Shown here: positions 1-64,000 of the stretch, one piece after another
Layout: each line of letters opens with the position of its first letter
Numbering within the stretch: the stretch's first letter is position 1
Assembly: GCA_003660975.1 (NCBI GenBank)
Contig: QMVG01000005.1
Location: forward strand, 1 to 64,000
Length of the DNA stretch: 64,000 bases
From: Microcaldota archaeon
GTDB lineage: Archaea; B1Sed10-29; B47-G15
Direction: 5' to 3'
Program-made: the position numbers and the translations under genes
Notes under the pieces: generated by a model
What the model saw: the letters and a program-made list of their open reading frames with translations, nothing else
Database searches by the model: none
Told to the model about the DNA's origin: nothing

Positions 1-578
1 ATGTCTTTTCTTTTTCAAATCTTTAGAAATTTCAAATGAAACAATTCTCATCTGTTGCGTATATCTTTTTTTCATTTTAAAAATAATATACTTTAAAAGT
101 TCATATGCATACTTTTTTTGATTACGTGTACTTTCAATTTTTTCTTCAAGAGTGTTAAGAATTTCAAGAAATGCTTTCTTTACATCTTTTTTCTTTATAT
201 GACCTGGAAAATCCATTGTAAATGGATGTGGCTGTTCGATGCTCCTAGTCAGCCATGCACTTTCTTTCATTGCCCATCTAGGGAAACGTTTTTTCATCCA
301 GGGAGTTATATAATGTGTATCAAACGTTCTTGCAGAATATCCTTTACTATTCCATTCTGGCTTTCCAAAATCAACTTTATGAAATCTGATATCCTGGTTT
401 GAATTTAGAATTTTCTTTACTAAAGATGTTATTAATGCTGTTGCTACTGCCTTTTGTGAATCTATATTTTCAACTATTAAATTTATTCTTTTCCTATTTT
501 CTTTATTAACTTTAAAATTTTCTTCTTCAGCATTGTATATTTTTTCTAATATTTTCCAAACATTTGAGTTATTTGCCA
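1..578 (-). CDS. Partial CDS running off the left edge; probable type II restriction endonuclease partner of the adjacent methyltransferase
   Basis: Absent from the ORF track because there is no in-window stop. Hand translation of the minus strand from the ATG at about 578 gives MANNSNVWKILEKIYNAEEENFKVNKENRKRINLIVENIDSQKAVATALITSLVKKILNSNQDIRFHKVDFGKPEWNSKGYSARTFDTHYITPWMKKRFPRWAMKESAWLTRS..., open to base 1. Restriction role is inferred from adjacency to the MTase. Confidence 0.6.
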
Positions 579-588
579 TTTTAACACC

Positions 589-1629
589 TTAAACTATATA
601 CTCCAAAATAGTTTGAATAGTTTTTACTCTTTTTTTAGCATATTCAATATATTTTGGATTAATATCCATCCCAATGTAATATCTTCCAAGTTTCTTTGCT
701 ACAGCTGCAGTAGTTCCACTACCTACAAACGGATCAAGTACTATTCCCTTAGAAGGGGATAACAACTTTATCAGCTCTCCAATAATAAATTCCGGAAAAA
801 TTGCGGGGTGTTTTATACCTTTTATTGTTTCTACCGGGCTTTCAATAACATCTCTCTTTAAATCTTTACCCAAAATACGGATGATTGTGAAACCATTTTT
901 TTCTAATTGTATTTTTCTTCCGCCTTCTTGGCCACCAAAGGGTAACGCATGAATACCCTTTATTTTCATTCTAAATCCAGCAATCTTTCCTTCTTTAACT
1001 TCTCTTATAACTTTATTCAGCTCTTTAATTGCTTTCTTTTTCTGCTCTGGAGTAAGACCACTTTTTTCTATAAGTTCAAAATATCGCTCTCCAATTTTGG
1101 AGTTGTTATGATTATTCTTTTTCCTTTTTAAGAGAGAATGTATAGATAAAAAAGAATCTATATCAAAATAATAGTCTTCCGACTTTACAAAATCGAAAAA
1201 CGGTTCTGTAGCACTTACTAATCTTTTCTTATATTGTCTAGGTGTTGGATTTAATTTAACCCACGTTATAACATTAATAAGTTTTAAGTCAGAGAATCTG
1301 TTAAGTACTTCTATTGCAAATCGCCAAGGAACTAAAAGTAAAGAGCCATTTTTATATTTGTCTCCTATATTGAAGACAATATGACCATCTGGTCGTATTA
1401 TTCTTACACATTCCTTAAATACTTTAATTAGATTATCAATATACTCTTCTACTTCCTTTTCATTTCCTATAGCTTCTTTAATTCCATAGTCTCTTTGTTG
1501 AAAATACGGGGGAGAGGTTATTATCATATGTATAGAATCATTTGGAATTTCTTTCAATAATTCAGCACTATCACCTACTAATAATTTGTTCAAAAATTTA
1601 TTTTTCCAACTTATTTCTTTATCTGTCAT
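589..1629 (-). CDS. DNA methyltransferase, probably N4-cytosine (beta-class motif order)
   Basis: Catalytic TSPPYFQQRDYG precedes the SAM-binding motif DPFVGSGTTAAVAKKLGRYYIGMDINPKY. Confidence 0.9.
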   Translation of the reverse strand: MTDKEISWKNKFLNKLLVGDSAELLKEIPNDSIHMIITSPPYFQQRDYGIKEAIGNEKEVEEYIDNLIKVFKECVRIIRPDGHIVFNIGDKYKNGSLLLVPWRFAIEVLNRFSDLKLINVITWVKLNPTPRQYKKRLVSATEPFFDFVKSEDYYFDIDSFLSIHSLLKRKKNNHNNSKIGERYFELIEKSGLTPEQKKKAIKELNKVIREVKEGKIAGFRMKIKGIHALPFGGQEGGRKIQLEKNGFTIIRILGKDLKRDVIESPVETIKGIKHPAIFPEFIIGELIKLLSPSKGIVLDPFVGSGTTAAVAKKLGRYYIGMDINPKYIEYAKKRVKTIQTILEYIV

Positions 1630-2039
1630 TTTCTCTCACCTTTCAATTCATCTTCTATCTCAAACTTTTCATGCAAACATTTTATTTCTCCTTTCAGTAA
1701 ACCTCTCAAAAACTCCTTAATTGTTATCTCTTGTCCAACTCTTGCCTGAGGATAAAATGTTATTGGTTTATTATTTTTATTTCCAAAAACGATAAGTTGG
1801 GGATAAAGAGATTTTGATTTTCTCGTTTGTTTAATTTTTATTCTTTTAGCAACAGAAATACCCCATAAAATCTGATATTTTAAGTCATCTTCTCCTTTTT
1901 CATCAATAACAAATTTTTTTACACTAACTTTAAGTTTTGTTTTTACTTCATTTAGTAAATCTTCTATTTCTCTTACTTCATCTGAGTCCTCTAAAGCACG
2001 GGGAATATAAAATTCAAATCTAAGCATTCTTACCACCAT
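1626..2039 (-). CDS. Hypothetical protein in R-M operon
   Basis: 137 aa ORF overlapping the MTase start by 4 nt (ATGA-type coupling). Confidence 0.65.
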   Translation of the reverse strand: MVVRMLRFEFYIPRALEDSDEVREIEDLLNEVKTKLKVSVKKFVIDEKGEDDLKYQILWGISVAKRIKIKQTRKSKSLYPQLIVFGNKNNKPITFYPQARVGQEITIKEFLRGLLKGEIKCLHEKFEIEDELKGERK

Positions 2040-2137
2040 AAATAATGGTAAGAAATTAATTATTTTTAATTATTTTAAAGTTTACGGTTCTCTAGTACCC
2101 TACCCTATATCACCAACAAGTTTACAGAACTTAGTTT

Positions 2138-2183
2138 AGAAAGCTTTAAATACCTCTTTATAACCTAATATTTAAAGCTTTCT
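2138..2183. promoter_or_regulatory. 15-bp perfect inverted repeat with TATA-like core in each arm, between divergent R-M operon and tfb
   Basis: AGAAAGCTTTAAATA (2138-2152), 16-nt spacer, TATTTAAAGCTTTCT (2169-2183). Confidence 0.65.
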
Positions 2184-2205
2184 GTTCTAATTTTGAGGTG
2201 TTTTG

Positions 2206-3699
2206 ATGTTGAAGCATTTGAAAAAGATTTTGAGAAAGAATGGCCGTAGTGTAAAGACTAAAAAAAGCCAGGAAGGGAAGGGTATGAAGAAGAAAACTGT
2301 AAAAAAATCCGAAAAGAAGAAAACAAAAACAAAAGCTGTTAAAGCAAGAAAAAAGAGCAAAACTTCTAAGAAAACAGTTAAGAAAAAAGCTGTTAAGACT
2401 TCTACGAAGAAAACTGTAAAGAAGGTGGTAAAGCGTGCAAGAGGTCGGAAGAGTGTTAAGCGTCAGAGGAAAAAACCTAGTTCTTCTAAGAGGGACAAAA
2501 GCCCTAAAAGAAGGGACAAAACTGTACGACGACCAGCAAAATCAAGTAGGCGTGGTAAAAGAAGTTCTAGGACCCACAAGAGCACCCTACATGTTAGCAA
2601 GAGTAAAGCACCCAAAGAAGCTCTTGGGCAAAAAGTTATACCATTAGAAAGTGAGGCCAAGAAAAAAGAGGAAACTGCGATTGAGATATTGGCAAAGGAG
2701 ACAGTTGCAGAACCCCTAATATCTGAGTCTATTGAAGAATCCATGAAAGAGGAGGCTTTGCCTGTTCCAAAAAGTCCGGAAGCAAAACCCAGCAAAACAA
2801 TAAAGTGTCCTGAATGCGGGTCAACTGATGTTTCAATAGACTATGAGAGAGGAGAGGTTGTTTGCAACAGGTGTGGTTTGGTTATCGAGGAGAACCTTGT
2901 TGACTCTGGCCCTGAATGGAGGGCTTTTGATTCAGACCAAAGGGATAAGAGAGCAAGAACAGGGGCTCCTGTGAAGTTTACAAAGCCAAACAAAGGGCTT
3001 GCCACTGAAATAGACCAGTACAACAGAGACATAAGAGGTGTTAAGATAAGCTCCCAGCAGAGGAGCCATATGTACAGGTTGAGGAAATGGCATAAGCGAA
3101 CATCAATATCCTCCTCAATGGAGAGAAACTTGGCGATTGCCCTGTCAGAGCTTGACAGGATTGCCTCTTACTCAGGCCTCCCTCAGAACGTGAGAGAAGC
3201 AGCAGCCTTGCTATATAGAAAAGCGGTTGAGAAGGGGCTGATAAGGGGCAGGCTTATAGAGAGCGTTGTGGCTGCAGTGATATATACTGTTTGCAGGCAG
3301 TACGGTATTCCGAGGACCTTGGACGAGATCTCTGCTGTTAGTGGAATAAACAAGAAGGAGATAGGAAGGACTTACAGGTTTTTGAAGAGAGACTTGGGAA
3401 TAAAGATGCCTTTAACTGACCCAACGCATTATATTCCAAGGTTTGCAAGTGAGCTAGGTCTGTCAGGCCCTGTGCAGGAAAAGGCCAGAGCTTTGCTTAA
3501 GGAAGCCATAGACAAGGGTCTGATTTCTGGAAGAGGGCCAACAGGCGTGGCAGCAGCTGCAGTTTACATAGCAGGAGTTCTTATGGGTGAGAGGAGAACA
3601 CAAAAAGAAGTGGCAGATGTAGCAGGCGTAACAGAAGTTACCATAAGAAACCGCTACAGGGAGCTAAAGGACAGGTTAGGTCTGGATGTGCCTGCCTAA
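2206..3699 (+). CDS. tfb: Transcription initiation factor IIB with Lys-rich H1-like N-terminal extension
   Basis: Zn ribbon [27 protein letters not shown]-reader/core region and two cyclin folds; N-term rich in KKTVKK-type repeats; ATG at 2206 preceded by gaggtg. True N-terminus uncertain (see finding). Confidence 0.9.
2435..2647 (+). CDS. gar1: Gar1-like H/ACA RNP subunit, encoded out of frame inside the tfb ORF
   Basis: GTG start preceded by aaggtgg; product (V/M)[69 protein letters not shown] matches the archaeal Gar1 pattern (G-x-V ... D-x-x-x-x-x-VG-x-V-x-x-V-x-GP-x-x-x-PY ... G-x-x-LY). In-frame TAA at 2429. Confidence 0.8.
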
Positions 3700-3705
3700 C
3701 CTTCA

Positions 3706-5502
3706 TTACTTCTTTTTCTCAACAGCCATTTGATAGGCATCCAAATAATTCTTTATTAAAATGCTCCAGTCACATTTTTCTGCTAACTGCCTCGCCTCTG
3801 CCTTCTTTTGCAACCTCTCGTCTCTCTCCAAGAAATAAAACCACAGCATTGTTTCATACAGCTCATTTACAACTTCGTTATATGTTTTTTTATCCCTTTT
3901 CAGCACTATTATGCCTGGTTTTTTACTCTGGTCGCTTATTTTTTTCACAAATGCCCCAAATCCTGCAAGGTCTGTTGTTACAGCTAATGCATTTTGAGCA
4001 GCTGTTTCCAATGGAGTATATCCCCATGGCTCGTAATAAGATGGGAACACGCCAAGATGCGAGCCAATGATGACTTCATTGTAGTCCATACCAAGCATGC
4101 CATCTGCTTTTGAAACATATATAGGGTAAAAGACAACCTTCACCTTGTCCTCTGGACCGTTATCAAGGCCGTTTTTTCTGCATGCGTTTAATATAGGGTC
4201 ATTTTTTTCGTTTTCCAAAATATGCGTTGACAGCGGAGCTTTTCCTTCTTTCCTAAATGCCCTGTAGTCCTGCTTGATTGACCTCAAAAAGGTAACATCA
4301 AAGAGGTTATCTGTCTTGGGCATTTTGCCTTTTACCAATGCATCCAAAATCCTTCTTTTTATGTAAGGCAGCTCCTCCACCACCATCTCTTTCATATCCT
4401 CAAAGAAGGACAAGTTTGAAAGCACCTCTATGTCCATGCTCTTAACAGCAGCAGGTATGAAAAGAAAGGCAAATACGTTCTTTTCAGCGTCCATCTCCCT
4501 CAGTTTCTGGTTTAACTTTCCCAAGGCATCGATGAAGACATCTATCCCCTTATTCCTGAATTCATATCTTCCGCTTATGAAAAATATAAGCCCCTTCTCC
4601 ACATCTATGGGATAATACGGATTGAAATAACCTCTTAAGAAGTCCCTTATCTTCTCTCTGTACTCCCTGTGTTTGTTTATCAGCTCCTCTACACTGGGAA
4701 AGGTGCTTATTTCAAGACCGTTAGGAGTTATTACATCTGGAGACTTTCCCAAGATATATTTGGCCTCTCTTGCTGTTATCTCTGAAACAGTTGTGAAGAC
4801 ATCTGCGTTATGGGCACAGGCCTTTTCTGTTAAGTGCTTTGCCTGAGCGTTATATTTTTTTGCCTTTTCATCAGGCATGCTTTCGTTTCTCATAAGACCT
4901 TCATTTACCTCTTTGTAAAGGTCCTCTCCAGACTCCGCGAGAATCCTTCCCATAACAGTGGCGTGTGTTGTGAAGACAGTTGATATGCCAAGCTCTTTCT
5001 TTTTAAGGTAAAGCAGTGCAGCTCCTGACAGCCATTCGTGGAAATGTGCTATCATTTTCTTACTGTCAAAAACAGAAATCAGTTTTTCCAGCAACATACC
5101 TGACGCTGTTGCCCACACTATTGGGTCGTCAAACCAAATGTCTGCTGTGAGGGAGTCAATCTTGTAATCTTCCCAAAGCTTTGCCTTTATCTTGTCCTTC
5201 TGCTTCATGAATCTTGAGTAGTCAACAAGAAAAGCATTTGGATTCCCCTTTACAAGCCATTTCCCATAGTGGATTATTATGCCCTTTTCCTTCATTTCAT
5301 CATATACCCATTTGCTCTTATCTGGAAACGGAAGCTCCCTGAACCATATGGCTGCTTTATTCGGCACATAAGGGCCTATGGCATAGTAACTCCTACCAAA
5401 GCGCTTTATTATTTCAGGAGTCTTTGACTCTATAACGCGGTATATGCCACCTATTTTGTTGCAAACTTCATAGGACAGTTCAAAGAGCATTTTGTCTTCC
5501 AT
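3706..5502 (-). CDS. Glycogen synthase, GT3 (eukaryotic-type) family
   Basis: LFELSYEVCNKIGGIYRVIESK, AHFHEWLSGAALLYL, TTHATVMGR, GVFPSYYEPWGYTPLETAAQNALAVTTDLAGFG. Confidence 0.88.
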   Translation of the reverse strand: MEDKMLFELSYEVCNKIGGIYRVIESKTPEIIKRFGRSYYAIGPYVPNKAAIWFRELPFPDKSKWVYDEMKEKGIIIHYGKWLVKGNPNAFLVDYSRFMKQKDKIKAKLWEDYKIDSLTADIWFDDPIVWATASGMLLEKLISVFDSKKMIAHFHEWLSGAALLYLKKKELGISTVFTTHATVMGRILAESGEDLYKEVNEGLMRNESMPDEKAKKYNAQAKHLTEKACAHNADVFTTVSEITAREAKYILGKSPDVITPNGLEISTFPSVEELINKHREYREKIRDFLRGYFNPYYPIDVEKGLIFFISGRYEFRNKGIDVFIDALGKLNQKLREMDAEKNVFAFLFIPAAVKSMDIEVLSNLSFFEDMKEMVVEELPYIKRRILDALVKGKMPKTDNLFDVTFLRSIKQDYRAFRKEGKAPLSTHILENEKNDPILNACRKNGLDNGPEDKVKVVFYPIYVSKADGMLGMDYNEVIIGSHLGVFPSYYEPWGYTPLETAAQNALAVTTDLAGFGAFVKKISDQSKKPGIIVLKRDKKTYNEVVNELYETMLWFYFLERDERLQKKAEARQLAEKCDWSILIKNYLDAYQMAVEKKK

Positions 5503-5555
5503 TTTTTCCCTCCAAGCATATACTAATAAATAACACGTTTAAATAATATATTGCT

Positions 5556-6524
5556 ATGAATGAACTTAGAAAGGACTATTTGCTTGATAGGTGGGTAATT
5601 ATTGCAAAGGACAGGGCAAAAAGGCCCACTGATTTCAAAAAGCCTAAGCATAAGATACCCTCTTCAGCTTCCTGCGTTTTCTGTCCAGGCAGGGAATCTG
5701 AGACAGGCGAGGAAACCTACAGGTACGAGGTTGACGGCAAGTGGATAGTAAGGGTCTTTAAGAACATCTACCCAGCTGCCACAATGGTTGGAGACCCGAG
5801 GATAAATGATGAGGAGAAATTCTTTACTCACGGCATTGCTTATGGTTCTCACGAGGTTTTGGTTGAGACACCAGAGCACGGAAAGAGGTTCAGCGACCTT
5901 TCAGAGATGCAAATAAGGCATGTGCTGGACGCTTTCATAAACAGAATTAATGCCTTGAATGACCTGCCGGGCATAAGATATGTGTCAATCTTCAAGAATC
6001 AGGGCCAGGAAGCAGGCGCCTCCATATTCCATGCCCATTCGCAAATACTTGCGCTGAATGTGACACCGTCCTTCGTAAAGGAGAAAATGCTTATGTGCTA
6101 TGATTACATAATAAAAAACGAGAGCTGCCCTTACTGCGAGATAATTAAGATGGAGGCAGAGGGACCAAGGAAGGTCTTTGAGAACGAGTCAATAATTGCT
6201 TTCACCCCATACGCCTCAAGATTTCCGTTTGAGGTTTGGTTCTTTCCAAAGAGGCACCTGCCCAACCTCAATACCATGTCTGATAAAGAATTAAATGATT
6301 TGGCATCTGCACTGAAAAAAGTTATAGGGAAGTTAGACTCTTTGGGCTACCCCTCATATAATCTTGTTTATTTCAACGCAGAGCCAAAGGGAGAAAACTT
6401 TCACTTTCACATAGAGCTATTACCGCGGCTTTCAAAATGGGCTGGCTTTGAGATGGAGACAGGCATAATAATTAACACTGTTCCTCCTGAGGAAGCAGCC
6501 ATGTTCTACAGGGGAGAAAAGTAA
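5556..6524 (+). CDS. galT: Galactose-1-phosphate uridylyltransferase
   Basis: LRKDYLLDRWVIIAKDRAKRP, CVFCPG, IFHAHSQILAL, FHFHIELLPR. Confidence 0.9.
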   Translation: MNELRKDYLLDRWVIIAKDRAKRPTDFKKPKHKIPSSASCVFCPGRESETGEETYRYEVDGKWIVRVFKNIYPAATMVGDPRINDEEKFFTHGIAYGSHEVLVETPEHGKRFSDLSEMQIRHVLDAFINRINALNDLPGIRYVSIFKNQGQEAGASIFHAHSQILALNVTPSFVKEKMLMCYDYIIKNESCPYCEIIKMEAEGPRKVFENESIIAFTPYASRFPFEVWFFPKRHLPNLNTMSDKELNDLASALKKVIGKLDSLGYPSYNLVYFNAEPKGENFHFHIELLPRLSKWAGFEMETGIIINTVPPEEAAMFYRGEK

Positions 6525-6998
6525 TTACCACCTTCCAGCTTTCTTTTCCCTCCTCCTGTTTTCTATCCACCTTTGGATTTTCTCCAACATCTCATTCTGC
6601 TTCTCAAAGAGTCTGCTGGCCTCTTCATCATACCTTTCCTTCTTTTTTATGTCTTCCCCCTCTATTGCCTTTCTTGACAGCTTTATTGCTTCTATCTCTC
6701 TCTTCTGAAACTCTATTAGCTCCTCTATCTTTCTTTTCGCGTCTGTTGTTTTTGCAGCATTGGCAAGTTGCCTTAATTTTTCTATGTTCTCTTTCCTCTT
6801 CTCTATTTCGCGTTTATCATAACCGCGTTCAAAGGCCTCCCCCCTTTCAAAAGCTCTCTTGCCCCATTTCTGAACCTCTTCAAAGCTCTTTATCGCCCTG
6901 TCCAGTAATACCCTGTCCTGTGCCGTCTCTTTAACTGCACGTTTTAACTTTTCTCCTAATGTCTTTTCTTTACTTCCTCTAACCATCCCGCGTCTCAT
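6525..6998 (-). CDS. Hypothetical charged coiled-coil protein
   Basis: K/E/R-rich ORF; the longer upstream start at 7058 would overlap the neighbouring gene, so an internal Met near 6998 is preferred. Confidence 0.55.
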   Translation of the reverse strand: MRRGMVRGSKEKTLGEKLKRAVKETAQDRVLLDRAIKSFEEVQKWGKRAFERGEAFERGYDKREIEKRKENIEKLRQLANAAKTTDAKRKIEELIEFQKREIEAIKLSRKAIEGEDIKKKERYDEEASRLFEKQNEMLEKIQRWIENRRREKKAGRW

Positions 6999-7036
6999 AA
7001 GCCTCACAGCTTTTATGTTTCCTAAGTATTTAAACT

Positions 7037-9019
7037 TTATTGCAGAAACACATCGCACCAGTGCGACCAGAGCTGAGCAGGGTTTTTCACAGGCACAGGG
7101 TTTTCAGATTCATGAGTTGGCCTTGGATTATTTCCTATTGGAAGGGAGAAAAGCTCGTGATTATATAATATGCATCCTTCTGACATCTGGTGGTCTATTG
7201 CATTTTCCAGCACTGCGTTTGCCTCATCCTCTCTCCCTATAATCCTGAAGTACTTCACGAGGTATGGAGAATCCCTTGGCCAGATGACACTGTCATGGTA
7301 TTCCCTGTCCCCGTAATATGCTTTTTTGCCCTCTTTCACCAGTACTCCAAAAGGCTGTTTCTTTCTGAACACGAGAATCCTTTTAACACTGGGCCACATC
7401 CTTTTCAAGTCATTGCTTGAGTAGACCAATTTATGCAGCATAACTGCTGAAACAAGGCCCATGCTTGTTATTGTGGGGTCTCTCTTAACATTTAACACCG
7501 CATTGTATGGAAAATTTGTGTTGATGTTATGGAATATCTTTTTATATTTTATAAGAGCACTTGCCAGCATTTTTGAAGCCACTTCTTTCAGCTCAAAGTC
7601 ACCGTATCTCTCTGCTATCTCTGAAATGCCTTTTAGTGATAGTATCCACTGGGCATTTATTTCGGGCAATAGAACATATTGTGGATTTCCCCAATGCTCT
7701 GGAACCCTAGTGCTTCTGCCATCTACAATGGAATCTGTCCATGAGGAAGCTGGATTTGCGTAGAGCAGGCCAGCATCAACATATGGAGCCCCAATCTTCC
7801 TATTTCTCTCGCTGGTGAAGGCATTTAGCAGTATGCGTGCTGACCTGAGCATCAACCTTGCCATCTCATTGCTCCATTTTTTATTTAGCCACTTTGAAAA
7901 TGCAATTAAGTAAAGCAAAACAGCGTCAGTGCTTCCATAATCATTCCCAACAGTTGGAATTAAACCAGTACTTATGTCCTGTACACTTGCGCAGTGTTTG
8001 AGAATCCTTGTGATGCTCCTTCCAGACACTCTGCTTAAAACCTCCATGTTGTTGAGCAGTGCCTCTAAGAGGTCCCTGTACCAAACCTGGTTGAACCAAA
8101 AGTCTCCTGCGTCCATAAGCTCCTCAGGATACTGAAGAAAAGAGCTCAGCGTCATTATTCTCGCAATTAGTTCAGGGCTTCCCTTAAAAGCAGTAGCTAT
8201 CCTCTGCATTCTCAGCCTTAATTTCCTCTCATTTTCCTTATAATGCCTTAAGCAGTAGTCATGGTCCTTTTTTAGCTCAGGAAGAAAACCAGAGCTAATA
8301 ATGATAGTCATGTTTTTTTCGCCCTTAACTGGAAACAGCATCTCAAAAAGAGCAGTAATTTTTCTCTGCTCATGGATAAAACGCGTGCCGTTTTCCTCCT
8401 TCCTAAAGCCGCTCCCCAGCTTGTAATCCCAGTTGATTTCCTCTGCACTGCTCAGAATTTTTACACTGCTCTCTGCATCTGATGAAAAGTATATGCCTTT
8501 ATTCCCCTGATGCACCAGCAGATTTTCTCCGTCAAGTTCAATCTCATAAGCAACGCTGCTTTCTGCGTTCAAATCTCTTATGTCTATGAAAGGCTTTACG
8601 TGGATGAATCTTTTCTTTGAGTCATCTGTTTTGATTTTCAAGTTAAGTAGTAGCGCTGCACTGTTGCTTTTGCTGTTCATCAGAGTGTATCTGCTCCGTA
8701 TTTCAATGCCCTGGCCTTTGTAGACGTAAGTAGCTGCAAACGGTTCTACTATCACATGCTTTGCCACTAGATTCTGAAAGCCTTTTCTTTCGTCAGCAAT
8801 AGCAATGCTGTCCAAAAATTTCCAATTGCTCCTGGGCAAATGTAAGCTAAACCCTTGGTGGTGATAATCCCTATTCGGGGCTATGAACTTTCCCATTTCA
8901 ACAGAAAACAAGCTCTGGCTGAATGAGGCCCTGTCTGTTCTTATCAAAAACTGCTTGTTTCTGGCGTAATCCCAATCTGGGTTTTCCTCAGGGCTGTATA
9001 CCCACACAAATGATTTCAT
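7037..9019 (-). CDS. Glycogen debranching enzyme (amylo-alpha-1,6-glucosidase type)
   Basis: NQVWYRDLLEALLNN, SIVDGRSTRVPEHWGNPQYVLLPEINAQW, YHDSVIWPRDSPYLVKYF. Confidence 0.85.
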   Translation of the reverse strand: MKSFVWVYSPEENPDWDYARNKQFLIRTDRASFSQSLFSVEMGKFIAPNRDYHHQGFSLHLPRSNWKFLDSIAIADERKGFQNLVAKHVIVEPFAATYVYKGQGIEIRSRYTLMNSKSNSAALLLNLKIKTDDSKKRFIHVKPFIDIRDLNAESSVAYEIELDGENLLVHQGNKGIYFSSDAESSVKILSSAEEINWDYKLGSGFRKEENGTRFIHEQRKITALFEMLFPVKGEKNMTIIISSGFLPELKKDHDYCLRHYKENERKLRLRMQRIATAFKGSPELIARIMTLSSFLQYPEELMDAGDFWFNQVWYRDLLEALLNNMEVLSRVSGRSITRILKHCASVQDISTGLIPTVGNDYGSTDAVLLYLIAFSKWLNKKWSNEMARLMLRSARILLNAFTSERNRKIGAPYVDAGLLYANPASSWTDSIVDGRSTRVPEHWGNPQYVLLPEINAQWILSLKGISEIAERYGDFELKEVASKMLASALIKYKKIFHNINTNFPYNAVLNVKRDPTITSMGLVSAVMLHKLVYSSNDLKRMWPSVKRILVFRKKQPFGVLVKEGKKAYYGDREYHDSVIWPRDSPYLVKYFRIIGREDEANAVLENAIDHQMSEGCILYNHELFSLPIGNNPRPTHESENPVPVKNPAQLWSHWCDVFLQ

Positions 9020-9055
9020 TGAGAATGATTAGATAGGCATTATTTAAGTGCTTTT

Positions 9056-10378
9056 CTAGGCACCACAGCCGCCACTGCTTGCGCCGCTTCCTTCAAAACC
9101 AAAGCCAGGACTCGGCACAGTGCTGCTCAGAGAAGCAGTGCAGGCCTCTGGCTTTTCCTCAAATGCAGAACATATGAGTCTCAGCAGTGCAGACGGGCTT
9201 CTCTCAGCGCTTATTTCCTTGCCATTTATGATGAGTGTTGGAGAGCCCCTGACAGCATATTTTTTGACATCTTCTTCATAAACCTTGTACACTGGATATC
9301 TCCCAGACAGCCATGATGAGCGATTTTCATAATTTTTATTTATATCAAATTCAGCATCTGCTTCTGCCATGCAGTCGTTGATCTCTGTTTCATTTATTCC
9401 CAATCTTGATATGCAAGCTTCACTGTCCCCTGCTTCTAAGAAGCACCTAAGGTATGGCAGGAAGTTTTCTTTTTCCTCTTTTTGTATGCAGTACTGTCTA
9501 GTGTTTTCATCAATCTCTTTCTTCCCGTGCATTGCATAATCACAGAATTTCACGCTGAAATTTACATTATCTCCAAGAGCCTCTATAACAGGTATTATGG
9601 CCTTTTCCATCTGCGTTCCATAAGGGCAGTAGCTCATAACAAACAGTTCAACAGTGGGTACCTTTCTCTTTTCAAAAGCAGTGCTCTCCTCAAAGATTTC
9701 AACATTGGAGCGCTTCTTTAAATTTGTCATATACTGCTCTAAGACCAGCTTTCTCTTCTCATCCAGCAGGTAATTCTTTATGCTCTCCTTAACAGTGTCA
9801 TAAGGCAGTGTAATATTGTTGCTGATAAAACTGCCTTTGTTTGCTTCATAATAAGCTCTTGCCTCCATTTCGCTTACAGAAACATTCGCTAAAACCACCT
9901 CGTTCAGGTACTTGTTTATCGTAAATTCTCTTGCGAAGAAATTTAGCAAATCTTCATAGCCAAAGCTTTTGTTTTCTATGCTTTTCTCAAAACTGGTCCT
10001 GTTTTTTCCCATTCTGCTGATGCTCTCTTCCATATATGTCTCTGCTTTGCTCATGTTCATTGAATAACCATGGGAAATAGCATCTTGGTAAACCAATATC
10101 CTATCTATTATGTAATCAGGCGGCACCTGTGATTTATATGACTCATCAACACCATTTACAAAGAGCAGCATATCTACCTGCTTATTGTAATCAGAGAGGC
10201 TGAGTTTATAGCCATTTATCTCTGCAAACAATTGGACAGGACTCTCATTTTCCACAGGGTTTACTGAACAGCTGTTGCCCTCACAAGGAGAAGAGGCAGG
10301 ACTCACGGACAGAGCATAGAGTAAAAAAGAAGCCCCTATTAGCATGATAGCAACTGCAATGTAGCCTTCCTTTTTCAT
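9056..10378 (-). CDS. Membrane-anchored/secreted protein with SurA-N-like chaperone region and thioredoxin-fold domain (CPYG)
   Basis: N-terminal TM/signal, SurA-like NGYKLSLSDYNKQVD..., then ELFVMSYCPYGTQMEKAIIPVIEAL and cis-Pro-like VRGSPTLIINGKEI. Confidence 0.7.
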   Translation of the reverse strand: MKKEGYIAVAIMLIGASFLLYALSVSPASSPCEGNSCSVNPVENESPVQLFAEINGYKLSLSDYNKQVDMLLFVNGVDESYKSQVPPDYIIDRILVYQDAISHGYSMNMSKAETYMEESISRMGKNRTSFEKSIENKSFGYEDLLNFFAREFTINKYLNEVVLANVSVSEMEARAYYEANKGSFISNNITLPYDTVKESIKNYLLDEKRKLVLEQYMTNLKKRSNVEIFEESTAFEKRKVPTVELFVMSYCPYGTQMEKAIIPVIEALGDNVNFSVKFCDYAMHGKKEIDENTRQYCIQKEEKENFLPYLRCFLEAGDSEACISRLGINETEINDCMAEADAEFDINKNYENRSSWLSGRYPVYKVYEEDVKKYAVRGSPTLIINGKEISAERSPSALLRLICSAFEEKPEACTASLSSTVPSPGFGFEGSGASSGGCGA

Positions 10379-10424
10379 ACGAAAGAACTCTCAAAATTTG
10401 ATGTTATTTTTCTGTTTTTGCCTT

Positions 10425-11654
10425 TTATAAGCTTGTTGGTATCTCGCCATATTCACTCTCTCTTGGTATTATCTTTGCCATCAGCTTCCCTTCCAGGTCC
10501 TGTAAGACATTCATGAAGTTCATAAATGCGTAGTATGGCGACTCCACGTGCTCTGAGAAGTACTTGTGTATGTCACCATCAGACCACCATTTAGTGCACA
10601 TATAATAGATATGGTCACTTGTCTGCAATCTTCTCCAAGCCTCTTTTAATTTGATGTCTCTTGCCCTCTTCACATATGACTCCAGAGCTTTTAACTTATT
10701 GAAGGCTGTTTTCTGCATCTCATTGCCGAGCCAAGCAGATAAGTCCCTGTCCATATCAGCCCATGAGCTGTAATAAGGCACGTCTATCTCATCAACTGCC
10801 TTCATTTTTATGAGCTCATTTATGCCTACAAAATCAAGGTGCTCATAGGCAAGCACGTGTTCTGGCAAGTGCCTCATGAAATCAAAAATTCCCGTTTCCT
10901 TCCACTGATGCTCTCCAAACGTCTCATAGTCCATAAAGAGGTTTATCACCTCTCCAGGACTTGCTGCCAGCCACGCAGCATACTTATCTGCTGTTAGCGG
11001 AAATTCTTCCCAATACGGTGTTGAAAACCTAAATGAAATGTCATCTGAGAGCTTGTAGTTTCTCAGGAAGAGTTTTATCTTGCTGCCTTTTGCCTGGTAG
11101 ACATAGTTCGGAGAGCGCCAGCCTAGGTATGAGTGCCAGCCTTCAGCCACTATGCCTTTATAACCCAAATCCTTTACTGTTCTTGCAATGTCATTTGAAT
11201 ACATAGCCTCAGTGTTTCTGAAAACCTTTGGCTTGTAATTGAAAAGCTCCTTAAAGAGCTTCCTGTGCATCTTTACCTGCTCTTTGAACTCCTCTTCGCT
11301 TATCAAATAGGCAAGGGAATGGTAATATGTCTCGTCTAAGAGGTCTACATGCCCTGTTTTTACCAGGTCCTGGAAGCTTTGTATCAATTCTGGTTCAAAT
11401 TCCTGTGCCTGTTCTATCCAGGTGCCTGTGATACTGAACGAGACCTTAAACTTCCCCTCGTATTTCTCTATTAAGTCAAGAAGCAATCTATTGCTCGGAA
11501 AATAGCATTTTCTTGCAGCTCTCAGGAATATCTCCTTATTGAGCTTTTTGTCGAAATACTCTGTTCCATTGCCTATATCAAAGACAGAGTACTGTCTCAA
11601 CCTGTGCGGCTGATGGACGTGAAAGTACATAACTACATGTGTCATCATTATCAC
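10425..11654 (-). CDS. Glycoside hydrolase family 57 alpha-amylase
   Basis: VVMYFHVHQPHRLRQY, SITGTWIEQAQEF, FRNTEAMYSNDIAR, FMDYETFGEHQW. Confidence 0.9.
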   Translation of the reverse strand: MIMMTHVVMYFHVHQPHRLRQYSVFDIGNGTEYFDKKLNKEIFLRAARKCYFPSNRLLLDLIEKYEGKFKVSFSITGTWIEQAQEFEPELIQSFQDLVKTGHVDLLDETYYHSLAYLISEEEFKEQVKMHRKLFKELFNYKPKVFRNTEAMYSNDIARTVKDLGYKGIVAEGWHSYLGWRSPNYVYQAKGSKIKLFLRNYKLSDDISFRFSTPYWEEFPLTADKYAAWLAASPGEVINLFMDYETFGEHQWKETGIFDFMRHLPEHVLAYEHLDFVGINELIKMKAVDEIDVPYYSSWADMDRDLSAWLGNEMQKTAFNKLKALESYVKRARDIKLKEAWRRLQTSDHIYYMCTKWWSDGDIHKYFSEHVESPYYAFMNFMNVLQDLEGKLMAKIIPRESEYGEIPTSL

Positions 11655-12781
11655 CCGTAAACTGCCATTTTATAGGCCTTTATTGTCTCTTCAGCTATTT
11701 TGTCCCATGTGAGGTGTTTTATCTCTTTTTTGCCATTCCTTGACATCTCCCTCGCCATTGGTGGGTACATGAGAAGCCCAAGTATAAGCTCAGCCATCTT
11801 ATTTACATCCCAGAAATCCACCTTGAACGCACTCCTGACAACCTCTGATGCCCCTGACTCTTTGCTTATGACAACAGGGGTGCCTGCTGCCACTGCTTCA
11901 AGCACTGTTATGCCAAATGGTTCAGAGACGCTCGGAAGCACGTAAACATCACTTATCGCATAATATTTTGGCTTTTCCTCTTCAGGCACGAAGCCAAGAA
12001 ACATTACCTTGTCTGAGATGCCCAGGTCTATTGCCTGCTTTATCAACTGAGGCAGCATATCTCCTGTACCTGCTATAAGGAATTTGACATTTCTAAACCT
12101 CTCCACAACCTTCTTGGCTGCATTTAGGAAGTAATCAGGCCCTTTCTGGACGAAAAGCCTTCCGAGGTACAGGACTATCTTGCTGTTGCCTAAGCCGTGC
12201 TCTCTCCTGAATTGCTGTTCAAACCTCTCCTGGTCAACTGCGTTGTATATGACAACTATTTTGCGCGGGTCAACTCCTAATTTTTCCACTAGGTTTCTCT
12301 TCATATAATAGGAATTGGCAATTATCAGGTCAGCGTTATAATAGCCTGTTTTTTCTTTCTCCACAATGTAGCTCCATGGGTCATGCGGTGTTCTCATGTA
12401 CTCAATGGCATGCGCATGGCAGATCAGGGGCTTTCCAGTGATCTTCTTCAATCTGACCGCTGCGTCAAAGACCATCCAGTCCTGGGCATGTATCACATCA
12501 AAGCTCTCGTGCAGGCACCTTTTTACAAGCAGATTATTGTAGTCCTCTATACTGCCTTTGAACACCATTGCTTCTTTCTCATTGTATGAACCAAATTCAA
12601 ATCCAGGACCTACTTCAACAACCTTGACGAAATCAGAGCGAACCTTCTTCATCCTTTTGGGAAGTACATAGATGACATCAATACCTTTAGCACTGAGCTG
12701 TTTGGTAAGCTCGTAGCAGTAGACTCCCAAGCCTCCTGTTATATACGGTGGGAATTCCCATCCCAATATAAGAACCCTCAT
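11651..12781 (-). CDS. Glycosyltransferase family 4/5-type (glycogen synthase-like)
   Basis: LGWEFPPYITGGLGVYCYEL, LYLGRLFVQKGPDYFLNAA, VLPSVSEPFGITVLEAVAAGTPVV. Confidence 0.88.
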   Translation of the reverse strand: MRVLILGWEFPPYITGGLGVYCYELTKQLSAKGIDVIYVLPKRMKKVRSDFVKVVEVGPGFEFGSYNEKEAMVFKGSIEDYNNLLVKRCLHESFDVIHAQDWMVFDAAVRLKKITGKPLICHAHAIEYMRTPHDPWSYIVEKEKTGYYNADLIIANSYYMKRNLVEKLGVDPRKIVVIYNAVDQERFEQQFRREHGLGNSKIVLYLGRLFVQKGPDYFLNAAKKVVERFRNVKFLIAGTGDMLPQLIKQAIDLGISDKVMFLGFVPEEEKPKYYAISDVYVLPSVSEPFGITVLEAVAAGTPVVISKESGASEVVRSAFKVDFWDVNKMAELILGLLMYPPMAREMSRNGKKEIKHLTWDKIAEETIKAYKMAVYG

Positions 12782-12793
12782 TTCAGCTCTCTC

Positions 12794-13672
12794 TTAAAGT
12801 TTTCCTTGTAGGTATTCTGCCGCTACCCTATTAGCGTACTCTGCTGTCTCTCGGAGCTCCCAGTTGTTCACAAGGCCCTTTATGAAGGCTGCATTGAAGG
12901 CATCCCCGCTTCCAACAGGGTTCTTAACAGTTAGCTTCACAGCAGGACTCTTAAAGCTCAATTCCCTGCTGCACACATATGCGCCCTTTGCTCCTAGGTG
13001 TACCACCACCATCTTAGTGAATTTCATCAGTTTTGAGCATGCTGATGATATGCTTCTGCCACCCATCAGTGAGAGCAGTTCTCTCTTGTTCAGGAAGAGA
13101 ACATCGGCGTAGTTAAGAGCCCGGAACAACTGCTTCCTCCGTGCATCAGACCATCCCCTGTAATTCCACCCGATCCCAAGGGATGTCTGCCTATTATTCT
13201 GTTTTTCGAACTTAAATAATGTTGTGTTCCCACCATTGAGTAGTAACTTGTTATGCCAGTAACCTCCTCTAAATAGATGCTTTGAGGAAAGCAGCAGGGT
13301 TTTGTCTATGTCCTTAAGAGAGAGCAGCTCATTCACGCCGTTATCTGTGATAAATGCCCTATCTCCTTTCTTCAGCCGTATGGCCATTGTAATTGCCGTC
13401 TTGCCCCTTTTCCTCACTAGATGCCTGTCAAGGCCTAGTTTTCCAAGCTCTGTTTTAAGCCATTTGCCTGCGAAATCTCCAGCAATTGGGGCGATTAGAG
13501 CTGTTTTAAGCCCTATTTTAGTGCCTACAACAGCAGTATTTGTTGCCTCTCCTCCAATTTGAGCCCTTATCTTTGTGCTGAGCTGGGTCTCAGGACTTGG
13601 GTAATCTCCTATGTCCTCTGTAACCAAATCCAGGTTAAGGTCTCCCACGCAAAGCAAGTCATATTTGTCCAC
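12794..13672 (-). CDS. PfkB-family sugar kinase
   Basis: GGEATNTAVVGTKIG near the N-term and NPVGSGDAFNAAFIKGL anion-hole motif. Confidence 0.88.
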   Translation of the reverse strand: MDKYDLLCVGDLNLDLVTEDIGDYPSPETQLSTKIRAQIGGEATNTAVVGTKIGLKTALIAPIAGDFAGKWLKTELGKLGLDRHLVRKRGKTAITMAIRLKKGDRAFITDNGVNELLSLKDIDKTLLLSSKHLFRGGYWHNKLLLNGGNTTLFKFEKQNNRQTSLGIGWNYRGWSDARRKQLFRALNYADVLFLNKRELLSLMGGRSISSACSKLMKFTKMVVVHLGAKGAYVCSRELSFKSPAVKLTVKNPVGSGDAFNAAFIKGLVNNWELRETAEYANRVAAEYLQGKL

Positions 13673-13690
13673 ATTCCCACCGAGTAGTAG

Positions 13691-14350
13691 TTACAACGAT
13701 TCAAACAATTCTGCCAGGTCCTTAATTAGCTGCTTTTTGTTTTTGGACTTGGCAATCCATGAAGCCACCAGGATGCCCTTAGCACCTATCTGAAATGCCA
13801 TTTCCACATCTTTAAGGCTGCTTATCCCGGCTCCGCACCACAGTGGAATCCTCTTCCTCCTGCCAAGAGTTGCAGCTTCTTCCAATACAGAGACCTTTGC
13901 CCTTGATACAGAAATGCCTGTTGCTATGAGCTCTGGAGGTTCATAGACAAGCACGTTTGGTCTTAGGGCAGAGATCTGCTTCAGGTCTGCCATATTATTT
14001 GCACAGCAAACAGTCATAAGCCTATTTTTCTTGCACATAGCTATCAGCTGCTTCAAGCTAGCTTTATCAAGCCTGTGTTCAGAGTGATTTAGAAGAGTCC
14101 CTTTGCAAGAAGCTTGCTTGATGGAGTAGGGACTTACAAAGCCAGTATGTCTTCCTGGCTCAATCGGGTCAACGTGCTGAGAAAAAACAGCTATATTGGT
14201 ATTCATACTTATTAAGGAGATATCCACCATCTGAGGTGCTACTCCTATATGTCTATCAGCGTATTTTTCAATGATTTTTGCTAATTCAAGACCTTTTTTC
14301 CCACTTAGCTCTCTGTAAGTCTTATAATTTACAATTGCTTTTAGCTGCAT
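13691..14350 (-). CDS. tpiA: Triosephosphate isomerase (archaeal short type)
   Basis: NYKTY, GVAPQMVDI, VFSQHVDPIEPGRHTGFVSP, LLNHSEHR, YEPPELIATG, CGAGISS. Confidence 0.93.
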   Translation of the reverse strand: MQLKAIVNYKTYRELSGKKGLELAKIIEKYADRHIGVAPQMVDISLISMNTNIAVFSQHVDPIEPGRHTGFVSPYSIKQASCKGTLLNHSEHRLDKASLKQLIAMCKKNRLMTVCCANNMADLKQISALRPNVLVYEPPELIATGISVSRAKVSVLEEAATLGRRKRIPLWCGAGISSLKDVEMAFQIGAKGILVASWIAKSKNKKQLIKDLAELFESL

Positions 14351-14359
14351 TCCTATCCC

Positions 14360-14452
14360 TTAAGATACTACAAGAGTATATGCTGCAGCAACCACAACTA
14401 TGCCTATAATTATACCAGCCCAGAGTTTTATGTTCTTCCACATCTTCTCCAT
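14360..14452 (-). CDS. 30-aa single-TM peptide
   Basis: Hand translation: MEKMWKNIKLWAGIIIGIVVVAAAYTLVVS, GGTGGT just before the ATG; between tpiA and pgk. Confidence 0.5.
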   Translation of the reverse strand: MEKMWKNIKLWAGIIIGIVVVAAAYTLVVS

Positions 14453-14496
14453 ACCACCACCCCATAATAGCAAGGATTATAACTTTAAAAAGTTTG

Positions 14497-15711
14497 CTAT
14501 CTAGCATAAAGTATTCTGAGGCCAGGCAATTCCCTTCCAGATAAGTAGTGTACCAGTGCACCTCCACCCATACAAACGTAATTAAACTGTTTTATGTTGA
14601 ATTTAAGCATTTTTAGGGCCTCTATGGTGTTTCCGCCCCCTATGAATGAATGGCCAGCAGTGTTAGCAGCTGCCTTAAGCAATTCTCTTGTTCCTACCTC
14701 AAAGCCTTTGTTTTCATATATGCCTGCTGGTCCTTTGACAACAACAGTGCCTGCATTGTTTATCTCTTTCGCATATCTCTTGTAGGTTCTTGTGCCTATA
14801 TCCATTATCATGTAATTTGTAGGAAGCTCTGTAAGGCTTATCTCCTTTCTTCTGCCTCTCACACTTATTGCCAGGTCTACAGGTGTTCTTATCTTGTCTC
14901 CAAATCTCCCATAGAGCTTTTCAGCCCTCTCAAGGTACTGCATCCAGCCGCCCTCTTCGTGCTTTTTAAACGTTTTCTTTCCGAGCTCATATCCTTGAGC
15001 CATCAGAAACAGCTCTCCTGGCACTCCGCAGCTGAGCACAGCATCCATCTCTCCCTTGGGCATCATATATTCCATTAAAGCAAAAACATCATCTGGCTTT
15101 CCTCCTCCCAGCACAAAGATATTTGGAGGCACTGCGTGCTTTTTTATCTCGTCAAGATATGTAACTGCCTTTTCCATTGCCCTGCCAGCAATGCATGGAA
15201 GTATGTGATAGAAGCCCACAACAGTAGCATGGCTTCTGTGACTTACGCTGAAGGCATCAAGAACAAAGAGGTTTCCATAATATGCCAATGTCTGAATTAA
15301 TGGGCTTTTAGCGTGTTCTTCAGGACTTTTCTCAAGCATCTCATATGGGTCTTTCCTGATATTGTCAAGCATGATGACGTCTCCCTGCCTTAACCCTTTT
15401 ATCGCCTTTATGGCTTTTTCTCCCCTTATGTCTGGAACAAATACAATCTTCTTTCCAACGTATTTAGACAGTAATCTAGCATGTTGTTTTAAGTCAATGA
15501 AGTCTTTTGCACCAGGCCTCCCCTGGTGTGATATTAAAACTATTTTGGCCTTTTTCTTGATTAGCTCCTTTATAGTTTCTGCATGGGATTCAAATCTTGG
15601 GTGCTCTCTAATTTTTCCATTAGTAGAAACAGGAACATTTACGTCTATCCTAACCAAGGTTACCTTGCCTTTGAAATCGTAATTATCCATCGTCTGTAGC
15701 ATTTTGCTCAT
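14497..15711 (-). CDS. pgk: Phosphoglycerate kinase
   Basis: VTLVRIDVNVPV, LISHQGRPG, FSVSHRSHATVVGF, FVLGGGKPDDVF, FIGGGNTIEAL. Confidence 0.95.
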   Translation of the reverse strand: MSKMLQTMDNYDFKGKVTLVRIDVNVPVSTNGKIREHPRFESHAETIKELIKKKAKIVLISHQGRPGAKDFIDLKQHARLLSKYVGKKIVFVPDIRGEKAIKAIKGLRQGDVIMLDNIRKDPYEMLEKSPEEHAKSPLIQTLAYYGNLFVLDAFSVSHRSHATVVGFYHILPCIAGRAMEKAVTYLDEIKKHAVPPNIFVLGGGKPDDVFALMEYMMPKGEMDAVLSCGVPGELFLMAQGYELGKKTFKKHEEGGWMQYLERAEKLYGRFGDKIRTPVDLAISVRGRRKEISLTELPTNYMIMDIGTRTYKRYAKEINNAGTVVVKGPAGIYENKGFEVGTRELLKAAANTAGHSFIGGGNTIEALKMLKFNIKQFNYVCMGGGALVHYLSGRELPGLRILYAR

Positions 15712-15714
15712 CTC

Positions 15715-16752
15715 TTAAGGTTTGCCGAAAATACCAAGAGACTCATTCGTCATTTTTATGCTCCTCATTGGGTCTTCCTCAATACCTGTTATAGCTCTTA
15801 TAGCATCTATATTTTCTGGAATAACAATTGCCTCTGAATGCACTGCATGCATCCAGTACACTGTGTCCTCTTCAACTGTTACTGATTCATCCCAAATAAC
15901 TGTCTCATACATGTCATATCTTGGTCTCAGTAAGTCTCTAAAGCGCTCTATTATAAGAGCAGTGTCTGAATAGCCGTCAGAGCCTTTTAATAACAGCACT
16001 CTAGGGGTGTTTGAGAGAATCTCCTTCACTTTTTCCTTCTCAGCATCAGCCTTTAGCTCAACTGCTACCATATGTGTATGGGCCAAAGTAGTTGGAACTT
16101 TAACTGCCATTGTTTCGACTCTCAGGTCATGGATTATCGTTTGCAAGTCTGGGCCATGGTGTGAAGGAAGAGGTAAAACAGGCACTATGGCATTTATAGG
16201 GCCTTTTCTTGCATCCCACGGGTCCACAGCTCTTCTGACCAATGAAACAATTGCTCTTCTCACATCAAAGTTCTGTTTTATAGCTCCTATAGTCCTTGCA
16301 AGAGAAGTAGTGTTACAGCTCACCACCCTTGTGCTTTTCTTATTGAAAGATTCCAAATAGTTTACATTTGCATTAAAACTGACCTCTGCTATACTCGCCT
16401 TTGCTCCACCCTCATAAACCTGTTTTACATTGTACTTTTCGTAGAGTCCTTTGTTTTTCTCTTCAATTCCTGCAGGTGTGGCATCAACTACTACATCAAT
16501 TTCCCCTGAAGCCAGCACTTCCTCCAGCGTGCCCTCAGGATTTAAACCTGCTTCTGCCAGTGTGTTCTGGGCCTCTGGCAAGCTCGCGTAAAGCTTGACT
16601 CCTTTTAATGGACCATCAAGGACAGACCTAAGCACTGCTGTTGCTGAAACATCAGATACTCCTGCTAATGTCATGTCTTTTTGAAGCCTAACTGCGTGTG
16701 CAACTCTTTTTCCTATAGCACCGACGCCGTTTACAAGGACCTTGACTGTCAT
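15715..16752 (-). CDS. gap: Glyceraldehyde-3-phosphate dehydrogenase, archaeal type
   Basis: VLVNGVGAIGKRVAHAV, VVSCNTTSLAR catalytic Cys, LPLPSHHGPDLQTI. Confidence 0.95.
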   Translation of the reverse strand: MTVKVLVNGVGAIGKRVAHAVRLQKDMTLAGVSDVSATAVLRSVLDGPLKGVKLYASLPEAQNTLAEAGLNPEGTLEEVLASGEIDVVVDATPAGIEEKNKGLYEKYNVKQVYEGGAKASIAEVSFNANVNYLESFNKKSTRVVSCNTTSLARTIGAIKQNFDVRRAIVSLVRRAVDPWDARKGPINAIVPVLPLPSHHGPDLQTIIHDLRVETMAVKVPTTLAHTHMVAVELKADAEKEKVKEILSNTPRVLLLKGSDGYSDTALIIERFRDLLRPRYDMYETVIWDESVTVEEDTVYWMHAVHSEAIVIPENIDAIRAITGIEEDPMRSIKMTNESLGIFGKP

Positions 16753-16785
16753 ATCAAAACAGAAGGAAGAAAGGATTTTTAAACA

Positions 16786-17019
16786 TTGCTGTCATTATTC
16801 TTTTGTATGGCTAAACTGGAAAGTAATCTGCGCTATATCTTAAAAGCAGATGAGATAAAGATACTCCTCTTTCTCGTGCTTGGTCTCTCTTTTGTGTCTA
16901 TATTTACTATGCTTTGCTATAATTGCAATCCATTTCTGTACAACTTTGTCACGCTTTTGCTTTTGATTTCAGCATATCTGCTGAGCTGTATAATTATCTT
17001 TTGGGAGAGACACAGCTAA
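16786..17019 (+). CDS. Small two-TM membrane protein
   Basis: 77 aa ORF with two hydrophobic stretches, divergent from gap. Confidence 0.55.
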   Translation: MLSLFFCMAKLESNLRYILKADEIKILLFLVLGLSFVSIFTMLCYNCNPFLYNFVTLLLLISAYLLSCIIIFWERHS

Positions 17020-17022
17020 AGC

Positions 17023-17736
17023 TCAGCGCTTCTTTTTGACTATCCTAACAACCTTTTTTAGAAATGAAACCGCATCATCTCTTGCCCAGACATTTCTCCC
17101 AACAGCAACACCTGCGGCCCCTGATTTCATGACTTCCTCAACTGTTTGTAAGTATACATCTCTATGTTCCAATTTTCCCCCAGAAGCGAAAACTGGCTTA
17201 AAGGCAGCTTTAACCACATTAGCAAAACCGCTGTTTTTTGGGTGATATGTCTTTATAAAGTCAAAACCGATTTCACTGCCAATCCTGGCCGCATACATTA
17301 CATCTCTCTCATTATACCTCGTCGGAGTTCTTGGATAAACAATTCCCAAGACAGGCAGCTTTCTTTTATGCGCTTCCTCTTTTATATAGGCTGCCAATCT
17401 CAGCATATGCTGCTCGTCATTTGAACCTGGATATACAGTGCACGCAAACACATCTGGTTTATATCTCATAGCATCAGCTACTGTGGTATGCATCTCCTGC
17501 ATCTCCCTTTTGCTGAGAGAGCTTTTTCCGGTTAGTTTTACAATCCTTACTAACTTTCCTGTATTTCCAACTATTTCCCAGCTGCCGCTGTTCATCATTA
17601 GAGCATCTGCTCCTCCTTTTAGAGCTATCTTTGCTATTCGCTTAGGGTCCATATCCACATCTGGATATGACTGAGGCCCATGTTCAAAACCATGGTCAAA
17701 TGCAATTATTACCGCAGGTGTTTTTAGCTTTCTCAT
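17023..17736 (-). CDS. Class I fructose-bisphosphate aldolase, archaeal DhnA type
   Basis: IIAFDHGFEHGPQSYP, DFIKTYHPKN Schiff-base Lys, GVAVGRNVWARDDAV. Confidence 0.92.
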   Translation of the reverse strand: MRKLKTPAVIIAFDHGFEHGPQSYPDVDMDPKRIAKIALKGGADALMMNSGSWEIVGNTGKLVRIVKLTGKSSLSKREMQEMHTTVADAMRYKPDVFACTVYPGSNDEQHMLRLAAYIKEEAHKRKLPVLGIVYPRTPTRYNERDVMYAARIGSEIGFDFIKTYHPKNSGFANVVKAAFKPVFASGGKLEHRDVYLQTVEEVMKSGAAGVAVGRNVWARDDAVSFLKKVVRIVKKKR

Positions 17737-18704
17737 ATGAACCTCGCCTTGAAACGTTTTAATTGATACAGATTTGGAATGCCTTCCTGAGCGCCTGCCT
17801 TTGTTATTACCATAGCACTTAGCTTGGCTCCCAAATCCATCGATTCCTCAATATTTTGTGAATGCAATTCACCGTAAATAAAGCCAGCTGCGTAGGCATC
17901 TCCTGCTCCTGTGGTATCTGCAACCTTTACCCTATACGCTCTGTGCTCGTAATACTTACCGTCAACATATGCGGCACTGCCTTTTGTTCCTCTAAGTACT
18001 ACAACGGTCTTAGGCCCCATCGATGCTGCTTTTTCCATGGCTTTTTTCATATTTTTTTCACCCATCAAAGCAGAAATCTCCTCTTCATTCAGTATAAGCG
18101 TATTAGAATATTTCATGAGGTTCAGCAATGTTCTAGCTTTTTCTTTTATCATTGAGATGCTTGGGGCCAATGCCAGATAATTGTTGTTTTCCCTGCATAT
18201 CCTGCCTGCTTTCAAGGCAGCATTAGCAGCTGTTAAGCTTGTCATGCTTGTTATTACAACTGCCTTTGAGTGTTTAATGAATGTGTCAGGAACATCCTGC
18301 GGATTTATGTGATTTAAGGCACCCCTGTCAATTACGAGCGTCTTTTCATTTTCATAACCTACAAGGTTTATAGAAGCAGCTGTGTTCACTCCTATTGTTC
18401 TTTTAAGATATGTGGTATCAACATTAAGTTCTTTTAAGTGATTTATTATTATGTTCCCGTAAACATCATCACCAACACGTGATATTACATATGTGTTTTC
18501 TCCTAATTTACTCAACGCTGAGGCGATGTTGCAAGCGCTACCACCAGGGTGAATTACAATGCTCTCTGCATTGTGTTTCGTTCCCTCTTCAATAGCAATA
18601 AATGTTTTTCCCTTACTTTTTATACTTCTGAATTCTTTTGACTTCACAGTCATGTCAACAGTAGCACTCCCTAAACAGACAATTCTATCCTCATTTTCTT
18701 GCAT
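17733..18704 (-). CDS. PfkB-family sugar kinase (second copy)
   Basis: HPGGSACNIASALSKLG and VADTTGAGDAYAAGFIYG. Confidence 0.9.
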   Translation of the reverse strand: MQENEDRIVCLGSATVDMTVKSKEFRSIKSKGKTFIAIEEGTKHNAESIVIHPGGSACNIASALSKLGENTYVISRVGDDVYGNIIINHLKELNVDTTYLKRTIGVNTAASINLVGYENEKTLVIDRGALNHINPQDVPDTFIKHSKAVVITSMTSLTAANAALKAGRICRENNNYLALAPSISMIKEKARTLLNLMKYSNTLILNEEEISALMGEKNMKKAMEKAASMGPKTVVVLRGTKGSAAYVDGKYYEHRAYRVKVADTTGAGDAYAAGFIYGELHSQNIEESMDLGAKLSAMVITKAGAQEGIPNLYQLKRFKARFI

Positions 18705-18820
18705 GTAACCACTCTCTAGTGATTTAAAATTTATGCTCCTTATAGTGATAATGAAGCAAAAGTATTTAAGTTTATTTGTTTAAATAATATTATCTACTTG
18801 GAGAGGTCGGAAGGGGTGTT

Positions 18821-19138
18821 ATGAGAAGTAAAAAAAGCAAAACTAGGAGAACTAAGAAAAAGGTCAGCAAAAAGGTCTCAAATGACAAAGCCTTCTACTT
18901 TAACACTTGGCAGGGCTTTACAGGTATAAAAGCCAAAAGTTTGGAAGAGTTTAAAAAAGCAATAAAAGTGGTTCCAATTGAATCACTATATTATCATCTC
19001 AGGGAGGATAAGAACGACTTTTCAGCTTGGTTGAGAGGGGTGCTCAACGAAAAAAAGATTGCAGACGAGATAGACAAAATCAAGTCGGAGATGCTTGAAG
19101 GAGAGCATCTTAGAAGAGCGATTTACTTCCATCTTTGA
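18821..19138 (+). CDS. DUF5752-like small protein
   Basis: AFYFNTWQGFTGIKAKSLEEFKKAIKVVPIESLYYHLREDKNDFSAWLRGVL. Confidence 0.65.
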   Translation: MRSKKSKTRRTKKKVSKKVSNDKAFYFNTWQGFTGIKAKSLEEFKKAIKVVPIESLYYHLREDKNDFSAWLRGVLNEKKIADEIDKIKSEMLEGEHLRRAIYFHL

Positions 19139-19148
19139 GGTGAAATGT

Positions 19149-19442
19149 ATGATGACCAGTTATAAGAGATTAGGAGATAATAAAGCATTTTGGTTTTGCG
19201 ATCCAAATGGCATTAGAATAGGGGATGTAGCCAGAAGCTTTACAGAATTCAAGAGAAAGTTGCGAATAGTTCCTTTGTCCTCTATTGAATATCACATGTA
19301 CAGAGAGGAGATCAGCGACTTTGAAAAATGGCTCAGGAAGGTTTTGAGAAGGACAAAATATGCAAACAAGATAGCCAAGATAAGAGAAAGCAGAATATAT
19401 GGAGAGGACCTGAGGAAAGCATTGTTGAGGGCACTTCGTTAA
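19149..19442 (+). CDS. DUF5752-like small protein, tandem paralogue
   Basis: AFWFCDPNGIRIGDVARSFTEFKRKLRIVPLSSIEYHMYREEISDFEKWLRKVL aligns with the preceding ORF; GAGGTGA before the ATG at 19149. Confidence 0.65.
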   Translation: MMTSYKRLGDNKAFWFCDPNGIRIGDVARSFTEFKRKLRIVPLSSIEYHMYREEISDFEKWLRKVLRRTKYANKIAKIRESRIYGEDLRKALLRALR

Positions 19443-20155
19443 CTGAAATGAATTTTATTTTTCAATAACTTTTCAAAGAACTCTGGCTTTTCAAGGAATA
19501 TCTGGTCCAGCTGTTTATCTGAAAGCATTTGCTTAGGTCTTATCTTGTTTATTTCAGGAAAGAAGTCATAATTTGGATTTTTAATAAATTTCTCTCCTTT
19601 GATTAAATAATAACAAAAGCCATGCCTTTTTTTAACAGTTTCATAATCGTGTTGCATTGATTCTCTGGCATTTATATCCAGGGTTAGCAAGGCTTCCTTT
19701 CCTGTATTTACAAGAATGTGGCCGTAATTTGGAGCTATAAAAACCTTGTCTCCTTTCTTTATTTTCACAAATTTGAATATCTTCATGTTTCTGTGTTGGA
19801 GGAGAAAGGCCCCTTCGCCAGACAATACTTCATATATCTCGGGATAGCTGTCATTTGTTCCCGGGACATTTATGTGGTAATGCCCAATTGTTCTTATATA
19901 CTCTTTCCCAACAAAACCAGGGCGCAGTAATGTGAGGTTTAATGTTAGGTCGTGCTTGTCAGCAATTCTTTTTGCATCGCTATTCAGTCTCTCAATTGAG
20001 CGGTACATGAGATATAAGGGCTGCCTCTCTTTTCTTAATGCTTCATCGTCCATGTAGAAACCTATTGCATCTTCAGGCATTCTGCTGCTGTAATCTAATT
20101 CAAGGGACAACTTGAGGCCTTCAATCTCAAAACTCTTGCCGAATACTTCCATCAC
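19439..20155 (-). CDS. pgiA: Cupin-type glucose-6-phosphate isomerase
   Basis: GHYHINVPGTNDSYPEIYEVLSGEGAFLLQ, PNYGHILVNTG. Confidence 0.88.
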   Translation of the reverse strand: MMEVFGKSFEIEGLKLSLELDYSSRMPEDAIGFYMDDEALRKERQPLYLMYRSIERLNSDAKRIADKHDLTLNLTLLRPGFVGKEYIRTIGHYHINVPGTNDSYPEIYEVLSGEGAFLLQHRNMKIFKFVKIKKGDKVFIAPNYGHILVNTGKEALLTLDINARESMQHDYETVKKRHGFCYYLIKGEKFIKNPNYDFFPEINKIRPKQMLSDKQLDQIFLEKPEFFEKLLKNKIHFS

Positions 20156-20221
20156 AGCTCTTAATCAGAGGGATTATAAAAAGATTGGCATACCATTATA
20201 TTAACAAAAAACAGAAAAATA

Positions 20222-20596
20222 TTGGTGATGAAGATGAAAAATCTTTTGCTGGCAGCATTAATTATAGGCATTTTTATTGTAAATACGGGTTGCATTTCGT
20301 ATTTTGAAGATGTAAAAGACTATTTCTCTCCGTACATCAAGACAGTTATGTCCAAAGAGTCTAAACCAGCAGGAGGGCCTTGTGATTATGATGGAGATTG
20401 TAATTCCTGGGAATATTGTGACTCCCATATCTGCAAGCCAAGGCCTGGCTTCTGCAACAGCATCGATGATTGCGAGGAGTGGCAGAGATGTTCTGAAGAG
20501 CACCGTTGTGTCTTAAAGCCAAGCAGGTGCAATTCCGATTTAGATTGCCCATTGGCAAGACCGCACTGCGACGAGGAACATTACTGCAACAGGTGA
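20222..20596 (+). CDS. Small Cys-rich secreted lipoprotein with three tandem disulfide-type motifs
   Basis: Signal peptide MKNLLLAALIIGIFIVNTGC with lipobox-like Cys, then three C-x(n)-DC-x(n)-C-x(n)-C repeats. Confidence 0.7.
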   Translation: MVMKMKNLLLAALIIGIFIVNTGCISYFEDVKDYFSPYIKTVMSKESKPAGGPCDYDGDCNSWEYCDSHICKPRPGFCNSIDDCEEWQRCSEEHRCVLKPSRCNSDLDCPLARPHCDEEHYCNR

Positions 20597-20600
20597 AGCA

Positions 20601-21131
20601 ATGGCAAAGGACTACTCCTTTACTGTAAAAAAAGGGAGAAAGACTCTTCTAGTGAAGTTGCCGTCTGATGTTGATGTTAACACAAAGGAGATAATAATTA
20701 ATACAGTCAAGCAGACTGTGGATAAAAAATATCAAAGAAAAGCGCTTGAGCGCATAGAGTTCCTATTGTCAGAGATAGATGTCTTGATAGAGCACTTGAA
20801 AAAGGAGGGCATTTACGATAAGCATTTGGAGTATATCATAAGGGAGATACTTGGCCAAAACATGATGAAAGGCATAGAATTAGCAAAGAAATACGCTGGT
20901 TCTCCAGAAGACCTTCTTTCAATAATTGAAAGCGGCAACATAAATTTTGAGCCAGTTTTAGAGAACATTGGCCTTGACAAGAGAAAGGCCGCCCGTTTTA
21001 TTATTCACTCAATGGAGCTTGGCAGGCTTGCTTATGAGACTGGCTTGGCTGTGAGCGCTTTTGTAAATATGGACAAATTAAAGAGATACTTGAAAAAACT
21101 AGAGAAAGAAAGCCAATTGTATTTTCTGTAG
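20601..21131 (+). CDS. Hypothetical protein
   Basis: 176 aa ORF, abuts the downstream radical SAM gene. Confidence 0.65.
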   Translation: MAKDYSFTVKKGRKTLLVKLPSDVDVNTKEIIINTVKQTVDKKYQRKALERIEFLLSEIDVLIEHLKKEGIYDKHLEYIIREILGQNMMKGIELAKKYAGSPEDLLSIIESGNINFEPVLENIGLDKRKAARFIIHSMELGRLAYETGLAVSAFVNMDKLKRYLKKLEKESQLYFL

Positions 21132-21943
21132 TGTGGGGATTGATATATGTGCAGATTGTCAGGATACATGCAAAAAGAGCGTTTACTCCCACTAAGATTC
21201 CTGGCGCGGATTATGTCATAAACCAATATATAGGTTGCCAACATGCATGCATGTACTGTTATGCTAGATTTATGTGCAAGTGGTACAATTATGGGGAGTG
21301 GGGCTCTTGGATTGTTGTTAAAGAAAATCTTCCAAAGCTAGTTAAAAAAGAGAAGGTGAAAGGAGAGGTTTATATGTCAAGCGTTAGCGACCCATATCAA
21401 CCTATTGAAAAGCAGTTAGAGCTTACAAGAGCTGTTTTGCAGAATATGGATAAAAACATAAAGCTTGGCATCTTAACCAAGTCCAGTATGGTATTGAGGG
21501 ATATTGATGTTTTTAAGCAGTTCAAAGATATTGAGATAGGCCTGACGGTTAACAATTTTAACAAGGATATAAAAAAAGAAATAGAGCCATTTTCATCAGA
21601 TAATAAGAAGAGGTTAGAAGCTTTGAAAGTGCTTCACGAAGAGGGCATTAAAAATTACGCTTTTGTATCGCCTATAATCCCTGGCTTGACAGATGTGGAA
21701 AAATTGATTAAAGAAAGCAGGAGCTTTACAGACTTTTACTGGTTTGAATTTCTTAACTTAAGAGCGAGCGGTAAGCAATTCAAGCAGTGGTTAAAGCAAA
21801 ACTGGCCAGAAAGCTATAAAAAAGTATCAGACAAAAGCAAGATTAAGGAGTATATGAATAAGGTTATAGATATAATCCGCAAGAGTAATATATCTGTTAG
21901 AGGAATTGTAACCCATTATCCAAACTTTGTGATCCTAAAATAA
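21131..21943 (+). CDS. Radical SAM protein, SplB (spore photoproduct lyase)-like
   Basis: YIGCQHACMYCYARFM (CxxxCxYC), GEVYMSSVSDPYQPIEKQLELTRAVL. Confidence 0.85.
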   Translation: MWGLIYVQIVRIHAKRAFTPTKIPGADYVINQYIGCQHACMYCYARFMCKWYNYGEWGSWIVVKENLPKLVKKEKVKGEVYMSSVSDPYQPIEKQLELTRAVLQNMDKNIKLGILTKSSMVLRDIDVFKQFKDIEIGLTVNNFNKDIKKEIEPFSSDNKKRLEALKVLHEEGIKNYAFVSPIIPGLTDVEKLIKESRSFTDFYWFEFLNLRASGKQFKQWLKQNWPESYKKVSDKSKIKEYMNKVIDIIRKSNISVRGIVTHYPNFVILK

Positions 21944-22064
21944 AAGGCGCTGCTATGAAGGGTTTAAAGAGACTGAGGATTAAGGCCTTATACTGTTATC
22001 AGAAAATAAAATAATCTTCACGCTTCACTATAAGCTTTAAATATATTTCTAGTGTAATTCTATC

Positions 22065-24638
22065 ATGGCAAAAATTTTACCATTTTTAAGAGATGTGTTT
22101 TTGCTAACTGTGTTTATCTCTTTACTCTTCAGCACAGCTCTGGCCCAAGGAGAGCTTTTTGGCAAGGTGCTTGATGATAACGGCAGGCCATTGGCAGCTG
22201 TTGAGATAACTGCCATGTCTGTAGGTGCTTGTAGAGGCTCCACGCGCTTTTATTACGACATTACAGACTCAAGCGGAAACTATGACATAAAGTACATGTG
22301 CCTGTCGCATGACAATAAGATGCGCTATCTCGTAGTGCCTTACAAACAGGGATATTATTATGAGAAAGGAGCTGCGGATGTGGAGGTTTCGGAAACAGCA
22401 ACAGAACTAGACATAATTATGAAAAAAGAAGCCAATTCCAGCATAGGAGGTTATGTTTACTATTCAAACAGCAAGATTGCAAATGCAAGGGTTGTATTGA
22501 AAAACAAGGAAAAAGGAATTGACTTATTTAATGTCACAAGCCAGGAAGGGCTCTACAATATAAGCTCTTTGGAAGCAGGGAATTACGAAATACAGGCCAG
22601 TTATAATAATTTGTACTACGCCTCTTCTGTTGACCTGCCTGAAGACACAGACCTCAGGTTTGATATAACACTAAAAGAAGCGCTGCCAGACATAGTGCTT
22701 AAGGACTTCACAATTGAGGAGGAGCTTGAGCAGGGAGAGGCCACTGAGATTTCTTATGAAATTGCCAATGAGGGCCACGCGCGTTCGTCTTCCTTTACTG
22801 TCAAAATTTATGATGGAGACGAGTTAATTGAAGAGGAAGAGATAGGGGGCCTTGATGTCAATGAGAAAACAAAAATTTCATTTGACTATGAATTCTATGA
22901 CATTGGCAGGCACGAGATAAAGGTGGTTCTTGACGCTGACAATGATGTCGTAGAGGAGAATGAAGACAACAATGAATATGTTTTTTATGTGAATGTAAAA
23001 GAAGGACATGGAGCTTATCTAAAGCCCTACTGCGATGTAAAAACAGACAGTTACGGTTATACTGAAATAAGGGCCAGAGCAGGATACTATGAAAACGGAG
23101 GTTTTTACTGTTATGGAAGCAATGTCACAGCAAAAATAAAAGACTTCACATATGAACTTCACAGGCATTATAATTGTGATTACTCCAAGCTTGTCTTGCT
23201 GCCAATCGGCACTTATAAGGTAGAGTTTAATGCAGAGTTCCCGAATGGCAAGGAAGAGAAGGATTACTGCCATATTACTGTCGGAAACCAGAGCCAGCTA
23301 GAGCTTATGATTGACAGCCCAGCCAATAACAGCGAGATAACACCTTCCTCTAAGCTTGATTTGGTAGCACATCTTTTGCTTTTAGGGAATGTTATAAGAG
23401 AAGGCAACCTTACCGTTACTTTGAAGAGGGGTAGTGTTGAGGTAGAGAAAACAGAATTGCATCCAGACAAGCATGGTTTTTACAGGGGAAGCCTTGATAT
23501 CCCAGATAAAGAAGCTTTGTATGAACTAGTCTTTGACTATGAAAAAAAGCCGTGGACGAAGGAAAGCAAGATATACCTCAATGTTTCAGCTGCTGCTAGG
23601 AACATAAGCTTAGGCAGAGCCATGAAGATAGACATCATTTCACCAAAAGCAATGACATACGAAATTGGAGAAAACATGAGCATATCTGTAAGAGTGTATG
23701 ACAGCCGAGCATCCATAATAACTGATGCAAATCTCAGTGCTAGGATATTTAGAGGAAACGTGGAAATAGACAGAGTTTCAATTCCATATGTTAAATATGT
23801 ATACGTGAAGCCATATAACTTTACTGGAGCAGGCAATTACAAAATAATAATTGAAGCCAAGGCAGCTTCTTTGAAGGCAAGTGCTGAGAGAAGATTTACC
23901 ATCAGCAAAGCTGCATTAGAAAATATATCGCAAGAAGGGCCTTTGAGAGTTGATATTATATCACCAAAGTCTGATGTTTATCCTGAGAACTCAAGTATTA
24001 TGGTTTTGGCAAAAGTAAGCTATGAGGGAGACCCAGTGAATAACGCAAACGTGACTGCAAGCTTTGGCGGAAGGCTTATACAAATGAGGTACCATCGTTT
24101 TGGAGAATATGTTGCTGTTTTGCCACCGCGGGAGACAGGCAGGTATGAGTTATGGGTTCAGGCAGAGTATAACAATTACAGCGCGAGGGATAAGGTTGAG
24201 TTTATGTTAAGTAAAAATCTGATTAGCGTGAGGGTTAAGCATCCTGAGAACAACAGTGCACTAAACTTTACTGATGGTCAAAAGCTTTTGATAAGGGCAG
24301 ATGTCTTAGACATCAGAGGAGATGTCGTCGTAAATGCTGAAGTGATTACTCATATCAGGGAGCCAACAGGAAGAGTGCATGAAATGAGGGCTTTCCAAGA
24401 CCCGAACACTGGCGAATATATAACAATATTTTATCCAAACGACAATGGTGTCTATCATATCTCAATAACTGCTTCGAAACCAGGATATGTGAGCGGAGTG
24501 CAAGAAAGCTCTTTCACTATAACATTCAGAGAGAAATCATGGCTTGCTGCAATGACATGGAAAACCTTATTAACTTTGCTGTTGTTAATGGGAATAATAC
24601 TAATCTTGCTTGCCATTGTTAAAGGATTGTTGTTCTAA
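22065..24638 (+). CDS. Large surface protein: signal peptide, carboxypeptidase-regulatory-like and CARDB-like domains, several Ig-like repeats, C-terminal TM anchor
   Basis: GKVLDDNGRPLAAVEITA; DFTIEEELEQGEATEISYEIANEG...VVEENEDNNEYVFYV; repeated VDIISPKS-type modules; C-term WKTLLTLLLLMGIILILLAIV. Confidence 0.8.
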   Translation: MAKILPFLRDVFLLTVFISLLFSTALAQGELFGKVLDDNGRPLAAVEITAMSVGACRGSTRFYYDITDSSGNYDIKYMCLSHDNKMRYLVVPYKQGYYYEKGAADVEVSETATELDIIMKKEANSSIGGYVYYSNSKIANARVVLKNKEKGIDLFNVTSQEGLYNISSLEAGNYEIQASYNNLYYASSVDLPEDTDLRFDITLKEALPDIVLKDFTIEEELEQGEATEISYEIANEGHARSSSFTVKIYDGDELIEEEEIGGLDVNEKTKISFDYEFYDIGRHEIKVVLDADNDVVEENEDNNEYVFYVNVKEGHGAYLKPYCDVKTDSYGYTEIRARAGYYENGGFYCYGSNVTAKIKDFTYELHRHYNCDYSKLVLLPIGTYKVEFNAEFPNGKEEKDYCHITVGNQSQLELMIDSPANNSEITPSSKLDLVAHLLLLGNVIREGNLTVTLKRGSVEVEKTELHPDKHGFYRGSLDIPDKEALYELVFDYEKKPWTKESKIYLNVSAAARNISLGRAMKIDIISPKAMTYEIGENMSISVRVYDSRASIITDANLSARIFRGNVEIDRVSIPYVKYVYVKPYNFTGAGNYKIIIEAKAASLKASAERRFTISKAALENISQEGPLRVDIISPKSDVYPENSSIMVLAKVSYEGDPVNNANVTASFGGRLIQMRYHRFGEYVAVLPPRETGRYELWVQAEYNNYSARDKVEFMLSKNLISVRVKHPENNSALNFTDGQKLLIRADVLDIRGDVVVNAEVITHIREPTGRVHEMRAFQDPNTGEYITIFYPNDNGVYHISITASKPGYVSGVQESSFTITFREKSWLAAMTWKTLLTLLLLMGIILILLAIVKGLLF

Positions 24639-25759
24639 TTTTTAGATAATTTTTGTAAGGCTTTCAAGATTACATCATATGAAGCATTTGTTTTTATCCC
24701 ATTACTATTAAAATGTGTCCTTGAAACCCTATAGCCCTCCTTTCTAAGCGCTGCCATTATGTCTGCTATTTTTGGGCAAGATACCTTATTTACTTTTGCA
24801 AGGTAGTGAAGGTTGTAATGCAAGAAAGGTAATCTGATTTCTTCTTTAAGTGTTGAAAACAACATGCTCTTGTCTTTAATCGTATCAATGACGGTGCTGT
24901 CACCAAGTTCACCAATCCACAACGGACCTATATGAATTAAATCTGCCCCGCAGTCGCAATTTTTTGCTCTTTCTTCCCATAATCCACTTACATGTCTCCT
25001 GTCACATTTGGGACACCACGAAATAAAACCCATCTTCTTTAATCCCCTATTAACTCTTTTGTTTCCTGGCATCACTCTCAAAAACACCCTATAGTAATGT
25101 ATGTTTGCGTACGACAGGATAGGTTCTATTGATAAGGAATTCTTGGCAAATTCCCTAAATATACTACCTATCAGGCCCCTCAACCCTATTTCGTGTTTCA
25201 TGCTTGTTTTATGAGATATATATGAGTACTTTCTGAAGCAGGCCCTTGGAAAACTGCCAGATAGCGCTCCTGGGTCTGTAGCAGTAGCGCAAATCAAACC
25301 ATTTTTAGCCCTTACTGCCTTGCTGGCATTAAACACAAAATTAATAGGACTACCAAAGGGGTCTATGTCTATACAATCAAAGTTTTCTGCTCTCTTTTCT
25401 AAAAGAAAGTGGTTTGCTTCATCTATTGATGTCCTTATGCTCACAGCGTTTAATTCAGCGTTTTTTTTCACGATAGCTATGGCAGTGCTTTTGACATCAT
25501 TTGCCCATACAGAAAACTGTTTCCCTTCCTTTGCATATCTAATTGCTCTTGCCCCAGTTGCGCTGAGCAAGTCCAATACCTTTGCTCCGCTGTCTAAAAC
25601 TTCGTTAAGCACTTTTACTGATAGACTTCTGTCAAATGCCATCTTCGGATTGTAGAATACAGGCGCTTTGGAGGGCTCTTTATACACCTCTAAGGAAGGG
25701 ACCAACAACCTGCTTTCTCCTTCTTTTATCTCTTCCAGTTGGATTTCCATAGAAATCAA
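24635..25759 (-). CDS. trm1: tRNA (guanine26-N2)-dimethyltransferase
   Basis: VFYNPKMAFDRSLSV, DIDPFGSPINF, ATDPGALSGSFPRACFRKY, CPKCDRRHVSG. Confidence 0.93.
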   Translation of the reverse strand: MISMEIQLEEIKEGESRLLVPSLEVYKEPSKAPVFYNPKMAFDRSLSVKVLNEVLDSGAKVLDLLSATGARAIRYAKEGKQFSVWANDVKSTAIAIVKKNAELNAVSIRTSIDEANHFLLEKRAENFDCIDIDPFGSPINFVFNASKAVRAKNGLICATATDPGALSGSFPRACFRKYSYISHKTSMKHEIGLRGLIGSIFREFAKNSLSIEPILSYANIHYYRVFLRVMPGNKRVNRGLKKMGFISWCPKCDRRHVSGLWEERAKNCDCGADLIHIGPLWIGELGDSTVIDTIKDKSMLFSTLKEEIRLPFLHYNLHYLAKVNKVSCPKIADIMAALRKEGYRVSRTHFNSNGIKTNASYDVILKALQKLSKN

Positions 25760-25760
25760 C

Positions 25761-25940
25761 TCAATCAGGGTACAATTTCCTTGCTTCTATATTCAATCTT
25801 TCCTTTAATCTTATCAGTAAATTTCTTTGTTCTGGCGTGAGCTTCTTCTCCTCTAACGAGTCGTTAATTTGTTTTATGCCCTGAGCTGTCAGATGAACTG
25901 GATTCATAGAAATAAAAGGATTGTTAACTTTCTTTTTCAT
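25761..25940 (-). CDS. 59-aa hypothetical protein
   Basis: Not in the ORF track; hand translation MKKKVNNPFISMNPVHLTAQGIKQINDSLEEKKLTPEQRNLLIRLKERLNIEARKLYPD; ATG immediately follows the upstream stop with GGAGG in front. Confidence 0.65.
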   Translation of the reverse strand: MKKKVNNPFISMNPVHLTAQGIKQINDSLEEKKLTPEQRNLLIRLKERLNIEARKLYPD

Positions 25941-26648
25941 CTACTCAACCTCCTTCACTGCTCTGTGGACCATAACTATTCTGGCGTTTGCTTTTCGCCA
26001 TTTGGTGTTTTTGAATTCTATTTCTTCAACTTCTCTCACAGTGATTATAACCTTATCGCCAACAGCAATGTCATTCAATGAAAGCTCAGCCTCTCGGCTG
26101 GCAGGGATCGTATAAAGTAGAGTATTAGAACTACATTTAAAATCTTCCTTAAAGCTTTTTGGCACTGAACAACTGCAGTTATTCTCTGACTGCGCCAGCA
26201 AGATTGCAGAGTTGACAAGCTCTGGAGCATCCTCAATTACACTTTTTCCACACACGAAGCCCCTAAAATCCTTTAAAGGACTATTTTCAGCATAGAGCAG
26301 GGTATAACCTCCAAGTTTTTGGCTACTTTGGTTTACTGTTAACCATGTCCAAGAAGGGCCTGGATTCTTCTGAAATGTTTCAACGAAGAAGGAAAGCATA
26401 GGTGGCCATAGGTAGAGGTAAAAAACGACTAAAAACAAAGCAGCAAACAGCAGATATAACAAGCGTTTTGCGCTCTTTTTCTTGCTTTCAGCTCTTCTTT
26501 TTTTGTTAAAGACCTGGGAGATTATAAATCTTATTTCCTCTTTATTGTAGCCTCTTTTCACAAGCTTTTTGCTTATGCCTGCCTGTCCTATGCCTTGCTT
26601 GAGCCAATATTCAGAAAGTTCTATTGCATTCTCTATGCGTTCTTCCAT
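25941..26648 (-). CDS. Hypothetical single-TM membrane protein
   Basis: Cytoplasmic KR-rich region, then LLYLLFAALFLVVFYLYLWPP, extracytoplasmic domain. Confidence 0.7.
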   Translation of the reverse strand: MEERIENAIELSEYWLKQGIGQAGISKKLVKRGYNKEEIRFIISQVFNKKRRAESKKKSAKRLLYLLFAALFLVVFYLYLWPPMLSFFVETFQKNPGPSWTWLTVNQSSQKLGGYTLLYAENSPLKDFRGFVCGKSVIEDAPELVNSAILLAQSENNCSCSVPKSFKEDFKCSSNTLLYTIPASREAELSLNDIAVGDKVIITVREVEEIEFKNTKWRKANARIVMVHRAVKEVE

Positions 26649-26696
26649 AACTAATTAATATGCTTCTGAATTAATATTATTTATCTGTGATTCGCT

Positions 26697-27338
26697 ATGA
26701 AATACATTTTAGGCATTGATGAGGCTGGAAGAGGGCCGGTTGTAGGACCCATGGTAATAGCAGGAGTACTGCTTGAAAAAGCTTCTGAAAGAAAGTTAAA
26801 ACGTCTTGGGGTTAGGGATTCAAAGATGCTCAGCCCTGCGAGAAGAAGAGAGCTTAGGAAAAAAATATTGGACGAAGCTGTTGAATTCCATTGCATAAGC
26901 ATTAGCCCTCACAGGATTGACAGTAGGAAGGTTTCTCTTAATGAATTAGAGGCCCAGGTAATTGCTGAACTATTGAAAAAGTTTAGGCACAGAATTGACC
27001 ACATCTATATTGACTTGCCAGACCCCAGCGCAGAGTCTTTTATCAACAGAATCAAGAAATACATTGACGTAAAAAGTAAAATAACAGCAGAGCACAAGGC
27101 AGACCTCAAATACCCTGTTGTGGGTGCTGCTTCTATAATTGCAAAGACAGAGAGAGATAAGAGAATAAAGGAATATGAAAAAAAGTATGGGAAGATTGGA
27201 AGTGGTTATCCTTCAGACCCGCGAACAATAAAATTTTTAAAAAAGAACATAAATTTACCCATAATAAGAAAGTCGTGGAGCACTACTCAAAGACTAAAGG
27301 AAAAAGGCAGGCAACGTAAGATAGAAGATTGGTTTTAG
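26697..27338 (+). CDS. rnhB: Ribonuclease HII
   Basis: YILGIDEAGRGPVVGPMVIAG, DSKMLSPARR, AEHKADLKYPVVGAASIIAKTERD. Confidence 0.95.
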   Translation: MKYILGIDEAGRGPVVGPMVIAGVLLEKASERKLKRLGVRDSKMLSPARRRELRKKILDEAVEFHCISISPHRIDSRKVSLNELEAQVIAELLKKFRHRIDHIYIDLPDPSAESFINRIKKYIDVKSKITAEHKADLKYPVVGAASIIAKTERDKRIKEYEKKYGKIGSGYPSDPRTIKFLKKNINLPIIRKSWSTTQRLKEKGRQRKIEDWF

Positions 27339-27751
27339 ACACTTGGTTCTGGCGGCTCTAAGTCTGGGAATAGCTCTTCTTCCTTTTTTTCCTCTTCTTT
27401 CAGTTTTTCTGGGTGAAAGACATAATCAATAAACATATCCGCAAAATTCTTTATACCTTCCTCTGACCATTCATCACTTTCATAGAAGTACTTGAATATA
27501 TTCTTCCCAGTTTCAGCTTCTAACACTGCAAGGCCCTGGTAAAAAGCGTCTATCTTCTCTGTTTCTGACCTTTCTATTTCCGCTATCAAAATCAAGTGTT
27601 CATGTGATGAAAGTTGCTTCAAAAAAGCCAAGCAATCCAAAAGGTCAAGGGCTTTTTTCTTTACGTATGAGACATCCGCAATCTTTTCCTCGACTCTCTT
27701 TATGAAAAAATCAGACAGGTCTGCCCCATACTCTACAATGGCTATGTCCAT
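27335..27751 (-). CDS. Hypothetical protein; possible lumazine/riboflavin-synthase-like fold
   Basis: ORF with spacing loosely reminiscent of archaeal RibC/RibH (AFYQGLAVLEAETGKNIFKYFYESDE); fold suggestion weak. Confidence 0.5.
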   Translation of the reverse strand: MDIAIVEYGADLSDFFIKRVEEKIADVSYVKKKALDLLDCLAFLKQLSSHEHLILIAEIERSETEKIDAFYQGLAVLEAETGKNIFKYFYESDEWSEEGIKNFADMFIDYVFHPEKLKEEEKKEEELFPDLEPPEPSV

Positions 27752-27792
27752 AAATAAAAATAGGGTTAGGGGGTTTTAAAGCTTATCCCTTC

Positions 27793-29442
27793 TCAGTACT
27801 CCATACCCATGCCGCCTTGCGGTCCGCCTGTTTCTGGTGCTGAGCTCTTCTTTGAAGCAGCAATGATGTCGTCTATCTTCAGTATCATGTTCGCTGCCTC
27901 AGCTGCTGATGAAATGGCCTGACTTTTAACTTTAGCTGGCTCTATGACATCTATCTTGGACATATCTCCTATGTCTGCTTTGTCTATGAAGACTCCTATA
28001 TTTTTGTTTCCCTTTGCGTGTTCTGAACGCAGCTTTACTAGTGTGTCTATTGGGTCCATACCTGCGCTTTCAGCAAGGGTTCTTGGTATTATCTCAAGGG
28101 ACTCAGCAAATGCCTCTATTGCAAGTTGTTCCCTGCCTCCTATTTTCTTTGCATAATCTCTTAATTTCACTGCAAGTGCTGTTTCAATAGCTCCTCCTCC
28201 ATAGACAATCTTTCCCATTTCTATTGCAGATATGGCAGCTCCTATTGCGTCATTAACTGCTCTCTCTGCTTCATCTACAACGTGCTGGGTGCCTCCTCTT
28301 ATTAATATTGTCACTGCCTTTGGGTCATTGCAGCCTTCAACAAATGTCATAGCTTCTCCTGCTATCTTCTTTTCTTCAACACTTTTCGCATAACCAAGGT
28401 CATCCTTGCTCAAATCGTTAACACTGGAGCTTATCTTTGCCCCAGTTGCCTTGGCCAACTTGTCCATATCGCTCTTCTTAACCCTACGAACAGCGAATAT
28501 GCCTGCTTTTGCTAGATAGTGCTGGGCAATGTCATCTATTCCTTTCTGGCAGAAAAGCACGTTTGCTCCGCTTTCCACTATCTTGTCAACCATTTCCTTT
28601 AGCATTTTTTCTTCCTGTTCTATAAAGAGCTGTAGTTGCTCTGGAGAGGTTATGTTTATTTCAGCATCTGTTTCTGTCTTCTTAACCTCAAGTGCTGCGT
28701 CTAGCAGCGCAATCTTTGCATTTTCCACTTTCCTCGGCATGCCTGAATGGACTCTTTCCTTGTCAATTACTATGCCTTTTATGAGCTCTGAATCCTCAAG
28801 GTTGCCTCCCTGCTTCTTTTCTATTTTTATATAGTCCTGATTTATTGTTATGCTGTCTTTGCTTTCCTCAGCGACTTGCTTAACTGCATCCACTATTATC
28901 TTTGCCAATTTTTCCTTGCTTTTGCCTATTGTCCCTTTGCTCGCCATTGTTGTCATACAGACCTTTACGAGTTTCTTTTCATCCTTTATATCTATTGGAT
29001 CAGATATTTCGTTAAGCAGGTCAATTGCCTTTTCCTGGGCCATTGTGTATCCCTTGATTATTATTGTTGGGTGAATCTCCTGGTCCAACAGGTTTTCAGC
29101 ATGCTTAAGCAACTCCCCTGCTATTACCACTGCTGTTGTTGTTCCGTCTCCTGTTTCCTCATCTTGTGTTTTTGCAACCTCTACAAGCATCTTTCCTGCT
29201 GGATGCTCTATATTCATTTCATCCAGAATGGTTGCTCCGTCATTTGTTATTGTTATGTCTCCTATCTCATCTACAAGCATTTTGTCCATGCCTTTTGGTC
29301 CCAAAGTTGACCTAACAGCATTTGCAACTGCTTTTGCAACCATTATGTTAATTCTCTGGGCATCTCTCCCAATAACACGAGAACTGCCTTCTGGAAGAAC
29401 AACTATTGGTTGTCCTGACAGCTGACCTCCTACTCCTGTCAT
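27793..29442 (-). CDS. thsA: Thermosome subunit (group II chaperonin)
   Basis: [46 protein letters not shown]-terminal [11 protein letters not shown]. Confidence 0.97.
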
Positions 29443-29483
29443 TTACATCACTCTCCTTTACAGTAAACATAAAAAATAAGGTT

Positions 29484-29936
29484 TCATTCAATATTGACCT
29501 TAAAGCCAGATGGCTTTTCTCTCGGCTCTTTCTTGTAAAGCGTTATTTGAAGGACTCCATTTTTCAGCGAAGCCTTGGTTTTCTCTGGGATCACCTCTGC
29601 TGGTAGCGTCATTGCTCTCCTAAAAGCCGAGCTGCTTCTCTCCCTATGGTAATATCCCTTCTCTGACTTTTCAAATCCCTCAGACCTCTTTGCATTTATA
29701 ACAATGTAGTTTGGCTCTACCTCTATGTCTATGTCGTCCTTTTCAATGCCTGGCATGTCTGCTATTACTTTGATTGTATCTCCCTCATCTATGAGGTCCA
29801 CTGCTGGTTGCTGGAAGTTCACTGACGGCAGTGGTCCTGACAGTTCTTTTTCCATCCTCTCAAAGACCTTATCCATCTCTTTTCTTATCCTCTCAAAGTC
29901 ACTTAAGAAATCTATCATAGGCATCACCTCCTCCAC
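29484..29936 (-). CDS. hsp20: Small heat shock protein Hsp20/alpha-crystallin
   Basis: VIADMPGIEKDDIDIEVEPNYIVINAKR, LPAEVIPEKTKASLKNGVLQITLYK. Confidence 0.93.
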   Translation of the reverse strand: MEEVMPMIDFLSDFERIRKEMDKVFERMEKELSGPLPSVNFQQPAVDLIDEGDTIKVIADMPGIEKDDIDIEVEPNYIVINAKRSEGFEKSEKGYYHRERSSSAFRRAMTLPAEVIPEKTKASLKNGVLQITLYKKEPREKPSGFKVNIE

Positions 29937-29984
29937 ATTTTTTCAAATGTGGGAAGGTTTTTCATATAAAATATACAATATATT

Positions 29985-30000
29985 AAGTGGACATCCACTT
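29985..30000. promoter_or_regulatory. Candidate heat-shock operator palindrome AAGTGGA-CA-TCCACTT
   Basis: Perfect 7-bp inverted repeat with 2-nt centre upstream of hsp20; degenerate half-site GCATTCACTT at 30025-30034. Confidence 0.6.
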
Positions 30001-30072
30001 ATATAAAGCTTTCGATTTTGATGGGCATTCACTTAAATTGAAAGATTTTTATACTTTGCATTAGTAAGTTTA

Positions 30073-31350
30073 GTGATGATGAGAGCTATAAGCAAGAAAA
30101 GGCTCGACAGAATTGACGACCTTGTTTCTTTTTTGAACCAGCATAAAGATGGGCTTAGATACGACCTTCTCAACAACTTTGCAAGGAGGCATGGCGTTTC
30201 ATACGAAGTGGTTAAGCGAGATGCATTGTTACTTGCCTATGCCACTATACCTTCACATAGGGGATATAACCTAAAATATGTGCCAAAGGAATACAGAAAA
30301 GAGGTTAGATGGCTATGGAAGGAGATTTTTGGGATACGCGGGGGCAAAAAGAAAATGGACAGAGCAGCTGCGTGGAGAGCCTCTCATGTCTTTCTTGAGC
30401 ACACTCCTTATATGGATTTAGAGAGGGTTAAAAGGGAGTTTGACTTGAAGCAGATGCTTGGTGGCGAATTTTACCAAAAAAACATAGATTGGCTGTCCGA
30501 AGAGGAAGCGCAGATCCATGAGATGCAGAGGGAGATGGCAAGAGAGTTAAAGAAAATTTCGGAAGAGAGCAAGGCCGAACTTGAAGAGCATATGGTGAGA
30601 AAGTACAGCGATGCTTGGCTAGTAATGGGGCGCAAGATTCACAAGGAACTGGCAGAGCTTAAGAAAGCAAAGGAGAGGGGTGCTTTCAGAGATGAGATAG
30701 AGTACCTACAAGCCATAAAAGACATATGGAGAGCAAACCTATATGAGGTAAAAGCAAGCAAAGATTATGAAGCATTTAGGACTAATTTGTTAAAAGCTTT
30801 GAGAAAGGAGTTCAAGATTCAGCACAAAGCTGTTGTCAAGAAAGGGGCAAATCCAAAAAAACAGAGCACACCTCTTTCTTCCCTGTTTTTTAAAGCACTT
30901 AGAGAAACGCCTTTTCCCAAAGAAGCCAAATATGATGAAGAAGCTAGAAAAATGTGGCTTACAAAACTGAATCAAAATTTTGAGAAACTTAAAAGGCAGT
31001 CATTAAAGGAAATTGTGCTAAAGGGAAAAAGCAAGATTGACAGCAGGGAGAGGTTATTTAAGGATATGAAGTTTATGATGAGAAGGTATAGACCAGGAAA
31101 GAAAGGGAACATACCTGTCCACATGTCAGACCAAATAAGAGTGTTGGCTGAAGCGTATGCTGAAAATCCAAAGAAATTGCTGTCTTCTCTTTCCTCTGTG
31201 CCAAAAGACAATTTCTTCAAGCTGATAGTCAAGGAAGGGATGAAAATAAGCGAAGCAGATTATTATTATAACAGAGCGATGAGAGTCAGGAGCAGAATTC
31301 CTGTAAAGACATTGTTGCCTCGTTCAATAAGAAAAGGTAGAAGGCATTAG
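30073..31350 (+). CDS. Hypothetical charged protein with possible N-terminal helix-turn-helix
   Basis: 425 aa, divergent from hsp20; N-term LLNNFARRHGVSYEVVKRDALLLAYA looks HTH-like. Confidence 0.65.
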   Translation: MMMRAISKKRLDRIDDLVSFLNQHKDGLRYDLLNNFARRHGVSYEVVKRDALLLAYATIPSHRGYNLKYVPKEYRKEVRWLWKEIFGIRGGKKKMDRAAAWRASHVFLEHTPYMDLERVKREFDLKQMLGGEFYQKNIDWLSEEEAQIHEMQREMARELKKISEESKAELEEHMVRKYSDAWLVMGRKIHKELAELKKAKERGAFRDEIEYLQAIKDIWRANLYEVKASKDYEAFRTNLLKALRKEFKIQHKAVVKKGANPKKQSTPLSSLFFKALRETPFPKEAKYDEEARKMWLTKLNQNFEKLKRQSLKEIVLKGKSKIDSRERLFKDMKFMMRRYRPGKKGNIPVHMSDQIRVLAEAYAENPKKLLSSLSSVPKDNFFKLIVKEGMKISEADYYYNRAMRVRSRIPVKTLLPRSIRKGRRH

Positions 31351-31976
31351 AATTTTCTAATATGCCTGTAAAACTCTTCAAGATTTGGGTAGTAGTAATC
31401 TGCATCATCATGATATCTGCCTATAGCAATTGCAGTGAGGCCTGAATTGTGGGCAAATTCTATATCCACCTCAGAATCGCCAAGCATTAGAATATTTTTG
31501 TTTGGTCTTATCCCAAGGGCATTACAAACCTTTTCTGCTACAATCCTCTTTGGTTTGTGTTCATCTTCATTGTAAAAGTCCCTTTCGTATATGTAATCAA
31601 AGTATTTCTCAATTTTGAAAAACCTCAAAACATTATGAACGCTTTCTGCGAGAGAGTTGCTTACCAATGCCTTTGGTTTCTTAACCCTTCTCAAAAGCTT
31701 CAGGGCGCCTGGTGCCAGATATGCATATTTTGGCATTAATTCCTTCTTGGTTTTTACTATCACCTCAAAAAGCACAGGTCGCCACACTGTTAAGTAATCT
31801 TCGGCAGTTATGGCAAGTTTCTCCAGTCTTTCTTCAACATCATGCCAGTAATTTTGATAGAAGTGCTCTGGATTTTCCACACCCATCACTTTTAAAAAAC
31901 GTGTAACTATCTCTTGGTGTATTGGAATCCTCCAAAGCACCAACGTATTGTCCAAATCAAAAAATATAGCGTCCAT
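31347..31976 (-). CDS. HAD-superfamily hydrolase
   Basis: MDAIFFDLDNTLVLW, ALVSNS, NILMLGDSEVDIEFAHNSGLTAIAI; the start at 32045 overlaps the neighbour, ATG at 31976 preferred. Confidence 0.88.
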   Translation of the reverse strand: MDAIFFDLDNTLVLWRIPIHQEIVTRFLKVMGVENPEHFYQNYWHDVEERLEKLAITAEDYLTVWRPVLFEVIVKTKKELMPKYAYLAPGALKLLRRVKKPKALVSNSLAESVHNVLRFFKIEKYFDYIYERDFYNEDEHKPKRIVAEKVCNALGIRPNKNILMLGDSEVDIEFAHNSGLTAIAIGRYHDDADYYYPNLEEFYRHIRKF

Positions 31977-31980
31977 ATAA

Positions 31981-32364
31981 TCACCTTTTAGCCTTCTGAT
32001 GCACTGTTTTGAACAAAAGCCATGCTTTTTCTCCTCCCTTGTCAAATTTCAGAAGAGTATACCTTCCTTTCATTCGTTTTCCGTGGAGAATGAAAACAAT
32101 TTTGTTGCTCTTCTTAGACTCAAGCTCATAACTTCCCTTGTCCCATATCCTAACCTCACCAGCGCCATAGTGTCCTTCCTCAATACTTCCTTCAAAGTCT
32201 GCATAGTCAAGAGAGTGGTCCTCAACCTCTATTGCCAGCCGTTTTATTCCCGGCTCAAGAGGAGGTTCTTTAGGTATTGCCCATGACTTCAAAACACCTT
32301 CCATCTCTAACCTAAAATCCCAGTGCAGATGGCTAGCATGATGTTCTTGAACCACAAATATCAT
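31981..32364 (-). CDS. Stand-alone LigD-type 3'-phosphoesterase domain
   Basis: VVQEHHASHLHWDFRLEMEGVLKSWAIPKEPPLEPGIKRLAIEVEDHSLDYADFEGSIEEGHYGAGEVRIWDKG. Confidence 0.92.
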   Translation of the reverse strand: MIFVVQEHHASHLHWDFRLEMEGVLKSWAIPKEPPLEPGIKRLAIEVEDHSLDYADFEGSIEEGHYGAGEVRIWDKGSYELESKKSNKIVFILHGKRMKGRYTLLKFDKGGEKAWLLFKTVHQKAKR

Positions 32365-32366
32365 AT

Positions 32367-32876
32367 TCAGGCTCCCAAAAGCTCTGCTATCTTTCTCCCG
32401 AAATCCCTGGCAGCGTCAGGACCATTTCCTGTGATTATTTTGCCATCTACCTCAACACCCTTTCCAGTGTACACAGCACCTAACTCTTCAAGCTTAGACC
32501 TAACTGAAGGCCAAGCCGTGACCTTTCTTCCAGAAAGCAGGCCAGCATTTCCCAGTATTACAGGAGCTATGCAGATAGCTGCAAGCACTTTGCCTGTTTC
32601 GTGGGCCTTTCTGGCAATCTCCAGGGCTTCTTTGTCTGTAAAGTACTGGGCAGCTCCTGGACCTCCCACAAAAACAACTGCATCATAATCATCTACCTGC
32701 AGTTCTGAAAGTTCAAATTCCGCCTCTGCCTTTGCCCCTAATTTACCTGTTCTTATGCCTCTTTGCTTTGAGGCTATTTTGACAGAAAAGCCGGCCTTTT
32801 CCAGTTCCTCTTTTGTGTGGAAAAGCTCTTCGTCCCTAAAGTTTTCAGGAGCTATAATCATCAGCACAGTTTTCAT
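32367..32876 (-). CDS. DJ-1/PfpI family protein
   Basis: FRDEELFHTKEELEKAGF, DYDAVVFVGGPGAAQYF, LAAICIAPVILGNAGLL, ITGNGPDAARDFG. Confidence 0.9.
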   Translation of the reverse strand: MKTVLMIIAPENFRDEELFHTKEELEKAGFSVKIASKQRGIRTGKLGAKAEAEFELSELQVDDYDAVVFVGGPGAAQYFTDKEALEIARKAHETGKVLAAICIAPVILGNAGLLSGRKVTAWPSVRSKLEELGAVYTGKGVEVDGKIITGNGPDAARDFGRKIAELLGA

Positions 32877-33604
32877 TTCATCACCCCTAACAGTTCAGAA
32901 AACTTTTTGGCATTGCTCGTAGCGTGTGCATAAGCATCATTATTGAAATAAACATATACATCTCCGTTGAAATATTTTATCTTCTTTGCCCAAGCTTTTA
33001 ACTCCTCATCGCTGTAGTGGTAGTCATACCATCTAGTCCTGCCATGAAATCTTATATATGCAAAGCTTGCAGTTGTCCTAAAGCTCTCTGGGAGTTTAGG
33101 TGCACTCACATTGCAAAAGGCAATGTTCCTTTTAGATAAGCTTGAATATGTCTTTTCATTGAACCAAGAGGAATGCCTGAACTCAATTACATTTTTAAAT
33201 TTGTTATCCATTTGCCTTAGAATGTGCTTTAATTTTTCCTCATCAAATTTCATTGACGGAGGCAATTGGAATAAAACACAGCCAAGTTTTTCCTCTAGTT
33301 TGGATGCAAGCTGATAAAACTGGGAGATATCATCATCAGTGTTATTGAATCTCTTCCTATGCGTTATCAATCTCGGTACCTTCAAGCTTATCTTAAATCC
33401 AATGGGCGTTCTGTTATGCCAAGATGCAATCGTTTTCTCCGATGGCCAGTGGTAGAATGTTGAATTTATCTCAACAGTGTTAAAATGCTTGGCATAATAT
33501 TCAAGCCACAGCTTTTTTGGAATCTCTCTCGGATAGAATAGCTCGCTCCAATGCTCATACTGCCAACCAGAACAGCCCACATAAAACATGTGTAAAATTA
33601 GCAC
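32873..33604 (-). CDS. DUF72 family protein
   Basis: FYVGCSGWQYEHWSELFYP, NTVEINSTFYHWPSEKT, YVYFNNDAYAHATSNAKKF. Confidence 0.9.
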   Translation of the reverse strand: MLILHMFYVGCSGWQYEHWSELFYPREIPKKLWLEYYAKHFNTVEINSTFYHWPSEKTIASWHNRTPIGFKISLKVPRLITHRKRFNNTDDDISQFYQLASKLEEKLGCVLFQLPPSMKFDEEKLKHILRQMDNKFKNVIEFRHSSWFNEKTYSSLSKRNIAFCNVSAPKLPESFRTTASFAYIRFHGRTRWYDYHYSDEELKAWAKKIKYFNGDVYVYFNNDAYAHATSNAKKFSELLGVMK

Positions 33605-33625
33605 ATTTTTATTTAATAACGATTT

Positions 33626-33958
33626 TTATTTATTTTTGATTCTATCTCTCTTTTCAATTTCCCTTACTAAAAGTTCTATCTCCCTCTTCCTGAGATTTAT
33701 AGCAAAAGCCCTATCCATAGGATTTTTAACCTTTTTTGCTTCTTCAAGAAGTTCTTGGGCTATTTTCAAGCGCTCTATTATTACCTCTGTTGGAACGCCT
33801 TTCCACCTCTTAGGAAACTCTTTCTCCAGGTTTTTCATTTGCTTTTCAAAAAGAGCTCTTTTTATCTCCATGGGATGATCCAATCTCTCCTCTTTTGCTT
33901 TCTCTTCCTTTCTCTTTTTTCTTTCTTCCAAAATTCTCTGTAGCGCTTTTTTTACCAT
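33626..33958 (-). CDS. Hypothetical charged coiled-coil protein
   Basis: 110 aa K/E-rich ORF. Confidence 0.55.
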   Translation of the reverse strand: MVKKALQRILEERKKRKEEKAKEERLDHPMEIKRALFEKQMKNLEKEFPKRWKGVPTEVIIERLKIAQELLEEAKKVKNPMDRAFAINLRKREIELLVREIEKRDRIKNK

Positions 33959-34056
33959 AAGGTAAATGAAGCAGGGTTTCTTTAAAAACTTTGCCTATAT
34001 CAAAAGATTTATTAAAAGGCTCGACTAAAAATATTTGGAGGTGCTGGAGATGAAAG

Positions 34057-34347
34057 GTGCTTCACTTTGCCTCAAAGATTCTAAGGTTTATTGATGACTC
34101 AGGAAGCGCTAGCACTTCAGAAATAGCTCGTTCTATAAATGCCTCTGAGCGCAGTGTTAGGTATCACCTCAGTAAAATGAGGAAAAAAGGGCTGCTTGTT
34201 GAAGATATTAATTTAAATGACATGAGAATCAAAAGATATAAACGGTGTAATGCTCTAAAATATCTGTTTGTCGGGTTGGCAGAGTGGTTATGCATCCGGC
34301 TGCAGACCGGAAGACGCGGGTTCGAATCCCGCGCCCGACTTAATTGA
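34057..34347 (+). CDS. Small winged-HTH regulator-like ORF whose frame runs into tRNA-Cys
   Basis: ILRFIDDSGSASTSEIARSINASERSVRYHLSKMRKKGLLVED; GTG start with GGAG upstream; the stop lies 3' of the tRNA. Confidence 0.5.
   Translation: MLHFASKILRFIDDSGSASTSEIARSINASERSVRYHLSKMRKKGLLVEDINLNDMRIKRYKRCNALKYLFVGLAEWLCIRLQTGRRGFESRARLN
34270..34340 (+). tRNA. tRNA-Cys (GCA)
   Basis: GTCGGGT/GCCCGAC acceptor, anticodon stem TCCGG-CTGCAGA-CCGGA, T-arm CGGGTTCGAATCCCG, discriminator U. Confidence 0.95.
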
Positions 34348-34357
34348 GGGTGAGTTA

Positions 34358-35761
34358 ATGTCAATAAAGGTTTTTAACACGCTAGGAAAAAAACTAGAGA
34401 GCTTTAAGCCTCTAAACGATAAAAAAGTTAAACTATTTGTATGTGGTCCAACAGTTTATGACTATTCCCATATAGGCCATGCCAAAACATATATTGCATT
34501 TGATGTCATTGTAAGATATCTCAGATACAGGGGCTATGAAGTAGAGTACATCCAAAATATAACAGACATAGATGACAAAATCATAAAAAGAGCTCAAGAA
34601 GAGGGAGAGAACTCATTAGAGCTATCTGAAAGGTTCACAAAAGAGTACTTTAAAGACATGGAAGCTATTTATGTTGACAGTGTCAGCAAGTATGTTAAGG
34701 CCACTGAAGTTATTGATGAGATAATTAAACAGGCAAAAGCACTCGTAGACAAAGGCATAGCGTATGTTTCAAATGGAAGCGTTTATTTTAGCATATCTAA
34801 GTTCCCTGATTATGGGAAATTATCAGGAAGAAAGCCAGACAAGGAAAAAGCAAAATCAAGGTTGGAGGAAGACCCAAATAAAAAAGACCCTCTTGATTTC
34901 GTGATATGGAAAGCAGCCAAGGAAGGAGAGCCCTCCTGGAAGTCACCATGGGGGGAGGGAAGACCTGGTTGGCACATTGAAGATACTGCCATAAGCATAT
35001 CAAATTTTGGGGAGCAATATGACGTTCACGGCGGCGGAGAGGATTTAATATTTCCTCATCATGAGGCAGAGATTGCAATAGCAGAATCATACACAGGGAA
35101 AAAACCTTTTGTAAAATACTGGCTACACAGCTCCTTTTTAAGAGTTGAAGGAAGAAAGATGTCAAAATCTCTGGGAAATTTTATAACCATAAGGGACGCT
35201 GTTAAAAAGCACGGGGGCAGGGTTCTCAAATTTTATTTCGCCTCTGTTCCTTATTACAGGCCTATCGATTACTCTGACAAGCACATAGAAGCTGCAAAAA
35301 AATCTCTGGAAAAAATTGACAACCTGGTTGAAAACCTTATGTTCATTCACGAGAAAGGCAACATCGATAATGACAGCTTTGAGCTTGACTTAGCAGCTTA
35401 CAGAGAAGCTTTTGTGAAATGCATGGACAACAATTTCAACACGGCAGAAGCAGTTGCTGTATTATTTGACTTGGTGAGGACAGTTAACCAGGCAGTTACT
35501 GACAAAAAGCTTAGGAATAAGGAAAAGGCAAAAGCAATTCTAGATTTGTTAAAGGAATGGGAAAAGGTTTTAGGCTTTCCTATTGTGATCAAGAAAAAGG
35601 AGAAAGTGCCAGATGAAGTAATGAAGCTCATTAAGGAAAGAGAGGAAGCGAGAAGGAAAAAAGATTGGGAGAAGGCAGACAGGATAAGGGAAAAAATCAA
35701 GTCAATGGGTTGGTATGTAGAGGACACAGTAGAAGGGCCAAAACCAAGGAGGATAAAGTGA
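34358..35761 (+). CDS. cysS: Cysteinyl-tRNA synthetase
   Basis: LFVCGPTVYDYSHIGHAKTYIAFD, NITDIDDKI, GWHIEDTAIS, KMSKSLGN; the tracked start at 34268 lies in the tRNA, so ATG 34358 is used. Confidence 0.96.
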   Translation: MSIKVFNTLGKKLESFKPLNDKKVKLFVCGPTVYDYSHIGHAKTYIAFDVIVRYLRYRGYEVEYIQNITDIDDKIIKRAQEEGENSLELSERFTKEYFKDMEAIYVDSVSKYVKATEVIDEIIKQAKALVDKGIAYVSNGSVYFSISKFPDYGKLSGRKPDKEKAKSRLEEDPNKKDPLDFVIWKAAKEGEPSWKSPWGEGRPGWHIEDTAISISNFGEQYDVHGGGEDLIFPHHEAEIAIAESYTGKKPFVKYWLHSSFLRVEGRKMSKSLGNFITIRDAVKKHGGRVLKFYFASVPYYRPIDYSDKHIEAAKKSLEKIDNLVENLMFIHEKGNIDNDSFELDLAAYREAFVKCMDNNFNTAEAVAVLFDLVRTVNQAVTDKKLRNKEKAKAILDLLKEWEKVLGFPIVIKKKEKVPDEVMKLIKEREEARRKKDWEKADRIREKIKSMGWYVEDTVEGPKPRRIK

Positions 35762-36357
35762 TGGATATACACTTCATTCCGGGCAATCTAAATTCCTCAA
35801 ATTCAATTCTTGTTGGCAATGTCCTAATAGACCCGGGCATAGAAGAAGATAGAAGCATTGTTGAGGCATTGAAAAGGCTTGGATATGAGAAAAGAGATAT
35901 TGAAAGAATAATACTCACGCATGCACATTATGACCACAGCTCAGCAGCAAGGCTCTTTGATTGTCCAACATATGCTTTTGGTGCAGACGCCACAGCTCTT
36001 AAAAAAGGAGATGATGATTATACTCTTTCCAAGTTTTTTGGAGATTCACTGCGCATTGAAAACATAAGAACTCTTAAGGATGACCAGCTTTTTAACGGGC
36101 TGAAAATAATATCAACACCAGGCCATACAGATGGAAGTATATGCTTACACTATGAGGATTATCTCATAAGTGGAGACACTGTCTTTGCTTACGGCATTGG
36201 CAGGTATGACCTGCCTGGTGGTTCTCTGGAGAACTTGACCCTATCTCTGAAAAAACTCAGCCAGCTAAATTTTGAGGTCCTACTTCCTGGCCATGGTCCT
36301 ATTGGAAACAAAGACAGCGTAATGGATGCTTTAAGGCAGATAGATGCATTTTACTGA
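35761..36357 (+). CDS. Metallo-beta-lactamase fold hydrolase
   Basis: IILTHAHYDHSSAARL, STPGHTDGSICLH, LISGDTVFAYGIGR, LLPGHGP; start overlaps the cysS stop. Confidence 0.92.
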   Translation: MDIHFIPGNLNSSNSILVGNVLIDPGIEEDRSIVEALKRLGYEKRDIERIILTHAHYDHSSAARLFDCPTYAFGADATALKKGDDDYTLSKFFGDSLRIENIRTLKDDQLFNGLKIISTPGHTDGSICLHYEDYLISGDTVFAYGIGRYDLPGGSLENLTLSLKKLSQLNFEVLLPGHGPIGNKDSVMDALRQIDAFY

Positions 36358-39251
36358 TTTTGTATCTTTTCTATTTCAATGCTAATCTCTTCTCCTCCTA
36401 TCTGCCATTTTTTGCCTTTATTCTTTTCAAAGCGAATTTCTTTAGAGTTGCTAACTCTTTTAATTTGTTCAATATCTAATACCTTCTTGAAATCCTCACT
36501 ACAGTCAATAAATGTTATTATCTCATCTTTTTCAATCAAACCTGCCTCCTTCCGCAGCTGCTGTATTCTTCTGAGCAGCTCCCTGTTTATGCCCATCTTC
36601 CTTAATTCCTCATCTATCTCTACATTGAGGTACAGAGAAAAATCATTGCTTTCAACCCTGATATAATTGTCACCAAGAGGAGGGCTATCAACAAAAGACA
36701 AGGATAAGACATTAAGCTGTTTTGCTATCAAATCAGAAAAAACACTCGGCTCTTCTTTCATTACTACAATTGCCTCTCTGAGGGCCTGTCTTAGATTGAT
36801 GCCTGCCAAATTCCTGGCACTCAAACCAGCCTCTATTATATTCAAGGCCTTTTGCATTGACTCTTCAATTTCATTGTCTATCTTCTTTTCATCAGCTATT
36901 GGCCAATTTTCTAAATGGACGCTTTTCTTAGAACCATCAACATGCAAGTATATCTCTTCACTAACAAAAGGGCATATTGGAGCCATAAGTTTTGATATTT
37001 CAGACAGCACATAAAACAAAGTGTTGAACACTGCAGTATCATTATCCTTGTTCCTTATCCTGTCCCTTATGAATTTTATATAATTTCTTGACAAGTCGTT
37101 TACTATAAAATCTCTCAACAACCTGGCTGGCTCATTTACATCTAAATTCTCGTAAGCCTGGCTAATCTTTTTCTTCATGTTTTCTAATTTAGAGATTATC
37201 CACTTATCTTCTGAATAAAGCTTTCTGGCTTTTTCTCCAGTGTACCCATTCACCAAAGAGAATCTCATAGCATAGGAGTATGAATTCCACAAGGTGTTCA
37301 GCGCAGCCTTTGTTGTTTTTAGAGCCTCTGGGTCAAAGCGAGTGTCCTCCCATGGATTGGTAGACCAGAGCAAATACCATCTGAAGACATCGGCACCAAA
37401 TTGCTTTATTACATCCATTGGATGAATTACATTCCCTTTGCTCTTGCTCATTTTTTCTCCTTTTGGGTCAAGAATCAATCCATTTACCAACACGTTCAGA
37501 TAAGGCGTCCGTTCAAAAACAGTAACAGATTCCACCATTAATGTATAGAACCATCCTCTTGTCTGATCTACTGCTTCTGTAATAAAGTCAATGGGGAACC
37601 ACCTTTCAAACTCTTTGTTCTCAGGGTAGCCAAATGAAGCCCAGGTGGCAGCTCCCGAGTCAAACCAAACATCCGTTACGTCTTTTACCCTGTGCATTGT
37701 TTTTCCACATTTTGGGCATTTCATCGTTATCCTGTCAATATACGGCCTGTGAAGGTCCATTCCTTCCTCATAACCATCGGCTTTTTCTTTAAGTTCTTCT
37801 ATGGAACTTATAACCTCAAAGTGACCACATTCGCACTCCCATATAGGTAAAGGAATCCCCCAGTATTTTTGGTGGGATATGCACCAATCTCTTGCATTTT
37901 CCAGCCACTCTTTAAACCTCTTATGTCCAGCCCAGTCAGGCACCCACCTGACTTTTTCGTTTTCTTTTAACATTTTTTCTTTTATTGGTGCTATCCTTAT
38001 GAACCACTGCGGACTTGCCCTAAATATAAGCTTGCTCTTACATCGCCAGCAGTGGGGGTACCTATGAACTACTTTTTCCGTATGGATTAAAGAGCCTTCC
38101 TTTTTTAAGTCCTCGATTATTATCTCATTAGCGTCAAAGACATAAAGACCTTTGTATTTTCCTGCTTCCTCTGTAAAAATTCCCTCTTCATCAACAGGGC
38201 AGAGAATCTCCAGACCGTACTTCAAACCTGTTTCATAGTCTTCAGGCCCATGCCCGGGAGCAGTGTGCACTAAGCCAGTGCCCTCCTCTGTAGTTATATA
38301 ATCATCCAACACTATTGGATAGAGTTTTCCTTTGTGGTACGGGCATGACTTCTCCATTATATGAATATATTTCATTCCTTCCATTTCCTTTCCAGACAGG
38401 ACCTTAGTTACCAGATAATCATCAATATGGAATTTTGCCATAAGCTTGTCTACGAGAGGCTCTGCTATTATCCATGTTTCTTCTTTTCCTTGCCATTTCA
38501 GTTCAACCCATGAGTAATTGAACTTTGGATGAACAGTTATCGCCACATTCCCGGGCAAGGTCCAGGGGGTTGTGGTCCACACAAGGAAGAAAGTGTTTTC
38601 TTCATCTGCTTTTTTGAATTTCAAATAAATGCTCGTGTCTTCGACTTCTCTGTATTCTTGACTAGCCTCATGGGCGCTTAAACTCGTCCCACACTTTGGA
38701 CACCAAGGCACACTCTTTTTGCCTTTGTAAATCATATTCTTTTCCTTGGCGTGCTTAAAAAACAGCCATGACGATGAGATATATTCATTTTTGTAGGTCA
38801 GGTATGGATTGTCAAGGCTCCACGTAGCCATGCTCCCAAAAGCTTCATAAAAGCTTTTCCAATCTTCAAAAGATGAGAGAGCATGTTCCCTACAGGCTTT
38901 GTTGAATTTGTCTATGCCATATCTCTCGATATCTTCGTTGCTTTTCAAACCTAATTTTTGCTGTACAATGACTTCAACAGGGAGGCCATGCGTGTCAAAA
39001 CCTGGCTGGGCCCAAACATCAAATCCATTCATTTGCTTATATTTAAGAAATACTTCCCTCAATGTCCTTGTCAGAGCATGACCTATGTGGGGAGGAGCGT
39101 TGGCATAAGGCGGACCGTCAAGATAGTAGAACTTTTGCTTGCCTCTGTTTTTTTGTTTTATCCTCTCTACTAGCTTTATCCCTTTCCAATATTCATTTAG
39201 CTCTTTCTCTAATTTCTCGTGGTCAAAACTCTTTGGCATCTCGATTTGCAT
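36351..39251 (-). CDS. ileS: Isoleucyl-tRNA synthetase
   Basis: YLDGPPYANAPPHIGHALTRTLREVFLKYKQMNGFDVWAQPGFDTHGLPVE, KMSKSKGNVIHP, DVTDVWFDSGAATWAS. Confidence 0.95.
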   Translation of the reverse strand: MQIEMPKSFDHEKLEKELNEYWKGIKLVERIKQKNRGKQKFYYLDGPPYANAPPHIGHALTRTLREVFLKYKQMNGFDVWAQPGFDTHGLPVEVIVQQKLGLKSNEDIERYGIDKFNKACREHALSSFEDWKSFYEAFGSMATWSLDNPYLTYKNEYISSSWLFFKHAKEKNMIYKGKKSVPWCPKCGTSLSAHEASQEYREVEDTSIYLKFKKADEENTFFLVWTTTPWTLPGNVAITVHPKFNYSWVELKWQGKEETWIIAEPLVDKLMAKFHIDDYLVTKVLSGKEMEGMKYIHIMEKSCPYHKGKLYPIVLDDYITTEEGTGLVHTAPGHGPEDYETGLKYGLEILCPVDEEGIFTEEAGKYKGLYVFDANEIIIEDLKKEGSLIHTEKVVHRYPHCWRCKSKLIFRASPQWFIRIAPIKEKMLKENEKVRWVPDWAGHKRFKEWLENARDWCISHQKYWGIPLPIWECECGHFEVISSIEELKEKADGYEEGMDLHRPYIDRITMKCPKCGKTMHRVKDVTDVWFDSGAATWASFGYPENKEFERWFPIDFITEAVDQTRGWFYTLMVESVTVFERTPYLNVLVNGLILDPKGEKMSKSKGNVIHPMDVIKQFGADVFRWYLLWSTNPWEDTRFDPEALKTTKAALNTLWNSYSYAMRFSLVNGYTGEKARKLYSEDKWIISKLENMKKKISQAYENLDVNEPARLLRDFIVNDLSRNYIKFIRDRIRNKDNDTAVFNTLFYVLSEISKLMAPICPFVSEEIYLHVDGSKKSVHLENWPIADEKKIDNEIEESMQKALNIIEAGLSARNLAGINLRQALREAIVVMKEEPSVFSDLIAKQLNVLSLSFVDSPPLGDNYIRVESNDFSLYLNVEIDEELRKMGINRELLRRIQQLRKEAGLIEKDEIITFIDCSEDFKKVLDIEQIKRVSNSKEIRFEKNKGKKWQIGGEEISIEIEKIQNQ

Positions 39252-39255
39252 AGCA

Positions 39256-41550
39256 TCACTTTAAGTTATGCATGAGTATTAAATCTTCCTTAAAAGGCAA
39301 TAGCTCATTTGGTATTTCAATACCTCTTATTTCGGACTTCAGAGATATGTTCATTTCCTTTTTCTTTTTCCAAACCATGGAATTAAAGTTGCAGAGTGCT
39401 TCTGTTAGCTCCGAGTACCCTTTTTCTCCAAACTTTTCAGGGAAAGCTCCCTTGTGAATGTTTCCGCCGTATATCTTTTTGTAAGCTTCATACGTAATAA
39501 AAGGTATTATGGGGGCCAAAAGCTTAAGAATCTTTTTGAAGCTTTCATGAATTGTATAAAGAGCAGAATCATCGCCTTCATATGCTCTTGACTTTACCAT
39601 CTCCAGATAATGGGGAGCATATATATTCCAGATAAATGTCCTTACCTGATTAGCAGGGATGTAAAAATTGTAATCGTCATAACCCTCCATACATTTTTCA
39701 ATTAAAACATCTACTTCTCCCATAATCCACCTGTCTGTGGCCTTGATCTCAGGCATTTCTTTTTTGATAGGCAATTTAGACACAAACCTAGCAACATTCC
39801 ACAGCTTAGTCAGAAATTTGCCTGCTCCAGCAATTCTCTCCGCACTTATCCTAAAGTCACCACCTATGCTGGTTTCAGATGCAGCCCAAAACCTAAAAGC
39901 ATCAGCACCGTACTTTTCAATTACCGGCTTTGGCTCTATGATATTTCCCTTACTCTTTGACATTTTCTTTCCGTGTTCATCAAGCCCCATGCCAGTTATC
40001 CAAACGTGCTTAAAAGCAGGTTTCCTGGTAAGCTGGAAATTCCTAAGCAATGTGTAATATAACCAGGTCCTGACAATGTCTCTTCCTTGAGGTCTCATAT
40101 GTGTAGGGTATGCCTTTTTGAATAGTGCATCATCCCTTAGATAACCAGAAACATAGAGGTTGCTTATACTTGAGTCCATCCATGTGTCAAAAACCTTTTT
40201 CTCCCCTGTGAAATCTTTATCATTACCACAGTGCGGGCAAGTTCCTGGGAAGTCTTCTTTCCACGGCTGATAGTACTTTCCAGGTTCTGGCACAAGCCAC
40301 GCTCCGCATTTATTGCATTTCCACAAGGGAATCTCAGTAGCAAAATACCTTGCTCGGCTTATAGGCCAATCCATCGTTATTGAATCAATCCAATCCAACA
40401 GTATTCTCTTATGCTCCTTCGGGTGGAATTCAATGTTATCTGCTATTTTTCTTATATCGTCCAGGAAATCCAGTTGCTTTACATACCATTCTTTCATTGG
40501 AAGAAATTCTATCCTTGACCCACACCTGCTACATCGCGGCACCCTTTGCTGGACCCTCTCTTCTTTTACTTTGTAAGGCTCAAGGTCTTTCAGTATTGCT
40601 TGCCGTGCTTCCTCAACAGTCATACCTTTGTATTTTCCAACAGCTGCAGTCATCCTACCAAATTCGTCAATGCACTGCAATGGCTCTAGCTTTAATCCCT
40701 TGAATAGTTCTATATCACCGAAGTCTCCATAGGAACATATCATGACCAGGCCAGAACCATATTCTATTTTTGCGTATTTGTGTGGAATAATAGGAATTTT
40801 ATTGTTATACAAAGGCACTATGGCTTTCTTTCCTTTAAGGTGCTTGTACCTTTCGTCTTTTGGGTTATAGATAACAGCTTTACACGCTGCTAAAAGCTCG
40901 GGTCTTGTGGTTGCAACTATCAACTCTTCTTCTGAGTCCTCTACCTTAAAGATTAAGTAATGCAGTGTTGTACTCCCTTCCACGTATTCTAGTTCAGCAT
41001 CTGCCAATGTCGTTCTGCAGCCAGTGCACCAGTTTATAGGTCTTGTATCCTCATAAACCAAACCCTTCTTCCACAATTCAATGAACGTGGCCTGTGTTAT
41101 CTTTCTGTATTCAGGTGAATCAGTCATGTACGTATTCTCATAATCTGCACTCATGCCTGTCCTATAGTAAAGTTCCAATATCTCCTTGGAGTATTTATCT
41201 ATTTCCTCTTTACACAGTTTTATGAACTCCTCCCTCTGGTACTCATGAAGTTTTTTGCCATACTTTTTCTCAACAACTCTCTCAACAGGTAGGCCGTTCC
41301 TGTCCAAGCAAAATGGAAAGATTACCTCCTTACCTTTCATTCTCTCGCTTCTTGCTATAGCGTCAATCAAAGTATAATGAGCAACGGCTCCTATATGCCA
41401 CGAGCCAGAAGGATAAACAGGGGGATTGTCAATTACAAAAAATTCTTTGTCTGAGTCGAAATTAGCTTTAAAATCATTGTTCTTCAACCACTCTCTAAAG
41501 ATTTCTTTCTCTTTTTTTACATCCCATCTCTTCTCTTCTATTTCAGCCAT
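39256..41550 (-). CDS. valS: Valyl-tRNA synthetase
   Basis: VIDNPPVYPSGSWHIGAVAHYTLIDAIARSERMKGKEVIFPFCLDRNGLPVE, GLDEHGKKMSKSKGNIIEP; ATG 41550 preferred over 41592. Confidence 0.9.
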   Translation of the reverse strand: MAEIEEKRWDVKKEKEIFREWLKNNDFKANFDSDKEFFVIDNPPVYPSGSWHIGAVAHYTLIDAIARSERMKGKEVIFPFCLDRNGLPVERVVEKKYGKKLHEYQREEFIKLCKEEIDKYSKEILELYYRTGMSADYENTYMTDSPEYRKITQATFIELWKKGLVYEDTRPINWCTGCRTTLADAELEYVEGSTTLHYLIFKVEDSEEELIVATTRPELLAACKAVIYNPKDERYKHLKGKKAIVPLYNNKIPIIPHKYAKIEYGSGLVMICSYGDFGDIELFKGLKLEPLQCIDEFGRMTAAVGKYKGMTVEEARQAILKDLEPYKVKEERVQQRVPRCSRCGSRIEFLPMKEWYVKQLDFLDDIRKIADNIEFHPKEHKRILLDWIDSITMDWPISRARYFATEIPLWKCNKCGAWLVPEPGKYYQPWKEDFPGTCPHCGNDKDFTGEKKVFDTWMDSSISNLYVSGYLRDDALFKKAYPTHMRPQGRDIVRTWLYYTLLRNFQLTRKPAFKHVWITGMGLDEHGKKMSKSKGNIIEPKPVIEKYGADAFRFWAASETSIGGDFRISAERIAGAGKFLTKLWNVARFVSKLPIKKEMPEIKATDRWIMGEVDVLIEKCMEGYDDYNFYIPANQVRTFIWNIYAPHYLEMVKSRAYEGDDSALYTIHESFKKILKLLAPIIPFITYEAYKKIYGGNIHKGAFPEKFGEKGYSELTEALCNFNSMVWKKKKEMNISLKSEIRGIEIPNELLPFKEDLILMHNLK

Positions 41551-41689
41551 TAAACAACCTCTGTTTCCTTTAGCCGCTTGACAAAGAGCCAAACGGCTAA
41601 GAAATCGTTACTATAACAGTAATTTGTTTTATAGAGATAAAGGCCATAACTCTCCCGCATTAGTAATTTCTCATAGATATTATATAAAT

Positions 41690-42637
41690 TTACTGTTCTT
41701 TTGTCTCATCATCAGGACCTATCAGTACTGTGCCTCCAATCTCTTTTCTACCTGTAAATGTTTTCTCTTCAACCTCTTCCTCTATCTCTTTTTCAGCTCT
41801 TTTTATTCTCATTATAGCAATGAAACCAAAAAATATGATAAACACCACAGTAACAGCAAAACCTACAAGCCTTCCAGTCGCTGACATAAGAAAGTCTATG
41901 AAATCATCAAGCGGCGTTCTTTTGTTTTCTATAATAACCTGTTTTGCTGGCAGAATCGGAGCAATGCTTTGGTTTTCTTTCTTTCTTGGTTCTATCCTCT
42001 CTTCTCCAACAACTATATTTGAAATTTCCCAGTACACATCCTTTTTTGCAGGGGCCAGAAGCTTGGAATGAAAGAGAATCGTTAGATTCTTACTATCCCC
42101 ACAATCAACAGTGAAACTCTTTACATAAGTTTGGTTTAAGGCAATAGGTGGGTTTTCTGATGAATAATCGCCACTAAAATGCTCACAGCTACCATTGTAT
42201 TCTCCTTTTGAGCTATCGTATGAATAGCAATTCGCCTTGCCCCAAAGCTCAAAAAAACCTCTTATTTCGTTTAAGCTATTGCCATTCCTCACTGAATAAA
42301 CATAGCACGCTTCGTCTGCAAAGCCGTGTTTCACAAAGTCTGGATTTGAAAGATTGACATCTCTGTCGTAGAAATACACGTCAAGCCGAGGTATAAATGA
42401 AGTTCCAACATCTATCCTAAAACTAAAGGAGAAGTCAAATCTATCTCCTCTCTTTCCCGTATTAATTTTCAAAAACCACTCTCCAAACGTTTTTTTCGGA
42501 GCACTTACCATAAAAGAGCTTTCAGTTTCATTTAGAGTGAAACCAGAAGCATTTAGGCCCGATGTTGTCAATTCTACATCTATTGCTATTGAAGGTATCA
42601 GAAATGCCAAAACAAAAAATATCACTTTTGCCCTCAT
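41690..42637 (-). CDS. Secreted/membrane protein with C-terminal TM
   Basis: Signal MRAKVIFFVLAFLIPSIAIDVE..., C-term LVGFAVTVVFIIFFGFIAIMRIKRAEKEIEEE; internal Met avoids overlap with proS. Confidence 0.7.
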   Translation of the reverse strand: MRAKVIFFVLAFLIPSIAIDVELTTSGLNASGFTLNETESSFMVSAPKKTFGEWFLKINTGKRGDRFDFSFSFRIDVGTSFIPRLDVYFYDRDVNLSNPDFVKHGFADEACYVYSVRNGNSLNEIRGFFELWGKANCYSYDSSKGEYNGSCEHFSGDYSSENPPIALNQTYVKSFTVDCGDSKNLTILFHSKLLAPAKKDVYWEISNIVVGEERIEPRKKENQSIAPILPAKQVIIENKRTPLDDFIDFLMSATGRLVGFAVTVVFIIFFGFIAIMRIKRAEKEIEEEVEEKTFTGRKEIGGTVLIGPDDETKEQ

Positions 42638-42660
42638 CAAAAATGAGAACACATTTGCAT

Positions 42661-44127
42661 TTAATAAGATTTTGCTAAGTAAACCATCAATTTGGCTTCT
42701 CTTCCACAGATAATACATTTACCTTTTGCTGCTTCCTCTCTACCATGTAGGACGCCTCTAACCTCCAAGCCAGTTTCTTCTTTTATCACGTCAGCGCAAG
42801 GCTTGCCATCACTATCAATTGAGCAGAAGGGCACTTTGATAAAGCCCCCTTTATCAGCTAACTTTTTCAATTCTTCTTTCGTTTTTGCCTCAAAGAGTCG
42901 TGAATTGAAGTCTTTATCTGCCTTTTCTTTCAGATTTTTGAGAATTTCTTTTCCTACATTCTTTAGATACTTGTCAAGCTCTTTTTCATCTATCATCTCT
43001 CTTTTTCCTGTATCCCTCCTTACGATAGTAAGTTTGGCTTCATGTAACTCTTTCTCTCCTACCTCGATTCTGATTGGAACGCCTCTAAGCTCCCAATAAT
43101 AAAATTTAGCTCCAGGTTGCTTATCACTCTCATCAAATTCAACCCTGTATTCTTTTTTTAGTTTCTCGTGTAGCATCAAGCACTTGGTGTTTATTGCATC
43201 AATATCTACTCCTGTCTTGAATATTGGCACAATAACAATCTGAATAGGAGCTATTTCAAATGGAAAGACGCAGCCTTTATTGTCACCGTGAACTGCAATC
43301 ACAGCTGCCAGGATTCTACCTACAGCAGGCCCATAGCATGTCTGCCACGGGTGCCTTTCATTTCCGTCTTTATCAATAAAGCTTATGCCAAATGTCTTTG
43401 AAAAGTTCTGGCCTAAAAAGTGAGTGGAAGGCAGCTGTAAAACCCTCCCACTTGCAATCAAAGCATCAGCCCCAAAAGTATATTCAGCACCTGCAAACTT
43501 GTCCCATGAGGGTCTTCTAAAATATAAAAAAGGAATGCCCAATTTATTGTGGATTATCTCCTCTGTGATTTCCATATCTTCAATAACCTGTCTCTCAGCC
43601 TCTCTTTTGCTCTCAAAAACATCATGCGCCTCTATCCAGTAAAACTCTCTGTCCCTCAATAGAGGTCTAGTATGCTTGGTCTCATAGCGCCAAACTTGGC
43701 AGCGCTGGTAAGCTTTAAATGGAAGGTCTCTATATGAGCGAATCCATTGGGCATACATTATATACATTGCTGTTTCGCTTGTTGGTCTCAATGCTAGCTT
43801 TTTTTCCAACTTAGTACTACCACCATGAGTTATCCAAAACACATTTGGTGAGAAGCCCTCAACATGTTCTGCCTCTTTCTCAAAGTTCTCCTCTGGAATC
43901 ACAGCTGGAAAGCGCATTGGTTTATGCCCTCTCCTTTGCAATTCCTTTTCAAACATCTCTTCAATCAGGTTTTCAGCAATTGTGGCATTCGGTCTGTGAA
44001 CTAGAAAACCCTTTACATTATACCTTTGATCTATTAGCTCTGCCCTCCACAGTAGTTCATTATACCACTCGCTGAAATGCTTTTCTTTGTCTATATTGAA
44101 CTCTTTGTCAGCAACCTCTTCAGGCAT
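42661..44127 (-). CDS. proS: Prolyl-tRNA synthetase (archaeal/eukaryotic type)
   Basis: LALRPTSETAMYIMYAQWIRSYRDLPFKAYQRCQVWRYE, GREFYWIEAHDVF-like, QTCYGPAVGRILAAV. Confidence 0.96.
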   Translation of the reverse strand: MPEEVADKEFNIDKEKHFSEWYNELLWRAELIDQRYNVKGFLVHRPNATIAENLIEEMFEKELQRRGHKPMRFPAVIPEENFEKEAEHVEGFSPNVFWITHGGSTKLEKKLALRPTSETAMYIMYAQWIRSYRDLPFKAYQRCQVWRYETKHTRPLLRDREFYWIEAHDVFESKREAERQVIEDMEITEEIIHNKLGIPFLYFRRPSWDKFAGAEYTFGADALIASGRVLQLPSTHFLGQNFSKTFGISFIDKDGNERHPWQTCYGPAVGRILAAVIAVHGDNKGCVFPFEIAPIQIVIVPIFKTGVDIDAINTKCLMLHEKLKKEYRVEFDESDKQPGAKFYYWELRGVPIRIEVGEKELHEAKLTIVRRDTGKREMIDEKELDKYLKNVGKEILKNLKEKADKDFNSRLFEAKTKEELKKLADKGGFIKVPFCSIDSDGKPCADVIKEETGLEVRGVLHGREEAAKGKCIICGREAKLMVYLAKSY

Positions 44128-44134
44128 TATACTA

Positions 44135-44533
44135 TCACCTTACCCTGCTTATTAGCCTCCTGCCAAGAATTTCCCAGACTTCTACCTCCTGCCCTGCTTC
44201 TAGTTTTCCTTTCATGTCCTCTGGGATGTCCTCTTCATAGGTCTCATAGCTTTCCATGTCCATTAACTGCGCCCTATCGCCCATAAGGGCTATGACCTGG
44301 GCAGTTTTCCTAATTAATATAGGAACATCAACCCTCATATCACCAGGTCCCAAAATATTTTTCTTTTTTCCTGAAAATAGCGAAACAGCAGAAACCCTTG
44401 CTTTTGCTTCACCATGCTTTCCTGGTTTGCTTATACTTATGTCAACAACCCTGCACGGCTCACCATCAATAACAACTAGTTTTCCTGGTTTTAATTCCTT
44501 AAGCTCCTTTCTCTCAACTTCCATTCCGCACAC
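44135..44533 (-). CDS. eif5A: Translation initiation factor aIF5A
   Basis: ISKPGKHGEAKARVSAVSLFSGKKKNI; hypusination site KPGKHG. Confidence 0.95.
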   Translation of the reverse strand: MCGMEVERKELKELKPGKLVVIDGEPCRVVDISISKPGKHGEAKARVSAVSLFSGKKKNILGPGDMRVDVPILIRKTAQVIALMGDRAQLMDMESYETYEEDIPEDMKGKLEAGQEVEVWEILGRRLISRVR

Positions 44534-44534
44534 C

Positions 44535-45566
44535 TCATTTGATATCTATGTCAAATTTTTTCTTGCGCTTCAGGCCCAAACGATAAGCGCAGAAAAGACC
44601 TGTGAAAGTGACAAGCCAGTATGATATAAACCTGTCCAATATAGTCTGCGCTCCGGCCAAAGCAGTGTTCATGCCTGATAGCACATAAATAATTATCATA
44701 GAACTCTCTATTAAAGCTAACCCTCCAGGTATTAATGGAAGAAAACCTACAAGAGCAGTTATCACCAAGACAGTAAATATGACATAAAGAGAAACATTGG
44801 CTCCCAAAGCTCTGAAAACAAAGAACATCCTGAAAGAATCTGCGAGCCACACCATAAATGAAAGCACAAGAGCGTACAGCCATAGTCTTTTCTCCCTAAG
44901 CAGGTATCTAGCATTGTATATATAGTCTTCAACGCCTGATAATATCTGCTTCTGAACTGATTTTTTTCTAAGCCTTCTCGAAAAACGAGAAAAGAAGCTT
45001 ATAAGCTTGTTCACAAGACCCATTCCTGCCTTCTTTTCTAGAGAGAGATAGAGCATCACAAACAAAAAAAAGGCATTAAAGGCAAAAGCAATGAAAAGCA
45101 ATGAAGATATCCATAACGGCAATACAACCATAGCACTGCCAAGAACCACGAGAGAAATCATTGCAAATGTTGCTGCATCAAATATCCTTTCAATTACAAC
45201 AGTTGACAAGCTCTTTCCAGTTCTGCAATTTCCGTGTTTGTTTAACAGATAGGCCCTAAGTGGCTCTCCTCCTACACGAGCTGAAGGTGTTATGTTGCTT
45301 ATTGAAATACCAGCAAGCATGATTTGATATATTTTAAAAAAAGAAATCTTAACACCAGCCTTGTCTGTAAATATCTTCCACCTCTCTGTTAGAAAGGCAA
45401 TACCTAGAAACTGGAGCAGGACAGCCAAAGCAAGATATAGCAAATTCGCTTTATTGAGCAGGGCAATTATCTCATCCACCCCTAAGATAAAGCTTATTGT
45501 TACAGCTACAAGAACACCTGTCAGCACCAAAACAAATAAGAGCCTCTTAATTTCCATAACTAACAT
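44535..45566 (-). CDS. Flippase-like/UPF0104 (LPG synthetase TM-like) integral membrane protein
   Basis: Polytopic; ISNITPSARVGGEPLRAYLL, LVGFLPLIPGGLALIESSMI. Confidence 0.85.
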   Translation of the reverse strand: MLVMEIKRLLFVLVLTGVLVAVTISFILGVDEIIALLNKANLLYLALAVLLQFLGIAFLTERWKIFTDKAGVKISFFKIYQIMLAGISISNITPSARVGGEPLRAYLLNKHGNCRTGKSLSTVVIERIFDAATFAMISLVVLGSAMVVLPLWISSLLFIAFAFNAFFLFVMLYLSLEKKAGMGLVNKLISFFSRFSRRLRKKSVQKQILSGVEDYIYNARYLLREKRLWLYALVLSFMVWLADSFRMFFVFRALGANVSLYVIFTVLVITALVGFLPLIPGGLALIESSMIIIYVLSGMNTALAGAQTILDRFISYWLVTFTGLFCAYRLGLKRKKKFDIDIK

Positions 45567-45595
45567 TACTCTATACTTTTATAAATAATATTGCT

Positions 45596-46366
45596 GTGAC
45601 TGATGCATTAGGTGGTGTTGTGATAGACAACCATGCGCACTTAGATGATAAGCGATTCAAGAAGGATATTGACGAAGTGGTCAAAAGGGCCAAAGAAAAG
45701 CTTGATGCAGTTTTTCTGCCTGCCTCAAGCTTTAGAAGCAACAGGCGAGTATTACAACTCCACAGGGCCTATCCTGAATTCCTGTATCCCATGGCAGGGA
45801 TGGACCCAATGGCCTGCCTAAAAAAGCCAGAAAAGATAGATGATGTTGAAATATGGGCAAAAGAGGAAAAAGATATAATTGCAATAGGAGAGGTTGGTTT
45901 AGAGTATTACCATGCAGCAGAGGAAAAGGAGCGTCAGAAAATAAATCTTGGGAGGTTTATAGCACTGGCAAATGAGATTCACAAGCCATTAGTAATTCAT
46001 TGCAGAGAAGCGTGGTCAGATATATTCAAAGAGCTTGAAAGGGCAGAAGTTAACGTAATACTCCATGCTTTCTCAGGAGGGCTGGAAGAAATCAAGAGAG
46101 CGATTGACAGCTCTTTTTATATCTCTCTCGCTACCAATATTTGTTATCCAGAAAACATAAGGTTAATTAAACACATTCCCTTAGATATTATGTTGCTTGA
46201 GACAGATTCACCGTATTTACACCCTTACAGACAGGGAAGAAATGAACCTGCAAATGTCTGGGAAAGCGCACGAAAGATATCTGAGATAAAAGGCATAGAA
46301 TTAAAGGAATTAAACAATATAATTAATAAAAACACATGGAAAGCCTTTAAGGTAAGAGGTGCTTAG
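45596..46366 (+). CDS. TatD-family metal-dependent hydrolase
   Basis: VIDNHAHLDDKRF, AIGEVGLEYYHA, PLVIHCREAW, LLETDSPYLHPY. Confidence 0.9.
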   Translation: MTDALGGVVIDNHAHLDDKRFKKDIDEVVKRAKEKLDAVFLPASSFRSNRRVLQLHRAYPEFLYPMAGMDPMACLKKPEKIDDVEIWAKEEKDIIAIGEVGLEYYHAAEEKERQKINLGRFIALANEIHKPLVIHCREAWSDIFKELERAEVNVILHAFSGGLEEIKRAIDSSFYISLATNICYPENIRLIKHIPLDIMLLETDSPYLHPYRQGRNEPANVWESARKISEIKGIELKELNNIINKNTWKAFKVRGA

Positions 46367-46834
46367 ATGCCGAGAATACTGGAAGAAGTTAAAACAAAAT
46401 TTGGTATGGGAAAGAAAAAGAAAGCAATAGCTTTCTTTGTTGATGGTCCGAATATGCTTAGAAAAGAATTTGATTTTGACTTGAACAAAGTCAAACAGCA
46501 ACTGGAGAAATTTGGAAGTATAAAGATTGGCAAGGTTTTCTTAAACCAATATGCTCCTGAAAAACTGATAGAAGCAATAGTGAATCAAGGTTTTGAAGTT
46601 GTTATAGTCACAAGCGATGATATTGATGCTCCAATGGCAGCAGAAGCCATGGAGGCAATTTTCAATGGTCACATAGATGTAATTGCTGTAATGACAAGAG
46701 ATGGAGATTTCCAATCCATTTTATTGAAAGCTAAAAAATACGGAAAAGACACTATTGTTATAGGAAGCGAGCCACTTTCGGCCTCATTAAGAAACACGGC
46801 AGATTATGTTATTAAAATCAATGAGAGGCGCTGA
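46367..46834 (+). CDS. NYN-domain (LabA/DUF88-type) putative nuclease
   Basis: AFFVDGPNMLRKEFDFDL, DVIAVMTRDGDFQSILLKAKKYGKDTIVIG. Confidence 0.9.
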   Translation: MPRILEEVKTKFGMGKKKKAIAFFVDGPNMLRKEFDFDLNKVKQQLEKFGSIKIGKVFLNQYAPEKLIEAIVNQGFEVVIVTSDDIDAPMAAEAMEAIFNGHIDVIAVMTRDGDFQSILLKAKKYGKDTIVIGSEPLSASLRNTADYVIKINERR

Positions 46835-47366
46835 TATGAGGATAAGTGCTGGGAAGGTAATTGACAAGGGAAAAGCCACTGAAGAAATTAATGCAAAGGA
46901 ATATATTCTAAACCTAATGAATGCCTCTTTCAATGGATATATAACAGTTACCGCAGAAGGCAATTACGGTTTAGAGGAGGGAATAATTGTCTTCAGCGAA
47001 GGCAAAATTGTTGCTTCTTCATATAATTATTTCACATTCGAAAAAGAATTCAGAGCAGAGGAAGCATTAAAGAGAAGCCTCAATGCTTTTTTAAATCCAA
47101 GAGCCATCATTGACTCATATGCTCTGGAGAGCTATCAAGTACAGCTTTTTATGACTCTAAATGATGATTACCTTTTAAAAGAGGGGGTGGGTCCAGAAAA
47201 TTTAACAGTTCCCAACAGTTTCTCCCGTGATTTTGAAAATGAGGTTCTTCACAGTAGCAAAGAGGCTTCTGGTCTTTCAAGAGAGGCATTGTTAAAGAAG
47301 TATAATCTTGTAATGCTGTCAAGCCCACCATCTTTATCAAAGGGAGATAAAAATGAAAGCAGTTGA
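46806..47366 (+). CDS. DUF2226-like protein
   Basis: FNGYITVTAEGNYGLEEGIIVFSEGKIVASSYNYFTF. Confidence 0.7.
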   Translation: MLLKSMRGADMRISAGKVIDKGKATEEINAKEYILNLMNASFNGYITVTAEGNYGLEEGIIVFSEGKIVASSYNYFTFEKEFRAEEALKRSLNAFLNPRAIIDSYALESYQVQLFMTLNDDYLLKEGVGPENLTVPNSFSRDFENEVLHSSKEASGLSREALLKKYNLVMLSSPPSLSKGDKNESS

Positions 47367-47805
47367 GTTAATTTATAATATACTTGGGAAGAAAACTTCT
47401 AAGCAATTAGAAGAGGAAAAAATGAGAATACTCAAAGAGCTCATAACTGAGCATAAGAGGAAAGAAGCAGAGAAACTAGATGAATATGCCAAACAATTAG
47501 CGAGTGATTACGATGTTAAGCATATTGTTGTTTCAAATGTAAATGGAGAGATGGTGCTGAGCACTGATGAAAAAGCATACTCAAATGCAATAAAAGGGTC
47601 AAGCATATTTGAATACATTCAGTCTGAGTTTCCAAAAGCTAAAATGGTAGTAGTAAAAGATGACGAAGGATACAAAAACATCTATAAATTCAAAAATAAA
47701 ATTTACAGCATAAGAGCAGATGGTGAGATGAGTTCAATTGAATTAAGAAGAATCGCTCAGATGCTTGAAGAGGGGAGCAAAAGGTTTAAGGAGGAGGAAG
47801 AGTGA
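47353..47805 (+). CDS. Hypothetical protein, possibly roadblock-like
   Basis: Position between DUF2226-like and MinD; VKHIVVSNVNGEMVLSTDEKAYSNAIKGSSIFEYIQ. Confidence 0.6.
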   Translation: MKAVELIYNILGKKTSKQLEEEKMRILKELITEHKRKEAEKLDEYAKQLASDYDVKHIVVSNVNGEMVLSTDEKAYSNAIKGSSIFEYIQSEFPKAKMVVVKDDEGYKNIYKFKNKIYSIRADGEMSSIELRRIAQMLEEGSKRFKEEEE

Positions 47806-48617
47806 CAAGAACAATAGCCATTGCCTCTGGCAAGGGAGGTGTTGGGAAAACAACCATTGCAGCTAATTTAGGTATCGCTATTGCGGCTACTGGAAAAAAG
47901 GTAATTATATTGGATGCAGACATTGATATGGCAAATCTAGAGCTGGCTTTGGGAATGGAAGGCAGACCATTAACGCTGCAGGATGTAGTTTCTGGTGAAG
48001 CCAACATTGAAGATGCATTGTACGAAACATATAATAAAGCACTATTCATGCCAGCAGGCATAAGCCCTGCACAGCAGAGAAGAATAGACCCTGAGAAGCT
48101 CCCAGAGCTTGTGGAGAAGTTGGCTGAGATGGCTGATTTTGTGATATTGGACTGTCCTGCTGGCACTGGAAAGGACACTCTTGCCTGCTTTAATGCCTGT
48201 AAAGAGACCTTACTTGTTGTGATTCCAGAAAAGATGAGTGTGGCAGACGCATATAAGACAGCACAAGCTGCTCAAAGGATGGGCAGTTCAGTCACGGGTG
48301 TAATAATAAACATGATAACAGGAGAGAGAGGAGAGATAAAAGACAAGGAGATAGCCGCGCTTCTAAATGCCCCCATACTGGCAAGAATAAAGCTTGACCC
48401 CGCTATCAAAAAATCTGTTGCTTCAGGCAAACCAATAGTGATATCTGATCCTGAAAATGAGAATGTTGAAGAGATACACAAATTGGTCGCTTCTCTGACA
48501 GGTGCTGCTTATATACCAGAACTTCCTAAAAAATCATGGTTGAAAAAAATCATTAGTTTTTTAAAATTTAAAAGAGGTGACACAAAACATGGCAGAGGAG
48601 ATAAGCAGGCCTTTTGA
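47802..48617 (+). CDS. minD: MinD/ParA-type ATPase
   Basis: IAIASGKGGVGKTTIAANLGIAIA deviant Walker A, ILDADIDMANLELALGM, DFVILDCPAGTGKDTLAC; C-term amphipathic KSWLKKIISFLKFKR. Confidence 0.92.
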   Translation: MTRTIAIASGKGGVGKTTIAANLGIAIAATGKKVIILDADIDMANLELALGMEGRPLTLQDVVSGEANIEDALYETYNKALFMPAGISPAQQRRIDPEKLPELVEKLAEMADFVILDCPAGTGKDTLACFNACKETLLVVIPEKMSVADAYKTAQAAQRMGSSVTGVIINMITGERGEIKDKEIAALLNAPILARIKLDPAIKKSVASGKPIVISDPENENVEEIHKLVASLTGAAYIPELPKKSWLKKIISFLKFKRGDTKHGRGDKQAF

Positions 48618-48816
48618 CCTTTTGAACAGCATCGTTGGAAAAAGCGCAATGGTAAAGCTGAAGGGCAATATGCAGCTGCGCGGCATATTGAGAGCTTTTG
48701 ACCAGCATATGAATCTCGTGTTAGAAGATGCTGACGAGCTGAAAGATGACCAAAAGGTGGCCAGGATAGGAACTGTAATTGTAAGGGGAGACAACATTCT
48801 ATATGTGTCACCTTAG
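48589..48816 (+). CDS. Sm-like (LSm) RNA-binding protein
   Basis: RPFDLLNSIVGKSAMVKLKGNMQLRGILRAFDQHMNLVLEDADEL...GTVIVRGDNILYVSP. Confidence 0.95.
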   Translation: MAEEISRPFDLLNSIVGKSAMVKLKGNMQLRGILRAFDQHMNLVLEDADELKDDQKVARIGTVIVRGDNILYVSP

Positions 48817-48871
48817 AAAGAGTTAATAAGTTTTTATTTCAAAAATTTCTTAGTTTTACTTATATGCAAAA

Positions 48872-48943
48872 GGGCCCGTAGATCAGTGGTAGATCGTCCG
48901 CCTTGCACGCGGAAGGTCGGGGGTTCAAATCCCTCCGGGTCCA
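48872..48943 (+). tRNA. tRNA-Ala (TGC)
   Basis: Acceptor GGGCCCG/CGGGTCC, anticodon arm TCCGC-CTTGCAC-GCGGA, T-arm GGGGGTTCAAATCCCTC, discriminator A. Confidence 0.95.
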
Positions 48944-48944
48944 T

Positions 48945-49156
48945 TTATGGTCGAAGACCATAAGCTTGGGGCTTTATTTCGCTTAAGCCTTTAACATCGC
49001 AATAACAGAAAAGGCTTAAATCCCTCCGGGTCCATTTTTGCTTAAGCTTTTTCTGTAGGTTTAGTAGAAAAAAGCTTATTTTTGCTTTTTTGCTTAAGCT
49101 TTTTCCATAGATTTGATAGAAAAAAGCTTAAAGCCTTTAACACAGCAATAACAGAA
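48945..49156 (+). repeat. Post-tRNA hairpin array with duplicated tRNA-Ala 3' end
   Basis: 8-bp hairpin TTATGGTC-GAA-GACCATAA (48945-48963); 10-bp stems TTAAGCCTTT/AAAGGCTTAA (48983-49019), TAAGCTTTTT/AAAAAGCTTA (49043-49078) and again (49095-49130); 20-nt identical tRNA 3' repeat 48927-48946 = 49018-49037; 26-nt repeat 48985-49010 ~ 49131-49156. Confidence 0.85.
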
Positions 49157-49164
49157 GAAATAAG

Positions 49165-49608
49165 TTAGTGGCTTTCTTTTGTTAGCAGGCGGTCCAGGTA
49201 ATCTATTAGGATGTTAAGGGTTTTCAGCAATTTCTCCTTCTCCTTGAATTCTTTTTCCTCCTTTTCAAGTTGCCTTTTTAATATTTCCTCACTGTTATAA
49301 AATGAAGGCACCAAGCTTTCCTTTGCTCTTTCAAGTTCTGCTTCCACAGGGCTTAACTTTCCTGCTCTCCTTCTTGCTTTTTTTAATTTTTCTATATCTC
49401 CTGCCATCCTGGTCAAATCCCTTGACTCTGGGAGCAATACTCCCAAGTCTATCAGCTCCCTGACCAATTCTTCCCTTCTTTTCAGCAATGAGTCTCTGAG
49501 CCTCTTTAAGTCTTTGAAGTGCTTTATCTCTGCTTCCCTATCTGCTTTTATTCTGATTCCTTTTTCTGTGACCTCTACCACTGCCTTCTGTTTTCCCCTC
49601 TTTTTCAT
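49165..49608 (-). CDS. Hypothetical charged coiled-coil protein
   Basis: K/E/R-rich 147 aa, 4-nt overlap with upstream gene. Confidence 0.6.
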   Translation of the reverse strand: MKKRGKQKAVVEVTEKGIRIKADREAEIKHFKDLKRLRDSLLKRREELVRELIDLGVLLPESRDLTRMAGDIEKLKKARRRAGKLSPVEAELERAKESLVPSFYNSEEILKRQLEKEEKEFKEKEKLLKTLNILIDYLDRLLTKESH

Positions 49609-50132
49609 TTAACCATTTCCTCTATTTTCTTTAATTTCTTCATTGCCTCCTGTATGCGGGCTAACTTTAGCAGTATCTCCTTCTGCTTTGAAGGGGAAGA
49701 CATATACCTACTTTCCAATCTCCTACGCTCATTATCCAATTCATTCTTGAGATTTTCCAGCTCGGGCAAGGTTTTGCGCTTTATTTCTTCTAGCTCTCTG
49801 TCTAATTTACGCAGTCTTCTTTCATCAAAGTTTATCGCTTCTTTAAGCATTTCCACTTTGCTTTTCTGTTGTTCTACAATATCAGGCACCAAGCCTGAAT
49901 CTCTTATCTTTGGAGGAATGGCTTCATCAACTTTGCTTTCTTTCAGCATTAAACGCAGCTTCTCTGCTTCCCATATCTCTTGAATCTCCTCGCCCTCCTC
50001 AATTATCTCTCTTTGTTTTTTCTTTAATTCTTCAACCTTTCTCGCCGCCTCTTCTATTTTGTTTATTTTGAAAAGCCATTCAGGCATAGCTTTCCTGGAG
50101 GCAGTTTTCCTTTTAACTCCCATACAGCTCAC
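49605..50132 (-). CDS. Hypothetical charged coiled-coil protein
   Basis: K/E/R-rich 175 aa. Confidence 0.6.
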   Translation of the reverse strand: MSCMGVKRKTASRKAMPEWLFKINKIEEAARKVEELKKKQREIIEEGEEIQEIWEAEKLRLMLKESKVDEAIPPKIRDSGLVPDIVEQQKSKVEMLKEAINFDERRLRKLDRELEEIKRKTLPELENLKNELDNERRRLESRYMSSPSKQKEILLKLARIQEAMKKLKKIEEMVK

Positions 50133-50185
50133 CGCTCAGCACAACAATAAGAAGAGCGCATTTACTATATAAAAATTTGCAAAAA

Positions 50186-50755
50186 TTAGGCAGATGCCTT
50201 AGCTGCTTCCTTGCCTGCCTCTTCTTTCCTTATTGCCTCAACCTTTACTTTCGGTGTCCCAGGCATCCTGCTACCTGCTTTTCTTAATGCCTCTCTTGCT
50301 TCCTTTTCAAATTGCTTCGTGGTGTAAATGCTCATTATCTTCTGTCCTTTCTTAACAACAGCAGCTCTTCCAACAGGCTTGCCAAAAGCTTTTCTCATAC
50401 CAGAAGAAAGCCTGTCAGCTCCTGCTCCTGAAAGCATTGCATGTTCTCTCAGAACCTGATGTGGGAAAACACGCACTTTGAAATAGTAATTTTCCTTTCC
50501 AACATGCTTCTCCATATGCCTATTGCATGCAATTCTTGCAGCCTCTAAGGCATTATGTCTTATTTGGCATGAAAAGCTTGGTATTAGATACACCTCAACA
50601 TCTCCCTCTTTCTGCCATTTTGGGCTTCCCATGTCAAAGCTTCTTATTCTTGAATCAGGAACGCCTTTAACAAAAGCCTTGTTTACTTTTCTTCTAGCAG
50701 TTCTGGTCCAAGCCCTTTGAATTGCCCTGTATATTCTTGCAGGTCTAAGTCCCAT
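50186..50755 (-). CDS. rpl10e: Ribosomal protein L10e (uL16)
   Basis: MGLRPARIYRAIQRAWTRTA, YYFKVRVFPHQVLREHAMLSGAGADRLSSGMRKAFGKPVGRAA. Confidence 0.96.
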   Translation of the reverse strand: MGLRPARIYRAIQRAWTRTARRKVNKAFVKGVPDSRIRSFDMGSPKWQKEGDVEVYLIPSFSCQIRHNALEAARIACNRHMEKHVGKENYYFKVRVFPHQVLREHAMLSGAGADRLSSGMRKAFGKPVGRAAVVKKGQKIMSIYTTKQFEKEAREALRKAGSRMPGTPKVKVEAIRKEEAGKEAAKASA

Positions 50756-50822
50756 AGAAACACCTTTTCAATGCTCAGAAAACGCAGTAAGATTATAAAT
50801 GCAGGGGTTTAAAAAGCTTTTG

Positions 50823-51449
50823 TCAAAACCTTATTTGCTCAGCCTTCTTAACGGCAGCCCTCACCAGGTCATTAGCATTGTCAACGCGCGACTCTGCCTC
50901 TTTTATATCTTCCAAAGAAGCATGCGTTTCTGGGTGCTTTGCTATCATAAATGAACAGCAATCAGTATAAGGCAATATAGATATATTATACGTCCCAATG
51001 CGCTTTGCTATGTCAATCACCTCTTGCTTGTTCATAGAGATAAGGGGGGAAACAACAGGCAGCTTGGATGCTTCATAAATGCACTTCAAGTTTGCCAACG
51101 TCTGAGAGGCGACCTGCCCCAAACTATCTCCGGTTATGACTGCGTCTGCATTCCCTATTTCATTGCATATCCTAAACATAAAGCGCCTGTAAATAATCAT
51201 CCTGAACCTTGGCTTTATACATTTGATTATTTCCTTCTGGATATCTCCAAATGGAAGCAGATAAAGAAGAAATGGCTTCTGATATTCAGATAGCTTCTTT
51301 CCCAACACCTTTATTTTACTCAACATTTGTTTACTTTGAGAGGTTAGATTAAATGCGTGAACGGCTCTAATCTCATGTCCTCTTCTCATCATTAAATAAG
51401 CTGCTACAGGACTGTCAATGCCTCCTGAGATAAGAGACAGCATTTTCAT
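50823..51449 (-). CDS. ThiI-like PP-loop domain protein lacking THUMP region
   Basis: LSLISGGIDSPVAAYLMMRRG, AVITGDSLGQVASQTLANL, ILPYTDCCSFM. Confidence 0.88.
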   Translation of the reverse strand: MKMLSLISGGIDSPVAAYLMMRRGHEIRAVHAFNLTSQSKQMLSKIKVLGKKLSEYQKPFLLYLLPFGDIQKEIIKCIKPRFRMIIYRRFMFRICNEIGNADAVITGDSLGQVASQTLANLKCIYEASKLPVVSPLISMNKQEVIDIAKRIGTYNISILPYTDCCSFMIAKHPETHASLEDIKEAESRVDNANDLVRAAVKKAEQIRF

Positions 51450-52291
51450 AAGATTCCCTCCATTAGCTTACACATTTTACATATTTCTGTTCTGCTGGGC
51501 TCTCCACACAACCTACACCGCTTAAGTTCACCACCTGGGTCACAGTAATCTCTAAGTCGTGGGAGCAGCTCTAAGAAATGTTTAACGATTTTAACCTTTA
51601 TCTCATTATCATATCTTTCTAATTCTCCCAGGTGCTTCCTCATAAGAAGTCTAGAACCAGAAACAAGAAAAGGACATGGTTCGTAAATAATATTAAAACC
51701 AATGCCTTCAGCATATCTTTTTATCTCCTCATTACTGAGAAAGTAAAGTGGTTTTATTCTCTGCACGAAAGCTTCGTCTCTGAGCACGCCTGTCATTGGT
51801 CCTTCATTAATACCTAAGCAGGGGTTCCCGCTGAATAAATTCATTAATATGGTCTCAGCCGCATCATCCAGATTGTGGCCTGTGGCTATCTTCCTAAATC
51901 CCAACTCTTTCGCTTTTTTGTTCATCAACCACTTTTTCACTATGCCACAAACCATACAATTGTTCAGCTTTTTATCTTTCAACTTCTTCCAAAGCTCCAG
52001 CATGGTAAAGCCTATCTCTTTTTTCAGATAGAATATATGAAGTTTAATGCCAAGGCTTTCAGCAATGTTCTTTGCATTGACCATATTTTTCTCAATGTAA
52101 TCTCCTGTTTGGATGTCGATAAAGATTCCCTCTACTTTAAATCCAAATTTGTTCAAGAGATGCATAACTACTGCAGAGTCCTTTCCTCCTGAAACTGCCA
52201 CCAGAACTTTTTCACCAGGAGAAAGAAGGCCATAGCTATTTATTGTCTCTCTGACCTTGCTTTCAAAACGTTTCGTAAACTGAGTGTCCAT
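51446..52291 (-). CDS. tRNA thiolation PP-loop ATPase, TtuA/Ncs6/TtcA family
   Basis: VLVAVSGGKDSAVVMHLL, CMVCGIVKKWLMNKKAKELGFRKIATGHNLDDAAETILMN, C-term CRLCGEPSRTEICKMC. Confidence 0.88.
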   Translation of the reverse strand: MDTQFTKRFESKVRETINSYGLLSPGEKVLVAVSGGKDSAVVMHLLNKFGFKVEGIFIDIQTGDYIEKNMVNAKNIAESLGIKLHIFYLKKEIGFTMLELWKKLKDKKLNNCMVCGIVKKWLMNKKAKELGFRKIATGHNLDDAAETILMNLFSGNPCLGINEGPMTGVLRDEAFVQRIKPLYFLSNEEIKRYAEGIGFNIIYEPCPFLVSGSRLLMRKHLGELERYDNEIKVKIVKHFLELLPRLRDYCDPGGELKRCRLCGEPSRTEICKMCKLMEGIL

Positions 52292-52354
52292 GTTAATATA
52301 GATTGGCCGGCAAGTTTATAAATTTAGACTATGTATCAGAGATAGGGTGCTTGA

Positions 52355-52927
52355 ATGAGAAGGGTTAAGATAAAGTCCGCCAAGGGCCTTAAAGGACCGG
52401 TATTGGAAATTGAGAAAGCTAAATACAAAGAGGTAATGCGTAGGCTTCAAGAAAAAGAGGAGAGAGAAAGCAATGCCAGACTAGTAGAGCAGATAATGGA
52501 CATAGGAAAGCAGTCTTTTAAGGAACTAAAGGGATGGATGAAGGTTGAAGAAAAAAGAGCGGCAAGTGATCCAGAGATTGTAGAGAGAATGAAAAGAATT
52601 AACGAAAGCTTAAGCAAGAAAAAGCTTCCAGAATTTGCATTTGAGGTAAAGGAACTCATTGATGTGTTAAGAAAGAAAGGGGTCGCATTACCAAGGAATG
52701 CAAAGTTCACTTTGAATATGGAGCAAGTTGTTGAAATTGCAGAGAATGAGGCTGCATTAAGGAAAGCAAAAGACGTTGTTGGACTAATGAAAAAAGCAGA
52801 GAAAAAAGGCACTGTAAAGAAAATACGTGGCTGGAGTGATTGGGAAAGGTTGATAAAAGCATATGGGGGAAAGCTTCCTAAAAAGCAGGAAGCAAAAAGG
52901 GCAAAAGACATGAGAGACATTGTCTGA
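52355..52927 (+). CDS. Hypothetical charged protein
   Basis: 190 aa K/E/R-rich ORF. Confidence 0.6.
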   Translation: MRRVKIKSAKGLKGPVLEIEKAKYKEVMRRLQEKEERESNARLVEQIMDIGKQSFKELKGWMKVEEKRAASDPEIVERMKRINESLSKKKLPEFAFEVKELIDVLRKKGVALPRNAKFTLNMEQVVEIAENEAALRKAKDVVGLMKKAEKKGTVKKIRGWSDWERLIKAYGGKLPKKQEAKRAKDMRDIV

Positions 52928-53027
52928 AGGAAATATTTATAAATAAACCCGAACAAAATATTGCAGAGCTTTTTAATTATCCTCAATGTTGGCTAAAAAG
53001 CCAGAAGAGGAGCAAGGAGTGAGTTGA

Positions 53028-53519
53028 ATGGGAGCAAGTAAACTAATATCTGAAACATTTAAGAGAGAGTATTCTGGAAAGGACAAAGAACTAAAAGAAC
53101 TGTACAGGCAAAAGCTGATTGAGTGGAGAAAACAACCTGCCCAGGTAAGGGTGGAAAAGCCAACAAACCCAGTAAGAGCAAGAAGGTTAGGGTACAAAGC
53201 AAAGCAGGGGATAATAGTTGTCAGAGTTAGAGTTAAAAAAGGCTCTGGCCACATCACAAGGCCAAATGCCAAAAGAAGACCACACAGAATGGGAGTAAAT
53301 AAAAGAAAGAGGGCAAAATCATTGCAGAGAATCGCAGAGGAAAGAGTTCAGAGAAAGCATATGAATATGGAAGTAATAAACTCCTACTGGGTTGGTGAGG
53401 ATGGACAGCACAAATGGTACGAAGTGATCCTCGTAGACCCAAATCACCCCCAAATAAAAAATGATAAGGATTTGAATAAAATCGCTAACAGAAAGCATGC
53501 GGTTTTCAGGAAGCGGTAA
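53028..53519 (+). CDS. rpl15e: Ribosomal protein L15e
   Basis: [70 protein letters not shown]. Confidence 0.96.
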
Positions 53520-53943
53520 TGTGAAGAACATTTCAGAGGTGGAAATGGAGCTATTCATATACCCCACTGAAGATGAGAAGAAAGTGCTGGAATCAGTGAA
53601 GACGCTAACTGAGATAAAGCCTACAAAAGAATCCATAGAATCATACTATGGGCCAAAGATAAAGAAAATCACATACAAGATAAAGAAAAGCAGGGACATC
53701 AAGAGCTTTATAAATAAATTAAAATCCTTGCTTTCTGAAACAGATAGGAATGAAATCTTAGAATCACTTGGGGATAGGATAGATAGCGAAGGCAAGTTAT
53801 ATATACGCTTTTCAAAACAGGATTTATTAAAGGGAAAATTAAAGAAACAATACAGCGGAGATATAATCTTGGTTAAAATACATTTGATTTCATACCAAAA
53901 AGCAGATGAACACAAAAAGATTGCAAAGGAGATATTGGCATGA
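53497..53943 (+). CDS. COG1325-type predicted exosome-associated RNA-binding protein
   Basis: [39 protein letters not shown]; position in exosome superoperon. Confidence 0.8.
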
Positions 53944-54248
53944 TTAAGATTATAAGAAGCCATGAAATGAAGTTTAAAAAGAAGGATGGTTTAGAACTTG
54001 CAGACTTAATTCCAGAAATAGAAGAGCCAAAAATTGAGAAATTAAAGGCCATCAATTGCAAGGAGAGAAAAACAAGCGGTGAATATAATATTCTATATTA
54101 TGTATTAGCAGGGGGTTTAATAGTAAAATTCGGCAAAGAGCCTATGACAGCTGGGCCTGATGATGTCGTTTTTATAGGGCCTGGTGAGTACTATGATATC
54201 GAAGGCAGCTTTACAGCGATAAGAATAAGATGGAAGGGAAGTAAATGA
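53940..54248 (+). CDS. Cupin-like protein
   Basis: YYVLAGGLIVKFGKEPMTAGPDDVVFIGPGEYYDIEG. Confidence 0.65.
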   Translation: MIKIIRSHEMKFKKKDGLELADLIPEIEEPKIEKLKAINCKERKTSGEYNILYYVLAGGLIVKFGKEPMTAGPDDVVFIGPGEYYDIEGSFTAIRIRWKGSK

Positions 54249-54769
54249 AAGCCTTTATTGATTTTGTAGCTTCAGAGGACTGTGTCTCATTTGGAAAAAA
54301 GCTTGGCTTTTCTAGACTGCTTTTTAATGAGCTCAGCCGTGATAAGATTTCAAAGACAAAGATAAATATTATATCGCCTAAAAGCCCTGAAGAAAGCAAA
54401 AGACAGCTGAGAAATAAAATGATTGACATAATATTGGACCCATTCGACAAGAGAGGACTTTTTATTGATTCTGCCTTTCTGAACATAGCAAAGCAAAAGC
54501 AAATATCAATAGGCATCTCCTTCAGCAAATTCCTCCGGGCTGATGAGAACAGTAGAATAAGATTATTGCACAACATGAGGCGTTTGACTGCGCTTGTTAG
54601 CAAATTAAAAGGGGATTTGGTGTTGATGAGCTTGGCTGCTGAGATTTACGAAATGCGGAGCCCTGAGCAGTTAATCCTTTTTGGTGAAATGCTTGGCCTT
54701 AGCAGAGCTCAAGCCACATGGTGCATCACAGAGTCTCCAAAAGGGATAATAAGAAGGAAAAGCTTATGA
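54245..54769 (+). CDS. rnp3: RNase P subunit Rnp3 (Rpp30)
   Basis: RNKMIDIILDPFDKRGLFIDSAFLNIAKQKQISIGISFSKFL; position next to Rnp2. Confidence 0.88.
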   Translation: MKAFIDFVASEDCVSFGKKLGFSRLLFNELSRDKISKTKINIISPKSPEESKRQLRNKMIDIILDPFDKRGLFIDSAFLNIAKQKQISIGISFSKFLRADENSRIRLLHNMRRLTALVSKLKGDLVLMSLAAEIYEMRSPEQLILFGEMLGLSRAQATWCITESPKGIIRRKSL

Positions 54770-55107
54770 AACCCTTTCCTGCTGTGCTGAAAGAAAAAAA
54801 GAGGTATGTCATATTTGAAATAATCTCAGAAAAAAGAGTAAAGGAAGACGCTGTTAAAAAAGCCTTTTTCAGGGAAATCAAGTCATTTATAGGCATCAAT
54901 GGCATGGCAGATGCAGCGCCAACGGTAGTATATTTTGATGAAAAAAGCAAAAAGGGCGTGTTAAAAGTGGACAACAGGGCCTTAAAGCAGGTAGAACAGG
55001 CATTGAGCCTAATAAGAGAAATAAGCTTTAATAAGTGCTTTGTTCATATTATAAAGACTACAGGAACTGTTAAAAAAGCTAAAGAATTGGTTAAAAGAGG
55101 TGATTAA
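54766..55107 (+). CDS. rnp2: RNase P subunit Rnp2 (Pop5)
   Basis: KKRYVIFEIISEKRVKEDAVKKAFFREIKSFIGINGMADAAPTVVYFDEKSKKGVLKVDN. Confidence 0.88.
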   Translation: MKPFPAVLKEKKRYVIFEIISEKRVKEDAVKKAFFREIKSFIGINGMADAAPTVVYFDEKSKKGVLKVDNRALKQVEQALSLIREISFNKCFVHIIKTTGTVKKAKELVKRGD

Positions 55108-55851
55108 TTGCTTCCGGTTTCTTCCACACAAGCCTATGACAGGGCAATAACAGTATTCAGCCCTGATGGGAGACTATTCCAAGTAGAATATGCAAGAGAA
55201 GCTGTCAAGCGTGGTTCAACTGCACTCGGCATGATATTCAGAGATGGGGTGCTGCTTGCCATAGACAAAAATGTGGAGTCAAGACTGCTAAAAGGTGAAA
55301 GCATAGAAAAGATATTCAAGGTTGATGAACACATTGCAGTTGCAACATCTGGCCTTGTTGCAGACGCAAGAAGGCTCATAGACCATGCAAGGGTTGTGGC
55401 TCAGCAAGAGAGGTATGTCTATGACGAGCCAATAGATGTTGAAACACTTACAAGAGACATCTGTGACCTAAAACAAACATATACGCAGTTTGGAGGAGCG
55501 AGGCCTTTTGGAGCAGCTCTTCTCATAATGGGAATTGACAAAAGTGGTAAACATTTATTTGAAACTGACCCTTCTGGAGCATTTAGAGAGCTCTACGCTT
55601 CATCTATAGGTTCTGGAAAACCACAGGTAGATGAAATTTTAGAGAAGGAATATGACGAAAACATATCAATGGATGATGCTGTTTCATTGGCCTTGAGAAT
55701 ACTGACAAAAGTAGGGGACAAAAAAATATCTGAAAATACTGTTGACATATTCTACATAATGGACAGGGATAGAAAAGTAATAAAGATGTCCAGAGACGAA
55801 ATAAAGGCAGCAATTGAGAAGGTAGTGAAGAAAAAGGGACAAAAGAAGTGA
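55108..55851 (+). CDS. psmA: Proteasome alpha subunit
   Basis: AYDRAITVFSPDGRLFQVEYAREAVKRGSTALGM. Confidence 0.97.
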   Translation: MLPVSSTQAYDRAITVFSPDGRLFQVEYAREAVKRGSTALGMIFRDGVLLAIDKNVESRLLKGESIEKIFKVDEHIAVATSGLVADARRLIDHARVVAQQERYVYDEPIDVETLTRDICDLKQTYTQFGGARPFGAALLIMGIDKSGKHLFETDPSGAFRELYASSIGSGKPQVDEILEKEYDENISMDDAVSLALRILTKVGDKKISENTVDIFYIMDRDRKVIKMSRDEIKAAIEKVVKKKGQKK

Positions 55852-55856
55852 GGTAA

Positions 55857-56555
55857 ATGATTAGTGTAGATAAGGCAGTTATTGCCAGATATGAGCATAA
55901 AGGCAAGAACTTTGAGGTACTTGTTGAGCCTGAAAGGGCGCAGGAAGTCAGGAAAGGGAATAAGGTCCCACTTGACGAGCTCGTGGCAGACATGGAAGTG
56001 TTTTCAGATGTCAACAAAGGAGAGAGGGCAAAGAGAGAGGACATAATAGAAGCATTCGGGACAGACGATTTTGAAACTATCTTGTATTATATTTTGAGGC
56101 ACGGAAACATTCAGATAACAACAGAGCAGAGGAGAAAAATGCAGGAAGCGAAGAGGAAGAAAATCATAAATATGATTGCTAAGAACGCTGTTGACCCTAA
56201 TACTCATATGCCACACCCAATGCAGAGAATTGAAAACGCAATGAAGGAGGCCAATATCCACATTGACCCATTTAAGAGCCCTGAAGAGCAATTGGATGCA
56301 GTGATATCTGCTCTGAGGAGAATACTCCCACTGAAAATCGAAACAGATGTAATTGAAATAATAATTCCAGCAACTTATGCTGCAAGGGTTTACGGAACTC
56401 TCAAAAAATACAAAATGACAAAAGAAAGATGGTTGGATGACGGTTCGCTTTATGCCCTATTTGAGCTGCCAACTGCTGTCGAATCAGAGTTCCTGGACTT
56501 TGTCAACAAGATAACTGCTGGAAATGTTGAAACAAAGATCATTGAAAGAAAATAA
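55857..56555 (+). CDS. SBDS ribosome maturation protein
   Basis: FEVLVEPERAQEVRKGNKVPLDELVADMEVFSDVNKGERAKREDIIEAFGTDD. Confidence 0.95.
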   Translation: MISVDKAVIARYEHKGKNFEVLVEPERAQEVRKGNKVPLDELVADMEVFSDVNKGERAKREDIIEAFGTDDFETILYYILRHGNIQITTEQRRKMQEAKRKKIINMIAKNAVDPNTHMPHPMQRIENAMKEANIHIDPFKSPEEQLDAVISALRRILPLKIETDVIEIIIPATYAARVYGTLKKYKMTKERWLDDGSLYALFELPTAVESEFLDFVNKITAGNVETKIIERK

Positions 56556-56564
56556 GGAGATTAT

Positions 56565-57161
56565 ATGAAAAGATTTGTAATACCTGGAGAAAAATTGGAA
56601 GGAAGACCAAACGCCCACTATTATAGGGAAGGAAATAACTACTACTCACAAGTGTTTGGCATATTGGAAAAGAAAGACAACTTCCTCAAGATAGTGCCAC
56701 TTAAAGGAAAATACATGCCACACAAAGGAGATTATGTAATAGGAATCGTTATTGATGTTAAATACGGCGGTGTTATTGTTGACATAAACAGCTCCCATTT
56801 TGCATTCCTGCCAACCAAGAACTCCCTCAACTACAAAGACATTGTATCAGCAGAAGTAATAGACATTGATGAAGTAAGAAATGCAACACTGGGTAATGAA
56901 AGGAAACTTTTCGGTGGTGAGATAATAGAGATAAACCCTGTTAGGATACCTAGGGTAATAGGAAAGAACAACTCAATGCTCAAATTACTAAAAGATAAAA
57001 CTGGCTGTTCGTTCTTCGTTGGAAGGAATGGCCGCATATGGATAAAAGGAAAGAATTCTCCGATTTTAGCGGATGCAATCTTTAAAATAGAAAGAGAGGC
57101 CCATACATCCGGCCTTACTGAAAGAATAGAAAAGTATTTAGATGAAATGTTGAAAGGGTGA
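56565..57161 (+). CDS. rrp4: Exosome subunit Rrp4
   Basis: VIPGEKLEGRP, S1 domain GDYVIGIVIDVKYGGVIVDINS, KH-like NSMLKLLKDKTGCSFFVGRNGRIWIKG. Confidence 0.95.
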   Translation: MKRFVIPGEKLEGRPNAHYYREGNNYYSQVFGILEKKDNFLKIVPLKGKYMPHKGDYVIGIVIDVKYGGVIVDINSSHFAFLPTKNSLNYKDIVSAEVIDIDEVRNATLGNERKLFGGEIIEINPVRIPRVIGKNNSMLKLLKDKTGCSFFVGRNGRIWIKGKNSPILADAIFKIEREAHTSGLTERIEKYLDEMLKG

Positions 57162-57166
57162 ATTAA

Positions 57167-57901
57167 ATGGGAATGAAAAAAGAAGGTTTAAAACTGTTTG
57201 AGAATGGAAAAAGAATTGACGGAAGGGCATATGATGAACTGAGACCGATAAAGATGGAGGTAGGTGTCTTAAAAAGAGCAGATGGTTCCTGCTACCTTGA
57301 GTGGGGAGGAAACAAGGTTTTAGCAGCTGTGTACGGACCCAGAGAATGTTTGCCTAGGCACACACAAGACCCTTTGAAAGCAAGAATAAATTACAGGTAT
57401 AATATGGCTCCTTTCAGCACAGATGAGAGAGTGAGGCCAGGACCCAGTAGGCGAAGCATTGAAATATCAAAGCTCAGCAAAGAAGCCCTAGAACATGTGA
57501 TTTTTACGGAATACTTTCCAAAAACCAGTATAGATATATTCGTTGAGATATTGCAAGCAGATGCAGGAACTCGCTGTGCTGGTCTAACGGCAGCTAGCCT
57601 TGCGCTTGCTGATGCAGGCATACCTATGAAAAGCTTGATAACTGCCTGTGCTGCTGGGAAGATAGATGGGAAAGTCGTATTGGACTTAGGAAAGCTAGAG
57701 GATAACTTTGGGGAAGCAGATTTGCCAATTGCATACATGCCAAGGACAAAGGAACTTGTCTATCTTCAGATGGATGGTGACTTAACAAAAGATGAGTTTA
57801 AGGAAGCACTAAGATTGGCGCTGAAAGGTTGCGATGAGATATATAGAATTCAGAGAGATGCTTTGAAAAAAGCTTATGAAGGTGAAGTAAATGGTAGATG
57901 A
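57167..57901 (+). CDS. rrp41: Exosome subunit Rrp41
   Basis: RIDGRAYDELRPIKMEVGVLKRADGSCYLEWGGNKVLAAVYGPRE; DAGTRCAGLTAASLALADAGIPM. Confidence 0.96.
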   Translation: MGMKKEGLKLFENGKRIDGRAYDELRPIKMEVGVLKRADGSCYLEWGGNKVLAAVYGPRECLPRHTQDPLKARINYRYNMAPFSTDERVRPGPSRRSIEISKLSKEALEHVIFTEYFPKTSIDIFVEILQADAGTRCAGLTAASLALADAGIPMKSLITACAAGKIDGKVVLDLGKLEDNFGEADLPIAYMPRTKELVYLQMDGDLTKDEFKEALRLALKGCDEIYRIQRDALKKAYEGEVNGR

Positions 57902-58685
57902 AAATGAAATTGTGTGGTTAGTAAAAAAGGACGCTGTAGCAGATATGATAAAAAATGGAAAGAGAAGTGATGGAAGAAAAGCATATGAATACAGGCCTAT
58001 TGAGATAATTACAGATTATGTGAAAAGAGCAGAAGGCAGTGCATATATAAAACTTGGAAACACACAAATCTTGGTGGGCGTGAAAATGGATGTGGGCCAG
58101 CCATACTCCGATTCTCCAAATATGGGAACATTGATAACTAACGCTGAGCTTGTTCCTCTGGCTTCTCCTGTTTTTCAGCCAGGCCCTCCTAACGAAAACG
58201 CAATAGAACTGGCAAGAGTTGTTGATAGAGGCATAAGAGAGAGCAAGATGATTGACTTTGAAAAACTGTGCATCACAGAAGGCGAAGAGGTCTGGAATGT
58301 GCTAATAGACATCCACGTCCTTGATTTTGACGGAAACTTAATAGATGCAGCAACTTTGGCGGCTGTTAAAGCTTTGTGGACTGCAAAGATGCCAAGATAT
58401 GAGGATGGAAAGGTGATATACGAGGACAAAAAGGATAGTCTTCCTGTCAGCAAAAAGCCAGTGGCTTGCACCTTTGCAAGATTTGGCAATGTAAGTATTT
58501 TAGACCCTTCTTTAGAAGAAGAAAAAAGCATGGACGGCAAAATAACCATTACCACAACTGACGATGGGAAGATATGCGCTGTACAGAAAAGCGGGATAAC
58601 TAAAATTAGCGTTCCTGAGCTTGAAAATTTGATAGACGTTGCCCTTGAGAAGGGAAATGAAATTAGAAAGACTTACTTAGGGTGA
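57891..58685 (+). CDS. rrp42: Exosome subunit Rrp42
   Basis: KRSDGRKAYEYRPIEIITDYVKRAEGSAYIKLGNTQILVGVKMDVGQPY. Confidence 0.96.
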   Translation: MVDENEIVWLVKKDAVADMIKNGKRSDGRKAYEYRPIEIITDYVKRAEGSAYIKLGNTQILVGVKMDVGQPYSDSPNMGTLITNAELVPLASPVFQPGPPNENAIELARVVDRGIRESKMIDFEKLCITEGEEVWNVLIDIHVLDFDGNLIDAATLAAVKALWTAKMPRYEDGKVIYEDKKDSLPVSKKPVACTFARFGNVSILDPSLEEEKSMDGKITITTTDDGKICAVQKSGITKISVPELENLIDVALEKGNEIRKTYLG

Positions 58686-58689
58686 TAAG

Positions 58690-59013
58690 ATGAAAAAGAA
58701 GAAAGGAAAACTGGGAAGCGCTGCCAGATACGGAGCAAGATACAGTTCTGTCTTGAAACAAAAAGTAAACAAAATCGAGAAGATTCAAAAAAGACCTCAA
58801 ATATGTCCACAGTGTGGCAGAAAGTCATTGAAAAGAGTGAGCTTTGCCATATGGGAGTGCAGCAAATGCGGTCTAATAATGGCTGGCGGGGCATACAGCC
58901 CGCGAACTAGAATAGGGCTGGCTGCTGAAAAGATAGTTAGTGGGAAGGGAAGCAAAGAAGAGGTGCTATCTCTTCTGGAAGAAGAGAATAAAGAAGAGAA
59001 GGTGGAGGCATGA
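58690..59013 (+). CDS. rpl37ae: Ribosomal protein L37Ae
   Basis: AARYGARYSSVLKQKVNKIE, CPQCGRKSLKRVSFAIWECSKCGLIMAGGAYSP. Confidence 0.95.
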   Translation: MKKKKGKLGSAARYGARYSSVLKQKVNKIEKIQKRPQICPQCGRKSLKRVSFAIWECSKCGLIMAGGAYSPRTRIGLAAEKIVSGKGSKEEVLSLLEEENKEEKVEA

Positions 59014-59138
59014 CTTGGAAGTGTTTTAGGTGTGGAAAGAAAATTGATGACATAAATGCAGTAAAATGCCCTTACTGTGGATATAGGATTCTCATTAAAG
59101 AAAGACCTCCCATTGCAAAGAAACTGAGAACTGACTGA
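59010..59138 (+). CDS. rpoP: DNA-directed RNA polymerase subunit P
   Basis: Not in track; hand translation MTWKCFRCGKKIDDINAVKCPYCGYRILIKERPPIAKKLRTD. Confidence 0.93.
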   Translation: MTWKCFRCGKKIDDINAVKCPYCGYRILIKERPPIAKKLRTD

Positions 59139-59143
59139 GTTTT

Positions 59144-59611
59144 ATGTTGTTGATAAGCAGTTCCAGAAAACCTTCAAGGAAGACAAGGACTTTAGCCAGG
59201 CAGTTAGCAAAAGCAGTGCCTCACTCGCGTTATATCACAAGGGGAAAGAAAAATATTGATGCCTTATGTTCAGAAGCACGGCGCTTGGGTTATTCAAGAA
59301 TTGCTATCATATATGAAAAACACGGCAATCCAAGTCAGATCCACTTTATAGAGAACCACGTAGATTCGTGGGAATGGCTTCCTGAAATAATCCAGATAGA
59401 GCACAGTAGTATCAATGAAAAAATAAAAAAGGCGTTTGAGGAAATTAAAGTACTGGGTGAAAACAAGGATAAGATAACAAAGCTGTTTAACACAGAAACA
59501 TCAGATGAAACAGAAAATGTCATAGAGGCTGAAAAAAATACCATCAAGGTTAAAAAGCATAAAAAGGAATTTGTGTTCATAAAGTATAGGATAATAAAAA
59601 AGGAGGTTTAA
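59144..59611 (+). CDS. Brix-domain (Imp4-like) ribosome biogenesis protein
   Basis: LLISSSRKPSRKTRTLARQLAKAVPHSRYITRGK; position. Confidence 0.9.
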   Translation: MLLISSSRKPSRKTRTLARQLAKAVPHSRYITRGKKNIDALCSEARRLGYSRIAIIYEKHGNPSQIHFIENHVDSWEWLPEIIQIEHSSINEKIKKAFEEIKVLGENKDKITKLFNTETSDETENVIEAEKNTIKVKKHKKEFVFIKYRIIKKEV

Positions 59612-59613
59612 GG

Positions 59614-59955
59614 ATGGCAGAAGAAGATTTGCAAAAGCAGTTGGTCTTTGCAGATAGCCTGCAGAGGCAATTGCAGAACATATTAGGACAAAAACAGTTC
59701 TTGGAATTGGAAAATGTTCAGATAAACAACAGCTTGGCTGAGCTTGAGAAAGCCAAAGGCAAGGTATTTAAGGCAGTTGGAAATGTCCTTATTGAAAAAG
59801 ACGTGAAAAAACTTATAGATGAGCTCAATGAAAAGAAAAAACAAAACGACGAGAAAATAGAAAAGCTTAAAAAGCAGGAAGAAATGATTAACTCAAAATT
59901 AACCGAGGTGCAGAAGGGCATTGAGGAGAAGCTGAAAAATAAGAAGAATGAATAA
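59614..59955 (+). CDS. pfdB: Prefoldin beta subunit
   Basis: LQRQLQNILGQKQFLELENVQINNSLAELEKAKGKVFKAVGNVLIEKDVKKLIDEL. Confidence 0.93.
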   Translation: MAEEDLQKQLVFADSLQRQLQNILGQKQFLELENVQINNSLAELEKAKGKVFKAVGNVLIEKDVKKLIDELNEKKKQNDEKIEKLKKQEEMINSKLTEVQKGIEEKLKNKKNE

Positions 59956-60002
59956 GCTTTAAATATGAATACTGGTTTATAGAATAGAGAGGCTGATTTG
60001 CT

Positions 60003-60242
60003 ATGTATAAGCTAAGCGATGTTTATGGAAAGAGGATATTTGACCAGCATAGTAATTTCATAGGCACTGCGCGAGATGTGCTTATAGACCCTGCAGAGAA
60101 AAGGATAAAGTTTTTGCTCAAAGAAGACCCTATGAGCATTCTTGGAAGGGATAGAGTAGAAGCCAAGAAATTCATAAAAGAAAACTTCATTCCTTTTGAA
60201 AAAGTAATTGCCATAGGTGACATAATCATATTAAAGGAGTAA
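60003..60242 (+). CDS. PRC-barrel domain protein
   Basis: MYKLSDVYGKRIFDQHSNFIGTARDVLIDPAEKRIKFLL. Confidence 0.85.
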   Translation: MYKLSDVYGKRIFDQHSNFIGTARDVLIDPAEKRIKFLLKEDPMSILGRDRVEAKKFIKENFIPFEKVIAIGDIIILKE

Positions 60243-60248
60243 GGTATT

Positions 60249-60491
60249 ATGAAGCCAGTAATAGGAAAAAAATTAAAAGGAAGGGCCGTGGTAAGCACAG
60301 CAGGTTTGAGATTGGGAGAGGTTCTGGACGTGTATTTTGAGCGCGGCGGAGAGCTTCTTAGCCTGGTGGTGAAACCAGAGAAAATAACAAAAGACATAGA
60401 AGAGTACATAAATCCAAACAATCTCATTGAGGTGCCTTTTGAAAAAGTACAGGCAATAGGCAGGTATGTTATCGTTGATTTTCCGTTCTGA
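60249..60491 (+). CDS. PRC-barrel domain protein, tandem paralogue
   Basis: GKKLKGRAVVSTAGLRLGEVLDVYFERGGELLSLVV; end resembles preceding ORF (IEVPFEKVQAIGRYVIV vs FIPFEKVIAIGDIIIL). Confidence 0.85.
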   Translation: MKPVIGKKLKGRAVVSTAGLRLGEVLDVYFERGGELLSLVVKPEKITKDIEEYINPNNLIEVPFEKVQAIGRYVIVDFPF

Positions 60492-60564
60492 ACTTCTTTT
60501 TTATTAATTTTTATAATGAATGCCCTTAGCTGCTTTTCTTTTAAAAAGAGAAAAAGGCAAATGT

Positions 60565-60672
60565 GGTTGTGGAGAGGCAGGGAAACCACACAAATGACCC
60601 CTTTGGCTGGGTGAGCCTTCTCCCATGCCTCTCCTAATTATTAACAACCGTTTCCTTCCTGCCTCTTAAGCC
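60565..60672. ncRNA. Candidate structured intergenic RNA element
   Basis: GGAGAGGCA...TGCCTCTCC 9-bp pairing and an alternative GAGGCAG-GGAAAC...GTTTCC-(TT)-CTGCCTC pairing; no ORF; strand not determined. Confidence 0.3.
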
Positions 60673-60927
60673 AACTCACCTCCAATAGTTATAATGAACA
60701 AGTGATATATAAAACTATCGTTTATGTAAAAAATTGGCACAGAAATCCATATAAATAGTATACAATTGTTCAATTATTTAAGTATAAGTTGGATAAATGT
60801 CTATATGTATATAAATAGGTTAAAATCAACACGAAGAATTAGGGCCATCATTGGCAGTTTCTTAAGGGCGCGCAGATATATAAAGATTTTGTCAAAGCTT
60901 AATAAAGTGCTCTTTCTTACTTTATTT

Positions 60928-61951
60928 ATGGGAGTAGATTACCGTAAGCATTTAAGAAACGTTAAGAAAACTTTGGAGATGCGAGCGCTTCTCTTTGGCG
61001 CTGACCTTACATATGTAAGCGGCTGGCCTTCTTCTTACTCAGAAAGCTATGATTGCCTGCTTACTGGAAGGCAAAATTACCTATTTACTTGGGATTATGA
61101 AGTTTTTAAAAGGGTGAGTAAAAAGATAGCTGTAAGGCACGGAAAAAATCTAAAAACTTTTTTGGAAAGCAAACGCATAAAAGAGCTTGGAATCAGGAAG
61201 GATAAGATAAGCTATAAGCTCTACCAAAAATTAAGCAGAAAAACACGTTTGATAGATATATCAGAGGAACTGAAAAAAATAAGGAGCGTGAAGGATACTG
61301 AAGAAATAAAAGCGATAAAAAAAGCATGCAGCTATGCAGACAAAGCAATGGGAGTAGCTATGGAAGTAGTTAGAGAAGGTGTTAGTGAAAGAAAGGTTAG
61401 AAATGAGATTTTGCATGCTGTGATGGATGAATGTGAAAGCATTGCTTTTGAGCCGATAGTGGCAAGCGGAAGGAATTCATTATATATTCACATACTGCCA
61501 GAAAAAAAGAAGATAAAAAAGGCAGAAACAGTAATCGTAGACATCGGCTTTAAAGTAAACAATTACTGCTCTGATTTAAGCAGGACTTTTATAGTAAAGC
61601 CAAGCAAAAAGCAGAAGGAATTGTATGAGAAGGTGCTTGAAGCCCAAAATGTGGCAATGGACTTAGCTTACCCTGGCGTGAAGGCCTCTGAAATATCAAA
61701 AGCCGTTGATGATTTTTTTCAAAAGCAAAGGCCTTGATAAATATGTCAAATATGCTCTTGGTCATGGTGTGGGAATAGAGGTTCACGAAAGCCCTTTGAT
61801 AAGCTCAAAAAGCAAAGACCTGCTGCATGAGAACACAGTATTCACGCTGGAACCTGGCCTGCACATTCCAAAGCTAGGAGGCATACGCATAGAAGACACC
61901 TTTGTCATGACAAAAAAAGGCCCGAAAGCATTAACAAAGGTTGAAAAATAA
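60928..61951 (+). pseudogene. pepQ: M24-family Xaa-Pro aminopeptidase/dipeptidase interrupted by a frameshift
   Basis: N-part MGVDYRKH...VIVDIGFKVNNYCSDLSRTFIV and C-part ALGHGVGIEVHESPLIS...FTLEPGLHIPKLGGIRIEDTFVM lie in two frames joined at a T7 run (61713-61719); may be a sequencing error. Confidence 0.85.
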
Positions 61952-61996
61952 GGTTAAAAGCAAAAGATTGGGCTTTTATTCCTATTGGAATAAACG

Positions 61997-62272
61997 TCAA
62001 AGCCCTATGTCTTCCTCAGCTTCCTCTACTTCTGGCATTGCCTTGCCGACTGGTATCACAATGTTTCTGGTTTGGTTCTTGTCTACTGAATAAACTATCC
62101 TTATGTTGCCGAAGGCAGACCTTTCATTGGAAAGCCTTTCTATTCTATCTAGAATATCTTTTGCCTTGACGCTCATCGCTCCTTCAAATATAATATCCTC
62201 TACCTTAAAGCCAGCCTCTTTGAGCATTTTATAAGACTTTACAACTTCATCTTTCATTCCCATATAAACCAC
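61997..62272 (-). CDS. Hypothetical protein
   Basis: 91 aa ORF; MGMKDEVVKSYKMLKEAGFKVEDIIFEG. Confidence 0.6.
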   Translation of the reverse strand: MVYMGMKDEVVKSYKMLKEAGFKVEDIIFEGAMSVKAKDILDRIERLSNERSAFGNIRIVYSVDKNQTRNIVIPVGKAMPEVEEAEEDIGL

Positions 62273-62360
62273 TAAAAATAGGCAGTGCAGATTTATTAAG
62301 CTTGCTCTCAGCTGTGATATTTATTAATGATTAATAGTCTAATAATTCAAACAAATTTCA

Positions 62361-62906
62361 GTGATTAAAATGAATGTAGAGATAATCCGAATTTGCAACT
62401 TTGAGCTCTTTAAGTTCATAAATGGCATGGCAGGAAAAAACACAATTTTAGATACTTTTATGATCCTATCAGCCAAGTACATCATATATATAATACCCAT
62501 ACTGGTCGCTTTAATGCTTATTAAGAAAAGAGATAGGGTGAATGGCATATTGGTAGGCATAAGCACTGTACTGGCCTATGCATTAGTAGAGTTGATAAAC
62601 AGCATATATTATCATGCAAGACCTTTTGCGCTTGGCGTTGGGACAAAACTAATTCCCTATCCTTTGGAAAGCTCATTTCCCAGCGGCCATACTACTTTGA
62701 TGTTTACTGCAGCATTTTCCCTTCTCTTGCTGGGCAAAAAAAAGCTTGCGAAAGTCATGCTGTTTTTGGCTTCAATAGTTGCTTTTTCCAGAATTTACGT
62801 TGGAGTGCACTTTCCAATAGATATATTTGCAGGCGTTGCTTTAGCTTTTTTTGTGTCTGTCTTGGCAATTGAGAGTAAAAACAAAATTATGAGATGGTCA
62901 AAATGA
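62361..62906 (+). CDS. PAP2-family phosphatase (membrane)
   Basis: ARPFALG, SSFPSGHTTLMFTAAF, RIYVGVHFPIDIFAG. Confidence 0.92.
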   Translation: MIKMNVEIIRICNFELFKFINGMAGKNTILDTFMILSAKYIIYIIPILVALMLIKKRDRVNGILVGISTVLAYALVELINSIYYHARPFALGVGTKLIPYPLESSFPSGHTTLMFTAAFSLLLLGKKKLAKVMLFLASIVAFSRIYVGVHFPIDIFAGVALAFFVSVLAIESKNKIMRWSK

Positions 62907-63517
62907 TAGAGATATTGGGAGAATTGGCCTCATTGATTGTGAATGCAGTTGGAGATATGGGTTATATAGGAATAGTAATTCTCATGTTTTTAGAGAGCTC
63001 CTTCTTTCCATTCCCTTCGGAGATAGTAATGATACCTGCTGGTTATCTTGCCTTCCTGGGAAAAATGGATTTACTGCTGGTTGTTTTTTTCGGTATCCTC
63101 GGCAGCGTTCTCGGAGCTGCCTTTAACTATTGGCTGGGACGGTATTTAGGAAGGCCTATGCTCATTAAATACGGAAAATATTTCTTCTTGAGCAAGGAGA
63201 GATTTGAATTTGTTGAGAGCAAATTTAATGAAAATGGGGAGATGATAACATTTATAGGCAGGTTAATTCCTGGCTTGAGGCAGTACATCTCATTTCCTCC
63301 AGGCATAACTAGAATGAACTTTGCTAAGTTCATGGCGTTTACAGCTATGGGAGCAGGTATATGGGTAAGCATTTTAGCAATACTTGGCTTTTACCTCGGA
63401 AAAAAACAACATTTAATAAATGAATACTTAAGGCAGATAACAATAGTTATCCTTGCACTATGCATTGCTTTGATAATCATATATTTTGTGTGGAAGAAAA
63501 AACAGCGATCACATTGA
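62894..63517 (+). CDS. DedA-family membrane protein
   Basis: ESSFFPFPSEIVMIPAGYLA, LGAAFNYWLGRYLGRP, FIGRLIPGLRQYISFPPGITRMN. Confidence 0.92.
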   Translation: MVKMIEILGELASLIVNAVGDMGYIGIVILMFLESSFFPFPSEIVMIPAGYLAFLGKMDLLLVVFFGILGSVLGAAFNYWLGRYLGRPMLIKYGKYFFLSKERFEFVESKFNENGEMITFIGRLIPGLRQYISFPPGITRMNFAKFMAFTAMGAGIWVSILAILGFYLGKKQHLINEYLRQITIVILALCIALIIIYFVWKKKQRSH

Positions 63518-64000
63518 ACCTTGGGCAGCAATCTCCAGCAACTTGTTTATCTCTATTCGATATTGGAAGGGCAGATGCTTCAGAACGGGTTCAACAAATC
63601 CCTTTATCAAAACTGCTCTTGCAGTTTCCTCATCTAAACCCCTGCTCATCAGGTAAAAGAGTGCCTCCTCATTTAACCTTCCTATGGACGCTTCGTGGGA
63701 AAGCTCAGCGTCTTTATGTTTAGTAAATAATGCAGGCACACTTTCTATTTCGCTCTTATCATCAAGCAATATGCCATCACAGGAGATATGGCCTTTGCAT
63801 TTGCTGAAAGCTTTTATTTCGTCCTCAATAAGGATACTGGAAGCTTCAGAAGCAATTGCCTTGCTTGGCAACACAACAGAGGACTGTTTGCCTCTCACAT
63901 AAACGGTTGCTCCAAGCTTTACTTTGCTGCTTTTGGTGAAAACAATGCTCTCCACAGATACCTTTGAATTATCTCCTCTGATTTCTATCTCAGGATACTC
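63509..64000 (-). CDS. SufB/SufD-family Fe-S assembly protein, 3' part (runs off right edge)
   Basis: HISCDGILLDDKSEIESVPALFTKHKDAELSHEASIGRLNEEALFYLMSRGLDEETARAVLIKGF; hand translation upstream of 63955 stays open (EYPEIEIRGDNSKVS) to base 64000. Confidence 0.92.
   Translation of the reverse strand, partial: EYPEIEIRGDNSKVSVESIVFTKSSKVKLGATVYVRGKQSSVVLPSKAIASEASSILIEDEIKAFSKCKGHISCDGILLDDKSEIESVPALFTKHKDAELSHEASIGRLNEEALFYLMSRGLDEETARAVLIKGFVEPVLKHLPFQYRIEINKLLEIAAQGSM

Follow-up and report, generated by a model that had tools for sequence, protein, structure and literature searches.

In the window, as we call the whole stretch of 64,000 nucleotides analyzed here, the gene for the general transcription factor TFB very probably forms a same-strand overprinted pair with gar1 on one transcript, a young histone H1-like tail of TFB being encoded over an ancient gar1. 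The long form of tfb (2206-3699, plus strand) begins at ATG 2206, ends with a stop codon at 3697-3699 and encodes 497 amino acids, including a basic-acidic N-terminal extension; TTG 2203 is an alternative start of the same open frame. The complete gar1 (2435-2647, plus strand), which runs from GTG 2435 to TAA 2645-2647 and encodes 70 amino acids, lies in frame +1 relative to tfb and wholly inside the tfb frame, and its bases double as those of the Arg/Lys/Ser-rich middle of the TFB tail. Ahead of the GTG, the gar1 frame is closed by a stop at 2429. A preliminary description had traced the tfb frame from 2206 through a Lys-rich region to the zinc ribbon and had placed the GTG-initiated frame within it, and both are there as it described them. 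The source is one metagenome-assembled genome (1.33 Mb in 130 contigs, 89.7% complete, a metagenome-type draft assembly), whose closest relatives by TFB are Diapherotrites-type DPANN archaea.

Four parts follow one another in the TFB protein, all encoded on the plus strand: a Lys-rich, H1-like segment ahead of gar1 (2206-2433, 33 Lys in 76 codons), the Arg/Lys/Ser-rich segment over gar1, an acidic linker joining the basic tail to the core (2648-2799, read from the translation) and a normal, conserved core (2800-3696) that shares up to 82% of its residues with TFBs in the class. Pfam matches both the zinc ribbon (PF08271, 1.1e-19), which begins at TFB residue 200 or about base 2803, and the two cyclin repeats (PF00382 in two stretches, 2.7e-46), and the NCBIfam model for transcription initiation factor IIB gives the frame 462 bits. 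TFB residues 1-198 have no match in Pfam or NCBIfam, and no recognized domain places the tail in the histone H1-like family, its likeness to H1 being compositional only. The Lys-rich segment before gar1 has a coding signature of its own, as KKTVKK occurs three times within it and the codons of these copies differ solely at third positions.

The nested 70-residue frame is a genuine Gar1. It scores 33.8 bits against Pfam Gar1 (PF04410; cut-off 29.3, E 3e-8), which answers the profile search that the preliminary description had called for, and archaeal Gar1 chains of solved structure match it at E 3e-4. It falls below the NCBIfam equivalog cut-offs for Gar1, as expected of a fast-evolving copy. 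The Gar1 hallmarks noticed earlier are borne out by an 18-sequence alignment, in which all five invariant columns are kept (G5, G39, G46-P47 and P51). An AlphaFold prediction (pLDDT 96) has the Gar1 beta-barrel fold and was superposed by Foldseek on Pyrococcus furiosus Gar1 (2hvy_B) with a TM score of 0.90 and an rmsd of 1.4. Both partners of Gar1 are encoded in the genome, Nop10 with a match of 2.8e-20 and a Cbf5-like protein (on contig G000:C1) with TruB_N and PUA domains, its DKCLD domain lying below the cut-off. The nested copy is also the sole Gar1 match in the genome, where a second gar1 had been suggested as a check; since the genome is only 89.7% complete, another could lie in the missing part.

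Across gar1 the TFB frame is under selection, as it is stop-free, rich in Lys and Arg and devoid of F, W, Y and C. With the Gar1 protein held fixed, 50,000 synonymous recodings were drawn at the codon frequencies of 64 window genes, and the TFB frame over gar1 stayed stop-free in 0.25% of them (P = 0.0025). The Lys and Arg residues observed number 29, of at most 35 that the Gar1 protein permits, against a mean expectation of 14.5; this count was reached in 0 of 50,000 recodings, the highest among open ones being 23. Open recodings held 5.5 F/W/Y/C residues and never attained the zero observed. The corresponding z of 5.24 for Lys and Arg exceeds the maximum of 2.69 found among 409 control segments of other window genes, and in the gar1 genes of nine relatives the same phase has stops in every case and z values from -2.6 to 1.6. 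The third frame over gar1 is full of stops and carries no signal of the Lys/Arg type. Permutation of the codons or wobble bases of gar1 itself preserves composition, including the unusual A- and C-rich third positions of this gene, and leaves the TFB-frame signal at P of about 0.001 or less. A chance open TFB frame was rejected by all of these comparisons (recoding, gene segments, relatives' gar1 and composition-preserving permutation), and local purine-rich composition was rejected as the cause by the permutations. Both frames are open and have family matches, and each bears a signature of selection, statistical for the TFB frame and in homology and invariant residues for Gar1. Of the two readings that the preliminary description had offered, these figures speak for the genuine overprinted pair.

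The same source had judged the TFB codons atypical and those of Gar1 normal, which is right in direction: among 70-codon gene segments the Gar1 frame ranks at the 19th percentile (mean ln RSCU 0.062) and the TFB frame over gar1 at the 4th (0.014). In the reverse recoding of the TFB frame, the Gar1 frame was open in 8.6% of cases with at most 38 of 70 residues identical, and Gar1 is therefore not a by-product of the TFB tail. The further claim, that the constraint probably rests on the Gar1 frame, stands in so far as the Gar1 fold and invariant residues are kept; it fails in that the TFB frame is constrained too and that it is Gar1 which has paid for the overlap.

This cost is visible in the relatives. 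In keeping with the preliminary description, gar1 usually precedes tfb immediately and on the same strand, in this class and elsewhere in archaea. In four relatives of the same order the gar1 stop falls about 10-50 nt ahead of tfb, the two genes do not overlap, and the TFB tail is absent or 33 residues long; a separate basic gene upstream of gar1 was not seen in the relatives. Among these four, Gar1 identity is 60-69% and TFB identity 69-81%, whereas between the window and the four it is only 30-41% for Gar1 and 73-82% for TFB. On a fixed topology the Gar1 branch is 1.615 substitutions per site for the window and 0.20-0.35 for the four relatives, and the TFB core branch of the window (0.119) is the shortest in the order. 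Relative to the Gar1 of its order relatives, that of the window has evolved faster by a factor of about 5-8, the exact ratio being soft because support for the branching inside the order is weak. With gar1 just before tfb in the relatives, a fast Gar1 and a slow TFB core, the economical reading would be that gar1 is ancestral and that overprinting by the TFB tail obliged Gar1 to change. In about 270 archaeal genomes a TFB match is present; among the matches listed, with long open frames followed up, no other gar1-TFB dual coding was found. Long open TFB frames over gar1 in three of these genomes (G080, G276 and G038) were set aside as fortuitous because they lie in GC-rich stretches (GC 0.62-0.71) and no start codon precedes gar1 in them.

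Signals for expression are present ahead of both frames. A putative archaeal promoter, read by eye, lies at 2139-2152 on the plus strand (GAAAGCTTTAAATA), about 55-60 nt upstream of ATG 2206, and consists of a BRE-like GAAAG at 2139-2143 and a TATA-like TTTAAATA at 2145-2152; transcription would start near 2175. The Shine-Dalgarno (SD) site of tfb, GAGGTG at 2195-2200 (plus strand), stands 5 nt before ATG 2206 and matches the anti-SD complement over 6 nt, an exact length found at 0.54% of random positions. That of gar1, AGGTG at 2423-2427 (plus strand), stands 7 nt before GTG 2435 and inside the TFB tail frame; a 5-nt match such as this occurs at about 5% of random positions. Between 2435 and 2647 there is no ATG, GTG or TTG in the TFB frame, and given selection on this frame across gar1, initiation must therefore occur upstream of gar1.

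Other explanations have to be weighed against this evidence. Speculative internal starts for a tail-less short TFB exist at 2743-2760 (plus strand), namely ATG 2743 and TTG 2758, and it could be that the frame upstream of about 2689 is untranslated, its open basic stretch being a product of chance or a relic. The relatives do begin TFB shortly past the gar1 stop and AGGAGG stands just before TTG 2758, but this SD is only 2 nt from the start and doubles as two Glu codons, ATG 2743 has none, several nulls exclude chance at about 0.0003-0.0025, and the excellent SD at ATG 2206 and the codon-level signs of protein constraint in the tail speak for translation from upstream, which makes a start confined to the downstream sites improbable. 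The same two sites could instead supply a second, short isoform consisting of the core, in addition to the long TFB from ATG 2206, its translation possibly being linked to the termination of gar1 as in the ancestral order of gar1 and tfb. Such a pair of isoforms would add to overprinting and is compatible with it. It draws on the same AGGAGG and on the closeness of gar1 stop and tfb start in tail-less relatives (a few to about 50 nt), but the gar1 stop of the window lies 95-110 nt before 2743/2758, and with the weak spacing and start codons we consider a short isoform unlikely, if conceivable.

It had also been suggested that three genes, a basic protein from 2206, gar1 and tfb from about 2743, have frames that are continuous by chance. 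A separate small H1-like protein does exist elsewhere in the genome; however, positions 2206-3697 are free of stops, so a basic protein begun at 2206 necessarily runs into TFB unless ribosomes shift frame. Together with the absence of a basic gene before gar1 in the relatives and a selected TFB frame across a start-less gar1, which needs upstream initiation, this leaves the three-gene reading very improbable, and we do not retain it. An assembly or indel artefact that fused an unrelated basic frame to TFB might be suspected in a metagenome-type draft where the sequence is known from the assembly alone, but both frames are intact, each with its own SD, and an indel can yield neither a Lys/Arg-rich TFB frame over all of gar1 nor the acceleration of Gar1; an artefact is exceedingly improbable.

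Under the preferred reading, an overprinted pair, gar1 would be the older gene, situated immediately before tfb as in the relatives, and the tfb frame would have been extended upstream in another frame through all of gar1 to a new start at ATG 2206. TFB would thereby have acquired a basic, H1-like tail some 147 residues long and, behind it, an acidic linker of about 51. Initiation at ATG 2206 (SD GAGGTG) would produce the 497-residue TFB, and initiation at GTG 2435, with the SD AGGTG within the tail, would produce Gar1 for the H/ACA pseudouridylation complex, both the long TFB and Gar1 presumably being made. As the tail would emerge just before the B-ribbon, its function is most likely that of an electrostatic tether to DNA or the nucleoid, which may concentrate TFB locally on the chromosome. 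It seems reasonably likely, on balance, that a universal transcription factor has here gained a tail resembling those of chromatin proteins by overprinting an essential RNA-modification gene in its entirety, that this gene was rewritten several times faster than normal without being broken, and that the synthesis of TFB and Gar1 has become bound to, and competes for, one mRNA segment.

Long same-strand overlaps of two conserved genes are common in viruses; to our knowledge they have very rarely been documented in cells. The Thermus overlap of this kind is located in an N-terminal extension of rnpA. There rpmH, which encodes ribosomal protein L34, lies in a different frame within rnpA, the gene for the RNase P protein; PMC9841429, citing Feltens et al. 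2003, gives the pair as the one bacterial example described until then in which overlapping frames share a start site. This is the closest precedent that we could document for gar1 in tfb. Thermus likewise has a small, ancient and conserved gene wholly nested on the same strand in a longer conserved gene, with both products needed and one mRNA shared. The differences are that the Thermus starts nearly coincide and use one SD, whereas the window's gar1 starts 229 nt inside tfb with its own SD; that the window pair is archaeal and joins a transcription factor to an H/ACA protein; and that the Thermus overlap was tested experimentally, whereas the one described here is known from sequence. Embedded alternative-frame genes have been reported in archaea from ribosome profiling, in work cited by PMC8665328. 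Our literature search returned no report of gar1-TFB overlap or of basic TFB tails, and as far as searched it is new for the gene of an essential transcription factor to enclose a whole conserved gene that a profile can recognize. The pair shares with the conserved archaeal arrangement a gar1 directly upstream of the tfb core on the same strand; elsewhere, however, the two genes are adjacent with an overlap that is absent or trivial. What sets the case apart is that a complete conserved gene is dual-coded with the tail of a general transcription factor, that the direction of overprinting can be inferred (gar1 old, tail new) and that the cost to the older gene can be measured. Annotation of one frame would lose gar1 or shorten TFB.

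Charged TFB tails appear to be a little-explored and repeatedly evolved feature of DPANN transcription. One family of the class (f9; L124, L125 and L126) has the same order of basic tail, acidic linker and core, with tails of 196 and 214 residues in two examples and a truncated third. In L124 and L125 the end of gar1 and the TFB start downstream of it are 4 nt apart, without overlap, whereas the window's gar1 lies inside the tail. As f9 and the window's order sit on separate branches, independent gain of the tails is probable; such low-complexity tails are not alignable between lineages. Since tails recur on TFB and H1-like tails occur elsewhere in the genome, the tail probably acts as a charge-based tether of TFB to the nucleoid or DNA. 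It is of the same low-complexity type (KKTVKK/KKKA) as H1-like chromatin-protein tails, but it is N-terminal, dual-coded and attached to a general transcription factor. In the same genome, an MC1 chromosomal protein (L153; PF05854, 8.9e-30) encoded just past the window (G000:C5, about 69753, minus strand) carries at its C terminus a Lys-rich tail of the H1-like kind, and a 75-residue Lys/Thr-rich protein (L148; G000:C2, about 78613, minus strand) consists almost entirely of KKKTT/KRKTT repeats.

Shorter basic tails are found in many Micrarchaeota TFBs, often with an RGRPR-like core. At seven Micrarchaeota TFB loci (L049, L054, L069, L078, L080, L085 and L101) the N-terminal tail is about 70-110 residues long and contains a recurring KLSIE(D/S) stretch followed by an AT-hook-like RGRPR core; these tails look like a conserved, undescribed TFB N-terminal module. 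A 2.87-Mb low-GC archaeon encodes, just downstream of gar1, a TFB with a 332-codon upstream extension (L144; G267:C1:2358000-2361500), which has many acidic stretches and repeated AT-hook-like GRPKKKK/GPGRPKK motifs. In the window itself, an N6/N4 DNA methyltransferase gene (589-1629, minus strand; PF01555, 8.4e-48) lies upstream of tfb and divergent from it. Adjoining it is a gene for a 137-residue protein without a Pfam match (1626-2039, minus strand), and the two are possibly a restriction-modification module beside the tfb promoter.
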